A stretch of 54,842 nucleotides of DNA from Thermovibrio sp. (GTDB taxonomy: Bacteria > Aquificota > Desulfurobacteriia > Desulfurobacteriales > Desulfurobacteriaceae): the NCBI GenBank assembly GCA_003978105.1, contig QOAO01000012.1, positions 1-54,842 on the forward strand. The letters are read 5' to 3'. Below the pieces are notes generated by a model. It was not told the origin of the DNA, did not search any database, and saw only the letters and a list, made by a program, of their open reading frames with translations. Below, piece after piece: positions 1-54,842 of the stretch. Position 1 is the first letter of the stretch, and each line of letters starts with the position of its first letter. The position numbers and the translations under genes were made by a program.

Positions 1-258
1 TTTCTGAAAAAACTTTCAGACTTTAAGCTAAATGAAAGGGGATTTAAAAAACTGATGCCGGAGCTCCGCAACAAAATGGAAGCTTATGGGATTTTCGGAA
101 AGTTTGAAAGGGAGCTCTTTGACTTGGCTTCCGAATACTTTGCTCGGTCTAACAACCCGTGGAAGTTAAGCCTAGAGGAAATGAACTTCGTTTTTGCCGT
201 TGGAATGGGAATGAAAAATAGGGTTTACGGTAAACACTTTAATAACGAGGAGGATTAA
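1..258 (+). pseudogene. C-terminal part of Cas8b/Csh1 (type I-B Cascade large subunit), cut by the window edge
   Basis: The frame is open from the first base and ends at TAA 256-258. The ~85 visible residues (LKKLSDFKLNERGFKKLMPEL, then a Lys/Glu-rich helical stretch, then EEMNFVFAVGMGM) resemble the helical C-terminus of Csh1/Cas8b, the large subunit of type I-B interference complexes. The conserved features are a run of short helices and a final hydrophobic EExxFxFxxGM segment. The next gene is cas7/csh2, the usual order in I-B operons. Whether the upstream part is intact cannot be seen, but the neighbour is broken, so the operon is probably dead. The family call rests on remembered pattern plus context and is moderate. 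Confidence 0.6.
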
Positions 259-846
259 GAAGCGCCGTGAATATCTGTTCTTTTACGATGTAACAGATGC
301 AAATCCAAACGGTGACCCGATGGATGAAAAAAGACCGAGAATTGATGAAGAAGTAAATATCTGTTTTATCACCGATACGAGATTAAAGAGAATTATTAGA
401 GATGAACTGGCAGATATAGGAGAAGAAATCTTTATCCGTGAAGAGAGAAAGGAAGACGGCACTTTAAAAACAAAGGAGGAACTCTTAAAGCTCTACGACA
501 ATGGAGACTACAACGAAATAATCAAACGCTGTATAGATATAAGACTCTTCGGTGGAACATTTGCAGTAGGAGACAACGCAAAAAGCTTCACAGGAGCAGT
601 CCAGTTTAAATTCGGAAGATCTCTTCACAAAGTTACAGTTAAACTCATAAAGGGAACCACTGTAATGCCTTCAAAGGAGCAAAAAGGACAGGGAACAATG
701 ACAGACTTCTACGTTATTCCTTACGGATTTTTCTGCTTTTACGGTATAGCAAACGAGAAGGCTTCAGAGGATACAGGGTTAACCGATGAGGATTTAAACA
801 AGATGACAAAGGCTATGTGGTACGGAGTCAAGATGAAAGCCCGCAG
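254..846 (+). pseudogene. Cas7/Csh2 (type I-B backbone protein), start codon lost and 3' end truncated
   Basis: Cas7 forms the crRNA-binding backbone of type I Cascade. The frame reads KKRREYLFFYDVTDANPNGDP, then DEKRPRIDEE and a VTD-like TDTRLKRIIRD segment, which is the classic Csh2 N-terminus. It continues to AMWYGVKMKAR, where intact Csh2 has AxW.GTK..TRSK. No ATG, GTG or TTG exists in frame between the upstream stop (212-214) and the conserved block. The only candidate is ATT at 254, directly abutting GGAGG (249-253), too close for normal initiation. An internal ATG at 320 would delete the conserved N-terminal strand. About 200 of the usual ~290-300 residues remain before similarity stops at about 846, where the structured element begins. 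The stop at 860-862 lies in the element. Confidence 0.72.
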
Positions 847-1211
847 GTGCGTAAGCATCTAAGATATGCTATAATGACAGCATCTTCCCTGCGTTCCCGA
901 TGAAGCCTGCGGGTAGGGTGAAAGCCCCGCCAAGTGGGCAATGCCCTTAGACTGCCTGTAATAAGGTGGGTATCCCACCTCTGGCAAGCAAGTCCGAAGC
1001 AGGTGGAGGGTAAACGGCCAAATAGCAGGGAAGACATTGGAAAAGAAATGTCGGGATGAACATCCTGACAGAAGTGTAAAGGTATCTCCAAGTCCCTGCA
1101 AATAGCAGGGATAGGAGTAGAGGGTGGAGTGAGACCGCCCGGAGGGATAAGGGTAGGGATAACCTACCAAACTCCCTCAGAAGCTCCGTCCGTGAGAGCG
1201 GAGTAGTTCAC
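847..1211 (+). mobile_element. Structured non-coding mobile-element relic (IS200/IS605 omega-RNA-like right end; group II-like 5' start)
   Basis: There is no credible protein here; the stretch is dense in hairpins: AGGTGGG/CCCACCT (964-980), GGGC/GCCC (935-945), GACAT/ATGTC (1033-1052), GGATG/CATCC (1054-1065), GAGGGA/TCCCTC enclosing GGTAGG/CCTACC (1142-1178), and a terminal CTCCG/CGGAG hairpin (1184-1203) followed by TAGTTCAC. AATAGCAGGGA occurs twice (1021 and about 1100). The terminal hairpin plus GTAGTTCAC resembles the right ends of TnpB-type IS200/IS605 elements, where the omega-RNA 3' end lies. The first bases after the cas7 similarity, GTGCG, also match a group II intron 5' end, and CCCGCAGG upstream pairs with CCTGCGGG in the element. 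No domain V, reverse transcriptase, tnpA, tnpB or iscB is visible. The class is unresolved; that it is a mobile, RNA-like insertion is well supported. Confidence 0.55.
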
Positions 1212-1356
1212 TAACTTTCCAATAAAAGGCAAACCAAAATCTCAAACTTCCTATTAACGAAGAAGGTTTAATTTTGTTATTTTCCTGCCATGCATCCCCT
1301 GTCCAGAGAGGAGTTATCGTTTTAAATGTTACTTCTATCTTTTTCCTATCTCCCAC
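1212..1356 (-). pseudogene. N-terminal fragment of a Cmr1-like RAMP protein (type III-B CRISPR), truncated by the element
   Basis: Reading leftwards from GTG 1356, preceded by a strong GGAGGAGG, the frame gives VGDRKKIEVTFKTITPLWTG, then about 15 linker residues and SSLIGSLRFWFAFYW. The pattern (strand, TPLWTG, then IGSLRFWF) is the N-terminal ferredoxin-like half of Cmr1, which starts with xTPLxTGG and IxGSLRWW. Similarity runs right up to the end of the structured element, so only about 48 codons of a normally ~300-450 residue protein remain. It lies 18 nt downstream of the HcyBio gene on the same strand. Other cmr genes are absent, so this is a dead remnant. Confidence 0.62.
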
Positions 1357-1374
1357 CCCTCCTCCAAAAAAAGG

Positions 1375-2586
1375 TTATTGTTTTCTGTAGTCATATTCTA
1401 TAACAACGTTGGGCTCTGGAGCCGGAAGGGTTTCTGCAGGCTCTGATATTTCAAACTTTCCGCTTTTTATCCACTCCTTTAGCATCTCTGCAATCTCCTT
1501 TGCCTTATAGTAGGATGAAACTGGGGAGGTCGGAACCTTTTTCCCTTCTATTTCTATGAATCCCCGACGGAGCTCCCCGTAACTTACATACTTTATCGGC
1601 TTTGGATTTCCGGACGGGTAGTCAACAGAGTAGTCTATAACCGGGGCAAATATCTCATCGTCCCTAACCGAAGTGTAGTAAGCAATCCTCTCGTTCAGGA
1701 TAGGAATTGGAATTCCAATTCCAACAAACATTGAAACGCCGTAGCCCAAAATTGAAGCCGCTTTTACAAAGTCCGTTGACATCTGCTTCATATCGCCGAC
1801 AACCATCAACGTTCCAGCTCCCTCCATCGGTTGCCCCTTCTTACTCCTCCTAACGCCAAAGGGAGAGTGCTGAGTTCCGTGAAAGGCTACATATCCAATT
1901 CCACCGCCTAAGAATATTCTCGTTCCAATTCCTATTGTTTCGAAAAAAGGGTCGTTCATAAGGGGAGAGAGCTGCCCCGCTCCGGAGTAGGTTGCATTTC
2001 CAAAGTTTGGCTTCAGCGTTCCCATGTACGTGTAAATAGTTCTGGAGGATTTATTGACTGTAACGTTGTAGTTCTGATATGCATTCCTCGGACTGCACAG
2101 AATTGCATCGTTTATTGTTTTTATGTTTATGAGCTTCTTAATCTCCCTCCTTGGGTAACAGTCGGTTCCGTAGGCGTAGGCCTCAAGTTCAATATCCTCT
2201 CCAGCAATCAACTCCTCTATAACGTGGGCTCCGCCGTACTCAAACCTTCCGGGATAGACCTCGTTTCTCGGGTCGTTTTCGGGAAGGGCAGTAGCCCCGA
2301 TGTAGAGGTCTACGGCAGCAATTCCTCCGTAGGCCGGAATGCCGTTTAGATAAATCTCCTCCATCTTCATTCTCGGCTTTGTATGGCCGACATTCAGAAA
2401 GGCACCCGAGGAACACATCGCTCCAAAAGTTCCCGTTGTAACAACGTCAACTTCTTCAGCTGCCTTAACAACTCCGAGCTCCTCAACAATCTCTATCATC
2501 TCTTCGGCTGTAACAACTACAGCCTCTCCCTTCCTTATCTTCTCGTTAATCTCCTTGTAGGTTTTATTAACCTTGAACTTTTCCAT
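1375..2586 (-). CDS. Homocysteine biosynthesis (HcyBio/DUF39) family protein
   Basis: About 403 residues matching the HcyBio/DUF39 family, which in methanogens and sulfur-dependent bacteria helps incorporate sulfide into aspartate semialdehyde to give homocysteine, or otherwise handles sulfur. Visible signatures are GTFGAMCSSGAFLN with Cys58, GTDCYPRREI, LCSPRNAYQNYN and a glycine-rich FLGGGIGYVAFHGTQHSP stretch. Conserved cysteines in the first two are the expected functional residues. I take ATG 2586 as the start: it follows the rimO stop by one base and has TTGGAG about 8 nt upstream. A start 27 nt earlier inside rimO is open but less likely. No C-terminal CBS or ferredoxin domain is present. 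It is translationally close to rimO, in a sulfur/selenium-themed cluster. Confidence 0.78.
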   Translation of the reverse strand: MEKFKVNKTYKEINEKIRKGEAVVVTAEEMIEIVEELGVVKAAEEVDVVTTGTFGAMCSSGAFLNVGHTKPRMKMEEIYLNGIPAYGGIAAVDLYIGATALPENDPRNEVYPGRFEYGGAHVIEELIAGEDIELEAYAYGTDCYPRREIKKLINIKTINDAILCSPRNAYQNYNVTVNKSSRTIYTYMGTLKPNFGNATYSGAGQLSPLMNDPFFETIGIGTRIFLGGGIGYVAFHGTQHSPFGVRRSKKGQPMEGAGTLMVVGDMKQMSTDFVKAASILGYGVSMFVGIGIPIPILNERIAYYTSVRDDEIFAPVIDYSVDYPSGNPKPIKYVSYGELRRGFIEIEGKKVPTSPVSSYYKAKEIAEMLKEWIKSGKFEISEPAETLPAPEPNVVIEYDYRKQ

Positions 2587-2587
2587 C

Positions 2588-3907
2588 CTAATACTCCAAC
2601 TTCTTACTTTCATTTATAGGTTCCGCAATTAAATCAACATTACTTGCAAGTTCTGTAACTTTACCTTTAACAATCTGTCCGGGCTTAAAGTTGCCCTTAA
2701 GGTAAATTATTCCGTCTATCTCGTAAGCATTCCTGTAGCTCCTTGCCTCTAAAAATCCCGGCATCTCTTCACTTTTCCTGTCAACTATGAGGTCAAATTC
2801 TTTTCCAAGGAACTCCCTGTGCTTCTTTTCGTAAATCCAAAACTGGGTTTCCTCAAGGAGAGATAGTCTGGACTCCTTTATTTCTTCGGACAAATCTCCC
2901 ATTCGGTAGGCAACGGTTCCCTCTTCCCTATAATATTTAAAGAAACCTACCCAATCAAGTTCATAGTCCTTTATGAAGGAGTGGAGCTCCTCAAACTCCT
3001 CTTCACCCTCAGTTGGAAATCCCACTATGAAAGTGGTTCTTATGGCTATTCCCGGAATTCTCTTTCTCAGCTTGTTTATCAGGTCCTCCGCTTGTCTTCT
3101 TGTGTACTTTCTTCCCATTGAGGAGAGGACTTTGTCACTCACGTGCTGGAGGGGAATATCCAGATATTTAACAACTTTCTCGGAATCCGATATGAAGTCT
3201 ATGAGTGAATCGGAAATATGGGAAGGATAGGTATACATGAGCCTTATCCACTCAATTCCATCTATCTTTTCAAGTTCTTTAAGGAGTTTCAAGAGTCCTT
3301 CCCTCTCCCCTCTGTCGAAAAGGTAGGCCGTTGTATCCTGCGCAATTACGTAAAGTTCTTTGACTCCTAAGTCTGAGAGCCTTTTTGCTTCCTCAACAAC
3401 TTCATTTGTCTGCCTGCTTTTTAGCTTTCCCCTTATAAGGGGAATTGCACAGTAAGTACAACCGTTGGAACACCCTTCTGAAATTTTCAAGTAAGCAATG
3501 TGTTTTGGGGTTAAGACTTCTCTCAGTAAGTACGGCTTCGTATACGAAACTTTTCTGTTCAGTATCCTTTCAACGCTTTCAAGGATTTCGTTAACACCTA
3601 TAAAAGCATCAACTTCCGGAAATTCTTTTTTTAACTCTTCCTTGTATCTTTGATAGAGACAACCTGCAACGAAGATTCTTTTCTCGGGTGAACTCTTTTT
3701 CTCCTCTACGGCGTTGAGTATTTCGTCTATTGACTCTTCCTTTGCCGGTTGAATAAAACCGCACGTATTCACGAGGATTATGTCGGCATCTTTAAGGTTA
3801 TCAACAAAAACCACATCACCGGTTGACTTTAAAAGGCCAACCATCGTTTCGGTATCAACCAAATTCTTAGGGCATCCAAGACTTATAACGGCAACTTTCT
3901 TCTTCAA
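2588..3907 (-). CDS. rimO: Ribosomal protein S12 methylthiotransferase RimO
   Basis: Radical-SAM methylthiotransferase that adds a methylthio group to the conserved Asp of ribosomal protein S12 in the cytoplasm. The N-terminal MTTase domain carries ISLGCPKNLVDTE with Cys12, plus Cys49 (NTCGFI) and Cys83 (AGCLYQ), which bind one 4Fe-4S cluster. The radical-SAM CxxxCxxC is SEGCSNGCTYCAIP (Cys146/150/153). A TRAM domain occupies roughly the last 65 residues. The LGCPKNxVD and SEGC motifs separate RimO from MiaB, which also occurs in this window. The start is TTG, with AAGGTGA just upstream inside the end of selD. Length (439 aa) is normal. Confidence 0.96.
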   Translation of the reverse strand: MKKKVAVISLGCPKNLVDTETMVGLLKSTGDVVFVDNLKDADIILVNTCGFIQPAKEESIDEILNAVEEKKSSPEKRIFVAGCLYQRYKEELKKEFPEVDAFIGVNEILESVERILNRKVSYTKPYLLREVLTPKHIAYLKISEGCSNGCTYCAIPLIRGKLKSRQTNEVVEEAKRLSDLGVKELYVIAQDTTAYLFDRGEREGLLKLLKELEKIDGIEWIRLMYTYPSHISDSLIDFISDSEKVVKYLDIPLQHVSDKVLSSMGRKYTRRQAEDLINKLRKRIPGIAIRTTFIVGFPTEGEEEFEELHSFIKDYELDWVGFFKYYREEGTVAYRMGDLSEEIKESRLSLLEETQFWIYEKKHREFLGKEFDLIVDRKSEEMPGFLEARSYRNAYEIDGIIYLKGNFKPGQIVKGKVTELASNVDLIAEPINESKKLEY

Positions 3908-3908
3908 T

Positions 3909-4946
3909 TCACCTTACCTCTATTCTGTTTCCTCCCGTAATTCTACCTACCACCCTGCTCCAGAGCTCCCCTCTCTCCTTCAACTTTTCAAGGAGCTCCG
4001 ATAATTTTCCCTCAGGTACAGAGATTAAAAGCCCTCCAGAGGTTTGAGGGTCAAAGAGAAGCATTTTCAAGTCATCGTTAAATCCATCGGGAAAAACTAC
4101 ACTATCTCCAACGTACTCCTCGTTGTCGTAGGTAGCAGCAGGAAGAAGCCCCATACCTGCGTAGTTTAGAGCCCCCTCTAAAATAAGAAACTCTGAGGAG
4201 TAAACCTCAGCTCCAACACTGCTAAATTTAACCATTTCGTATAGGTGTCCCAAGAACCCGAACCCTGTAACGTCGGTACATGCATTTACTCCTACCTCTA
4301 CCATTACCTCTGAGGCGATTTTATTGAGGTGAACCATGACCTCTGTAACTCTCTCAACCTCTTTCTCTGTTGCCACGTCTGCCTTTACTGCAGTCGTTAG
4401 GACGCCAATTCCTAAAGGCTTTGTATAGACTAAAAAGTCCCCAGGCTTTGCAGTTGAATTCCTTACAATTTTTTCTGGGTGAATAGTTCCCGTAACTGAG
4501 AGTCCGTACTTCGTTTCTAAGTCGTCAACAGTATGTCCTCCCACAAGTGAAACTCCTGCTTCCCTTAACTTATCAGCTCCTCCCCTTAAAATCTCAGTTA
4601 AGAACTCCTCGGGGACTCTACACGTGTCAAACATTAAGAGGTTTACAGCAGTAATAGGTTTTCCTCCCATTGCATAAACGTCAGATAGGGCATTGGCCAC
4701 GGCAATCTGTCCGTAATCGTAAGGGTCATCAACAACCGGAGTAATGAAGTCTGCAGTCTGAACAAGGGCAAGTTCATCACTCAGCCTGTAAACTCCAGCA
4801 TCCTCAGAAGTATCCATCCCAACTAAAACGTTCTCATCCTTGGGAAAACTTATCCGAAATAGAGCTCTCTCAAGCCCGACCGGGCTGAGTTTTGCTCCTC
4901 AGCCGGATGCCCTGACGGTCTGAGTTAACTTAAACTTCCTACTCAA
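3909..4946 (-). CDS. selD: Selenide, water dikinase SelD, itself a selenoprotein (in-frame UGA = Sec16)
   Basis: Makes selenophosphate from selenide and ATP, the donor for selenocysteine and selenouridine. From ATG 4817 the protein looks truncated, but the same frame continues upstream through a TGA (4899-4901) and reads [16 protein letters not shown], exactly the SelD catalytic loop with Sec and the essential Lys. The likely start is TTG 4946, overlapping the queC end by 8 nt, giving 345 residues, the usual SelD length. Downstream motifs include [28 protein letters not shown] and FGFLGHL (AIRS-type fold). A SECIS-like hairpin follows the UGA. The host should therefore encode SelA, SelB and tRNA-Sec. 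rimO follows after one base. Confidence 0.93.
4873..4901 (-). promoter_or_regulatory. Sec UGA codon of selD and its bacterial SECIS-like hairpin
   Basis: On the minus strand the UGA (4901-4899) is followed after 17 nt by AGCCC-GGUC-GGGCU, a five-pair stem with a GGUC apical loop (4886-4873). In E. coli fdhF the apical GGUC that SelB recognises lies 18 nt after the UGA, so both loop identity and distance fit. The hairpin is within the coding sequence, as in other bacterial SECIS elements. Confidence 0.8.
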
Positions 4947-5646
4947 GTATTTTTCCCTCCTCTTTCAACCTCTTTATAAGGTGGTCCTCCTCTCCAACTT
5001 CTGCCCAACCCTTGGCCCTCAGTATACAGCTATCGCATCTCATACAGGGAATTTCCTCTCCCCTGTAGCAAGAGATGGAGTAGGAGTAATCGGCTCCAAG
5101 TGAAAGCCCAAGTTTTATTATCTCACCTTTTGTTAACTTTATTAAAGGAGCATGGATTTTCCAATCTTTCCCCTCACTTCCTAACTTCGTTCCCCTGTTT
5201 AAGGCCTCCTCCATTGCAGAGAGGAATTCAGGCCTACAGTCAGGGTAACCGCTGTAGTCGACGATGTTCCATCCTCCAACGATGTTAGTAGTTCCCCTAC
5301 TTTCGGCGTAAGACGCAGCTATAGATATAAAAACCCCATTTCTAAATGGAACGTAAGTTATTGGAATTCCTCTCTCCTCTATTTCCTCAACAGATTTAGT
5401 TTCAGGAACCTCCAAGTTCTTATCCGTCAGGGCAGAACCTCCAAACTTTGAAAGGTCCACCTCAAAGAGGAGGTGTTCATCAACTTTTGCCCTTTCAGCC
5501 GTTCTCTTAGCCATTTCAACTTCTATAGAGTGTCTCTGACCGTAGTAAAAGGTTATGGCGTAAACTCTTTTGAACTTTCTCTTTGCCCAGTAAAGAGCGG
5601 TTGTTGAGTCGAGTCCACCTGAAAAAATCACAACAGCAGAGTCCAT
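4939..5646 (-). CDS. queC: 7-cyano-7-deazaguanine synthase QueC
   Basis: ATP-dependent conversion of 7-carboxy-7-deazaguanine to preQ0 in queuosine biosynthesis. The N-terminal PP-loop SGGLDST (residues 9-15) binds ATP. The C-terminal zinc site is [15 protein letters not shown] (Cys193, 201, 204, 207). Length of 235 is typical. ATG 5646 has AAGGAGAT upstream. It is the first gene of the minus-strand group queC-selD-rimO-HcyBio, with the last 8 nt shared with selD. No preQ1 riboswitch is evident in the 83-nt divergent gap upstream. Confidence 0.95.
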
Positions 5647-5666
5647 CTTTATCTCCTTAAACGGGT

Positions 5667-5695
5667 TTGACTGGTAATTGATAACTAATTAAAAT
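5667..5695 (+). promoter_or_regulatory. Sigma70-type promoter for glyQ-glyS-ppdK
   Basis: TTGACT (5667-5672), a 17-nt spacer and TAAAAT (5690-5695) lie about 30 nt before the glyQ ribosome binding site, in the divergent gap between queC and glyQ. Both boxes are one mismatch from consensus with ideal spacing. No equally good box is seen for queC on the other strand. Confidence 0.6.
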
Positions 5696-5729
5696 TACGC
5701 CGAAAATTATCATACTGTGGAGAGAAACG

Positions 5730-6602
5730 TTGACGTTTCAGGAATTGATATTCACACTTCAAAACTACTGGTCTAAACAGGGTTGTATTATAGCCTCTCC
5801 GTACGATGTTGAGCAGGGCGCAGGGACGATGCATCCATTTACATTTCTAAAGGTTCTTGGAAGGAAACCTTGGAAAGTTGCATACGTCCAGCCGTGCAGG
5901 CGTCCTGCGGATGGAAGGTACGGGGAAAATCCCAACAGACTCCAGCACTACTTCCAGTTCCAGGTAATTTTAAAGCCGTCCCCTGAAAATTCACAGGAGC
6001 TCTACTTAGGAAGTTTGGAGGCCTTAGGATTTGATCTTAGGGAACACGATGTAAGGTTCGTTGAGGACGACTGGGAATCCCCGACACTTGGAGCCTGGGG
6101 ATTAGGCTGGGAGGTCTGGCTTGACGGGATGGAGATAACCCAGTTCACCTACTTTCAGCAGGCAGGGGGAGTAACGTTAGACCCTATTTCGGTAGAGATA
6201 ACCTACGGACTTGAGAGAATCGCAATGTACATCCAGAACGTTGACAGTGTTTACGATATAGAGTGGACGAAGGGAGTTAAGTACGGAGACCTTTACAAGG
6301 AAAACGAGTACCAGTGGTCGGTATACAACTTTGAAAAATCCGACCCTAAGATGCTCTTTAAACTCTTTGAGATGTTTGAGAAAGAGTCCGAAAGGCTCGT
6401 TAATGAAGGCTTAGTACTTCCTGCCTACGATTACTGTCTAAAGTGCTCCCACATTTTCAACCTCCTTGATGCAAGGGGAGCAATTTCTGTTGCAGAGAGG
6501 GCAGCCTTTATAGGAAGGGTTAGGAGATTGGCTGCAGCCTGTGCAAAAAAGTATCTTGAGATTGAAGAGGTAGAAGGTGAAGGTGAAAAACTTACTACTT
6601 GA
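5730..6602 (+). CDS. glyQ: Glycyl-tRNA synthetase alpha subunit
   Basis: Catalytic (class II) subunit of the bacterial alpha2-beta2 glycyl-tRNA synthetase. Hallmarks are [51 protein letters not shown] and the helical [24 protein letters not shown]-terminus. Length of 290 is typical. The start is TTG at 5730 with GGAGAG about 6 nt upstream. The 3' end overlaps glyS by 26 nt, which implies translational coupling. Confidence 0.97.
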
Positions 6603-8646
6603 AATAGGAACTGAGGAACTCCCTGCCTCTTTTATAGAGCCTGCTCTTAATTACATAGAGGAAAAACTAAAGGAGAAACTGTCAGCTGAACACATTCCTC
6701 CAACATCGGTTGAAACCTTCGGAACTCCGAGAAGGCTTATAGCCATTGCCTACGATGTACCTGAGGAGCAGCCAAAAAGGGAGGAATTGATAGTAGGTCC
6801 TTCGTACAGGGCAGCCTTTGATGAGAACGGAAATCCAACAAGAGCTGCACAAGGATTTGCAAAATCAAGGGGAGTAACGGTAAATGACCTTATAGTTGTT
6901 GAGAATCCTCAGGGAAGGAAGGGAAAGTACGTAGCTGTTAGGAAAGTTGTAGAGGGAAAAAGAACAGAGGAAGTTTTAAAAAAAATACTTCCTGAAATAA
7001 TTCTCTCCATTCCCTTTAAGAAAAGCATGAGGTGGGGAGAGAAGAACGTAAGGTTTGCAAGGCCTATTAGGTGGATAGTTTCCGTTTTTGGGGATAGAAC
7101 AGTTGAATTTGAAATTAACGGAATAAAGAGTTCAAACGTATCCTACGGACACAGATTTCTCTCCCCCGAACCTTTTCAAGTTGAAAGTCCAAACGAATTT
7201 TTAACTCAGCTTGAGGACAGGTTCGTAGTTGCAGACTTAGAAAAGAGAAAAGCTATTATCCTTGACGGCTGTAAGGATTTGGCCTCGTCAATAGGTGGAA
7301 AGCTCTTAGAAGACGAGGAACTCCTTGATGAGGTTACAAATTTAACGGAGTTTCCTTATCCCATTTTGGGAGAGTTTGATAGGGAATTTTTAAACCTTCC
7401 AAAGGAAGTTCCCATTACGGTAATGAAGGACCACCAGAAGTTTTTCTCGGTAGTCGATGGGAAGGGAAATCTAAAAAACTACTTTATAGGCGTATCCAAC
7501 ATAAAGCCAACGGACGACCTAACAGTTAGGTTGGGATACGAAAAGGTTTTAAGGGCAAGATTGAGCGATGCCCTCTTCTTCTTTAAAGAGGACAGGAAGA
7601 GGAAGTTGGAGGATAGGGTTCCAGAGCTCCAGGGTGTTGTTTTTCACGAAAAGCTAGGAACCATGCTTGATAAAACTAAGAGACTGGAAAAGCTAACTCC
7701 TTTTATTTCGGAAGAACTGAAATTTGACGTTGAGAAAAGGGCAGAGAGGGCTGCCTACCTTTCAAAGGCAGACCTATTAACGGAAATGGTCAACGAGTTT
7801 CCTGAGCTCCAGGGAACGATGGGCAAGTACTATGCCCTTTTAGACGGAGAGGATGAGGAGGTAGCTCTATCCATAGAAGAGCAGTATCTTCCAAGGTTTT
7901 CAAAGGATAGAGTTGCAGAAACAAAGACGGGAATTTCCCTTTCCTTATCTGAAAAGATAGATAACTTAACGGGATTTATAGGAGCAGGACTTAAACCTAC
8001 AGGTTCTGCAGACCCCTTTGCCCTCAGGAGAAACGCTTTAGGTCTAATACAGACGCTAATAGAGAACGAAATCTCACTCAACCTAACTCCTACACTGGAG
8101 AAGTCTGAGAAGCTTTATGAGGAACAGGGAATTGAACTATCCCTTAGTACAGTTTCAGAAACCCTTCAGTTTATAAAAGATAGACTGAAAAACTACTTAA
8201 GAGAAAAGGGATTTAGACCTAACACAGTGGATGCAGTTCTCTCAGTATCTGACAACCCTTACGATTCCCTTTTAAGGGTAAGGGCTGTTGAAGTTTTGAG
8301 GGAAAACCCCGAGTTTGAAGCAGTTCTTTTTACGATGAGGAGGGTTGTAAACATTATTCCCGAAGGATTTGAACTGGTTCCACTCTCTCCCGAGGGTAAG
8401 TACGAGGAAGAGCTCTGGAATGCCTTTTTGAAACTCAAAAGTGAACTTGACAAACTCATTGAGAAAAGGGACTACAAGGGAGCCCTCTTAAAAATTGGGG
8501 AGCTAAAGCCCTTTGTTGATAGATTCTTTGACAACGTTATGGTTATGGATAAGGATGAGAAAGTTAGGAATAGGAGATTGAGCCTTTTAAAGAACATAGC
8601 AGATAAGCTTTTAGAGCTCATAGACTTTTCAAAAATCGTTTTTTAG
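6577..8646 (+). CDS. glyS: Glycyl-tRNA synthetase beta subunit
   Basis: tRNA-binding beta subunit. It begins [14 protein letters not shown] and shows [40 protein letters not shown] and [20 protein letters not shown], all diagnostic, then a C-terminal anticodon-binding helical domain with [19 protein letters not shown]. At 689 residues it is normal. Two GTG codons (6577, 6583) could start it, both inside glyQ; the internal AGAGG of glyQ is the likely ribosome binding site. ppdK follows 12 nt later. Confidence 0.97.
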
Positions 8647-8658
8647 GGAGGCCCGGAT

Positions 8659-11346
8659 ATGTCTAAAAAAATGGTTTACTACTTCGGTGGAGGTAAGGCC
8701 GAAGGTAGTGCAGAAATGAAGATGCTCTTAGGTGGTAAAGGGGCGAACCTTGCAGAGATGACTAACTTAGGTCTTCCAGTTCCGCCTGGAATAACAATAA
8801 CAACGGAAGTTTGTAAAGAGTACTTTGAATTGGGTCAAAAGTTCCCCGAAGGAATGTGGGAACAAGTCTTGGAAGGTTTAAGAAAAATTGAACAGGAGAT
8901 GGGGAAAAAGTTTGGAGACAAGGATAATCCCCTCCTTGTTTCTGTGAGGTCTGGAGCTCCCGTCTCCATGCCTGGAATGATGGACACAATCCTCAACTTG
9001 GGTCTCAACGATGAAACTGTTGAGGGACTGGCAAAATCAACGGGAAATGAGAGGTTTGCCTGGGACTCCTACAGAAGATTCATTCAGATGTTTGGAAACG
9101 TTGTAATGGGAATTCCCCACGAAAAGTTTGAGGAGATTTTAGAGAAGAAGAAAAAGGAAGTTGGAGCAAAGCAGGACGTTAACCTCACTGCAGAGGACCT
9201 AAGGGATGTTGTAAAGAGGTACAAGGAGCTTGTAAAGAGGGAAACAGGAAGGGATTTCCCTCAGGACCCTTACGAACAGTTAAGGATGGCAATAAAGGCT
9301 GTTTTTGATTCATGGAACAACCCAAGGGCTATTAAGTATAGGGAAATTAACAAGATTCCAGAGAACTACGGAACTGCTGTAAACATCGTTGCAATGGTAT
9401 TTGGAAATATGGGAGAAACCTCGGGAACGGGAGTTGCATTTACAAGGAACCCCTCAACGGGAGAAAACGTCTTCTACGGAGAGTACCTCAAGAATGCCCA
9501 GGGAGAGGACGTTGTTGCAGGGATAAGAACTCCACAGCCACTAACAAAGTCTCAAAAGACAAGTCAGGAGCAGACATCCCTTGAGGAGGAGTTTCCCGAG
9601 GTCTACGAGCAGCTCTTAAAAATCAGGGACATTCTTGAAAAGCACTACAGGGACATGCAGGACATAGAGTTTACAATAGAAAATGGACGTCTCTGGATGC
9701 TTCAGACAAGGGCAGGAAAGAGGACTGCAAGGGCTGCAGTGAAGATTGCAGTTGATATGGTCAAAGAGGGACTAATAACGAAAGAGGAAGCCATTCTCAG
9801 GATAGACCCATCCTTAATAAACCAGCTTCTTCACCCTATGTTGGATGAGGAGGACAGGAAGAGGGCAATAGAGGAAGGAAGGCTTATTGCTAAGGGACTT
9901 CCTGCTGCTCCAGGAGCGGTAAGTGGAAAGATTGTCTTCTCAGCGGATGAGGCAGTTGAACTTGCTGAGAAGGGAGAGAAGGTAATCCTTGTTAGGCATG
10001 AAACCTCTCCTGAGGATATCCATGGAATGCATGCAGCAGAAGGAATACTGACTGCAAGGGGTGGAATGACATCCCATGCTGCCGTTGTTGCAAGGGGAAT
10101 GGGTAAAACATGCATCGTTGGAGCTGAGTCAATACACGTAGATTACGAAAAAGAGGAGTTTAGAGTAAGGGACGTTGTAGTTAAGAAGGGAGACGTAATA
10201 ACGATTGATGGAAGTACAGGAGAGATATTCCACGGTGAATTAAGGACAATTCCTGCACAGATTTCCGGTGAATTTGAAGAGTTAATGAAATGGGCAGATG
10301 AGATAAGGGACCTCCAAGTAAGGGTTAACGCCGATACCCCAGAGGATGCCAAGCAGGGAAGGGATTTTGGAGCAGAAGGAATCGGCTTGTGTAGAACGGA
10401 ACACATGTTCTTTAAAGAGGAAAGAATTCCCGTTGTTAGGGAGATGATACTTGCAAAGACAGAGGAAGAGAGGGAAAAGGCCCTTTCAAAATTGCTTCCA
10501 ATGCAGAGGGAGGACTTTATAGCAATTTTTGAGGTTATGAATGGGCTTCCTGTCAACATAAGGTTATTAGACCCACCTCTTCACGAGTTCCTTCCTAAAA
10601 CCGAGGAGGAGTTTGAAAGAACTGCAAGGGAAATGGGACTTCCTGTTGAGGAGATAAAGGAGAGGGCTGAGGAGCTCCACGAAATCAACCCAATGTTAGG
10701 TTTAAGGGGTTCAAGGCTTGGAATTGCATATCCTGAAATCTACAAGATGCAGGCAAGGGCAATTTTAGAGGCTGCGTGCCACTGTAAGAAGAACGGAATA
10801 GACGTTCTCCCTGAAATAATGCTTCCTCTCATTGCTGATGATAGGGAGCTCTACGAGCTCAAAAAGCTGATAGATGACGTTGCAGCTCAAGTTTTCCTTG
10901 AAACGGGAACCGAGGTTGAATACCAAGTTGGAACAATGATTGAAGTTCCGAGGGCTGCTCTAATAGCTGACCAGCTCGCCCGCTACGCCCAGTACTTCTC
11001 ATTTGGAACCAACGACCTAACACAGATGACATTCGGCCTTTCAAGGGACGATGCCGGAAAGTTCATTGGAAAGTATGTTGATATGGGAATACTGAAGGGA
11101 GACCCGTTCCTCCACATCGATGAGAACGGTGTTGGAAAGCTCATTGAAATAGCAATAGAAAAGGGGAACTCTGTAAGGCCAAAAATGAAAACAGGAATTT
11201 GTGGAGAACACGGGGGAGACCCAAGGTCAATTAACTTCTTCCAGAAAGTTGGTGTTAAGTACGTCAGCCCATCTCCATTCAGGGTTCCAATAGCAAGACT
11301 TGCAGCAGCTCAGGCTAAGATTAGACAGCAGAGAGGAGAATTGTAG
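8659..11346 (+). CDS. ppdK: Pyruvate, phosphate dikinase
   Basis: Interconverts pyruvate + ATP + Pi and PEP + AMP + PPi; in autotrophs it makes PEP for gluconeogenesis. Domains in order: ATP-grasp (LGGKGANLAEMTNLGLPVPPG at the N-terminus, GTGVAFTRNPSTGE near 255), central phosphohistidine domain (GGMTSHAAVVARGMGKTC, catalytic His473) and the PEP/pyruvate TIM barrel (GLCRTEHMFF, GLRGSRLGI, SFGTNDLTQMTFGLSRDD, TGICGEHGGDP with acid/base Cys848). The 895-residue length is that of PPDK and longer than PEP synthase, and the FG/LGGKGANLAEM start supports PPDK. ATG 8659 follows GGGAGG. Co-transcription with glyQS is likely from the 12-nt gap, although the functions are unrelated. Confidence 0.97.
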   Translation: MSKKMVYYFGGGKAEGSAEMKMLLGGKGANLAEMTNLGLPVPPGITITTEVCKEYFELGQKFPEGMWEQVLEGLRKIEQEMGKKFGDKDNPLLVSVRSGAPVSMPGMMDTILNLGLNDETVEGLAKSTGNERFAWDSYRRFIQMFGNVVMGIPHEKFEEILEKKKKEVGAKQDVNLTAEDLRDVVKRYKELVKRETGRDFPQDPYEQLRMAIKAVFDSWNNPRAIKYREINKIPENYGTAVNIVAMVFGNMGETSGTGVAFTRNPSTGENVFYGEYLKNAQGEDVVAGIRTPQPLTKSQKTSQEQTSLEEEFPEVYEQLLKIRDILEKHYRDMQDIEFTIENGRLWMLQTRAGKRTARAAVKIAVDMVKEGLITKEEAILRIDPSLINQLLHPMLDEEDRKRAIEEGRLIAKGLPAAPGAVSGKIVFSADEAVELAEKGEKVILVRHETSPEDIHGMHAAEGILTARGGMTSHAAVVARGMGKTCIVGAESIHVDYEKEEFRVRDVVVKKGDVITIDGSTGEIFHGELRTIPAQISGEFEELMKWADEIRDLQVRVNADTPEDAKQGRDFGAEGIGLCRTEHMFFKEERIPVVREMILAKTEEEREKALSKLLPMQREDFIAIFEVMNGLPVNIRLLDPPLHEFLPKTEEEFERTAREMGLPVEEIKERAEELHEINPMLGLRGSRLGIAYPEIYKMQARAILEAACHCKKNGIDVLPEIMLPLIADDRELYELKKLIDDVAAQVFLETGTEVEYQVGTMIEVPRAALIADQLARYAQYFSFGTNDLTQMTFGLSRDDAGKFIGKYVDMGILKGDPFLHIDENGVGKLIEIAIEKGNSVRPKMKTGICGEHGGDPRSINFFQKVGVKYVSPSPFRVPIARLAAAQAKIRQQRGEL

Positions 11347-11348
11347 TA

Positions 11349-11373
11349 GGGGGCTCTGCCCCCTTAACTTTTA
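11349..11373 (+). terminator. Hairpin after ppdK, possible weak intrinsic terminator
   Basis: GGGGGC (11349-11354), TCT loop, GCCCCC (11358-11363), followed by TTAACTTTTAAT. The stem is strong but the T tract is interrupted, so termination may be partial and let transcription enter the lipoprotein gene 26 nt downstream. Confidence 0.55.
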
Positions 11374-11388
11374 ATAGGGAGGGAGAAG

Positions 11389-12300
11389 TTGAGAATTTTA
11401 ACGGCTTTGATATTGGCTTCTCTATTCGTTAACGGCTGTTCTCAGGCAAACGAAAAGGCAAATAGAGTAGAGATTAAAGGAGAAAAAATAGGCACAGCTC
11501 AGGATGAGAAAATTATTAGGTCAATTCTCTCTCCTCTTAAAGTTCAAGGGGTAGAGGTAAAAAACATAAATCCTGCAAATGTTCAGGTTCCTGGTTTTAA
11601 GGTTTATGAAGTAACGATAGACGACAGGAGAAACCATAGGGAAATTAAAAAGTACGTATTCTTGAGCAAAGAGGGAAATTATTTAGCACTTGAAATGTTT
11701 AAATACGAAATTAAAGGGGACAAGGTTTTTCTAAAACCCATAAATCCAAAAAATCCCGTGAAGGAACTAAAAACCAACGTTTCATTTGTTAGGAAAATTG
11801 ATGAAATTTTGACAAGGGCAAACATCCCCCACGTTGTAGGAAAGAGTGACAGAAAAGTCTACATCGTTTGGGACGTCTTCTGTCCGTTCTGCTCAGCCCA
11901 CTTTAACCAGTTGGAAGAGATTGCAAGGAAGAACAATGTTGAAATCCACATGATACCCTTAGCAGTTCACGGAGAAAACTCAATTAAGGGACTCATTTAC
12001 TACACACAAATTGCAAGGGAAAAGGGAGCAGCAGAGGCATTCAAGGAGCTCTACAGTCTCGGAAACGGCAACTTTATGAAGTACGCCAAGAAATTGGAGG
12101 AAAAAATCAACAACGGAGGAATAAAACTCTCTAAGGAGGAGCAAAACAGAATTAAGGAAACGTTGAAAAAGGTTGAAAAAGAGCTCCTCAAGAACGGGGT
12201 AAGGGCTACACCAACAATAATCTACGCTCCACCGGGAGAGAAGAAGGGTTACATTCACGTTGGATTTAAACCGATAGAAAAAGTTTTAAAAGAGAAGTAA
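11389..12300 (+). CDS. DsbC/DsbG-like thiol:disulfide interchange lipoprotein
   Basis: A 303-residue envelope protein. A short signal sequence ends in a lipobox (ASLFVNGC, Cys17), so it should be a lipid-anchored, envelope-facing protein. The C-terminal half is thioredoxin-like with WDVFCPFCSAHF (CPFC at 165-168) and the cis-Pro motif RATPTIIY near residue 283. The N-terminal ~130 residues look like a DsbC-type dimerisation/linker domain with repeated KVYEVTIDD-type strands. The likely role is disulfide isomerisation or reduction of exported proteins, possibly cytochromes. The start is TTG 11389, with GGAGGGAG just upstream. The stop is immediately followed, with zero spacing, by the GTG of the ABC ATPase gene. 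Confidence 0.8.
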   Translation: MRILTALILASLFVNGCSQANEKANRVEIKGEKIGTAQDEKIIRSILSPLKVQGVEVKNINPANVQVPGFKVYEVTIDDRRNHREIKKYVFLSKEGNYLALEMFKYEIKGDKVFLKPINPKNPVKELKTNVSFVRKIDEILTRANIPHVVGKSDRKVYIVWDVFCPFCSAHFNQLEEIARKNNVEIHMIPLAVHGENSIKGLIYYTQIAREKGAAEAFKELYSLGNGNFMKYAKKLEEKINNGGIKLSKEEQNRIKETLKKVEKELLKNGVRATPTIIYAPPGEKKGYIHVGFKPIEKVLKEK

Positions 12301-13077
12301 GTGGAAGGAATAGAGCTCCAAAATCTCAGCATAGGATACTCTAAGGAAATCGTCTCTGGATTGAACGTTAAATTCAACGAGGAGGAGTTCTGGGTAGTTG
12401 TTGGACCAAACGGAGCCGGAAAGAGCACATTGATTAAAACAGTCTTAGGGATAATTCCACCCTTAAAGGGAAAAGTACTCATTCACGGAGTTGACTGTAC
12501 AGGAATGTGTGATGAAAGGAGGTTTCTCAGCTACGTTCCCCAGATGGAGAACTACTCCCACTCGTTTCCCGGAACGGTTCTTGAGGTTGTCCTCTCCGGA
12601 CTCTTTCCAAGAAAGGGAAGATTTGAAAGGATAAAGGAAGAGGAGGTCCAAAGGGCCATAAATTGGCTAAAGCTTTTGGATTTGGAGGAAAAGAAGGATG
12701 AGCCGTTCAACAAGTTATCGGGAGGACAGCAGAGAAAGACGCTGATAGCAAGGGCACTTATTAGCAATCCCCACTACATATTTTTGGATGAGCCTACAAC
12801 CGGTGTTGATTTAAAGAGCTCAAGGAGGATTCTGGAGCTCCTCAACCGACTCCACAAGGAGGAGAGGTTTGGAATATGCATGGTTACACACGACCTTAAC
12901 TCCGTCTGGGATTATGTAGACAAAGTTATTCTAATTGGATATGGAGGAAAGTTCTTCGTGGGAAGCAAGGAGGAGCTCCTTAACGAGGAGCTCCTATCGG
13001 AAATTTACGAAGTAAAGGTCAAAATCATTAAAACCAAATTTACTCCAATCATCTTGGTCGGAGATAAGCATCTTTAA
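12301..13077 (+). CDS. ABC transporter ATP-binding protein, metal-ion (Zn/Mn/Fe) type
   Basis: A 258-residue ATPase: Walker A GPNGAGKST (about 35-43), Q-loop in YVPQMENYSHSFPGTVLEVVLSG, signature LSGGQQRK (about 139), Walker B YIFLDEP (about 160) and switch His in MVTHDLNSVWDY. The SFPGTVLEVVLSGLFP segment and the overall layout match the ATPases of zinc/manganese or siderophore importers (ZnuC/FecE group). No permease or binding protein is next to it; the following genes are on the other strand. It starts at GTG right after the upstream stop, so coupling with the disulfide lipoprotein gene is likely. The substrate is unknown. Confidence 0.82.
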   Translation: MEGIELQNLSIGYSKEIVSGLNVKFNEEEFWVVVGPNGAGKSTLIKTVLGIIPPLKGKVLIHGVDCTGMCDERRFLSYVPQMENYSHSFPGTVLEVVLSGLFPRKGRFERIKEEEVQRAINWLKLLDLEEKKDEPFNKLSGGQQRKTLIARALISNPHYIFLDEPTTGVDLKSSRRILELLNRLHKEERFGICMVTHDLNSVWDYVDKVILIGYGGKFFVGSKEELLNEELLSEIYEVKVKIIKTKFTPIILVGDKHL

Positions 13078-13078
13078 C

Positions 13079-13198
13079 CTAATTTTTCTTGGAAAGAAAT
13101 TTTTTCATTTTAAAAATCACTGCAACAACAGTCCAGAGAACCGTTACAACAAAGAAAAACCAGAAAAAGATGGTTCCTACCTCAGAGTTCCTTATCAA
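13079..13198 (-). CDS. 39-residue single-span membrane peptide downstream of proA
   Basis: TTG 13198 lies 2 nt after the proA stop, with GGGAGTAGG ending 1-2 nt before it. The peptide has a short N-terminus (IRNSEVG), one hydrophobic helix of about 20 residues rich in Phe, Val and Trp, and a basic tail (KMKKFLSKKN), implying a cytoplasmic C-terminus. The stop is 2 nt from the end of the convergent ABC ATPase gene, so it fills this gap exactly. It resembles small CcmD-like or other accessory membrane peptides only in layout. No family is assigned; a chance open frame is possible but less likely given its fit. Confidence 0.45.
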   Translation of the reverse strand: MIRNSEVGTIFFWFFFVVTVLWTVVAVIFKMKKFLSKKN

Positions 13199-13200
13199 TC

Positions 13201-14451
13201 CTACTCCCTTATCTGCCCGTTTCCAAAGATTATGTACTTGGGAATGGTCAGGTCCTCAAGCCCCATAGGTCCCCTAACGTGAACTTTATCTGTTGAGATT
13301 CCCATTTCAGCACCTAAACCAAAAACGTTTCCGTCAGTAAACCTCGTTGATGCGTTAACATAGACTGCAGCAGAGTCTACCTTGCTGAGAAACTTCATTG
13401 CATTTGTGTAGTTCTCGGTCACTATAGAATCGCTGTGGTGTGAACCGTAGGTGTTGATGTGGTCTATTGCCTCATCTAAGGAGTCGACAATTCTTACGGC
13501 GAGGATGAGGTCCAAGTACTCGGCGTACCAGTCCTCCTCGGTAGCAGGCTTAACGTAGTCGGGGTCATAGGAAATAGTCCTCTCGCACCCGCGAAGCTCC
13601 ACCTTAACCTTTTTAAATATTTCAATCATGTTCGGCAGAAATGCATCGGCAATTTTACTGTGAACCAACATGGTCTCCATTGCATTACAGACACCGGGCC
13701 TCTGAACTTTAGCATTAAAGCAGATGTTCCAGGCCTTTTCCAAATCTGCAAACTCATCGACGAAGACGTGGCAGACCCCCTTGTAGTGCTTAATGACGGG
13801 CATTCTGGCATTCTCTGCAACAAACCTTATGAGTCCCTCTCCTCCCCTTGGAATTACAACGTCGATGTACCCATCAAGGAGTAAGAGCTCCTTTACAGCA
13901 CCTCTAGCGGTTGTATCTACAAACTGAATGGCGTCTGAAGGGAAACCTTCGGACTCTGCAGCTTCCTTTAGAATATTAACGAGAACCCTGTTTGAGTTTA
14001 TTGCCTCGGAGCCTCCCTTCAAGATAACGGAGTTGGAACTCTTTATACAAAGCGAACCTGCTTCAACTGTAACGTTTGGCCTTGATTCGTAGATAATTGC
14101 AACTACCCCAAGGGGAACCCTCATCTTTCCAATTTTAAGCCCGTTTGGACGGGTCCACATCTTTATAACTTCACCAACGGGGTCGTTGAGGGAGGCAACA
14201 TCCTTTAAAACTTGAACCATACCGGCTATTCTCTTTTCGTTTAAAAGGAGCCTGTCAAGCATAGCCTTTGACAGCCCCTTCTCCTCACCTGCAACTAAAT
14301 CCTTCCTATTTTCAGCCTCTATTACATTCCTCTTTTTCTCAATAAGTTCGGCGGCCTTTAGGAGGGTTCTGTTCTTAACCTCTGTTGAGATATCAACGAG
14401 ACCGTAGCTAACGTTCTTTGCTCTTTTTGCAATCTCTCTAATATTAAACAT
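13201..14451 (-). CDS. proA: Gamma-glutamyl phosphate reductase (glutamate-5-semialdehyde dehydrogenase)
   Basis: Second step of proline synthesis, NADPH-dependent reduction of glutamyl-5-phosphate. ALDH-superfamily landmarks are VPLGVVAIIYESRPNVTVEAGSL, LKGGSEAINSN, VIPRGGEGLI and the catalytic Cys in VQRPGVCNAMETMLVH. The C-terminus has VNASTRFTDGNVFGLGAEMGIS. It is 416 residues, as usual. ATG 14451 has GGAGGAG upstream. No proB is adjacent. Confidence 0.97.
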   Translation of the reverse strand: MFNIREIAKRAKNVSYGLVDISTEVKNRTLLKAAELIEKKRNVIEAENRKDLVAGEEKGLSKAMLDRLLLNEKRIAGMVQVLKDVASLNDPVGEVIKMWTRPNGLKIGKMRVPLGVVAIIYESRPNVTVEAGSLCIKSSNSVILKGGSEAINSNRVLVNILKEAAESEGFPSDAIQFVDTTARGAVKELLLLDGYIDVVIPRGGEGLIRFVAENARMPVIKHYKGVCHVFVDEFADLEKAWNICFNAKVQRPGVCNAMETMLVHSKIADAFLPNMIEIFKKVKVELRGCERTISYDPDYVKPATEEDWYAEYLDLILAVRIVDSLDEAIDHINTYGSHHSDSIVTENYTNAMKFLSKVDSAAVYVNASTRFTDGNVFGLGAEMGISTDKVHVRGPMGLEDLTIPKYIIFGNGQIRE

Positions 14452-14506
14452 TTGAACTCCTCCAAGAGAGGTTTAAATTAAGTTTAAACGGATTACTGAG
14501 GAAGCT

Positions 14507-15241
14507 ATGAGAAAAATTTTAACATTAGTAACAGTTTCAAGTCTGCTCTTTGGGGGGTGTGCAACAACTCAGCAAGGAGGAAGCCAGCCGAGCAAGACTG
14601 TAACTGGAGCTGCCATTGGAGCTGCCATTGGAGCAATTGCAGGGGCTGCAACGGGGCCAAAACACCACAAGGGAAAAAGGATACTGATAGGGGCAGCAGC
14701 TGGAGCTCTAATAGGTGGAGCAGTAGGGTACATTTTAGACCAGCAGGCTGAGCAGTTAGGTAACGACTTAGGAGTTAAGCCAGTTGACAATACAAACCCC
14801 GAGGTTAAACCCACGGAACCTCCCATAAGTGAGGAAAAGCCTGTTGCTGTTGTGAAGGAGCCAAACAGAGTAAAGGTTGTAATGAAGGACACCGTTCTTT
14901 TTGACTTCAACAGCTATCACCTTAAATCTGAGGCAAAGGATGTATTAAGGAGAGTAGCAAAAACGCTAAATCGGGATCCAGATACAGTGATAATGATAAT
15001 TGGTTACACAGATAGCGTAGGAAACTTTAACTACAACGTTAAGCTCTCAGAAAAGAGGGCAGAAGTCGTTAGGAATGAGTTAGTTTTAAACGGAGTTGAC
15101 CCGACGAGGATAGTAACCTTCGGATGCGGCCCAAAACACCCTATAGTCCCGAACAACACACCTGAGGGAAGGGCCCTCAACAGAAGGGTAGAAATCCTTG
15201 TCTATCCGAAGGGGGTAACAATACCAAATCCCTGCGATTAA
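14507..15241 (+). CDS. OmpA-family peptidoglycan-associated lipoprotein with glycine zipper
   Basis: A 244-residue outer-membrane lipoprotein. The lipobox is LLFGGC (Cys about 18), followed by a linker and a glycine-zipper segment (TGAAIGAAIGAIAGAATG and ILIGAAAGALIGGAVGYILD, about 33-79), then a Pro-rich linker and a C-terminal OmpA domain (VLFDFNSYHLKSEAKDVL, GYTDSVGN, LSEKRAEVVRNEL, GRALNRRVEI) that binds peptidoglycan. It resembles YiaD/Pal-type anchors. ATG 14507 is preceded by GAGGAAGC. The Gly/Ala repeats produce spurious open frames on both strands. Confidence 0.9.
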   Translation: MRKILTLVTVSSLLFGGCATTQQGGSQPSKTVTGAAIGAAIGAIAGAATGPKHHKGKRILIGAAAGALIGGAVGYILDQQAEQLGNDLGVKPVDNTNPEVKPTEPPISEEKPVAVVKEPNRVKVVMKDTVLFDFNSYHLKSEAKDVLRRVAKTLNRDPDTVIMIIGYTDSVGNFNYNVKLSEKRAEVVRNELVLNGVDPTRIVTFGCGPKHPIVPNNTPEGRALNRRVEILVYPKGVTIPNPCD

Positions 15242-15277
15242 AATTATATTTTGTTTAAACCACTATTTTGGAGAGAA

Positions 15278-16603
15278 ATGGCTAAGAAGTACTACATAAA
15301 GACCTTTGGCTGCCAAATGAACGTAAACGACTCTGAGAAGATGGGTGGCCTTTTAGAGTCAATGGGCTACGAGAAGGCTTCCTCTCCCGAGGAGGCAGAC
15401 GTTATCATCGTTAATACTTGTTCGGTAAGGGCTAAACCTGACAACAAGGCCTATTCGTTCATAGGAAACTTGAAAAGGGTTAAGAAGAAAAAGCCGAAAA
15501 CAATAGTTGCAGTTGCAGGATGCGTTCCCCAAAAGGAAAGGGAGCAGATTTTGAAGTTCAACCACGTTGACCTTGTCTTTGGGACGTTCAACTTCGTAAA
15601 ACTTCCGCAGCTTTTAGAAAGGGTTAAAAAAGAAGGAAGAACAATCGAAATACTGAACTCAAAAATTCCTGAGGAGGAGAAAATTCCACTCATTGAGAGC
15701 TCCCTTGAAAACCCTTACGTTGCCTACATAACGGTTCAGAGGGGATGTAACAGGTTCTGTACCTACTGCATAGTTCCATTTACAAGGGGAAGGGAGAGAA
15801 GTGTAAAGCCTGAATTGGTTGTTGAAGAGGTGAAAAGGTTAGCAGAGAGGGGAGTAAAGGAGGTTCACCTTTTAGGTCAGAACGTCGATTTTTTCAACTA
15901 TGGAGGTGTGGACCTTGCAGACCTCCTCTACATGGTATCGGAGGTTTCTGGAATAGAGAGGGTTAGATTTACAACCTCTCACCCTGCAGGATTTAACGAA
16001 AAGATAGCAAGGGCGATAAGGGATGTAGAAAAGGTCTGTCCGTACGTCCACCTTCCTCCCCAGAGCGGTTCAAACAGGATTTTGGAGAAAATGAACAGGG
16101 GATACACGAGGGAGGAGTACATTGAGAAGGTAAAAATGTTGAAGGAGACAGTTCCAAACGTTGCCCTCTCTGGAGACTTTATAGTTGGATTTCCGGGAGA
16201 AACAGAGAGGGACTTTGAGGATACCTTATCCTTAGTCGAGGAGTGTGTCTTTGACCAGGGATTTGTCTTTGAATACTCTCCACGGCCGTTTACAAAGGCC
16301 TCAACGTTTGAGGACGACGTTCCGAAGGAGGTTAAAAACAGGAGGTTAAAGGAACTTCAGGATTTAATAAGGAGGCAGGCTGAGGAGAGAAATAGAGAAA
16401 GAGTAGGAGAGGTTGAGGAAGTTCTCATTGAAGGATTCAGTCCCAAGGGAACAGAACTCTACGGAAGGACGAGGGACAACAAGCCGGTTGCCGTTACTGG
16501 AGGAGAGGAGCTGATAGGAAAAATAGTTAAGGTGAAAATAACTGAGAGTTCCCCATTCTTCTTAAAGGGAGAGCCTGCAGTTGAACTTGTGGAGGTTAAA
16601 TAA
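15278..16603 (+). CDS. miaB: tRNA-2-methylthio-N6-dimethylallyladenosine synthase MiaB
   Basis: Radical-SAM methylthiotransferase acting on position 37 of tRNAs that read UNN codons. It starts AKKYYIKTFGCQMNVNDSE (Cys11) and shows IIVNTCSVR, VAGCVPQ, the radical-SAM RGCNRFCTYCIVPFTRGRE and a C-terminal TRAM domain. FGCQMN and TRGRERS identify MiaB rather than RimO. I start at ATG 15278, which has GGAGAG 2-7 nt upstream; an in-frame extension to 15251 has no good ribosome binding site. Final length is 441. It heads or joins a plus-strand group with four small genes. Confidence 0.95.
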   Translation: MAKKYYIKTFGCQMNVNDSEKMGGLLESMGYEKASSPEEADVIIVNTCSVRAKPDNKAYSFIGNLKRVKKKKPKTIVAVAGCVPQKEREQILKFNHVDLVFGTFNFVKLPQLLERVKKEGRTIEILNSKIPEEEKIPLIESSLENPYVAYITVQRGCNRFCTYCIVPFTRGRERSVKPELVVEEVKRLAERGVKEVHLLGQNVDFFNYGGVDLADLLYMVSEVSGIERVRFTTSHPAGFNEKIARAIRDVEKVCPYVHLPPQSGSNRILEKMNRGYTREEYIEKVKMLKETVPNVALSGDFIVGFPGETERDFEDTLSLVEECVFDQGFVFEYSPRPFTKASTFEDDVPKEVKNRRLKELQDLIRRQAEERNRERVGEVEEVLIEGFSPKGTELYGRTRDNKPVAVTGGEELIGKIVKVKITESSPFFLKGEPAVELVEVK

Positions 16604-16620
16604 ATTAAAGGGGTTCTGAA

Positions 16621-17091
16621 ATGGTTGAGGTATCTGTAATAGGAATAGCCCAGGACAGTTACACAGGAATGCCCATAATAATCTTGGGAAACGAGGAGGA
16701 GAGATTTGCCGTTCCGATTTGGGTAGGCAACTGGGAAGCAGAACTCCTCGAAACAGAACTCTTAGGAGCTGTTCCTCCAAGACCATTTCCCTACGACCTA
16801 ATAAGGGAAATTCTCTCAGTATTCGGTGGAGAGATTGAAAGGGTTGTTATTAACGATTTTGACAGGGGAATCTACTTTGCCCTGATAGAGGTAAAGAGGC
16901 CCGATGGAGAGGTGATAAAGATTGATTCAAGACCAAGCGACGCAATTAATTTGGCAGTGAGAACCAACAAGCCGATTTTTGTTAAAAAGGAAGTTATAGA
17001 GAAGGCCTCTGTTATTCCTCTCGACAACTGCGAGGGAGAGGAGTGTAAGGAACAGTGGGAAAGACTTATAAGGGAACTCTTTGGAGATTGA
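16621..17091 (+). CDS. Bifunctional nuclease (BFN/DUF151) domain protein
   Basis: A 156-residue protein of the DUF151/BFN family, reported to have DNase/RNase activity in plants and Thermotoga. Conserved segments: GMPIIILGNEEERFAVPIWVG, EAELLETELLG, RVVINDFDRGIYFALI and IDSRPSDAINLAVRTNKPIFV. The C-terminus is acidic with a CEGEECKE pair of cysteines. It sits 17 nt after miaB and one base before the next gene. The in vivo role is unclear. Confidence 0.85.
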   Translation: MVEVSVIGIAQDSYTGMPIIILGNEEERFAVPIWVGNWEAELLETELLGAVPPRPFPYDLIREILSVFGGEIERVVINDFDRGIYFALIEVKRPDGEVIKIDSRPSDAINLAVRTNKPIFVKKEVIEKASVIPLDNCEGEECKEQWERLIRELFGD

Positions 17092-17092
17092 T

Positions 17093-17389
17093 ATGGCTAT
17101 AATGGAAATTGTTGTTATTCCTTTAGGAACAAAAAGCCCCAGTGTCAGCACTTACGTTGCAGACTGTGTGAAGGTTTTAAAGGACATGGGGTTAAAGTTC
17201 CAAGTTACTGCTATGGGAACGATAGTTGAAGGTTCTGTAGAGGAACTCCTTGAAGCTGCAAGGAGGATGCACAGGGTACCGTTTGAAAGGGGAGCTCCAA
17301 GGGTTGTAACGTCAGTAAGGATTGATGAAAGGGTGGATAAGGAGCTCCACATTGAGGAAAAAGTAAAATCGGTAGTAGAAAAGCTTTAA
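17093..17389 (+). CDS. Thiamine-binding-like (MTH1187/DUF77) protein
   Basis: About 98 residues with the ferredoxin-like MTH1187/YkoF pattern: MEIVVIPLGTKSPSVSTYVA, QVTAMGTIVEGSVEELLEAA and a VVTSVRIDERVDK strand. Structural homologues bind thiamine or related molecules as oligomers. ATG 17093, one base after the previous stop with GGAG 8 nt upstream, is my start; TTG 17081 in the same frame is an alternative. The end overlaps the next gene by one base (TAATG). Confidence 0.8.
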   Translation: MAIMEIVVIPLGTKSPSVSTYVADCVKVLKDMGLKFQVTAMGTIVEGSVEELLEAARRMHRVPFERGAPRVVTSVRIDERVDKELHIEEKVKSVVEKL

Positions 17390-18243
17390 TGACTAAGGAA
17401 GTAAGAACTGAGGATGGTTCTGTAACCCTCTTTTCTGAAAGGTTCAATGAGCCCTTCCACTCCGTAACGGCAGGTGCATTTACAGAGGCTGTAGAGAAGT
17501 TTTGTAGGCCTACAAGGGTAAGGGAAAAGGTAAGGAGGGGAAGGGTTAACCTCCTTGACGTCTGTTTTGGACTCGGCTACAACACAGTTGCATTTCTTGA
17601 AGAGGTCTTCTCCGAAAATCCAAGAGCAGAGGTTAGTATAGTTGGATTTGAGTTTGATTTATCCGTCATAAAACGTTCCCTCTCCATAAACTGGGGAAGT
17701 TACGAAAAGTGGAAGTGGGTTTTAAGGGAGATACTAAAAAATAGGGTTTGTGAAAAGGGAACGTTAACGCTTAACCTATCAACGCCTAAAATTAAATTGA
17801 AGGTTTATATAACAGAGGGTAGGGAATTTCTAAAGAGATTCTCGAAAAAGTTTGAGAAGTTTGCAGACGCCGTTTTTCACGACCCGTTCTCCCTCAAGGT
17901 CAATCCGGAGCTCTGGACGTTTGAGTTCTTTAAGGAGATAAGAAAGGCCGTAAAGGAGGATGGAATCTTAGCAACCTACTCATCCTCTACTGCCGTTAGG
18001 AGAGCCCTCCACATGGCCGGTTTTGGAGTTGTAGAGGGGGTAGCTGTTGGAAGAAAATCAAAATCAACAGTTGCATCCCCATCGTTCAAAACCAATTCAA
18101 AAATACTGAAAAAGTTTAAATTTATTAGCTCCATTCCTTTAAGGGACCCTAAACTTTCCGACCCTCCAGAGCTCATAAAGTCAAGAAGGGAAGGCTGTAT
18201 CTGGATTTTAAGGAGAGAATTAGGACTGGAAGTTATCTACTGA
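17389..18243 (+). CDS. MnmC/MnmD-like tRNA (5-methylaminomethyl-2-thiouridine) methyltransferase
   Basis: A 284-residue SAM-dependent methyltransferase of the DUF752 group, the methylase half of MnmC, which finishes the mnm5 group on wobble U34. Motifs: EDGSVTLFSERFNEPFHS at the N-terminus, SAM-binding LLDVCFGLGYNT, GFEFDLSVIKRS, and FHDPFSLKVNPELWTFEFF (catalytic region). There is no FAD oxidase domain, so this is the stand-alone form known from Aquificales and some Firmicutes. It starts at ATG inside the TAATG overlap. It lies in the same run as miaB. Confidence 0.85.
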   Translation: MTKEVRTEDGSVTLFSERFNEPFHSVTAGAFTEAVEKFCRPTRVREKVRRGRVNLLDVCFGLGYNTVAFLEEVFSENPRAEVSIVGFEFDLSVIKRSLSINWGSYEKWKWVLREILKNRVCEKGTLTLNLSTPKIKLKVYITEGREFLKRFSKKFEKFADAVFHDPFSLKVNPELWTFEFFKEIRKAVKEDGILATYSSSTAVRRALHMAGFGVVEGVAVGRKSKSTVASPSFKTNSKILKKFKFISSIPLRDPKLSDPPELIKSRREGCIWILRRELGLEVIY

Positions 18244-18289
18244 AAGGAATTAATTTAAGAATAGATACTAAAAAGTGAGGAGGGAAAGA

Positions 18290-18790
18290 ATGAAAAACTA
18301 CGTACCTGCAGGAAGGAAGGAGTACACATGGGAGAGTGACAATCCCTACTACGAAAAGAGGAAATATCCCGACCCAACGGTTTGTGAGGAGTGTGGAGCA
18401 GTTTTTAAGGATGGAAGGTGGCAGTGGCCTGAACAACTCTCAGAACCCGTTCCAGAGAACGCGAACAAAGCACTTTGTCCAGCATGCAGGAGAAAAAGGG
18501 ATAAGTATCCCGGAGGTTTTGTCTACCTAAGTGGAAAGTTCTTCAAGGAGCACAAGGAGGAAATTTTAAATAGAATAAAAAACGTAGTTGATGAAGTTAT
18601 GTCTTTAAGACCTCTTCAGAGAATTCTATGGGTCAGAGAGGAGGACGGTCAAACTGAAATAGCAACAACGAGCGAGCACCTGGCAAGGCACATAGGGGAG
18701 GCTGTCCAAAAGGCATTCAAAGGAAACTTTGAAGTTAAGTACAACGAGGGTGAAAAGTTAGCAAGGGTTTACTGGAACAGAGAACACTAA
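18290..18790 (+). CDS. Zinc-ribbon protein, BCAM0308-like
   Basis: 166 residues. The N-terminal domain has two cysteine pairs, CEECG and CPACRRKRDKYPGGFV, forming a treble-clef or NMD3-like zinc ribbon. The rest is alpha/beta with EILNRIKNVVDE and ARHIGEAVQKAFKG segments, resembling the BCAM0308 family often found in chemolithotrophs. The function is unknown; RNA or ribosome contact is a guess from the ribbon type. ATG 18290 follows GAGGAGGG; an in-frame GTG 15 nt earlier would use up that site. The gene ends at a shared terminator. Confidence 0.7.
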   Translation: MKNYVPAGRKEYTWESDNPYYEKRKYPDPTVCEECGAVFKDGRWQWPEQLSEPVPENANKALCPACRRKRDKYPGGFVYLSGKFFKEHKEEILNRIKNVVDEVMSLRPLQRILWVREEDGQTEIATTSEHLARHIGEAVQKAFKGNFEVKYNEGEKLARVYWNREH

Positions 18791-18796
18791 TAAAAA

Positions 18797-18817
18797 AAGC
18801 CCCCTTTAAGGGGGCTT
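18797..18817 (-). terminator. Bidirectional intrinsic terminator between the zinc-ribbon gene and atpE
   Basis: AAGCCCCCT (18797-18805), loop TTA, AGGGGGCTT (18809-18817). On the minus strand it is followed by seven T, a strong terminator for atpE. On the plus strand the tail is TTCACTTTT, weaker. Confidence 0.85.
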
Positions 18818-18840
18818 CACTTTTAGCAGATATCTCAGAA

Positions 18841-19206
<366 letters not shown>

Positions 19207-19209
19207 CTA

Positions 19210-19881
19210 TTAATATCCTACATGCTCCTCTTCGTGTTCTTCAATAGCTGTTGCAATGTAAACTACTGTCAGAATACAGAATATAAAGGTCTGCAGGAAA
19301 CTGTTTGCAAATACAATGAACTCTCCCGCAGTCGGCACCAAGAACGGAATCAACATGAGGAGAACCAAAACAACCATTTCATCGCCGAACATGTTTCCAA
19401 AGAGACGGAAGGAGAGAGAGAGAATCCTTGAAAGGTGGGATACAACCTCAATTGGGAACATCAAAGGAGCCATCCAGGGAATCGGACCGGCAAAGTGTTT
19501 GAAGTAGTTAACGACACCGTGTTTCTTAATTCCCTCATAATTGTAGACCAAAAACGAAATTATTGCAAGAGCAAGGGTAGTATTGAGGTTTGCAGTAGGT
19601 TGAGAAAGTCCCGGTATCAGTCCCATTAGGTTTCCACACAGAATGAAGACTGCAAGCCCAGAGATGAGGGGGAAGAACTTTCTTCCATAACTTCCCATTG
19701 CATCTTCAAGTGTATAAACGATGAATGAAGTTAAGGCTTCAAAGGTATACTGTACCCTATCGGGGAATTTTTTGAGGTTCTTTCCAAGAATGTAGGAGAA
19801 TGTAAGTACAACTGCCATCATGAGCCACGTCATTGTTATGTGGTCGGGAATTCCCACAATCTTTATTACGCTTCCTTCCAT
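19210..19881 (-). CDS. atpB: ATP synthase F0 subunit a
   Basis: Membrane stator subunit forming the two proton half-channels. Five to six hydrophobic segments are visible. The essential Arg is in SFRLFGNMFGDE (Arg159 from my start), preceded by FPIEVVSHLSRILSLS, and NLMGLIPGL is also typical. I start at ATG 19881 (MEGSVIK) with GGAGTGGAGG just upstream; a GTG 9 nt earlier is the alternative. The start lies inside the upstream AtpI-like gene, implying coupling. Confidence 0.95.
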   Translation of the reverse strand: MEGSVIKIVGIPDHITMTWLMMAVVLTFSYILGKNLKKFPDRVQYTFEALTSFIVYTLEDAMGSYGRKFFPLISGLAVFILCGNLMGLIPGLSQPTANLNTTLALAIISFLVYNYEGIKKHGVVNYFKHFAGPIPWMAPLMFPIEVVSHLSRILSLSFRLFGNMFGDEMVVLVLLMLIPFLVPTAGEFIVFANSFLQTFIFCILTVVYIATAIEEHEEEHVGY

Positions 19882-20249
19882 TTCCTCCACTCCTTACGAT
19901 GGACTAAGACTGATAAAAAGAGTCCTATTTGACTGAGTATGACCGCGGAAATTATAGCAAAGAAGTCAACAGGAGTAAACAGAGAAAAACCGACCAAAAT
20001 CAAGAGAACCGATAGGTATCTCCACATAAAGCCGCTCTTAGGAAAGACACCTAATCTAACGAGCTTCGGTAGTTTCCTTGAAAACCTAACTAATTGGAAA
20101 TAGTCAACAGCAACTACAGCATAACCTAAAACAAAAGATAGGGAAAAAACGGAAAATCCCTTTAGCAGAACAGAAACAGTAACCCCCAAGACAAAGAGAA
20201 AGGCCTCTATCTTGATAAATAGGGATAAAAAGCTCTCAAACTCCCTCAT
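19866..20249 (-). CDS. ATP synthase subunit I-like membrane protein (AtpI/AtpR type)
   Basis: 127 residues with four predicted membrane helices (about 8-30, 34-54, 73-95, 98-115) and a basic C-terminus ending HRKEWRKWKEA. Position just before atpB, the four-helix layout and the RFSRKLPKL loop fit subunit I of F-ATPases, which helps assemble the c ring or bring Mg2+. Direct sequence similarity is weak, as is normal for this family. It overlaps both the AtpZ-like gene (4 nt) and atpB (16 nt). Confidence 0.65.
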   Translation of the reverse strand: MREFESFLSLFIKIEAFLFVLGVTVSVLLKGFSVFSLSFVLGYAVVAVDYFQLVRFSRKLPKLVRLGVFPKSGFMWRYLSVLLILVGFSLFTPVDFFAIISAVILSQIGLFLSVLVHRKEWRKWKEA

Positions 20250-20455
20250 TTGGAAATCTTCCTAATTTCCCTATAAACGTTCTTAAATCCAGCAGCTAAA
20301 CCTATAAAGAACCAGAAAATTGTCAACCACGGAAACGTTCTCAGTTTCTTATCAAGCCAGTAACCTATACCAAGACCAATAAAGATGGCGAGGGCAAACT
20401 GGACCCCCACCATCATATAGGACGTTCTCTCTATGTAGTCCTTTAACTTTCCCAA
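20246..20455 (-). CDS. AtpZ/AtpI-like F0F1-ATPase assembly protein
   Basis: 69 residues with two membrane helices: VGVQFALAIFIGLGIGYWLDKKL and WLTIFWFFIGLAAGFKNVYREI. The G(I/L)GIGYWLDKxxxT...GxxAGFxNVYR pattern is that of the ATPase_gene1/AtpZ family placed first in atp operons. The start is TTG 20455 with GGGG about 6 nt upstream, 12 nt after hemL. Confidence 0.85.
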   Translation of the reverse strand: MGKLKDYIERTSYMMVGVQFALAIFIGLGIGYWLDKKLRTFPWLTIFWFFIGLAAGFKNVYREIRKISK

Positions 20456-20467
20456 GTTAACCCCGAA

Positions 20468-21769
20468 TTAGAGTATTTCCCTTACCTCTTTAAAGGCAAC
20501 TTCAGCTGCCTTTACCGTTTTCTCAATATCCTCGTCCGTATGGGCAGTTGAAACAAAGGCTACCTCAAACTGGGAGGGAGCTAAGTAAACTCCCTGTTCC
20601 AACATCTTCCTGAAGAACCTTGCATAAGCTTTCGTATTTGAGGTCAGTGCATCCTGATAGTTCTTTACATCAACTGGGGTAAAGTAGACAATAGAGATAC
20701 TCTCAATACTCTTAAAGCAGAGCTTATCGTAAACCCCTGCGGCCTTTGCAGCTTCTTTCATTCCCTCTGAAAGTTTTTTTCCTCTCTCTCTTAGCTCCTC
20801 GTAAACTCCCGGTTTTTTTAACTCTTCAAGGGTCTTGATTCCTGCAATCATTGCAAGGGGATTACCAGATAGCGTTCCTGCCTGGTAAACAGGTCCTTCG
20901 GGAGCCAGGTAGTCCATTATTTCTGCCCTCCCACCAAAGGCTCCAACGGGAAGGCCTCCTCCGATAATCTTTCCAAAACAGGATAGGTCTGGAGTAACTC
21001 CAAAGTACTCCTGAGCTCCCCCGAGGGAAAGCCTAAAACCTGTAATAACTTCGTCAAATATGAGAACTATTCCCCTGTCAGCAGTGAGTTCCCTGACGTT
21101 TTCTAAGAAACCGGGCTCTGGAATTATGAGTCCCGCATTTGCCATTACCGGTTCCATTATAACTGCTGCAATGTCATCCCCGTACTCATCAACAACCCTT
21201 TTTAAAGCATCAATATCGTTAAAGGGAACTGTAATTGTATGTTTTGCAAAGTCCTTGGGAATTCCAGGACTTGTAGGAACGCCAAAAGTTGTAAGTCCAG
21301 AACCGGCCTTTACAAGTAGTGCATCAACGTGGCCGTGGTAGCCCCCTTCAAACTTTACAACCTTGTTTCTTCCCGTGTATCCCCTTGCGAGCCTTATTGC
21401 AGACATGGTTGCTTCCGTTCCCGAATTGACCATTCTAACCTTTTCTACAGAGGGAACGGCTTCAACTATCATTTTGGCAAGTTTAACTTCAAGTTCTGTT
21501 GGAGCTCCATAGCTCGTTCCCTTCTCAGCCTGTTCCTTTATTGCCTCAACCACACTCGGATGGGCATGACCCAAAATCATGGGTCCCCACGAACAGACGT
21601 AGTCTATGTATTCATTTCCATCGACATCCCAGATGTGAGAACCCTTTGCCCTCTCGATAAACCGCGGAGTTTCTCCTACCGATTTAAATGCCCTAACGGG
21701 ACTGTTTACTCCTCCTGGAATGTACTTTTTGGCCTCCTCAAAGAGCTCCTTTGAACGGCTAACTTTCAT
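20468..21769 (-). CDS. hemL: Glutamate-1-semialdehyde 2,1-aminomutase
   Basis: PLP enzyme making 5-aminolevulinate in the C5 tetrapyrrole pathway. Landmarks: [58 protein letters not shown] and the PLP-binding Lys267 in [19 protein letters not shown]. 433 residues, normal. ATG 21769 follows AGGAGGAG. It lies between the NicO-type transporter and the F0 genes in the long minus-strand run. Confidence 0.97.
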
Positions 21770-21793
21770 ACTCCTCCTCCTTCTGTAATTTGA

Positions 21794-23047
21794 CTAAGTA
21801 AGTTTAACAACTGATTGAACTATAAAGGCAATTCCAACAAAGATTACAATTAAGGGAGATAAGAGAAATGCCAATTTTCCAAACCTATTAAACGCATCTT
21901 CGAGAAACTTAAAACCTAAAAGGGTAAGTGATGAAATCAAGAAGAGGGTTAGAGCAATTCCAAAGCTGAAGAATACGATTACGAACAAACCCAAAAGAAC
22001 CTTTTTGAGGGCAATAGAGACCAAAAGGATAACTATTGCAGATGGACAGGGAACAATTCCACCTGTAATTCCAGAAATTAGAAGGTCTTTGTAAGAAGGT
22101 GAAAAACTAGGATAATGATGACGGTGGTGATGGCCAAAAAGAGCTTTACTGTTTCTCACGGTCATCCAATAGCCAACGAGAACTATTGTTACTCCTGATA
22201 GAAGCTGAATAAAGTTGTAATACTTTTTTACATTCAGGTAAGGTTCTAAAAAGAAAATTAGAAGTCCAAAAACTAAAACGCTAAAAACGTGAGTAATGGC
22301 AGTAATAATTGATAGAATAAAAGCATCCTTTAATCTTGCTCTGCTTCCAACGAGAAAGGCGGAAATTAGGGTTTTACCATGGCCTGGACTTAGAGCGTGA
22401 ACCATTCCCAGAAAGAGGGCAACGAAGAAAAATAGAACTTCAAAATTCTGAGATTTTAAATTCCCTATTAGTTTTTTCTGCGGATATTCCCAAAAAGTCC
22501 TGCTACGTAAGGGAAAAGAAGATTTGGAAGGACTGAGTTGAGCATAGAGCTCCCATGGATGCTTCCCCAAATGGGCTGTTGGATTCAAAGAAGCATCTAT
22601 GAGAAATTCTATTCTATCTTTAGGACCTTTTTTTAAAAAATTGTTATCGGAAAAGAAATAGTTTCCTGCCCCGTCCAATACTACAGAGAAAGAAGCTGTT
22701 ACACCGTATATCCAGCCTAACGGATTGGGTTTTATATCCGATGCAACAATCCTATATTTGAACTGCTGGCCATCCTTCAGAATAACAATATTCTTAAACA
22801 ATGTATCCTTGAGCTTATTGAGTAAGAGGTTGAGTTCATAAATACTTAGTTTTCCATCTCCATTAATGTCTGGCTTTAGAATCAAAATTCCAGAATCTGT
22901 TGTAAGTTTTATTTTTAATAGAACCTGCTTATTAAAGGATTCAAAGTAGCAAGTTTCATAAACTTGCCCAAAAGTATGGGAACAGGCTGAGGAAAAGGAA
23001 CTAATAGAAACGCTTATAATTAATAATAATCTGGTAAAGATGTTCAT
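21794..23047 (-). CDS. NicO/RcnA-family nickel-cobalt transporter with EF-hand-like periplasmic domain
   Basis: 417 residues. A signal-like N-terminus is followed by about 180 extracytoplasmic residues containing a calcium EF-hand-like loop DINGDGKLSIYEL (60-72). The C-terminal half has about six membrane helices with the family motif GMVHALSPGHGKT (near 217-226), a His-rich loop FGHHHRHHYP and GITGGIVPCPSA. These motifs define NicO/HoxN-like efflux or uptake transporters for Ni or Co. Direction of transport cannot be told. The start overlaps the end of the PelB barrel gene by 47 nt, with GGGGA as ribosome binding site, so it is tied to the pel operon; hemL follows 24 nt later. Confidence 0.8.
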   Translation of the reverse strand: MNIFTRLLLIISVSISSFSSACSHTFGQVYETCYFESFNKQVLLKIKLTTDSGILILKPDINGDGKLSIYELNLLLNKLKDTLFKNIVILKDGQQFKYRIVASDIKPNPLGWIYGVTASFSVVLDGAGNYFFSDNNFLKKGPKDRIEFLIDASLNPTAHLGKHPWELYAQLSPSKSSFPLRSRTFWEYPQKKLIGNLKSQNFEVLFFFVALFLGMVHALSPGHGKTLISAFLVGSRARLKDAFILSIITAITHVFSVLVFGLLIFFLEPYLNVKKYYNFIQLLSGVTIVLVGYWMTVRNSKALFGHHHRHHYPSFSPSYKDLLISGITGGIVPCPSAIVILLVSIALKKVLLGLFVIVFFSFGIALTLFLISSLTLLGFKFLEDAFNRFGKLAFLLSPLIVIFVGIAFIVQSVVKLT

Positions 23048-25751
23048 TTACTTTCCCCGCATTGTGGGAGCTCTGAAGTTCTAATCGTAGCATATCCCCA
23101 TGAAAAAGTTCTCCCCCTACTCCTCCCGAAATATTGAATCCCCAACCATACTTAGAATTGTGAAGAATTGAACCACTTAAAAAAGGTTTCCAATCTCTCG
23201 TAAAAGAACTTACTCTACTATAGCCGATGTTACCTTCCAACCCAAGAGTTGTTGAATCCTCAGGAACAGGGCTTCCTACATGTGTCATTATATTTCCTAT
23301 GTTACCGAGCTTTCCCGTTGCTCTATACTTTCCAAGTAAGAAAAAGGGTCTAATTGAAATATCAGGATAACCAGACTTCAAGGTATATGTAAATCCAAGA
23401 GAAGCTTCCCTTCCATAACCAACTGTACTACCACTTTGGGATTTATACTTCTTATAGTTCAGTCCTAAATCCAAGCCATACCTTGTTCTCGAAAGGGAGA
23501 GTGTTGTTGTAAACTTATTCTCCATTCCACCCAGGTAGAGATAGACCGTATCGGAGCTCTCTTTATTAAAATCTCCTGAAAAGGATAGACTTAACTCATT
23601 AATAACGTGTGACTGAAGAGAAAAACCAAAATTTGTAAATGTTCTATCCTTTATATAGTTTAGAAAGTGAAATTCGCAACTTCCCAAAGAGAATAATTTT
23701 TCCACCTTTAATCCCAAGAAATTTGTTTTGAAAGATTTTAGTAAAGTAGTTTTATCTTTATTAATAGGACTGCTAACACCCACGTAAGTCCAAAGGTTTA
23801 TTCCTTTTTCAACCAGCGAATTTTTGTTAACAAAATCCACTTTAAATTCTCTGTATCCACTTCTTGAAAGGATTTTGGGGGATATTGAAACATAACTTGA
23901 GTATGAGTTAACGAGCTGAACGAATTTGTGGTAAAGCTTAACGTTAAATCTATTATTTTCCAAACTATTAAACGTCCTACTTATCGCATCTTTTATTCTA
24001 CCAATTTCCTCTTCAGCAGTTACCAAATCCTCAACAGATAAGAGACCAGAATACTTTTTAATTGTTCTTTTTGTTTGGTACATATCAAACTGGTCAAGAG
24101 CTATGCTCAATTTCATCCAAGGAGAAAGTTTATACCTCTTTCTATTCCATAAGAACATAACTTTTGCTTTTTCATCCATATTTAGCAGATAACTTAAGTA
24201 TAATTCTCTGTATTCTTTCTCTGCCAAAAAAGAAGATGCTTCTTGTAATAAACATTCATACTTTGCAGGTGGATAGAAGTAAGAAGCTAAGTAGAGAAAA
24301 TCGTAAATAAAATCCCTCTTCTTTAAAAGAGATGGATTTTTCTTAAGTTTTTCCTCCAATTTTTTGAAAATGAAATATCTTAGTCTCTTTGCTTCCTCTT
24401 TCTTTCCCGAAAGAGAAAGAACTTCCGCATAGAGTAGTGGATTTTTCTCCCTTCTTCCCTCTAAGAGTTTTAAAGCCATCTGGGAATTTCTTAGTTTTAG
24501 ATAAGCTAAGGCGAAAGGAACTGGTATCTTACTTTCGTACCTCTGATATTTCCTTACTAATTCCTTTAAACCTTTAAAGTCGTTCAAGTCTGATTTCATA
24601 TAGATTAAGTATGTAATAACTGAAGGAGAGGGAGAATTTTTTAATCTATCCTCTATTAACTTGTTAACCAAAGAATATTTTCCCATTTTAGATAAAACTT
24701 TTAAATAACTAACAAAAAGATAATCGTTTCGTAATAGTTTCTTTCTATCATTTTCTCTAAGCTTAGAGATTATCTTTAAAAATTCTTCATAGTTCTTCTT
24801 TTGAAGCAGATAATCCAGAATCGTAGGTATTACTTCCAGCGAATCAAACTTTCTGTAAAACTTCAGCCCCAAAGAAACCATTCTTTGAGGACAACAAAAT
24901 TTATAAATGAAAATAAGTCTGTAGAAATCTTCCCATCTACTCTGGTTTAACTTTATGAGAGTTTCTGAAGCTTTCCTAACAGAGGAAAAATCGTTGAGCA
25001 TCCATCCTAAATCTGAGAGATTCTGAAGAAGCTTGACAGCATACTTATCCTTAAGATTAAGATGTTTGAACCCCTCATTAAGAATAAGGAGAGATTTCTT
25101 AAATTTTTTCATTGAATAGTATATTGAGGCTTTTAATAGATAAGCTCTCATATTTCTAGAATTTAAAATGAGAACTCTGTTAATATCCTTTAGAGCCCCC
25201 TTCCAATCCCCTATCATCAACCTTATGTCTGCAGCCATAAGAAGATACTTCTGTTTACCCTTCTCTTCCAAGAAGGAAAGCAACGAACCAATGTCTCCAA
25301 CTCCTCCGTAGATGGAAATAACAAGATTATCAGGAACATTTTTTACGTAGGGTAACAGGGACTTAGCCAAATCAAATCTATTTGTTTCTATTGCTAAATG
25401 AAAAAGTTCCTCTGCAATTTTCCTGTCCTTAGAAAGTTCAAACGCTTTTTTAAGATACGGAAGAGCCTCTGATGCTCTATTTGTCCAAACAAGAATCTTT
25501 CCTAACCATTTGTACCAGTAAGAGTTGTTGGGATTAATAGCTATTCCTTTCCTAACTACTTTTTCTGCAAGGGATAAATCACGGGAACTTAGTGCTGCAT
25601 TTAAAAGTAGTTTCAGTATATCCTCTAATTCTCTTCTATTTTTATAATTAATTTCACACGATTTCGACCTATTTGAATGTTCAGAAGAAGCAATTACAAC
25701 TTCCACAGGTAATACAAGTAAAATTAGTAAGACTATAAATTTCTTTAGCAT
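23001..25751 (-). CDS. PelB C-terminal part: secreted TPR protein with outer-membrane beta-barrel
   Basis: 916 residues. An own signal peptide (basic start, IVLLILLVLPVEVVIASS) is followed by about 550 residues of helix-pair repeats of TPR type (AINPNNSYWYKWLGKILVWTN is a clear unit), then about 300 residues of alternating beta strands ending in a terminal aromatic (INYKRFY), as expected for a porin barrel. In Pseudomonas, PelB is one ~1190-residue protein whose TPRs bind PelA and whose 16-strand barrel exports Pel. Here it follows a separate N-terminal gene, overlapping by 7 nt. Family assignment rests mainly on the surrounding pel genes plus architecture. Confidence 0.75.
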   Translation of the reverse strand: MLKKFIVLLILLVLPVEVVIASSEHSNRSKSCEINYKNRRELEDILKLLLNAALSSRDLSLAEKVVRKGIAINPNNSYWYKWLGKILVWTNRASEALPYLKKAFELSKDRKIAEELFHLAIETNRFDLAKSLLPYVKNVPDNLVISIYGGVGDIGSLLSFLEEKGKQKYLLMAADIRLMIGDWKGALKDINRVLILNSRNMRAYLLKASIYYSMKKFKKSLLILNEGFKHLNLKDKYAVKLLQNLSDLGWMLNDFSSVRKASETLIKLNQSRWEDFYRLIFIYKFCCPQRMVSLGLKFYRKFDSLEVIPTILDYLLQKKNYEEFLKIISKLRENDRKKLLRNDYLFVSYLKVLSKMGKYSLVNKLIEDRLKNSPSPSVITYLIYMKSDLNDFKGLKELVRKYQRYESKIPVPFALAYLKLRNSQMALKLLEGRREKNPLLYAEVLSLSGKKEEAKRLRYFIFKKLEEKLKKNPSLLKKRDFIYDFLYLASYFYPPAKYECLLQEASSFLAEKEYRELYLSYLLNMDEKAKVMFLWNRKRYKLSPWMKLSIALDQFDMYQTKRTIKKYSGLLSVEDLVTAEEEIGRIKDAISRTFNSLENNRFNVKLYHKFVQLVNSYSSYVSISPKILSRSGYREFKVDFVNKNSLVEKGINLWTYVGVSSPINKDKTTLLKSFKTNFLGLKVEKLFSLGSCEFHFLNYIKDRTFTNFGFSLQSHVINELSLSFSGDFNKESSDTVYLYLGGMENKFTTTLSLSRTRYGLDLGLNYKKYKSQSGSTVGYGREASLGFTYTLKSGYPDISIRPFFLLGKYRATGKLGNIGNIMTHVGSPVPEDSTTLGLEGNIGYSRVSSFTRDWKPFLSGSILHNSKYGWGFNISGGVGGELFHGDMLRLELQSSHNAGKVNEHLYQIIINYKRFY

Positions 25752-26785
25752 TTTTCTACCTTAGAAAAGATTTCACGGGATAACCAATCTACAAAGGAAG
25801 AATCTCCAGTAGCTAATGCGGAATTCAAAAGAAATTTTATAAATTCAGGAGTATTTGATAACTGTAATCCATACCTTCTTATTAAAACCTTAACCTTCTT
25901 ATAATCTGAATTCCAAAGTGCACGCTCTATTGCTAATTTTAACACCTTCTGCTTCATCCTTAAGTTCTCATTTCCTTCAAGAACTTGCTTAACAAATCTG
26001 TTGAATTTTCTAGTATTTTTCGTTTTAAGATAAAGAAAAACCAAAGTTTTCCAATACTTTTTCATCAAAGTAGGACTAGCTTCTAAACAAGCTATGGCTA
26101 AACTGTAATTCTTTTTGGAAAAGGCAATTTGATAAGCTACAACTTTATATCTATCTGGTAGTTTTTTAATAGAAATCTCCTTAAGAATACTGTAAGCTAA
26201 ATCAATTTTTCCAATTTCAACTGCCTTTACAAAAGCTTTTATTTCCCAATTATTGTTAAATCTTGACAGCAATAGAGCTATTTTCAATGACTCTTCAGGA
26301 AAATACATTTTTTCAGAAAATTTATAAAGATACAAGAGCTTTTGAAGATTATCTTTATATCTTTGAAGTGCTAAAATAATTAAGTCTTCTATTCTTTTTC
26401 TTATTAAAGCCTTCCTCTCTTGACTTTTACAAGAAAAAAACAGAGCTTCATACAACTTAAAAGATAAAAATAAAGCTCTATCTTTTAAATTATCCGGTAT
26501 GAGGCTGAAGTTTACCGTATTCATTTCTTTCAAAGCTCTATCTAACTCACCCTTTTTTGTAAGTTCTATAGCTAATTTTAAATGTATTAACGGGTCATCA
26601 CTAACTTTTTCCAGGGCTTGAAGATAGGATATTAATAAATCAGTATTTATATTTTCCTCCTCTAAAATCTTTTCTTTGAGATTCCATGGGAAAAGAATAA
26701 CAGATAGAAAAACTACTATAACTACAAAAACAAAAAGCTCCAAATTAGATACTATATCACTTAGAGCAAATGACCTTGAATTCAA
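25745..26785 (-). CDS. PelB N-terminal part: membrane-anchored TPR protein
   Basis: 346 residues. One membrane helix (about 15-33, rich in Val/Phe) follows a short cytoplasmic tail, then helix-pair repeats such as DDPLIHLKLAIELTKKGELDRAL (a TPR unit). This corresponds to the N-terminal membrane anchor and first TPRs of Pseudomonas PelB. The start is probably TTG 26785, 29 nt inside the end of pelA; an internal TTG at about 16 codons is an alternative. The stop overlaps the start of the barrel gene. Since the second gene has its own signal peptide and start, this looks like a real gene split rather than a frameshift. Confidence 0.7.
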   Translation of the reverse strand: MNSRSFALSDIVSNLELFVFVVIVVFLSVILFPWNLKEKILEEENINTDLLISYLQALEKVSDDPLIHLKLAIELTKKGELDRALKEMNTVNFSLIPDNLKDRALFLSFKLYEALFFSCKSQERKALIRKRIEDLIILALQRYKDNLQKLLYLYKFSEKMYFPEESLKIALLLSRFNNNWEIKAFVKAVEIGKIDLAYSILKEISIKKLPDRYKVVAYQIAFSKKNYSLAIACLEASPTLMKKYWKTLVFLYLKTKNTRKFNRFVKQVLEGNENLRMKQKVLKLAIERALWNSDYKKVKVLIRRYGLQLSNTPEFIKFLLNSALATGDSSFVDWLSREIFSKVEKC

Positions 26786-29488
26786 TACCCTTTTCTCCTA
26801 ATAATCTGTACAGAGTTTTTTTCCTTTTCTCAATACGTCCTTTAAGCAATTTTATTCTACAACTGCTTTCTAAATTAGCATAAGTTGGTTTTTGGTATGA
26901 TTGGAGCTCTAAATCTAAAAGAATAGAATCATCTTTCTTCTTTTCTATCCACTTCTTTACTCTCCCATTTGAACTAATAAGTCGAAATTTGGGTTTTTTA
27001 TTAGAAAACAATAACTTATAGTTACCACTTCCTGATAGATGAATATAATAATAATTATTTATCTTCCTATAACCTATTACTCCAACACTCCTTAAAACAT
27101 CAGGATATCCCCAAGAAATGGGTACTCTTAGTGTCCTACAAAATCCCTGATTTTTTACTGTAAAGCCTTCCTTCCTATTGCCATAGATAACTGTATTTCG
27201 AGCATCTAAAACAATCTGTGAATATTGGGAAGGAAAGAGAGGAATAACCTCTTGAGATAGAGCGTATTTGTAAACTCTTTTTAAAGCATTAAGAGATGAT
27301 AATTTCTGACAAGAATAAAAGTGATAGTAAATATCTATTGGTTTCAGTCGTCTCGGCTTATCTGTAAGTTTGAACGTTTGAATAACCCTAATAAATCCCC
27401 AATAGGGACCGTGCCAATCGTTGGTGTAGTACATTTCATTCGATATTGGAGCATAAATCTGATAAAAGTTTCCAAAATTAACTCCAGATGGAGCGACACA
27501 GGATAAGAACGGTTCTGAATAATTTATAGTTGTATCTCCCCCATTCATGTTATAAACCTTTGCCTTATAAGTAAGTTCAACAGCATTCCTGTCGGGGTCA
27601 CAATTTCCTGACCAGAATAAATCTATTGTTCTTTTTTTACCATCTGGAGATAGATATCTGTTAATAAAATTAACAGAACCAAAAATTTCCCTTTTAACGT
27701 TAAATACATATCCCTTTATAGGAAGATTGTGAGCAGCTGGTAGTACTTTTGATTCCTTTCCTACAATTCTCCAATCAAAAGGATGAGAGAACGTATGGGA
27801 CGCCATTTCAACGTTTGGAAGAGCAAAAATTTCTTTGGCTATTTTCATAAGTTTCTTCGATTCATTCGGATAGAGTCCCCAAGGAGCAATCTCCCCCTCT
27901 ATTACACTTACCCCATGAGGAATCTTGAATTTTGTGAGGATTTCTTCTTTTAAAACTTCCCCTAAGTGTTTTTTTGGGTTAAAGTCAGCAACTCCAAAAA
28001 AGGCATCCCCATCTATATGAGCAATTAAAATCCTATTACCATTTTCAGTAGTAATATCTGGAGCTGGAAATGAAGGATTAAATACTTCTCTAAATAGTTT
28101 AAATGGGTCATAACTCCACAGTTCCTTATCTTCATCTAAAAAGGCATTATCCAGTGAATATCCACCCCATTTGGTTATAGCGAAAGGAACGTGAACAAGT
28201 TTAGGGGAGAATACCTCCACTACAAGCGGTTTTAGTATACTATTCCCATAGTTAATTAAAAAAGATGGAGGTTTTAAAGTTAAAGGTTTCTCAAATCCAA
28301 ACTTTACAAACTTTTTTATTTTAGGAAAGGTTAAAGGAACATTAGTAACAACGTTTAATCCAAACTCTTTAAATAGTTTTTTTTTAGAGGAAGATTATTA
28401 AAAAAGAAAATTTTCAACCCATTCCTCTTTGCTTTTATCAGCCAGCTATCAAGCTTTGATAAGTTTTTTTTACTAACTTGTGTTACTATTACTCCTAAGT
28501 AACCCTCAGATTTATAGGGAGGAGGTAGTTTTTCTCTGTTTATATCGTAAATTTCCGGTTTAAATCCTAAGTATTCCACGGGTAATTGCAGAAGTCTATT
28601 AGCGGCACTAACCTGTCTTATTTTAGAAAAAGTAAATGTTGAATCGTAGATAAGGATTATTTTTCGCGGTATTTCTATACCACAGGAATATCCAATAATA
28701 CATAGATTTCTATTTGAAATGTATGGAATAAAACCTAACTTCCTTATATTTATTAAATCTCTCCAAATTAAGTCAATTCTATAGGGAGGAATATAGTCTA
28801 TGACAATAACAGGAATGCCATTCCTCTTAATATAGCTAAGTTTATTTATTAAATAATTTACTTCATCCTTAGAATTTTTCTCAATATTTCCCTCGGAATC
28901 AATATTGTAAAATAATTCTTCCACTACAAATCCATCTATATAGGACTTAATATTATCAAAAATATTGAAAGCTCTGTTAACAAGTATGAGAGAATCAGGA
29001 TATTTTTTCCTAAGAGTTTTTATAAATTTTACTTCGGCACGTTCGTATTCTTTCCATTCATTCTTTGTAAGGACTACTTGATAAGAATCTATCGTATCAA
29101 GAAAAAATCCATCAAATGCCTTATTATGAATAATCTTTGCTTTTTTCAAAAGTTTGTTAAAACAAATATCCTTTCTTAAGTCAATAATGTAAGAGTTCCA
29201 CTCTTTATTTTTGCCAAGTATACAGTCTTTAAAAAAACTTTTTTCTGACTTTTCCACCTCTCCTATACTTAGATAACCTATTAATTTCGGTTTCTTTTTC
29301 ATCCAAAATTGTTCTCTTATTTCCTTTAGAACACAGTTTGCGTTACTATCTAAAATTATCCAATCAAATCTATTGAGCTGTTCATTAGTTAAGGGTCTAC
29401 TTGAGTAATAAAAAAGAACGGAATTAGGATATTCAGCACATACAGCATTACTTATCAAGAAGAACAAAAGTTCTATAATGAATATCAC
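26757..29488 (-). CDS. pelA: PelA, Pel polysaccharide hydrolase/deacetylase, interrupted by a -1 frameshift at an A9 run
   Basis: Periplasmic bifunctional enzyme that trims and partly deacetylates Pel. A signal peptide ([16 protein letters not shown]) starts at GTG 29488 with GGAGG 7 nt upstream. The first frame (to TAA 28355) is a TIM-barrel glycoside hydrolase ([45 protein letters not shown]). The second frame continues without a start problem from 28376: [20 protein letters not shown] and on into a polysaccharide-deacetylase domain with AHIDGDAFF and [10 protein letters not shown] metal/catalytic motifs. Joined length is about 910, near Pseudomonas PelA (948). Frames switch at A9 (28385-28377). 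It could be programmed or slippage-rescued, a true mutation, or a homopolymer sequencing error. Confidence 0.85.
28376..28385 (-). promoter_or_regulatory. Possible slippery site (A-AAA-AAC within an A9 run) in pelA
   Basis: In the zero frame the codons are CTA AAA AAA AAC TAT. The heptamer A-AAA-AAC (28382-28376) has exactly the X-XXY-YYZ phase needed for -1 slippage, and the -1 frame then reads AAA CTA TTT AAA GAG into the deacetylase half. Transcriptional slippage adding one A would have the same result. No clear downstream stimulatory hairpin is seen; the region is very AT-rich. Confidence 0.45.
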
Positions 29489-30824
29489 GGAGAAACCTCC
29501 TTAATATATAAATTCCCAACAAACTAGAGATTAAGAGAGAGTAAACAAAGCCGTAACCATAATAGTAAGGCCCCAGATTTATTGTCAGATAGGTTAAAGT
29601 CAAATTCAGAAACGCAAAAGAGAAAGTTACTAAAAAAACTTCTCTTCTTCTATCGAAGTATTCTAAGATAGCTACTATAACCATAAATATCAATTGAATG
29701 TATGTCCCTAACAAAAGGATATTTAAGACAATAGAATAAATACTGGGAAATTTTAATAGTTTAAATAGGTAACCTTCAGCAAAGAGAAAGAATATTGTAA
29801 ATATTATTTGTATTCTCATAGTATCAAAAATAGTTTCCCTCCCAGTAGAGATAAGTTGATTGGCCAACTTGTAGAGCTCCGGCAAACTTCCCCAGTTTCT
29901 CACAGCACTATAATAGTCATTATAAGCAACGGAAAAGTCAATTTCCAACTCCAAGAAAAATACAGCAATTCCTACTACTATGGCCAAATAGGCAAATATA
30001 ACAGGTGTATCATAAATGTAGGAAGCTCTTATATTGCCAAAAACTTTCATTCCTGTAAGAGGATGAAACCAAAATATTATCTTGTCTATCCATATCCCCA
30101 GATTGTAGAAGAAACCTATAAAAGCCAAAGAATAAAAACTTCTCTTTGGTTTAAGAAAGTCAAACTCAATAAGTTTCATTGAAAAATACTCTTTTGTTAT
30201 CAGAAAAAGTAGTAACGCTAAGAGAAGGGATTGACTAAAGTAAAATGCTATCATTAAGTACAAGATACCCTTTTTGGAAAAAACCAACATTAGTATACCT
30301 AACGTTAGATATGACAAAACATAGGAAAATAAAACGTATTTAAATTTCTTAATACCAATAAGTAAGGAATTTAGAATCCACACAGAGGATAATGCAGAAA
30401 TGGTAAAAATAAAAATTAATTTATAATAGATTGAAAATTCGGAAAACAAGTAGTTGGAAATAAAAATCCCCAAAAATACAGAAACCAAATTAGATAATAG
30501 TAAGCTTCCCATAAGATTAGGGAATACTCTCTCTTCTTCCATTTCAAATAACCTATCAGCTATATATCTAGTAAATAAAAGCTGAAAGAAACCAGAAATT
30601 ATTAAGCTTATAGCTATACAATAGGTTATATAAGTATCGAATTTTACAATAACTTGTGGGTTTGATGATATTTTTTGAGAAATAATTGAAAATAAAAAGA
30701 GGAAAACAACTGCTATAATCCAGTTTCCCGAACTTAACGCTGCAGAGTAAGAAGTAGCAATGATAACTGAGAGTAAACTCTTCTTTTTTAAAAATCTCTT
30801 TAATTCAAAGGATATTCCTGCCAT
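29448..30824 (-). CDS. pelG: PelG, inner-membrane Pel export protein (Wzx-like)
   Basis: 458 residues with about 12 hydrophobic helices. It begins [17 protein letters not shown], then [17 protein letters not shown], the recognisable PelG N-terminus, with a [20 protein letters not shown] loop. PelG belongs to the MOP flippase-like group and moves the growing polymer across the inner membrane with PelD, E and F. ATG 30824 lies 25 nt inside the pelF end; the last 41 nt overlap pelA, so the genes are tightly coupled. Confidence 0.9.
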
Positions 30825-32314
30825 TTCGTATCCATCAGTGAGGAGTAAAGCCGTTTATAGTTAAGTAAAAATTTATCAAAACTGTAATAGTACTCCACTC
30901 TCTTTCTTCCTACTCTACTACAATTTGTCCAAAAATCACTATCTGTTAGAAGTCTTTCGTAAGCTTTTGCAGTTTCAAAAGGACTGGCAACAGGAACAAC
31001 AATACCAGCCTTTCCTAACTTAACATCTTCTTCATCTAAACCACCATAAATTAGCTGCCTACATGCTCCTACATCTGTAGCTACAAACGGAATACCTCCA
31101 GCCAACGACTCGAGAACTACAAGAGGCATTCCTTCACTAATAGACGTTAGCGTAGAAACCCCAACCTCTTTCAATACATCTATAACGTTTTGAAATCCAA
31201 GAAACTCTAAGTTTCCCTCCAATCCTAAAATCTCTACCAAGTTTAAGCACTCCTGGTAATACTCGGGGTCCTCATCTGTAGGTCCTACAACCCAACCTTT
31301 CACATCAATTTTAGTATTCAACAGTTTTACTGCTTTTATAAAGGTCTTTACATCCTTTATTGGAACTACCCTTCCAATTAAAGCCACTACGGGCTTTGGC
31401 AAAGCCATTCTTAAAACAACATTAAACTTTTCTATTTTAATGCCATTTGGGATTACTTCTGTTTTTTCAGGTAGAGCTCCAAGAGATATCTGAACTCTCC
31501 TCGCATCCTCGTACAACGAAGTAATTTTATCTGCACAACCATAAGAAATCTTGCCTAAGTTGATAAAAAAGTTAACCCAAAGAACTTTCAAGGGGTCGAT
31601 ACCAAAGGGATTTGTAGAAAAAATATCCTTACTTCTGAATATATCACTGTTCAAAATATCTATCTTTCTTTCCTTAACATATATGCCATGCTCCGTTAAT
31701 AAAAATGGAACATTCAATTCCCTCTTCAGTAGAGAAGACATAAATCCTGCATATCCTGTAGACGGAGAATGAATAAGTCTGGGAATCTTTTTTCGCTTTA
31801 CAAAATCTTCAGCTATAGAAGCTACCTTCCACAGAGGTAAAAAGAGATTCCTTATAGTCCAGAAAAACTCTATAAAGGGGAGTTCTAAATTATTTTCCAA
31901 ATAAATATCTTCAAGAAAATACCAAGTTTTTCTTCCATATAAAAACTTTTCCAAAGTTACTTTTTCAGTATAAAACTGAAGAGTTTTTAACTCTTTGGAT
32001 ATGTTTTTTTTCACAGATAAAAAATACTTTAATTTATATACCTCATCACTTCCCTGCAGTTCCTTAGATTTAGGCAAATTTGATTCTTCAAAAAGATAGT
32101 TTATATCCAAAAAAACTAAATTATCTGGAAGGTCATAACGAATTCCTTCATAATCATCTTCACTTGAACCAATAAAGATTACACCAAAGTTTATATCTTG
32201 ATTTCCCAGTATCAGTTGAGAAATCCAATCTGCTACCCCTCCCCGAACCATGGGATAAGTTCCTTCATTAATAAATAAAACGTCAATCTTTTTGTTCCTA
32301 TCAAGCACTACCAT
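30800..32314 (-). CDS. pelF: PelF, cytoplasmic glycosyltransferase (GT4) polymerising Pel
   Basis: About 504 residues. The N-terminus [20 protein letters not shown] is the PelF version of the GT-B donor-side loop. The C-terminal domain has [35 protein letters not shown] and the GT4 EX7E motif in [17 protein letters not shown], followed by [12 protein letters not shown]. In Pseudomonas, PelF uses UDP-GalNAc/GlcNAc to make the polymer. I start at ATG 32314, overlapping the pelE stop by one base with AAGGG upstream; GTG 32323 is too close to that site. Confidence 0.93.
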
Positions 32315-33150
32315 TAAAGCCACACCCTTAGCATAGAGTTTGTCTTTAAATCAGAAGCTAAAGGCCTATAAGAGACTTCCCTTCTAAGTTTTAAAATTTC
32401 ATTCCTTCTTCCCAATTTAAAGAGGCATTCAATCATGTACGGCAAAATTCTCTCTGAGGGAAATCCAAAATCCAAGCTCTGTTGGTAATAAAAAAGAGCT
32501 TTGTTAAAGCTTTGATTTCTATGATATATTCTACCCAACAAAAAAAGGGAGCGTTCATCGTAAGGAAAGTACTTTAAGTAATTTTCTAAATAGAATTTAG
32601 CCTTTTCTAAGTAAATTTTCTCTAATTCCTCATCAACTATTGAAGAATAAACGAGTTCCCAGTACAATTTCCCTAAGTTATAAAAGAAACGGGGGTTACT
32701 ATTAACTTTATCAAGATAATTTTTAATATGTTCCAAAATTTCCTTTTCTTTTTTTTCCAAGTAGGTAAAGGTAAGTAACCGAAACTCATCATTCTTGCTT
32801 TTAAGAAATTTTTTTAATATCTTTAAATACGAAGCTTTTCCTATATTTATTAGGTAATAAATAAACCTTTCATCTGGATTTAGTACAGCAGCTTCACCTA
32901 AAGAACGTTTGAAGTATTTAGGAACTCTAAACTCACTAAATTCTAAGTGCTTATATTTAGGAGTTGGTTTCTGAAATTTAAGAAAAACTGGATGAAAAAG
33001 AAGAACAAAAATACCAAAGGGTCCCAACAGTAAAAGTGCAAGTAAATATAGAGGGAACTGTTTATCCTGTTTAAATCTTGCCGGAAGAAATATCCAGTTA
33101 AACAAAATGAGGGAAATAAAAATTATTAATAACTCATTTAAACTATTCAT
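32314..33150 (-). CDS. pelE: PelE, membrane protein with cytoplasmic TPR domain
   Basis: 278 residues: two N-terminal membrane helices (about 6-22 and 32-55), then helical repeats with a clear TPR unit (YDERSLFLLGRIYHRNQSFN, then KALFYYQQSLDFG). Length, topology and position between pelD and pelF match PelE, which links PelD and PelG in the inner-membrane complex. The ATGA start overlaps the pelD stop by 4 nt. Sequence similarity among PelE proteins is low, so position carries much of the weight. Confidence 0.8.
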   Translation of the reverse strand: MNSLNELLIIFISLILFNWIFLPARFKQDKQFPLYLLALLLLGPFGIFVLLFHPVFLKFQKPTPKYKHLEFSEFRVPKYFKRSLGEAAVLNPDERFIYYLINIGKASYLKILKKFLKSKNDEFRLLTFTYLEKKEKEILEHIKNYLDKVNSNPRFFYNLGKLYWELVYSSIVDEELEKIYLEKAKFYLENYLKYFPYDERSLFLLGRIYHRNQSFNKALFYYQQSLDFGFPSERILPYMIECLFKLGRRNEILKLRREVSYRPLASDLKTNSMLRVWL

Positions 33151-34403
33151 TTCTCTCTATTTGAAATAAAATATTTTATTTTTCCATACATTGACTTTAA
33201 GTCTGAATTAACATTGAAAATTTCAAGAGTTAAAATCTCTTTTCCAAAAGTTTTTCCAATTCTATTAGAAAATGCCTTTGCTCCTGCTCTTCCGGTTAAA
33301 GGAAGCAGAATTGCTACATAATTATTTTCAATCCGACAAGGAACATCGAGAGTTCTCAAATTTTCCTTCAGCTTCTCATAAATTTCATCTGAATAATTAG
33401 AAAGTAACTTCATAAGAACAACAGTAGACTGTGTCCTAAACTTCTTGTAAAGGTTGTACGCTTTTTTATATTCCTTCATAAAGTCAAAGGAGCAGATTTT
33501 CACTTCCTCTTCTCTTAGTTCTCTTCCGTAGAAAAGGTCCTCAATTATGTAGGAAAAAATAACGTATATATAGTGAATTATCTCCTCAGACAGATTACTG
33601 AAATCAATATCCTGAATGGAGAGGAGATACTTTCTATCACCAACAATTTCTACAAGAGCTACTACTGAAGTTCCAATTTTGTCCTCTGCATCCTTCGGAG
33701 TCAGAATAAAGTTCTCCTCTTCACTCAAAGCTTTTTCAATAAGTGGATCTTCCAACGAGAAATCTGAGGCATTTCCAAGTTTATAGGTACTTAGCAATCG
33801 ATTGTCCTTTGAAAGCTCATAGACTGCAGCTCTGAAAACTTGAAAATTCTGGGATAACAGAGACAGAAAAAATCTAATTAACTTCTCTTCCATAGCAGAA
33901 CTCTTTAGGAGATTCTCCTTTAAATCCTCCAAAATTCTTCTAATACTTAAAGGCCTGGATATGTAAATGTTTTCAAGTTGGTCATGGGATAGCTTTAGTA
34001 AATACAAATTTTTTCTTAACGTATCCACCTGTTCACTGTAGTAAATTTTAACAGCTTCAGCTTCCTCAATTTTTCTATTCCAGTAGAATCGAAATTCTCC
34101 ACAAATAATAACAATAATGAGATACCAGAGTATAATACTTAATGGATAGGTACTGTATAAAAATAGTGCAGATAATGATAGAAGAATTAGAAAGAAAATA
34201 CCAATACTAAATCCATAATATAGAGTAAAAACTATTAAGATTAATAAAACGGGAGAAATTACAGAATTTAAAAATAGGATATCATTTGGATTAAAGAAGT
34301 AGCCAACTACAAAAAGGAATGTAACAAAAACTAAAACCTCTACAATTACTATACTTAAAATCTTTTCTGTAATTATTTCCTTCTCAAGAAACTTAAACTT
34401 CAT
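33147..34403 (-). CDS. pelD: PelD, c-di-GMP receptor (GAF + degenerate GGDEF)
   Basis: 418 residues. Four membrane helices lie in the first ~105 residues, then a coiled stretch, a GAF-like domain (about 150-290) and a C-terminal degenerate GGDEF domain. The inhibitory-site RxxD is intact as RTLD (about 350-353), spaced like RxxDxxxRxGGDEF, while the active-site position reads ENNYV, so it cannot make c-di-GMP but can bind it. In Pseudomonas, c-di-GMP binding by PelD switches on Pel synthesis. Transcription and translation start 12 nt after pelC. Confidence 0.9.
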   Translation of the reverse strand: MKFKFLEKEIITEKILSIVIVEVLVFVTFLFVVGYFFNPNDILFLNSVISPVLLILIVFTLYYGFSIGIFFLILLSLSALFLYSTYPLSIILWYLIIVIICGEFRFYWNRKIEEAEAVKIYYSEQVDTLRKNLYLLKLSHDQLENIYISRPLSIRRILEDLKENLLKSSAMEEKLIRFFLSLLSQNFQVFRAAVYELSKDNRLLSTYKLGNASDFSLEDPLIEKALSEEENFILTPKDAEDKIGTSVVALVEIVGDRKYLLSIQDIDFSNLSEEIIHYIYVIFSYIIEDLFYGRELREEEVKICSFDFMKEYKKAYNLYKKFRTQSTVVLMKLLSNYSDEIYEKLKENLRTLDVPCRIENNYVAILLPLTGRAGAKAFSNRIGKTFGKEILTLEIFNVNSDLKSMYGKIKYFISNREK

Positions 34404-34415
34404 AGAAAAATTTCC

Positions 34416-34904
34416 TTACTTAAAAATTTTGTCAAACAACTCTTGAGAAACTGTTCCTAAAGATTGAAATGAAAGACCTGATTTCGAAAGAGTTGCACTC
34501 CAAACAACTTTTTTCGTATTTACGTTGTAAAAGTATACTGTTACGCTTACTGCAGGCTCCCCGTCAATACCTGTTTTGTACCTAAACTCATTAACGCTTC
34601 CATAAACTATCAGTGTTGCTCCCTCCTTTGTAGCCTTGTTCCACCACTTTTTAAAGTCTGCTTCAGTTGGCTCCTGGTCGGAATAACTCCAAACTCTATT
34701 TAAAACTTTAAACCCTTTACTTCTTAAAACCCCTTCCAGTATTGAAGCAACTCTATAGCCTGCAAGAGGAGTAACTGTATAGTTTTCAAAAGGAATAACC
34801 GCTAAAGTATTCTTTTTGGTAGGCAATATCTTTACTCTAGTTACTTGTGTACAACCTAAGACGAAGAAAAAGGAAAGTATCAAAACAAAAATTTTTGATT
34901 TCAC
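34416..34904 (-). CDS. pelC: PelC, outer-membrane lipoprotein of the Pel exporter
   Basis: 162 residues. GTG 34904 overlaps the epimerase stop (GTGA) and has GAGGAGGG upstream. A start 24 nt earlier is open but would place extra charged residues before the signal. The signal sequence ends in a lipobox (SFFFVLGC). The mature part shows LAVIPFENYTVTPLAGYRVASILEGVL and ATLIVYGSVNEFRYKTG, the ABA-sandwich-like fold of PelC, which forms a dodecameric ring guiding Pel into the PelB barrel. Confidence 0.87.
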   Translation of the reverse strand: MKSKIFVLILSFFFVLGCTQVTRVKILPTKKNTLAVIPFENYTVTPLAGYRVASILEGVLRSKGFKVLNRVWSYSDQEPTEADFKKWWNKATKEGATLIVYGSVNEFRYKTGIDGEPAVSVTVYFYNVNTKKVVWSATLSKSGLSFQSLGTVSQELFDKIFK

Positions 34905-35857
34905 AATCCCCTCCTCTTTTCTTCCCAAAGATAGGTTCTCTTAAGTCCTTCATTCAGGGAATATCCAGGTTTAAAACCCAAATTTGAAAGTTTTGTTATA
35001 TCGGCATACGACCTTTTTATATCACCCTTTCTTGGAGGTTTGAAAATGACAGGAGGAGAAATCCCCGTTATTTCCTTTAACGTTTTAATCAAGTCTAAAA
35101 GGGATGTCTCTCTTCCCGTTCCTACGTTAAAAACTTCTCCAAAGGCCTCGTTGGAAGATTCGCATAGGAGTAGAACTCTAACAACATCCTTTACATAAAC
35201 AAAATCCCTCGTTTGTCTTCCATCCCCAAAAACATCAACTGTTACATTCTCTCCATTTTTAAATCGAATGAACCTATCAATAAAAATTGAAATAACTCCT
35301 GAATAAGGAGAACTGGGATCCTGCCTTTCTCCATAAACGTTGAAAAATCTCAGTGCAGTTGCTTTAAGACCGTAAAGAAAATAACTGTTAACTACAAAAC
35401 GTTCCGATGCATACTTATCAACACCGTACGGAGTAACAGGCTCTACAGGATGGTCTTCCCTTTTAGGGAGTTCAGGCCTATTTCCATAAACGGCTGCAGA
35501 CGATGAGAAGATGAACCTACCAACTCCACTTTTCTTAGCTTCCTCTAACAAGTAAATAGTGCCATTACAGTTAACCTCGTGAGTGTTTAGAGGTTCTCTA
35601 ACAGAAAGTTCTACAGATGGAACTGCAGCAAGGTGAAAAACAGTTTTAAATTTAAATTCCGAGAAAATCTCTCTAAGGAGTTTCCTATCAGTAATAGAAC
35701 CTTCTATGAATTCAAGATTTTCCGACTTGGGGAGATTTTCTAACTTTCCAGACGACAGGTCATCCAAAACAACAACTTTCCTTCCCTCTTTTAGTAACTC
35801 CTCAACTAAATGTGAACCTATAAAACCTGCTCCTCCTGTTACAAGCGTAGTTTTCAT
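34901..35857 (-). CDS. UDP-GlcNAc/GalNAc C4-epimerase, PelX-like (extended SDR)
   Basis: 318-residue NAD-dependent sugar-nucleotide epimerase: VTGGAGFIGSHL at the N-terminus, DDLSSGK, SSSAAVYG, catalytic YGVDK, RFFNVYG and a C-terminal GTGRETSLLDLIK. The RQDPSSPYSGVISIF stretch resembles WbpP/WbgU-type UDP-GlcNAc epimerases. Some pel clusters carry such a gene (pelX) to supply UDP-GalNAc to PelF. Its start overlaps the hisB stop by one base, and pelC overlaps its end by 4 nt, so it is coupled to both. Substrate preference is inference. Confidence 0.88.
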   Translation of the reverse strand: MKTTLVTGGAGFIGSHLVEELLKEGRKVVVLDDLSSGKLENLPKSENLEFIEGSITDRKLLREIFSEFKFKTVFHLAAVPSVELSVREPLNTHEVNCNGTIYLLEEAKKSGVGRFIFSSSAAVYGNRPELPKREDHPVEPVTPYGVDKYASERFVVNSYFLYGLKATALRFFNVYGERQDPSSPYSGVISIFIDRFIRFKNGENVTVDVFGDGRQTRDFVYVKDVVRVLLLCESSNEAFGEVFNVGTGRETSLLDLIKTLKEITGISPPVIFKPPRKGDIKRSYADITKLSNLGFKPGYSLNEGLKRTYLWEEKRRGL

Positions 35858-36438
35858 TACAAGACTCCCTTTGTAGATGGAACACTATCGTTATTCGTTA
35901 AGGAAACTGCCATTTTAAGAGCTCTCGCCACACACTTAAACGTTCCCTCGGCCATGTGGTGAAGATTTAATCCGTAGTGGCAGGTAATGTGAAGATTGCA
36001 CATTAGTGAATTTGTAAAAGACTTCCAGAACTCCCTGAAAAGGTCAAACTCTATTCCCATAAGCGTTTTAAACTCTGGAAATCCCCTGTAGACAAAGAAA
36101 GGCCTTCCGGAAAGGTCAACGGCAGATGAGATTAGAGTTTCGTCCATGGGAAGGGTGAAAAATCCATACCTGTTTATTCCCCTCTTTTCTCCAAGAGCCC
36201 TCCTTATCCCATCTCCTAAAACAATCCCAACGTCCTCTATAAGGTGGTGATGGTCAACCTCAACATCTCCCTCTGCCTTCAGCTCAACATCAAATGAGGA
36301 GTGTCTTGAAAAGAGTTCTACCATGTGGGTGAGAAACGGGATGTCTGTTTCTACACTGTACCTTCCACTTCCATCAAGGTTTATAGAGAGCTCTACTCTT
36401 GTTTCCTTAGTTTCCCTTTTAACTTCTGCTCTTCTCAT
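35857..36438 (-). CDS. hisB: Imidazoleglycerol-phosphate dehydratase
   Basis: Histidine pathway dehydratase. Two metal-binding His clusters, DVEVDHHHLIEDVGI and HITCHYGLNLHHMAEGTFK, and FLTHMVELFSRHSSFD are diagnostic. I start at ATG 36438 with AAGGAG 5 nt upstream; GTG 36444 overlapping pheA is less likely. The length of 193 is that of the monofunctional enzyme. No other his genes are adjacent; the stop is fused to the epimerase start. Confidence 0.96.
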   Translation of the reverse strand: MRRAEVKRETKETRVELSINLDGSGRYSVETDIPFLTHMVELFSRHSSFDVELKAEGDVEVDHHHLIEDVGIVLGDGIRRALGEKRGINRYGFFTLPMDETLISSAVDLSGRPFFVYRGFPEFKTLMGIEFDLFREFWKSFTNSLMCNLHITCHYGLNLHHMAEGTFKCVARALKMAVSLTNNDSVPSTKGVL

Positions 36439-36440
36439 CT

Positions 36441-37517
36441 TCACTCCTTAAATCCTGTTGGGTAAGAGCCTAAAATCTTGAAGAAGCTACACCCTCTCTC
36501 AAGCTCAGAGAGTGCCTTGGAAACCCTTTCCTCCTTCCTATGTCCCTCAATGTCAACAAAGAATACGTACTCCCAAGGCTTCTTCTTTGTAGGTCTTGAC
36601 TCTATTTTGGAGAGATTCACATCGTAAATGGCAAAAGGTTGAAGGGCTTTGAAGAGAGCTCCAGCCTCGTGCCTTGTGCTGAACATAACGGAGGTTTTGT
36701 CCCTACCTGAAGGAAATTCTGAATCATTCTTTCCTATTATTAAGAACCTCGTGAAGTTCTTGGAGAGCTCCTGAATGTTCTTTGCAAGTATGTTGAGGTC
36801 GTAAAGGAGAGCAGCAGCCTCACTTGCGATCGCAGCCGAACCAGGTTCTCTACTTGCAATCTCCGCAGCCCTTGCTGTACTAGAAACCTCCTCAACTTCA
36901 ACGTGAGGTAAGTTTTCCGAAAGCCACTTTCTCGACTGGGCTATTGCATGCCTGTGGGAATAGACCTTCTTTATCCTGTCTAAACTTCCCTCCTTGCTCA
37001 TAAGGTGAAGGTTAACTGGAACAAAGACCTCACCGCTTATCTTTAAATCGGTCTCCAAGAACATATCTATTGTGTAGTTAACGATTCCCTCTATGGAGTT
37101 TTCAATCGGAACAACTCCGTAATCTACTCTGCTCTTTTCAACTTCATTAAAAACATCGTCTATTGAATCCTTAGGTCTCAAGTCAGATGAGGTTCCAAAG
37201 TGCCTTAGAGCTGCCAGATGGGTAAACGTTGCCTGTGGACCCAGAAATGCAACTTTTGTAGGCTCTTCAAGAGCTCTACAGGCAGATATTATCTCTCTGA
37301 AGATTGCCCTTATGCTCTCTGGAGGAAGTGGTCCTTGATTTAGCTCCTCTAACTTTGAGAGTATCTTAGCCTCTCTCCCAGGAACGTAAAAGGGAAGTCC
37401 CTTTTCCCTCTTTATTTCTCCAACCTTTTGGGCAATTTTTGCTCTCCTGTTTAAAAGGGTTAGAATTTCCCTGTCTATCCTGTCTATTTCTTCTCGGAGC
37501 TCTGAGAGATTTTCCAT
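36441..37517 (-). CDS. pheA: Bifunctional chorismate mutase/prephenate dehydratase
   Basis: 358 residues. An AroQ-type chorismate mutase (1-90; ELREEIDRIDREILTLLNRRAKIAQ) is followed by prephenate dehydratase (from VAFLGPQATFTHLAALRHFG, with GVVPIENSIEGIVNYT and the catalytic NFTRFLIIG) and a C-terminal ACT domain (KTSVMFSTRHEAGALFKAL, SRPTKKKPWEYVFFVDIEGH), which should give Phe feedback inhibition. ATG 37517 follows GAGGTAGAGG. It is the first gene of the long minus-strand run leading into pel. Confidence 0.96.
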   Translation of the reverse strand: MENLSELREEIDRIDREILTLLNRRAKIAQKVGEIKREKGLPFYVPGREAKILSKLEELNQGPLPPESIRAIFREIISACRALEEPTKVAFLGPQATFTHLAALRHFGTSSDLRPKDSIDDVFNEVEKSRVDYGVVPIENSIEGIVNYTIDMFLETDLKISGEVFVPVNLHLMSKEGSLDRIKKVYSHRHAIAQSRKWLSENLPHVEVEEVSSTARAAEIASREPGSAAIASEAAALLYDLNILAKNIQELSKNFTRFLIIGKNDSEFPSGRDKTSVMFSTRHEAGALFKALQPFAIYDVNLSKIESRPTKKKPWEYVFFVDIEGHRKEERVSKALSELERGCSFFKILGSYPTGFKE

Positions 37518-37551
37518 ACCTCTACCTCGTTAGAAAGTACATAGCTAATGA

Positions 37552-37557
37552 ATTATA
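37552..37557 (-). promoter_or_regulatory. Probable -10 box upstream of pheA
   Basis: A perfect TATAAT on the minus strand about 35 nt before the pheA start, in the only substantial gap (82 nt) before the pheA-hisB-pel run. No convincing -35 box is seen. It is the likeliest promoter for the whole run, pel genes included. Confidence 0.4.
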
Positions 37558-37599
37558 CCTATATTATTAGGCCATAGAGATTCTATTCGGGAGGAAGGA

Positions 37600-37788
37600 A
37601 TGCCGATTTATGAGTTTAAGTGTCAGGAGTGTGGAGAGGAGTTTGAAAAGTTTGTAATTTCAGCTTCTCAGGTTAGTCAGGTGAAGTGTCCAAAGTGTGG
37701 AAGCGAAAAGGTTGTTAAGAAAATTTCTGCCTGTGCCATTGGAGGAAGCGATTCAGGTTCATCCGGTACTTGTACATCCTTTGGCTGA
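37600..37788 (+). CDS. FmdB-family zinc-ribbon protein
   Basis: 62 residues: MPIYEFKCQECGEEFE, VKCPKCGSEKVVKKIS, then a Gly/Ser-rich tail ending CTSFG. The CxxC...CxxC ribbon and PIYEFxC start define the FmdB/CxxC_CXXC_SSSS family, often called a putative regulator without proof. GGGAGGAAG precedes the ATG. A single-gene unit converging on the trmD group. Confidence 0.88.
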   Translation: MPIYEFKCQECGEEFEKFVISASQVSQVKCPKCGSEKVVKKISACAIGGSDSGSSGTCTSFG

Positions 37789-37793
37789 GGAAT

Positions 37794-38036
37794 CTAAAGG
37801 CGGGAGTTTCCCGCCAAATCAATTTCCCTTCCGCACACTACTACCTTTCCCCACTCGTTAACAATCATGTTGAAGGTTAGACCAACTCCCATCTCCTTTA
37901 AGGAAACAGCTATTCCTGTTGCTAGTTCCAAAACTGTTTCTTCTTCACTCAAAGCTTTAAATCTGTTGCAGGTCTCCTCATCAACCTCCCAGGATGCTAC
38001 CTCGTTTCCAGCCTTATCAAATATTTCAATCTTCAT
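37794..38036 (-). CDS. Conserved-looking hypothetical protein, 80 residues
   Basis: Not recognised. The protein starts [21 protein letters not shown] and has an acidic helical middle and a [12 protein letters not shown] strand; it is soluble, with no signal or membrane segment. It overlaps the trmD end by 11 nt and so is translated after it. A GGCGGGA/TCCCGCC hairpin (37799-37815) lies in its last codons and may serve as a partial terminator. Confidence 0.65.
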
Positions 38037-38778
38037 TCTTCCGCCCCTTAAGTTTTTTAATAATCTCTAATTCTTCCTTTGAGAGTTTTCCTTCCCTCAT
38101 TAACTTTTCAATCAGTTCCGGTTTTCTCTCAAGGGTTCTCCTTAAACTCTGTTCCTTTCTCCAGAGCTCTATTTTCCTATGATGGCCTGAGAGTAAAACG
38201 TCGGGAACCTTCATTCCCCTAAACTCTGAAGGACGGGTGTAGTTCGGATATCCAAGAAGTCCTCTATCCATGAATGAATCTGCACTTAAACTCTCCCTAT
38301 TTCCCAAAACCCCTGGAATCAGCCTGATTACAGCGTCCATTATCACCATAGATGGGAGTTCCCCTCCCGTCAGAACGTAATCCCCTATTGAGACTTCCCT
38401 GTCAACAATAGACTTAACCCTCTCGTCAACTCCTTCGTACCTCCCACATATTATCATTAGCCTCCTCTTTTTGGAGAGCTCCAAGGCCATATCCTGGTTG
38501 AAAACCTCACCCCAGGGCTCTGTTAGAATGACAAATGGCTTTTCCCCCTCCTTAGTTAGTTCATCGTAAGCTCTAAAGATTGGTTCTGGCTTAAGAACCA
38601 TTCCGGGGCCACCACCGTAAGGGACATCATCAACGACTCTGTGTTTGTCAAGGGCATAGTCTCTAATGTTGACTACGTTGACATTAACCTTTTTAGACTT
38701 TACAGCCCTACCGATAACCCCCTCCCTCAGAAAGCAGTCAAAAAGGCCTGGAAGAACGGTTAAAACGTCTATCCTCAA
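38026..38778 (-). CDS. trmD: tRNA (guanosine-37-N1)-methyltransferase
   Basis: SPOUT methyltransferase making m1G37. Motifs: [16 protein letters not shown] at the start, [49 protein letters not shown] (trefoil-knot SAM site) and the C-terminal [16 protein letters not shown]. 250 residues. It directly follows rimM, the usual rpsP-rimM-trmD-rplS neighbourhood, but rplS is not here. Confidence 0.97.
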
Positions 38779-39351
38779 CTAATCCTCCATCCCCTCAATG
38801 AGGGACACAACTATCCTTCCGCTGTTCAGGTCAACCTTTTTAACAAACTGGTCTATAAATGGTATGAGAATTTCCTTTCCAGATTCAGATTCTACCTCTA
38901 GAATGTGACTTGCAGGTTGCTCCATTATTGACTTAACCTTTCCTATCTCCCTTCCATTCTCATCAAAAACTTTTAAGCCGATTAACTGGTGGTAGTAGAA
39001 CTCCCCTTCCCCTAAGGGAACCTGTTCGTCCTTTCCTATGTATATTTCTCCTCCCATCCTCTCCTCGGCAGAACTCCTATCGTTAATCCCCTTAAACTTA
39101 ACCAGGAAAATCTCCTTGTAGGGTTTAACGTATTCAACCTCCAATCTTTCCTTCTTCGTTCCCCTGTAGAGTGAAACTTCCGGCGTTTTCTCAATCTGCC
39201 TCTCGAAGACGTCAGATTCCGACCTTACCTTTAAATCTCCCTTTAGACCATGGACACCAACTACTTTACCTATCATAATCTCGTTTGAGTGATCAAAGAA
39301 ACGCCTCTTCCTCCTCTCTAAAATTGCCCTAACGCTCCTCTTCTTTCTCAT
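38779..39351 (-). CDS. rimM: 16S rRNA processing protein RimM
   Basis: Assembly factor for the 30S head that binds S19. The RimM N-domain is IGKVVGVHGLKGDLKV and the C-terminal PRC barrel includes FYYHQLIGLKVFDENG, IMEQPASHILEV and IPFIDQFVKKVDL. Start choice is uncertain. ATG 39351 has a GAGGAGAG site, though this falls in the Glu/Arg-rich end of ruvX, and adds about 25 very basic residues (RKKRSVRAILERRKRRFF). ATG 39276 gives the classical 165-residue protein but has a poor site. Confidence 0.9.
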   Translation of the reverse strand: MRKKRSVRAILERRKRRFFDHSNEIMIGKVVGVHGLKGDLKVRSESDVFERQIEKTPEVSLYRGTKKERLEVEYVKPYKEIFLVKFKGINDRSSAEERMGGEIYIGKDEQVPLGEGEFYYHQLIGLKVFDENGREIGKVKSIMEQPASHILEVESESGKEILIPFIDQFVKKVDLNSGRIVVSLIEGMED

Positions 39352-39766
39352 CTCTCCTCTCCTCAAGCCACTCCCTTAGTATTAAAGCAGCAGCCACATC
39401 GTCAACTGCTTCTCTCTTTTTTCCTAAGCTTTTCAGGAGCTCCTCAGCTTCCAGTGTAGAGTATGACTCATCAAAAAGGTGAAACCTCACTCTAACTCCT
39501 CTCTCACTGAGGAAATTTTTAAACTTATCCACAAACCTTTCAATCTTCTCCCCTATCTTTGTCTTTTTTCCTTCCCTGTTTATAGGAATTCCAACAACAA
39601 CGTCGGAAACTCCTTTTTCCTCAACAATGCCAAGGAGTTCCTCGAAAGTTTCCCTGTTACTTCTCCTAAAAATAACCCTGTAGGGGTAGGATGTAAGCAT
39701 CAAAGGGTCCGAAAGGGCAACACCTATTTTCTTAAATCCCACATCCAAGGCCATTGCTCTCTTCAT
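39329..39766 (-). CDS. ruvX: Putative pre-16S rRNA nuclease / Holliday junction resolvase-like RuvX (YqgF)
   Basis: 145 residues with RNase H-like fold: ALDVGFKKIGVALSDP at the start (first catalytic Asp), DVVVGIPINREGKKT, and FDESYSTLEAEELL followed by VDDVAAALILREWL (further acidic residues). ATG 39766 follows AAAGGG. The tail is strongly charged (EERRDEKEEER), and rimM may start inside it. Confidence 0.92.
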   Translation of the reverse strand: MKRAMALDVGFKKIGVALSDPLMLTSYPYRVIFRRSNRETFEELLGIVEEKGVSDVVVGIPINREGKKTKIGEKIERFVDKFKNFLSERGVRVRFHLFDESYSTLEAEELLKSLGKKREAVDDVAAALILREWLEERRDEKEEER

Positions 39767-39767
39767 A

Positions 39768-39974
39768 TCAACCCTTTGAAGTTGCTACAACTATCTTTAC
39801 CCTTTCCCCATTCGAAACGTAGTCGTCATCACATAGGAGCTCCTTTCCCCTAACAACAACGGCAGTCTCAGGATAAATCCTCAGACTCTCCAAGAGTTTA
39901 TCCACCCTTACCTTTTTTCCTTTTATCTCCACTTCCCTTTCATTTCCTTCAATTTCAACTAAAATTTTTCCCAA
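39768..39974 (-). CDS. Ubiquitin-like MoaD/ThiS-family protein without terminal Gly-Gly
   Basis: 68 residues: ILVEIEGNEREVEIKGKKVR, then KLLESLRIYPETAVVVRGKELLCDDDYVSNGERVKIV, a beta-grasp pattern close to the MoaD/ThiS and archaeal SAMP-like families. The end is VATSKG, a single glycine, so thiocarboxylate carriage is doubtful unless the protein is processed. It is one base from ruvX. Tail end and start (ATG 39974 with CCGGAGG in the opposite direction) show a short divergent gap with the next gene. Confidence 0.7.
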   Translation of the reverse strand: MGKILVEIEGNEREVEIKGKKVRVDKLLESLRIYPETAVVVRGKELLCDDDYVSNGERVKIVVATSKG

Positions 39975-39993
39975 AACAACCTCCGGAGGAAAG

Positions 39994-40317
39994 TTGAAAG
40001 TTTACTTAGACGACTGGAGAAATCCTCCATCATCAGATTATATACTGGTTAGGAGAGTGGACAAGCTCAAGAAAATTGTTAAGAAGTACGGAAGGGAGAT
40101 AGATGTTCTTGACCTTGACAACTACTTAGAGGAGTACTCTAAGTTCGGAGGGAACGGAATAGACTTTATCAGGTGGTTGGAGGAAGCAGTCTATACGGGG
40201 GAAGTTGAACTCAAACCTAATGTTAAAATAGTTTCCCACTCCTCAGACCCCTACATGAGGCGCTTGATTGAGGAGATTGGAGAAAATATAAAAGCATATT
40301 TAAGGAGTAGGAGATGA
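39994..40317 (+). CDS. Small cREC-like (cyclic-phosphate processing receiver) domain protein
   Basis: 107 residues: MKVYLDDWRNPPSSDYILVRRVDKL, then DVLDLDNYLEE, GNGIDFIRWLEEAV and VKIVSHSSDPYMRRLIEEI. The (V/I)YLDDxRxPP start, an LDLD motif and the SHSSDP strand match the cREC group, receiver-like domains linked to cyclic nucleotide or phosphate signalling. TTG 39994 follows GGAGGA. It overlaps gatC by 4 nt, so it is co-translated with the amidotransferase genes. Function unknown. Confidence 0.6.
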   Translation: MKVYLDDWRNPPSSDYILVRRVDKLKKIVKKYGREIDVLDLDNYLEEYSKFGGNGIDFIRWLEEAVYTGEVELKPNVKIVSHSSDPYMRRLIEEIGENIKAYLRSRR

Positions 40318-40604
40318 AACTGAGCCGTGAGGAAGTTCTACACATTGCAAAACTTGCAAGGGTAGAGTTAAGGGAAGAGGAGATTGAAAAGTTCAGAGAA
40401 CAGCTCTCAGAAATTTTAAACTTTGTGGAAAAGCTGAACGAACTTAACACAGAGGGAATAGACCCCAAATTCTCAGTTATTCCCCCCGAGAACGTTCTAA
40501 GGGAAGACGTTCCTGGAATTAGCCTTCCAAGGGAGAAGACTTTTATGAATGCTCCAGAGACAGACGGTGAGTACTATATAGTTCCGAAAGTAGTTAAAAA
40601 ATAG
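40314..40604 (+). CDS. gatC: Asp-tRNA(Asn)/Glu-tRNA(Gln) amidotransferase subunit C
   Basis: 96 residues with the GatC belt pattern: SREEVLHIAKLARVELREEE, LSEILNFVEKLNELNTEGI, then LREDVPG and the C-terminal FMNAPETDGEYYIVPKVVK. It wraps GatA and GatB. It starts in an ATGA overlap with the cREC-like gene; gatA follows after 9 nt. gatB is not in the window. Confidence 0.96.
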   Translation: MKLSREEVLHIAKLARVELREEEIEKFREQLSEILNFVEKLNELNTEGIDPKFSVIPPENVLREDVPGISLPREKTFMNAPETDGEYYIVPKVVKK

Positions 40605-40613
40605 GAGGTAGAA

Positions 40614-42077
40614 ATGGAGATTTTGAATAGGAGTTTGAGGGAGCTCCACTCTCTAATTAAGAAAAAGGAAGTAAAGCCTTCTGAAATTGTTGAAAGGGTT
40701 TTAGAAAGGATAGAGGAGACCGAACCGAAGCTCAATGCCTACATCACCGTAACTGATGAAAAGGCAAGAAGAAAGGCAAAAGTTGCCGATGAGGAGTTAA
40801 CAAAGCTTTCTGAAGATGAGGTTCCTGAGCTTTTTGGAATTCCCATCTCGATAAAAGACAACATAAACGTAGAAAATGTGAGGATGACCTGCGCCTCAAA
40901 AGTTTTAGAAAACTTTGTATCTCCCTACGATGCAACAGTGGTAAGGAGACTGAGGGAGAAGGGAGCAATTTTTGTGGGTAAAAACAACTTGGACGAGTTT
41001 GCAATGGGTTCATCGACGGAGACCTCATACTTCGGACCGACAAAAAACCCTTGGGATTTGGAGAGGGTTCCCGGAGGTTCATCGGGAGGTTCCGCCACAG
41101 CAGTTGCAGCCCGCTCTGCACTTGCCTCATTAGGTTCTGATACTGGAGGTTCAATAAGACAGCCCGCAGCTTTCTGTGGAGTTGTAGGATTAAAGCCAAC
41201 CTACGGAAGGGTTTCTCGTTACGGACTAACTGCTTTTGCCTCCTCCTTAGACCAGATAGGCCCTATAACGAAAAGTGTTGAGGATGCAGCTTATCTCCTC
41301 AATGTAATTTCTGGACAGGACTCTAAGGACGCTACAAGTGCAAAGGTTCCAGTTCCAAATTTTTTGGAGGCCTTAAATGGGGAAGTAAAGGGCTTAAAGG
41401 CCGGAGTTCCAAAGGAGTACTTCATAGAGGGAATAGACCCACAGGTTAAGGAGAGTGTTTTAAATACCGTAAATCTCTTGGAGAAATTGGGAGTTGAAGT
41501 TAAAGAGGTTTCCCTTCCTAACACGAAGTATGCGGTTGAGACGTACTACATAATAGCTCCTGCCGAGGCTTCCTCAAACCTTGGAAGGTACGACGGAGTT
41601 AGATACACGTTTAGAGCTGAAAACTACAAGGACCTCATCGACATGTACTGTAAGACAAGGGCTGTAGGGTTTGGTGATGAGGTTAAAAGGCGTATTATGA
41701 TTGGAACCTACACTTTGAGTGCAGGATACTACGATGCTTACTACCTAAAGGCCCAGAAGGTCAGAACGCTCATTTATCAGGGATTCCAAAATGCTTTCAG
41801 TGAAGTGGATTTTCTCGTAACCCCCGTGACGCCAGAAACTGCGTTTAAAATTGGAGAGAAAACGGACGACCCGATAAAGATGTACCTTTCGGACATCTTT
41901 ACAATTGCTGTAAACCTTGCAGGACTTCCGGCCATTTCCATACCCTGCGGATTTGACGGTAAGGGACTTCCCATCGGTGTTCAACTGATAGGAAAGGCCT
42001 TTGACGAAGGAACAATACTGAAAGTTGCTGACGTTCTAGAGAAGGAACTGAAGATAGAGAGATTACCAGCTCTATAA
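40614..42077 (+). CDS. gatA: Asp-tRNA(Asn)/Glu-tRNA(Gln) amidotransferase subunit A
   Basis: Amidase that frees ammonia from glutamine for transamidation of mischarged Glu-tRNA(Gln) and Asp-tRNA(Asn). The amidase-signature triad is complete: Lys81 (SIKDN), Ser156 (PGGSSGGS) and Ser180 (DTGGSIRQP). 487 residues, normal. TAGGAGGT precedes ATG 40614. The presence of GatCA implies indirect Gln-tRNA (and perhaps Asn-tRNA) formation in this organism. Confidence 0.97.
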
Positions 42078-42080
42078 TAA

Positions 42081-42106
42081 AAAAGCCCCCTTTAAAGGGG
42101 GCTTTT
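42081..42106. terminator. Bidirectional intrinsic terminator between gatA and rpoC
   Basis: A 26-nt palindrome AAAAGCCCCCTTT/AAAGGGGGCTTTT. The GC core flanked by A on one side and T on the other can end both the gatA transcript and the rpoC transcript, which converge here. Confidence 0.88.
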
Positions 42107-42125
42107 GAATAAATCTTCAAATCAA

Positions 42126-45100
42126 CTATTCGGCTTTTTCAGAACCTTCACAGTAGTCCCAAGTAACCCTTCTGTACTCCTTCCTACCCGTTCCGGCAGG
42201 AATGAGCCTTCCGATTATTACGTTCTCCTTGAGACCCCTCAAGTAGTCTCTTTTACCTGCAATGGCGGCTTCAGAGAGAACCCTCGTTGTTTCCTGGAAC
42301 GAAGCAGCAGAGATGAAGGACTCTGTTGAGAGAGCAGCCTTTGTAATTCCTGTAAGAACAGGCCTTGCCTTTGGAGGTCTCTTTCCTTCCTTAAACAGCT
42401 TCTCTCTAACCTTTTCAAACTCTTCCCTATCAACAACTTCCTCAACTAAGAAGTTGGAATCTCCAGAGTCCTCAATTCTAACCTTTGATAGCATCTTTCT
42501 AATGATTACCTCAAAGTGCTTATCGTTGATGTCAACTCCCTGAGCACGGTAGACAGACTGAACCTCGTCAAGGAGGAATCTTGCAACAGCCCTCTCTCCA
42601 AGGATACTGAGAATATCGTGTGGATTGAGCTGTCCATCCGTTAGAGGTTCTCCGGCCCTAACGAAGTCACCGGTTCTAACGTATACGTACTTACCCTTTG
42701 GAACTTCGTACTCCCTCTTAACTCCCGTTTCAGGATCAACAATCGTAATTACTATTTTGTTCTTCTCCGTCTCAACGTAGACCTTACCGCTTATCTCGGC
42801 TAGTATGGCTGAATCCTTTGGTCTCCTTGCCTCAAAGAGTTCTGCAACCCTCGGAAGACCTCCTGTAATGTCCTTAGTTCCTCCAATCTTTCTCGGAAGC
42901 CTTGCAAGTTGGGTACCAACCTTAACCTTTTCGCCCTTATCAACCATTATTCTTGCACCGACGGGAAGTGGGTAGAAGTCAACTACGTTTCCTTCATCGT
43001 CAAGGAGCTCTATCGTAGGCTCGTAGGGAAGAGTCCTGTACTCAAGGATAACGGGCTCTGTCTCAGAAACAGTAACTCCGGGAATGATGTCCTTGTACTT
43101 AACAGTTCCGCTCCTTAGAGCGAGAATTGGAATGGCGTGTGGGTCCCACTCTGCAAGAATCTGACCCTTTTGAACCTTATCTCCATCCTTGACCCTTAAG
43201 ACTGCGGCGTAAGGAATGTCGTACCTCTCCAAGTGCTTACCCGTTTTCTCATCAACTATTGCAATCTTTCCGGCCCTGTTTATAACGATTTCCCTTCCTT
43301 CCTCATCCGTAATTACGTTTACGTCAAAAATCCTGACGATACCGCCGTGCTTAGCACTGTACTCTGAAGCCTCAGCTCCGCGCATAGCAATACCACCGAT
43401 GTGGAACGTACGCATCGTCAGCTGCGTTCCCGGCTCTCCGATGGACTGAGCAGCAATAATTCCGACTGCCTCTCCCAACTGAACGGGCCTCTGTCTTGCC
43501 ATGTCCCTTCCGTAACACTTGGCACATACTCCAAAGGGAGCTCTACAGGTCAACACCGAGCGAATTTTTACCTTATCTATACCTAAGTCCTCTATCCTCT
43601 GGGCAGCCTCATCAGAAATTTCCTCATTTCTCCTAACTAAAACCTCTCCCGTAACCGGGTCGACAATGTCCTCTGCAGCAACTCTTCCCGCTATTCTCTT
43701 AGATAGCGGAATGACAACCTCTCCAGCCTCTATGAGTGCAGAGACTTCAATTCCGTCCTCACACCCGCAGTCCTCCATCGTTACGAGAACGTCCTGAGCA
43801 ACATCTGCAAGCCTACGTGTTAGGTAACCTGCATCTGCAGTTTTGAGAGCTGTATCTGCAAGACCCTTCCTTGCACCGTGGGTTGAGATAAAGTACTCAA
43901 GAACTGTAAGTCCCTCACGGAAGTTGGAGATAATCGGAGTCTCAATAATTTCACCGGAAGGTTTAGCCATAAGACCTCTCATACCTGCAAGCTGGCGAAT
44001 CTGCGTTTGGCTACCACGAGCTCCAGATGTAAGCATCATGAACACTGGATTGAATGTTCCATCGTCTGGAAGTCTTCCTCTACCGTCAAGGTCGTGGCTC
44101 TTCATGTAGTCCATCATGTCCTTTGTCAGCTGCTCGGTGACCCTTGTCCATATATCAACAATTTTGTTGTACCTTTCGTCCTTTGAGAGGAGTCCCTTTC
44201 TGTACCCCTCCTCTATCTCTGCAACCTCTCTTTTGGCCTTTTCAATGAGCTCCTTCTTTGTAGGTGGAATGTGGAGGTCGTTGATTCCAATTGATAGACC
44301 GCCAAGTGTAGCCTGAATGAATCCTGCTTCCTTCAACCTGTCCAACATGTCAACGGTAACTTCGTTTCCAAACCTCTTGTGAATATCGGCAATCAGCTCT
44401 GCAACTGCCTTCTTCGTCATTACCTTGTTGACAAACGGATAGTTCTCAGGCAGTAGAGTGTTGAACTTTACCCTTCCTGCTGTTGTAGTAACTACTTCCT
44501 CCTTTCCACTTTCTGTCTTATTTGAAGGAACCCTTACCTTGATTCTTGAGTGGAGCTCCACCTCTCCTAAATCCAAGGCCTTCAGTACCTGTTCAAAGTC
44601 TGGGAACGCTTTTCCTTCTCCCTTGGCTCCAGGCTTTTCAAGCGTCATGTAGTAGAGGCCTAAAACCATGTCCTGGGATGGAACGGCAAGGGGCTTTCCG
44701 TGGGCAGGAGAGAGGATATTTTGAGTTGAAAGCATCAAAGCGTAAGCCTCAAGTTGTGCCTCAAGGGAGAGTGGAACGTGAACCGCCATCTGGTCGCCGT
44801 CAAAGTCTGCGTTGAAGGCGGTACAGACGAGGGGGTGGAGCTGTATAGCCTTACCTTCAACCAAAACAGGTTCGAAAGCCTGAATAGAAACCCTGTGGAG
44901 TGTAGGTGCCCTGTTAAGGAGAACCGGATGTTCCTTAATAACCTCCTCTAAGCACTCCCAAACCTCAGGTTCCTGGTTTTCAACCATCTTCTTGGCCTGT
45001 TTTACAGTGTTAGCGTATCCCTTTTCCTCAAGTCGCCTGTAAACGAAGGGTTTAAAGAGCTCAAGGGCCATTATCTTTGGAAGACCGCACTGGTGCATCT

Positions 45101-46541
45101 GGAGCTCCGGCCCCACAACGATAACGGCACGGCCTGAATAGTCAACACGCTTACCTAAGAGGTTCTGTCTGAACCTTCCTTGCTTACCCCTTAAGACGTC
45201 AGAGAGTGACTTTAGAGGATGTCCCTTTGATGACTTAACGGGTCTTCCCCTTCTTCCGTTGTCTATAAGCGTATCTACAGCTTCCTGGAGCATTCTCTTT
45301 TCGTTCCTAACGATAATGTCGGGAGCATCCAACTCTATTAACCTTTTAAGTCTGTTGTTCCTGTTTATTACGCGCCTGTAGAGGTCGTTGAGGTCTGAAG
45401 TTGCAAACTTTCCTCCTTCGAGGGGAACGAGTGGACGGAGCTCTGGTGGAAGAACGGGAAGAACCTCAAGAACCATCCATTCGGGCTTGTTGTTTGAGTT
45501 GAGGAAGGACTCAACTATCTTCAACCTTCTAACCAACTTTTTGAGCTTGGCCTCTGTAGTGTCCTTCCTCGTTGCCCTCCTTATCTCCTCCTTTAAGAGC
45601 TCCTTACTCTGAATTTTTCCCTGTTCAACTAAGAAATCAACGTACCACTCTAAGGCCTTTCCACCCTTTTCGACCTCTAAGTTAACCTTATCCCTGAGTT
45701 CCTTGTAGTGGGAGTACTCGATAATCTGTCCCTTCTCAAGGTTTGAGTCTCCAGGGTCTGTAACTACAACAAGGACGTTCTTAACAATTCCAACAATCGT
45801 ATCCTCAGAAAGCCCCGTATAGTAGGAGAGTGTATCTACTGCTGCTTTAAATACGTTAGGAAGCCTCTTCTGAAGGTCGGCGTTAATTGAGGATATCTCC
45901 CCAGAGTACATTCTGATTTCTTCTCTCAGTTCCTCCGCAAGCTCCTCTAAGTTAACCCTTCTAAGGGCTTCTTTTATTCCCTCTGCACCGATTCCAACCT
46001 CAAAGGCATCCTCTCCTAACTCCTCAACCTTCTCCCTGTACTCCTCTTCCGTTAGAAGTTGGAACTTTTCAAGTCCCGTCTCCTCCTCATCTCCGGGGTC
46101 GAGGACGATGTAACTTTCAAAGTAGACAACTCTCTCTACCTCACGGACGGAAAGCCCTAAGAGAGCTCCAATTTTACTTGGAACGGACTTTACGTACCAG
46201 ATGTGGGTACATGGAGCGGCAAGCTCTATGTGGCCAAACCTTCTCCTCCTTTCCTTGGAGAGGGTCACCTCTACACCACATCTATCACAGATAACTCCTG
46301 CGTACTTAGAACCCCTGTACTTTCCACAGAGACACTCCCAGTCCCTTACGGGACCAAAGATTCTTGCACAGAAGAGACCGTCCCTTTCAGGATTGAGGGT
46401 TCTATAGTTAAGGGTCTCTGGGAGCTTTACCTCACCGTGAGACCATGCTCTAATCTGCTCAGGGGAAGCAAGACCTATCTCAACTGCATCAAAGTCAAAG
46501 GTTTTTGGTTCTTCAGAGAAGACAATCTCTCTCTTACTCAC
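42126..46541 (-). CDS. rpoC: DNA-directed RNA polymerase subunit beta'
   Basis: 1471 residues. N-terminal zinc finger CLCGKYRG...CDRCGVEV, lid/rudder regions, the catalytic [16 protein letters not shown] (about 577-584), bridge helix [26 protein letters not shown], the second zinc site [13 protein letters not shown] and trigger-loop region [19 protein letters not shown]. The catalytic motif lies about 115 residues later than in E. coli because of an extra charged helical segment around 160-300, as in other deep-branching thermophiles. It follows rpoB after 51 nt containing a hairpin. Confidence 0.98.
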
Positions 46542-46567
46542 TATGGATTCCTCCTAAAGGGGTTTAG

Positions 46568-46587
46568 GGAGGAGGCAGGGCTCCTCC
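46568..46587 (-). promoter_or_regulatory. Hairpin in the rpoB-rpoC spacer
   Basis: GGAGGAG and CTCCTCC with a 6-nt loop lie between the rpoB stop and the rpoC ribosome binding site (TAGGAGGAA). No T tract follows, so it is more likely a processing or translation-control hairpin than a terminator. It also pairs a Shine-Dalgarno-like GGAGGAG. Confidence 0.4.
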
Positions 46588-46592
46588 AAAAT

Positions 46593-49500
46593 TTAAGCGT
46601 TAGTTCCTCCCTCTTCTTCCTCTAACTCCTTTATGAACTTAACATCCAAGGCCAGAGCCTTAAGTTCCCTTACTAAAACGTTGAAGGACTCAGGGAGGCT
46701 TGGCTCAAAGGAGTACTTACCCTTAACAATCGCCTCGTAAACCCTTGAACGTCCTTCAACGTCATCAGACTTAACCGTTAGCATCTCCTGGAGTGTATAG
46801 GCAGCTCCGTAAGCCTCAAGGGCCCAAACCTCCATTTCACCGAATCTCTGACCACCAAACTGGGCCTTACCACCTAACGGCTGTTGAGTAATCAGTGAGT
46901 AAGGACCTGTAGAACGGGCGTGAATTTTATCGTCGGCAAGGTGTATGAGCTTTAACATGTACATGTAACCCACAGTAACATCCTGGTCAAAAGGTTCTCC
47001 CGTTAGACCGTCGTAAACGGTAAGCTGTCCTGTTTCAGGAAGACCTGCTCTCCTCAAGAGAGCCTTTATCTCCTCCTCCTTTGCTCCATCAAAGATAGGA
47101 GATTCAAACCTAATTCCGTTACTTAACTTCTTAACTACCTCTCTAAGTTCATCGTCTGAGAGGGAATCAATCAGCTTACTAATTCTCTCATTGTTGTAAA
47201 TAGCCTTAATCTCCTCCCTTACCTTTTCAAGGCCTATCTTCATTAACTCTTCAATTTTTCGACCTAAGGCCTTAGCTGCAAGACCTAAGTGAACCTCAAG
47301 AATCTGCCCGACGTTCATACGGGAAGGAACACCGAGGGGGTTGAGGACTATGTCAATTGGAGTTCCATCCTCCAAGAAGGGCATGTCCTCAACAGGTCTA
47401 ATTTGGGAAATAACCCCCTTGTTACCATGGCGACCGGACATCTTGTCACCGATTGTAAGCTTACGCTTTGTTGCTATGTAAACTTTGACCTTCTTGTTAA
47501 CCCCTGGAGGAAGTTCATGACCCATTTCAATAGCAGCCTTCTTCTCCTCGTAGATGTTCTCAACGAGGGCAATCTTATCCACGGCAGAGAGCCTTATCTT
47601 CTTGAGCTCCTGAGCTACCTTTTCGTCATCTATTATTGATGGCTTTCTGAGAGCAAAGAAGACAAGTTCGTTGACCTTATCCTCAGTTATCTCCTCCCCA
47701 GAGGAAATAATTAACCTCCCTGCTGCATCGTAGACATCTTCCCTTACCTTCTTTCCGAGGATTAACTCTGCAGCCTTCCTGTCCCTGTCCCTCTTAATGA
47801 GCTCTATCTCCTCCTGTTTCTCCCTTTCAAGCTTGGCCTTTTCCTCGGCCTCAATGAGCTGAGTTCTTGGGTCCTTTATCTCTCCCTTTCTGGAGAGAAT
47901 CTTCACATCTATAACAACTCCCTCAACACCGTGGGGAACTCTTAGGGAGGTATCCTTTACACCCTTTGCCTTTTCACCAAAGATTGCCTGAAGGAGCTTT
48001 TCCTCAGGTGTGAGAACCTGTTCTCCTTTAGGCGTAACCTTTCCGACTAAGATATCCCCAGGCTTTACATAGGTTCCAATTCTAACTATTCCAGACTCGT
48101 CAAGGTTTCTAAGGGCTTTTTCGGAAACGTTTGGAATATCACGGGTTATTTCTTCCCTTCCTAACTTCGTTTCAACAGCTTCACACTCAAACTCTTGAAT
48201 GTGAATTGACGTATAAACGTCCTCCTTCAGAAGCCTTTCGCTAACTAAGATAGCGTCCTCAAAGTTGTATCCCCTCCACGGCATAAAGGCAACCAAAACG
48301 TTTTTACCCAGTGCTAGTTCTCCATTCTCCATGGAGGGACCATCGGCAATTATCTGTCCCTTTTTAACCCTCTGTCCTTTCTTAACGATTGGTTTCTGGT
48401 TTATACAGGTCTTCTGGTTGGACTTCTGGAACTTTTTGAGGTTGTAAACGTCAAAACCGGTATCGACGGAGAGTCCTCCCTCTTCAAGCTCCTCCTGGTC
48501 AACTCTGATTATTATCTTGTCAGCAGTTACACTCTCAACAACCCCTGAGCGTTTTGCAACAACAGCGGAGCGGCTGTAGAGTGCAACCTCCTTCTCCATT
48601 CCTGTTCCAACGAAAGGAGCCTCTGTCTTGATGAGAGGAACGGCCTGACGTTGCATGTTTGAACCCATAAGGGCACGGTTGGCGTCGTCGTGTTCCAAGA
48701 ACGGAATGAGGGAGGATGAAACTGAGAACACCTGTTTAGGTGAAACGTCCATAAACTGAACTTCTTCCCTCTTAACAAGCTTGAACTCAGCCTTATGGCG
48801 GGCCATAACTGTGTCAGCAGTTATGTAGCCGTTTTCATCAACGGGTGCGTTTGCCTGAGCAATAACGTAGTTCTCCTCCTCATCCGCAGTCATATAGACG
48901 ATTTCGTCGGTTACTCTACCGTCCACCACCTTCCTGTATGGAGTTTCGAGGAACCCTAACCAGTTTATTCTCCCATAGGTTGTGAGGGAATTTATAAGAC
49001 CAATGTTCTGTCCCTCTGGAGTCTCAATAGGACAGATTCTTCCGTAGTGTGAAGGATGGACGTCACGAACTTCAAATCCTGCCCTTTCTCTCGTTAGTCC
49101 TCCAGGACCTAAAGCGGAAAGCCTCCTTTTATGGGTTGTCTCTGCAAGTGGGTTTGTCTGGTCCATAAACTGGCAGAGCGAGGTAAGAGTGAAGAACTCC
49201 CTGAGTGGGTTGAGGGCAGTTCTTGGATTTATAAGGTCCTGAGGCATAACGGAATCGATATCTGCAGTTGCAAGCTTTTCTTTAACGGCCTTCTCTATCT
49301 TAAAGAGTCCAGACTTAAAGGCAATTTCAGCAAGCTCTCCGACTCCCCTAACACGCCTGTTTCCCAAGTGGTCTATATCGTCGTAGGGGCGGAGCTCCGC
49401 ATGAACCTCTATTAAAGCCTTTACAGCCCCAACAATGTCTGCCTTATGGAGAAGCCTACCTGCATCATCGTAGTCCGGTTCAACAGGAATCTCATCTCTG

Positions 49501-50924
49501 TTCAGGACAGATAGTTTAAGGGAAACCTCAGGAGTTATAAGCGTTCCTGCAGGAACTGCAATTTCGCCTTCATCATTGAGGATATCTTCCCTAACCCTTA
49601 GAGGGGGGAGCCACTCAATATTTTTAAGGTCCTCCTTAGTTAACTTTTCAAGCTTTTCCTTTGGATAAATCTTTTCGTTAATTTTGGCCCTTCCAACCCT
49701 TGAAAGGTCGTAGTTCTTAGAGCTGAAGAACATTGATTCAAAGAGGTTCTTTGCCCCTTCAACAGTAGCAGTATCCCCAGGTCTTACCTTTCTAAAGATT
49801 TCTATGTATGCAGCTACTAAGGAATCCTCAACCTTTTCCCTTACCTTATCCCTCTTCTCCTTTCTAAGGGTGTTAACAATTACAGCACCGTAAGGACTCT
49901 TTCTCTTACTTATTGCCTTAAACTCAGCTCCTTCAGGAAGCTTTCTCGAGCTAAGAGAGAGCTCCTCATAAGCCTCCTGAATAACCTCTCCCGTTTCAGG
50001 GTCAATAACGTCACTGACTAGATAGTAGTCTGACAGTTCCTCAGGTGTTTTAACCTCTCCTGTTTCTGAATTGACTATTTCACCATTTAAAACCTTTAAC
50101 GTCTCTATGGCATCCTTACAGAATACGTCTAATATCTCCTCGTCGGTTCTTAATCCAAAAGCCCTTAAAAGGTAAGTTCCTACAAATCTCCTCTTTCTGT
50201 CTATTTTTGCATAGAGGATATCGTTATGAGGAATCTCAAATTCAAGCCATGAACCCATAGCAGGAATGATGCTTGCTATGTCAATAATTCTCGCAACCTG
50301 TGTGGTTTTTGAAACTTCACTCTTAAAGAAGAGTCCTGGAGAGCGGTGGAGCTGACTTACAACGACCTTCTCGGTTCCGTTTATGATAAACGTAGCCCTA
50401 TCGGTCATTAACGGAATTTCACCGAAGTACATCTTGTTTTCTTTAATAATCGGAGCAATCTTCTCCCCGGTTTTTGGGTCCTTCTGCCAGACGTGGAGTT
50501 CAAAGAGAACTCTTAACGGAGCACTGTACGTGATTCCCCTCTCCTTACATTCATCCGGAGTATAAGTTGGACGGAAAACAACTTCCATTCCACACTTTGG
50601 ACAAACTACTCCCTTTCCCCCAAGTCCCTGAAATCTTCCGCACTTACAGTACCAATCACCTATTTCGTATCCTTTGTAGTGAATTTCAACCCCTGTTGAT
50701 TCATCCACTATTGGAAAGGCCTGTCTGAAAGCTGATTCAAGACCTACGTTTTCTCTTTCGTGGGGCGATTTATTCAACTGGAGGAAGCGCTCGTAAGATT
50801 CAAATGGAAACTGAAGTAAATCTGGAACATGAAAAGTTTCCTTTCTTTTAGAGAAACTCTTTCTTGGAAATGAAGTTATCCTTTCTTTTTCCTTGGAGGG
50901 AGCTACTTTTTGGACTTTTCCCAT
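46593..50924 (-). CDS. rpoB: DNA-directed RNA polymerase subunit beta
   Basis: 1443 residues. Rifampicin-region block [28 protein letters not shown] with nearby [19 protein letters not shown], active-site [14 protein letters not shown], and the C-terminal [23 protein letters not shown] and [24 protein letters not shown]. An N-terminal zinc-binding segment [20 protein letters not shown] is present, as in Aquificales and some other phyla, and longer than the E. coli enzyme. The rifampicin pocket residues look wild type (Asp, His and Ser in [18 protein letters not shown]). Confidence 0.98.
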
Positions 50925-50971
50925 AGTCGTCCTCTTCCTTCTTAATGTGGTTTTTAGATTAAATGACAGAA

Positions 50972-50999
50972 GGGAGACTACCCCTGTCGGTAGTCTCCC
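50972..50999 (-). promoter_or_regulatory. Attenuator-like hairpin between rplL and rpoB
   Basis: An 11-bp perfect stem, GGGAGACTACC/GGTAGTCTCCC with a 6-nt loop, in the 117-nt rplL-rpoB gap. Read on the minus strand it is followed by TTCTGTCATTT, only moderately T-rich. Position and strength fit the partial terminator or RNase III-type site that adjusts the ratio of L12 to RNA polymerase in other bacteria. Confidence 0.65.
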
Positions 51000-51041
51000 G
51001 GCTGATAAATTATAGTTTCATTGAACGTAGAATTCAAGGGA

Positions 51042-51428
51042 TTACTTAACTTCTACTTCAGCACCAGCCTCTTCAAGCTTCTTCTTGATTTCCTCAGCCT
51101 CTTCCTTAGAAACACCCTCTTTTACAGGCTTAGGAGCGTTATCAACCAATTCCTTAGCTTCTTTGAGTCCGAGTCCTGTAATTTCCCTAACAACCTTAAT
51201 AACCTGAATCTTCTTAGCTCCAGGTGACTTGAGGATTACGTCAAATTCTGTTTTCTCCTCTTCAGCTGCTCCGGCAGCTCCACCAGCAGCAACAGGTCCT
51301 GCAGCAGCAACAACTGGCATGTCGGATACACCGAACTCTTCCTTGATAGCATTAATGAGGTCAACAAGCTCAAGAACTGTCATGTTCTTGATAGCTTCAA
51401 TAATTTGTTCCTTTGTGATTTCAGCCAT
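51042..51428 (-). CDS. rplL: 50S ribosomal protein L7/L12
   Basis: 128 residues. N-terminal dimerisation helices ([30 protein letters not shown]), an Ala/Gly-rich hinge and the C-terminal factor-binding domain ([36 protein letters not shown]). AGGAGGAAG precedes the ATG. Present in several copies per ribosome on the L10 stalk, which fits the strong gene order after rplJ. Confidence 0.98.
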
Positions 51429-51457
51429 TTCGCTTCCTCCTTTATGAAAAGTAGATT

Positions 51458-51988
51458 TTAAGCTGCACCTTCCTTTTCAGCTTTTATGTTTTCAAGAACT
51501 GTAACAAGCTTTGTAAATAGGTTCTCAAGGGACCAAGCAACAGCATTGACAGGATACTTGAGTGTAAATGCAAGCTGTCCAAGGAGTTCCTCTCTTCCTG
51601 GAAGCTCTGCAAGCTGCTTAACCATGTTGTAGTCTGCTACCTTACCCTCAACAACGGCCGCCTTGAACTTTAACTTTGAGTCCTTCTCATCCATAAATTC
51701 CTTGAGAGCCTTTGCAGCTGCGACAATATCATCGTAGGCAAAGACAATACCTGTTGGGCCCACAAATGAGTCCTTTATCTGCTCTACAGGAGTTCCTGGA
51801 TAGGCATAACGCATAAGGGTGTTTTTTACTACCTTATACTCTGCCCCAACTTCCCTAAGCTTTCTTCTTAAGACATTAGATTCAGCAACTGTCATTCCCT
51901 GAAAGTCGGTTAGGACAACTAAAGGAGCCTTCTTAAACTTCTCCTTTAGTTCTTTTGCTATTTGTTCCTTTAATTTTTTCGTTTTCAA
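51458..51988 (-). CDS. rplJ: 50S ribosomal protein L10
   Basis: 176 residues: [66 protein letters not shown] and the C-terminal helix that binds L12 dimers. TTG 51988 is the start with GGAGG 8 nt upstream. The upstream leader folds into an L10-binding structure, so autoregulation by the L10-L12 complex is expected. Confidence 0.97.
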
Positions 51989-52017
51989 CGGAGTTACCTC
52001 CTAACGTTTTTGGAAGT

Positions 52018-52107
52018 GAAGAGGGAGGGCATAGTTTGGCGGGAAATCTCTCTCCCGGTCTCAGTAGGCTGCCTTTCAGGCATTTAAGCTATGCACCTAC
52101 CCTCTTC
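52018..52107 (-). ncRNA. L10 leader (autoregulatory mRNA structure for rplJL)
   Basis: Nested stems close the leader: GAAGAGGG/CCCTCTTC outside (52107-52100 with 52025-52018), GCATAG/CTATGC inside (52094-52089 with 52034-52029), and an inner GCCT-GAA-AGGC hairpin (52081-52071). Placement just before rplJ and the stacked-helix layout with an internal AGACCGGGAGAG-type loop match the ribosomal L10 leader family, which binds L10-(L12)4 and represses translation. Confidence 0.8.
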
Positions 52108-52134
52108 AACCGGTACATCTATTTAGCGACGGTA

Positions 52135-52162
52135 ATTCTATTCATAAAATTTCAATTGTCAA
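52135..52162 (-). promoter_or_regulatory. Promoter for rplJL-rpoBC
   Basis: Minus-strand TTGACA (52162-52157), 16-nt spacer, TAGAAT (52140-52135), directly at the rplA stop and just before the L10 leader. The -35 is perfect and the -10 has one mismatch. A start site near 52128 would include the whole leader. Confidence 0.8.
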
Positions 52163-52164
52163 CC

Positions 52165-52887
52165 TTATTCAGCTGATTGAGCAGCATTTATTGCATCGTT
52201 AATATCAACCTTTACACCAGGATCCATAGTTGCAGCTACTGTAACACTTCTAATGTACTGTCCCTTTGCTCCAGATGGCTTTGCTGCAAGAATAGCCTTT
52301 AAAAGGACAACTGCATTTTCAAAGAGTTTATCCTCATCAAAAGAGACCTTTCCTACTGGGACGTGAACGATTCCTGCCTTCTCAACTTTAAAGTCAACCT
52401 TCCCGCTCTTAGCTTCCTTAACGGCCTTAGCAACGTCAAAGGTAACAGTTCCTGTTTTAGGGTTAGGCATCAATCCCCTTGGTCCCAGAATTCTACCAAG
52501 CCTACCGACCTTACCCATCATATCGGGAGTAGCAATAAGAACATCAAAGCCCAACCATCCCTGTTGAATCTTCTGAATAAGGTCATCCCCTCCTACAAAA
52601 TCCGCTCCGGCTTCCTTTGCTTCGTTTAGCTTCTCTCCCTGGGCAATAACGGCAACAACTCTTTCCTTACCAAGACCGTGGGGTAGAACAACACTTCCCC
52701 TCACCATTTGGTCCTGATACCTTGGGTCTACCCCTAATCTCACGGCCATCTCAACCGTCTGGTCAAAGTTCCTCTTTGTTACATCTGCCATCTTTTTAAC
52801 CAATGAGATGGCCTCCCTCAAAGGATACTGCTTATTTCTGTCGATGAGGGCTAAGGCATTCATGTACTTCTTTCCATGCTTAGGCAT
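52165..52887 (-). CDS. rplA: 50S ribosomal protein L1
   Basis: 240 residues: [33 protein letters not shown] [69 protein letters not shown] and [24 protein letters not shown] 52887 follows GGAGGAGAG. The gene is followed at once by the rplJ promoter. Confidence 0.98.
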
Positions 52888-52914
52888 ACTCTCCTCCTTC
52901 GGCTATTTTGCCTC

Positions 52915-52929
52915 CCACCTTAGAGGTGG
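52915..52929 (-). promoter_or_regulatory. Short hairpin between rplK and rplA
   Basis: CCACCT-CTA-AGGTGG (six pairs, 3-nt loop) on the minus strand lies about 30 nt before the rplA start. In many bacteria L1 represses the rplKA mRNA, but the L1 target is usually before rplK, so a role here is only a guess. Confidence 0.3.
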
Positions 52930-52939
52930 TCAATTTCCG

Positions 52940-53365
52940 TTAGTCAACGATTTTTACTCCCATGTTTTCAGCTGTTCCAGCAATAATTCTCATAGCAGCC
53001 TCGATGTCATAGCAGTTTAAGTCCTGCATCTTTTGTTCCGCAATTTGTCTGAGCTGTTCCTTTGTAATCTGACCTATCCATTCCTTCTTAGGCTGGTGAG
53101 CACCCTTTTCAATCCCTGCTGCCTTTTTGATGAGTACTGAAGCAGGTGGAGTCTTGAGAACGAAGTCGAAGGACCTGTCAGCGTAGATTGTGATAACTAC
53201 TGGGATAATTAATCCCTTCTTGTCAGCAGTTGCAGCGTTAAAGGCCTTAACGAACTCCATAATGTTAACGCCGTGCTGACCCAAAGCAGGACCTACCGGT
53301 GGTGCAGGAGTAGCTTCTCCGGCAGGTAGCTGGAGCTTAACTTCAGCTACAACCTTTTTTGCCAT
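52940..53365 (-). CDS. rplK: 50S ribosomal protein L11
   Basis: 141 residues from ATG 53365, which has TTGGAGG 5-6 nt upstream; an in-frame TTG 12 nt earlier overlaps that site. Motifs: [35 protein letters not shown] (proline switch and rRNA contact) and the C-terminal [30 protein letters not shown]. Confidence 0.97.
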
Positions 53366-53382
53366 TTTATCCTCCAAATTAC

Positions 53383-54123
53383 TTAGCTAATTTTTTCTAT
53401 CTGGTCAAACTCCAACTCAACGGGAGTTTGCCTATCAAAAATGTTAACCAAAACTATAACCTTTTCGTGCTCAGGGTCAATCTCTGATATTGTTCCCTCA
53501 AAACCGATGAAAGGACCTTCTTTAATTTTTACCTTATCTCCAATGTCAAACTTAAGCTTTTTAACCTTCGGCACTCCCCTCTTCAACCTATCCCTTATCT
53601 GATTAATCTCTGATTCTGGGACAACAACAGGTTTTCCTCCGGCACTTACAAAACCGAGTACCCTTGGAATTCTCCTTATCAAACTCTGAAGGTCTTTGTC
53701 CAAGTCGGCTTTAATGAATATGTAACCGGGATAGAGTTTGTCGCGGAGCTCTATTTTTGCCTCAACCCTATTCTCAGGACACTTTATCTTCTGACCAACT
53801 TTCTCTATTGGTTTCTCCGGTGTACACTTCTTCCTTTCACACTGGCAGGACTCAACCCAAACCTTACCGTCCTCTATTCTAAATGTAACTGTTTTCCCTT
53901 CATCCCCCTCAACTTCAAAAACCTTAGGTTCTTCTCCCCTTAGAAGCACTTCTCCCTTTTCCTTTCCCATAGATTTAAATACAACCTTCTCAACTGCCGG
54001 TATGAATATTTCTTCTACTTTATCCTCCTTACCGGCCTCCCTAAGGGCTTTTAAAATGTTAGCTTTCACCCTGTACTCAAAACCGGACTGAACGTGAAGG
54101 GAGTACCACTTTTTATCTGCCAT
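53383..54123 (-). CDS. nusG: Transcription antitermination/elongation factor NusG with cysteine-bearing insert
   Basis: 246 residues, about 65 longer than E. coli NusG. The NGN domain starts [20 protein letters not shown], is interrupted after VVFKSMG (about residue 52) and resumes near [15 protein letters not shown] (127). The KOW domain is [25 protein letters not shown] (about 193-217). The ~75-residue insert is beta-rich and holds four Cys (93, 95, 100, 115; SCQCERKKC and KCPEN), a likely metal site. Aquifex NusG also carries an extra domain at this place. secE is upstream, rplK downstream, the standard order. Confidence 0.95.
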
Positions 54124-54135
54124 TATCTATACCCC

Positions 54136-54318
54136 TTACCTTGCAATTATTATTTCCAACAGTTTTGCAAAAACTGTATCTAAAACCCAAAAATAAACAG
54201 CTATAACTGCGCAAAATAGAATAACCCCAAATGTTGCCTCAATTACCTCATCTTTCGTAGGCCAGGTTACCCTCGTTAATTCTTCTCTAACTTCCTTTAA
54301 AAATTCAAAAGGGGACAT
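54136..54318 (-). CDS. secE: Preprotein translocase subunit SecE
   Basis: 60 residues: FLKEVREELTRVTWPTKDEVIEATFGVI (amphipathic helix and hinge with the conserved WPT) followed by one membrane helix and a short tail. It clamps SecY in the translocon. It lies between tRNA-Trp and nusG as in most bacteria. Confidence 0.96.
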   Translation of the reverse strand: MSPFEFLKEVREELTRVTWPTKDEVIEATFGVILFCAVIAVYFWVLDTVFAKLLEIIIAR

Positions 54319-54384
54319 AAAAACCTCTTAATTTTGATTTTTTATTTTCAGGGGGATTTTACAAAAAGAGAGAAAATTTTAAAA

Positions 54385-54460
54385 TGGCAGGCCAGGAGGG
54401 ACTCGAACCCCCAACCGCCGGATTTGGAGTCCGGAGCCCTGCCAGTTGGGCTACTGGCCT
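54385..54460 (-). tRNA. tRNA-Trp (anticodon CCA)
   Basis: 76 nt including an encoded 3' CCA. Acceptor stem AGGCCAG/CTGGCCT with discriminator G, D arm GCCC/GGGC, anticodon stem CCGGA/TCCGG with loop CTCCAAA (CCA anticodon), T arm GGGGG-TTCGAGT-CCCTC. It sits in the rpmG-trnW-secE-nusG operon. Confidence 0.96.
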
Positions 54461-54481
54461 ACCTGCAGAGAGTAATATATC

Positions 54482-54646
54482 CTACTTTACCTCTCTGTGC
54501 AAGGTATGTTTATTACACCAGGGACAGTACTTGCGGAGCTCCAATCTATCTGGAGTATTTCTCTTGTTTTTTGTAGTTGAGTAGTTCCTTCTCTTACATT
54601 CTGTACATGCAAGCTGAATTATCTCACGGGGTCCTTTCTTAGCCAT
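54482..54646 (-). CDS. rpmG: 50S ribosomal protein L33
   Basis: 54 residues: [20 protein letters not shown], then [21 protein letters not shown] and [12 protein letters not shown]. It has the zinc-type CxxC pairs (CTEC, CPWC) and [15 protein letters not shown], which is invariant in L33. ATG 54646 follows TAGGAGTG. It lies between tuf and tRNA-Trp. Confidence 0.96.
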
Positions 54647-54691
54647 ATCTACACTCCTATCAAAGTTTTAGGGACTCAAAGCCCCAAAGGT

Positions 54692-54842
54692 TAATCAAGA
54701 ATTTCTGTAACAACACCAGCACCAACAGTTCTTCCACCTTCTCTTATCGCAAACCTCAATCCTTCCTCAATGGCTACCGGCTTTAACAGCTCCACCTCAA
54801 ACGTTACATTATCCCCAGGCATTACCATCTCTACTCCTTCCG
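54692..54842 (-). CDS. tuf: Elongation factor Tu, C-terminal end (cut by the window edge)
   Basis: The last 49 codons: [42 protein letters not shown] and VVTEILD. This is the C-terminal beta-barrel of EF-Tu. The rest lies beyond the window. It heads the visible part of the tuf-rpmG-trnW-secE-nusG operon. Confidence 0.97.

Follow-up and report, generated by a model that had tools for sequence, protein, structure and literature searches.

Pieces of two CRISPR effector genes of different types, a type I-B cas7 and a type III-B cmr1, are joined through the remnant of a single transposon in the stretch of Thermovibrio DNA analysed here (54,842 nucleotides, hereafter the window). The 381 bases that separate them (831-1211) are, to judge from their sequence, a tnpB-less, non-autonomous derivative of an IS200/IS605-type element, and the two ends of this relic differ: a clean right-end tip adjoins cmr1, and a truncated left end adjoins cas7. 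The boundary with cmr1 looks like the edge of a transposon insertion. The boundary with cas7 does not stem from ordinary transposition, because the left end is truncated in comparison with all six other copies. The junction probably records one insertion into cmr1 and a subsequent illegitimate rearrangement that broke within the left end of the element, most likely an inversion. The features of the locus are as follows.

1..258, + strand: final 85 codons of a type I-B cas8b, stop codon intact (PF09484 and comparison with the Desulfurobacterium genome G017)
254..830, + strand: cas7b/csh2, codons ~2-193 of ~305, the 3' third missing (TIGR02590 and alignments of relatives)
831..832, + strand: left junction between cas7 and the truncated transposon left end, where no more than 2 nt (AG) can be assigned to either side (cas7 of relatives and left-end copies)
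831..864, + strand: interior portion of a type A left end of the IS200/IS605 kind, which lacks its outermost ~40 nt and, with them, the 5' hairpin arm
865..875, + strand: extended -10-like motif TATGCTATAAT (same spacing in the G013 copy)
882..1077, + strand: folded segment in which 883-892 is predicted to pair with 1025-1034 in a long-range stem (a single other copy, G013:C25)
1078..1206, + strand: last 42 tnpB codons and stop, overlapping the omegaRNA-like segment (blastx and Rfam)
1207..1211, + strand: right-end tip TTCAC, which reads TAGTTCAC with the three preceding bases (25 of 27 other right-end matches)
1212..1356, - strand: first 48 codons of cmr1 plus one base, GTG start, cut at the right-end tip (PADLOC Cmr1)
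1375..2613, - strand: HcyBio-domain gene, the host-side anchor of the locus (PF01837, E=9.3e-155)

Two truncated effector genes

The window is very probably one whole contig, since a search with the Cmr1 fragment places the window's own protein (P0241) on a contig of 54842 bases, and the first base of the window falls within cas8b. Pfam model PF09484 identifies window 1-255 as the C-terminus of Cas8b (E=1.4e-14, model positions 531-601 of 602), the PADLOC profile agrees (2e-15), and the piece is 75% identical to residues 484-568 of the G017 Cas8b. The gene that follows scores 193 bits against the type I-B Cas7 model TIGR02590 (Csh2), for which the cut-off is 171.55 (E=7.5e-57, positions 1-202 of 286), and is 85% identical to residues 2-194 of the G017 Cas7. 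Homology with this full-length protein extends from window 254 to 832 and ends at about codon 193, directly before the VISRSKFGHMPR stretch of intact relatives; as full-length relatives go on with ...GVKESTDVISRSKFGHMPR, cas7 is cut just before the RSK motif. An earlier note on this DNA had read its left side as type I-B, with the end of cas8b and a cas7 cut near a TRSK-like motif, and the two profiles and the alignment of relatives bear this out. Full-length Cas7 proteins that are 93-96% identical to the piece are represented by 11 database proteins among the matches listed (P0001-P0011; jgi or ena sources), and close kin of this strain therefore own an intact cas7. The ATG start of the relatives' cas7 is gone from the window, which has AGG-ATT-AAG against ATG-AT in the relatives. 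Over window 242-262, a ribosome-binding-like GAGGAGG leads directly into ATT-AAG, where the relatives have a spacer and the ATG.

On the opposite strand, the frame 1356-1212 is the start of a type III-B cmr1, and the profile similarity bears out what the same note had proposed: PADLOC Cmr1 matches with E=3.8e-27 and Pfam RAMPs with 1e-7, and the NCBIfam model TIGR01894 gives 26.2 bits (E=7.6e-6), a score just below its cut-off of 28.65 for what is a short piece. The closest compared relative is G017 (36/43 residues), and the Cmr1 proteins of relatives extend beyond the point at which the window's frame is cut. The HcyBio-domain gene lies 18 nt upstream of cmr1, and window 1390-9813 is collinear with G001, the nearest compared genome, at 93% identity. 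In G003:C16, from the same genus as G001 (L055 10759-11513), the contig ends within cmr1 after ~251 codons. The cas7 and cmr1 pieces thus confirm that parts of two different genes flank the element, which, as the earlier note argued, takes more than a simple insertion.

A transposon relic with one clean and one broken end

The region 832-1216 folds strongly (z = -7.1 against 100 dinucleotide shuffles), in keeping with the structured element that had been noted at the join. Its left-end core and its right end match those of tnpB-bearing copies in G017 and G008, which identifies it as IS200/IS605-type, with an incomplete left end; TnpB was named by eye and on Rfam and positional evidence. Members of the family are repeated in relatives, e.g. 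G007, G008, and G017, and tnpB-like frames accompany both types of ends, type A in G017 (L018) and type B in G017 (L019) and G008 (L022, a shortened frame).

The left-end piece is 94% identical over 36 columns to a copy in G001 and 93% identical over 29 nt to copies in G008 and G017. All six other type-A left ends, which were gathered by pattern with at most two mismatches in 22 family genomes, carry the ~40 outermost nt, which include the 5' hairpin arm. Five of the six are preceded at a fixed spacing by TTAT, and the target rule is only approximate because the sixth, G001:C6, has no TTAT at that spacing. TTAT also precedes each of the three type-B left ends found by pattern, a pattern that found none in L026-L029. 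At the window's left junction, no TTAT occurs within the ~40 nt before it. The opposite end, in contrast, is clean: the tip TAGTTCAC recurs in most of the other right-end matches (12/12 in one set and 13/15 in a second, the exceptions being L081, which reads TAATTCAC, and L079, which has no tip), and cmr1 homology reaches the codon that adjoins it. The statement in the earlier note that both genes are cut exactly at the element therefore describes the cmr1 side well, but on the cas7 side it is a truncated left end that meets the gene. The right-end hairpin is kept across copies, with changes on both sides, whereas the left hairpin of the window is without its 5' arm. Since the right-end hairpin of the window is of type A, like its left end, and the same holds for the tnpB-bearing G017 copy, the copy in the window was probably complete at one time.

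Two further arrangements of the family were observed. G001:C6 (L024 ~3350-3581) carries a ~230-base mini-element whose left and right ends belong to this family and which has neither a full tnpB nor the folded core; it adjoins a GTPase-like gene (named by eye). Type-A left ends of G008 (L020 2840-5545, L021 2480-3742, L064, L065) are followed by an integrase-like ORF, also named by eye, which stands directly before tnpB in L020 and before a right end without full tnpB in L021; it is apparently a second transposase carried in, or inserted into, the element family.

The state of the left end bears directly on the origin proposed in the earlier note, namely, homologous recombination between a copy of the element in cas7 and another in cmr1, with inversion or deletion of the interval between them. 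The repetition of the family in relatives accords with this proposal, and inverted copies would give the observed orientation. However, it predicts a complete left end beside cas7, where the ~40 nt with the 5' hairpin arm are missing, and the copy in cas7 would itself be no normal insertion, given the truncation of its left end and the lack of a TTAT within the ~40 nt before it. Nor is there a second copy of the element within the window. The proposal would stand only if the copy in cas7 had been truncated beforehand, and it is considered quite improbable, below both the inversion favoured here and the deletion discussed below. The inversion that it allowed for is favoured by synteny, but the two copies are doubtful.

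A rare folded core

Between the left end and the tnpB remnant lies a folded segment that was found elsewhere only in G013:C25, i.e. in 1 of 136 phylum genomes by DNA search (92% over 189 bases) and likewise in 1 of 136 with a covariance model built from both copies and stricter filters; the window and G013 cores align over 162 columns. An 18-base pattern from the segment occurs in 11 records of genome_contigs, which are taken as chance because about 7 would be expected, by a rough estimate from the size of the collection, and the local alignments around it span just 18-23 nt. The pattern had no occurrence in viral_contigs, a 28-base pattern at the left side had none in genome_contigs, and a plasmid search with window 820-1260 returned no match.

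The two copies of the segment form more stable predicted folds than their mononucleotide shuffles (z -4.9 and -4.2). Between the two, no pair carries changes on both sides, and differences are rarer at paired sites to an extent that is not significant when a single sequence supplies the structure (p=0.18 and 0.10), so that the comparison does not establish selection on the fold. An Rfam search with the segment returned no convincing family. An origin from HEARO/IscB had been considered on account of a resemblance of motifs; Rfam lends it no support, with no HEARO (RF02033) match up to E 10 in window 865-1085 or in the G013 copy. A sub-threshold HEARO-like match in G014 is adjoined by no IscB-like ORF, as judged by eye from the four ORFs listed there.

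Ahead of the shared core by 6 nt, in the window and in G013 alike, ends a TGNTA(A/T)AAT motif. A promoter scan found no full sigma-70 site, and this extended -10-like motif is the only such element common to the two copies; it may be residual homology. The ends that surround the common core differ, being of type A on the left and right in the window and of type B in G013. The occurrence of one core between two end types in two genera would, on the unlikely guide-RNA reading discussed below, point to an RNA unit that transposon families have in common.

The rarity of this core also weighs against the idea that the junction is an assembly artefact, in which a repeated element led to reads from two loci, or from two strains, being assembled together. 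In favour of such an artefact, the end of the contig is only 830 bases away, the element family is repetitive in relatives, and close variants of cas7 are present in the protein collection. Moreover, a search with the Cmr1 fragment, which took in candidates of similar length only, gave six matches, among which the ending in element sequence is confined to the window's own contig. A truncated Cas7 with the window's ending was not recognised among the best 120 of 1887 matches, a result that carries little weight because the window's own frame is also absent from those 120. A chimera is very improbable, both because the core through which it would have formed has a single other copy in 136 genomes and because two genuine junctions would be required even so, one of which leads into a truncated left end.

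Operon order in relatives and the origin of the junction

CRISPR systems of both types are patchy in the family, with Cmr1 matches in 6 and Csh2 matches in 3 of the 22 genomes, and in 1 and 0, respectively, of the 6 genomes in the genus of G001; their loss is thus not surprising. In the two genomes that carry both genes on one contig, G017 and G020, cmr1 and cas7 are co-directional and ~10 kb apart; the genes between them were named by ORF order and size, and only cmr1, cas8b, and cas7 were tested. No relative with the window's order and intact genes came to light, cas7 and cmr1 facing each other in neither of the two genomes, which agrees with the earlier note's view of the arrangement as derived. 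The ancestral layout may nonetheless have differed, because the gene that cmr1 follows is the HcyBio gene in the window but a cas6-like gene in G017.

The G020 Cmr1 (L014 7437-8660) is farther from the window than the G017 protein (22/43 vs 36/43 residues), yet the G020 Cas7 is slightly closer (87% vs 85%). These identities may reflect separate exchange of the III-B and the I-B module.

These observations can be accommodated by a two-step course of events. A non-autonomous IS200/IS605-type element that had lost its tnpB core would have inserted into cmr1 near codon 48, retaining at that time its left end, the folded segment, the omegaRNA-like segment, and its right end. Later, a single illegitimate rearrangement would have broken the DNA inside the left end, ~40 nt from its outer edge, and in cas7 near codon 193, and the broken left end and cas7 would have been joined across no more than 2 nt of common sequence. 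Most likely, this step was an inversion of the segment from the 3' part of cmr1 to the 5' part of cas7, which would have turned cas7 to face cmr1. Inversion is preferred because cmr1...cas8b-cas7 are co-directional in both genomes with both genes on one contig, a view of the ancestral order drawn from two genomes (G017 and G020).

The same insertion followed by a simple deletion would be the alternative if the I-B and III-B operons were convergent in this strain. All DNA from the left end to cas7 codon 193 would then have been lost, perhaps including CRISPR arrays and adaptation genes. Such a deletion is likewise a single event with the same breakpoints, a convergent order would bring cas7 and cmr1 into the observed orientation, and G014, which has a Cmr1 match and no Csh2 match, indicates that the two modules need not be linked. 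However, none of the compared relatives is convergent, and both genomes with the two genes on one contig are co-directional; the deletion is therefore an unlikely, if reasonable, alternative.

With the inversion, as with the deletion, both systems would presumably have lost function at this locus. The description of two dead CRISPR systems in the earlier note holds to that extent, but not for the genome as a whole, in which intact copies may exist elsewhere. No CRISPR array was seen in the window, whose + strand contains no repeated exact 22-mer.

The tnpB remnant and a putative guide RNA

The last 42 codons of tnpB survive next to the right end (73.8% identity over 42 aa to TnpB 431-472 of G017 by blastx, E=2e-16). 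They overlap a segment that is spanned in its entirety by a match to Rfam sot0042, at 24.2 bits against a gathering score of 88 (E=2.5e-4 in a search of 521 bases). Across 12 aligned copies (the window and 11 of the 12 others, the short one from G001 having been set aside), the fold from 1078 to the tip is conserved, and 13 of the 45 predicted pairs have changed on both sides. Part of this covariation signal would also be expected from a conserved DNA hairpin at the tip. A conserved structured segment that overlaps the tnpB 3' end and terminates at the right-end tip corresponds to a predicted omegaRNA. According to the part of the source that concerns sotRNAs, these share position and structure with the omegaRNAs of IS200/IS605 tnpB and are treated as such (PMC12558985), and the passage on right-end RNAs in a second paper describes them as ~150 nt long, with the last ~16 nt derived from flanking DNA (PMC8612924). 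In the window, the flank 3' of the omegaRNA-like segment is cmr1 sequence.

With the -10-like motif ahead of the shared core, a transcribed guide RNA from a tnpB-less element is conceivable, but the fold of the two cores lacks covariation, the bias at paired sites falls short of significance, and the scan found no full promoter. It is tempting to go further and to picture a mobile unit without tnpB that encodes a guide RNA of its own, borrows TnpB from other copies, and thereby defends its insertion in cmr1: the -10-like motif would drive an RNA composed of the folded domain (883-1034), the omegaRNA-like segment, and a guide copied from cmr1. This picture is distinctly unlikely as a whole. In the titles and abstract openings of the literature, no tnpB-less omegaRNA with an added domain was reported, which for texts of that length is not proof of absence.

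Relation to known systems and significance

Among described elements, the relic is probably best filed beside the PATEs and terminal-only IS605-type elements of Haloquadratum. In the portion of the source that describes them, PATEs are too short to encode a transposase and have near-terminal palindromes similar to IS605-type transposons, and terminal-only copies that arise by deletion of the core are mentioned for IS605-type elements (PMC3119063). The window element resembles what is described there in the absence of a transposase gene, a near-terminal palindrome at its right end, and a heterogeneous interior, but it is bacterial, keeps an omegaRNA-like and a separate folded segment, and has a truncated left end joined to cas7. 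With tnpB elements of its own family (G017:C1:746332-747825; G008:C1 near 860-862.5 kb), it shares the left-end core and the right end, and its TnpB C-terminus is 74% identical to that of G017; nearly all of tnpB is gone, however, and the folded segment stands in its place. Its right-end segment has the conserved fold and the position, at the tnpB 3' end and the right end, of sotRNA/omegaRNA (RF02656; PMC12558985, PMC8612924), together with a full-length sub-threshold match, whereas the score of that match is far below gathering and there is no tnpB in cis. As for the cas genes, the combined III-B/I-B operon of Desulfurobacterium (G017, G020) is among the closest compared relatives of the gene pieces, and it is co-directional and not cut in this way, whereas in the window the genes are cut and lie head to head.

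Transposon-linked decay of cas genes is commonplace, and the junction is mostly a matter of ordinary genome decay in which the relic carries an unusual folded region. Titles and abstract openings of the literature held no report of a cas7/cmr1 junction, which again does not prove that none exists. The junction is mainly a clear worked case, in which a comparison of both ends of the same element distinguishes a boundary left by insertion from one left by rearrangement. It is the core that deserves further attention. Should an element without tnpB express an omegaRNA extended by a folded domain, stripped transposons could persist by means of a borrowed nuclease, and, if this is true, such self-maintenance would here sit inside a CRISPR effector gene.
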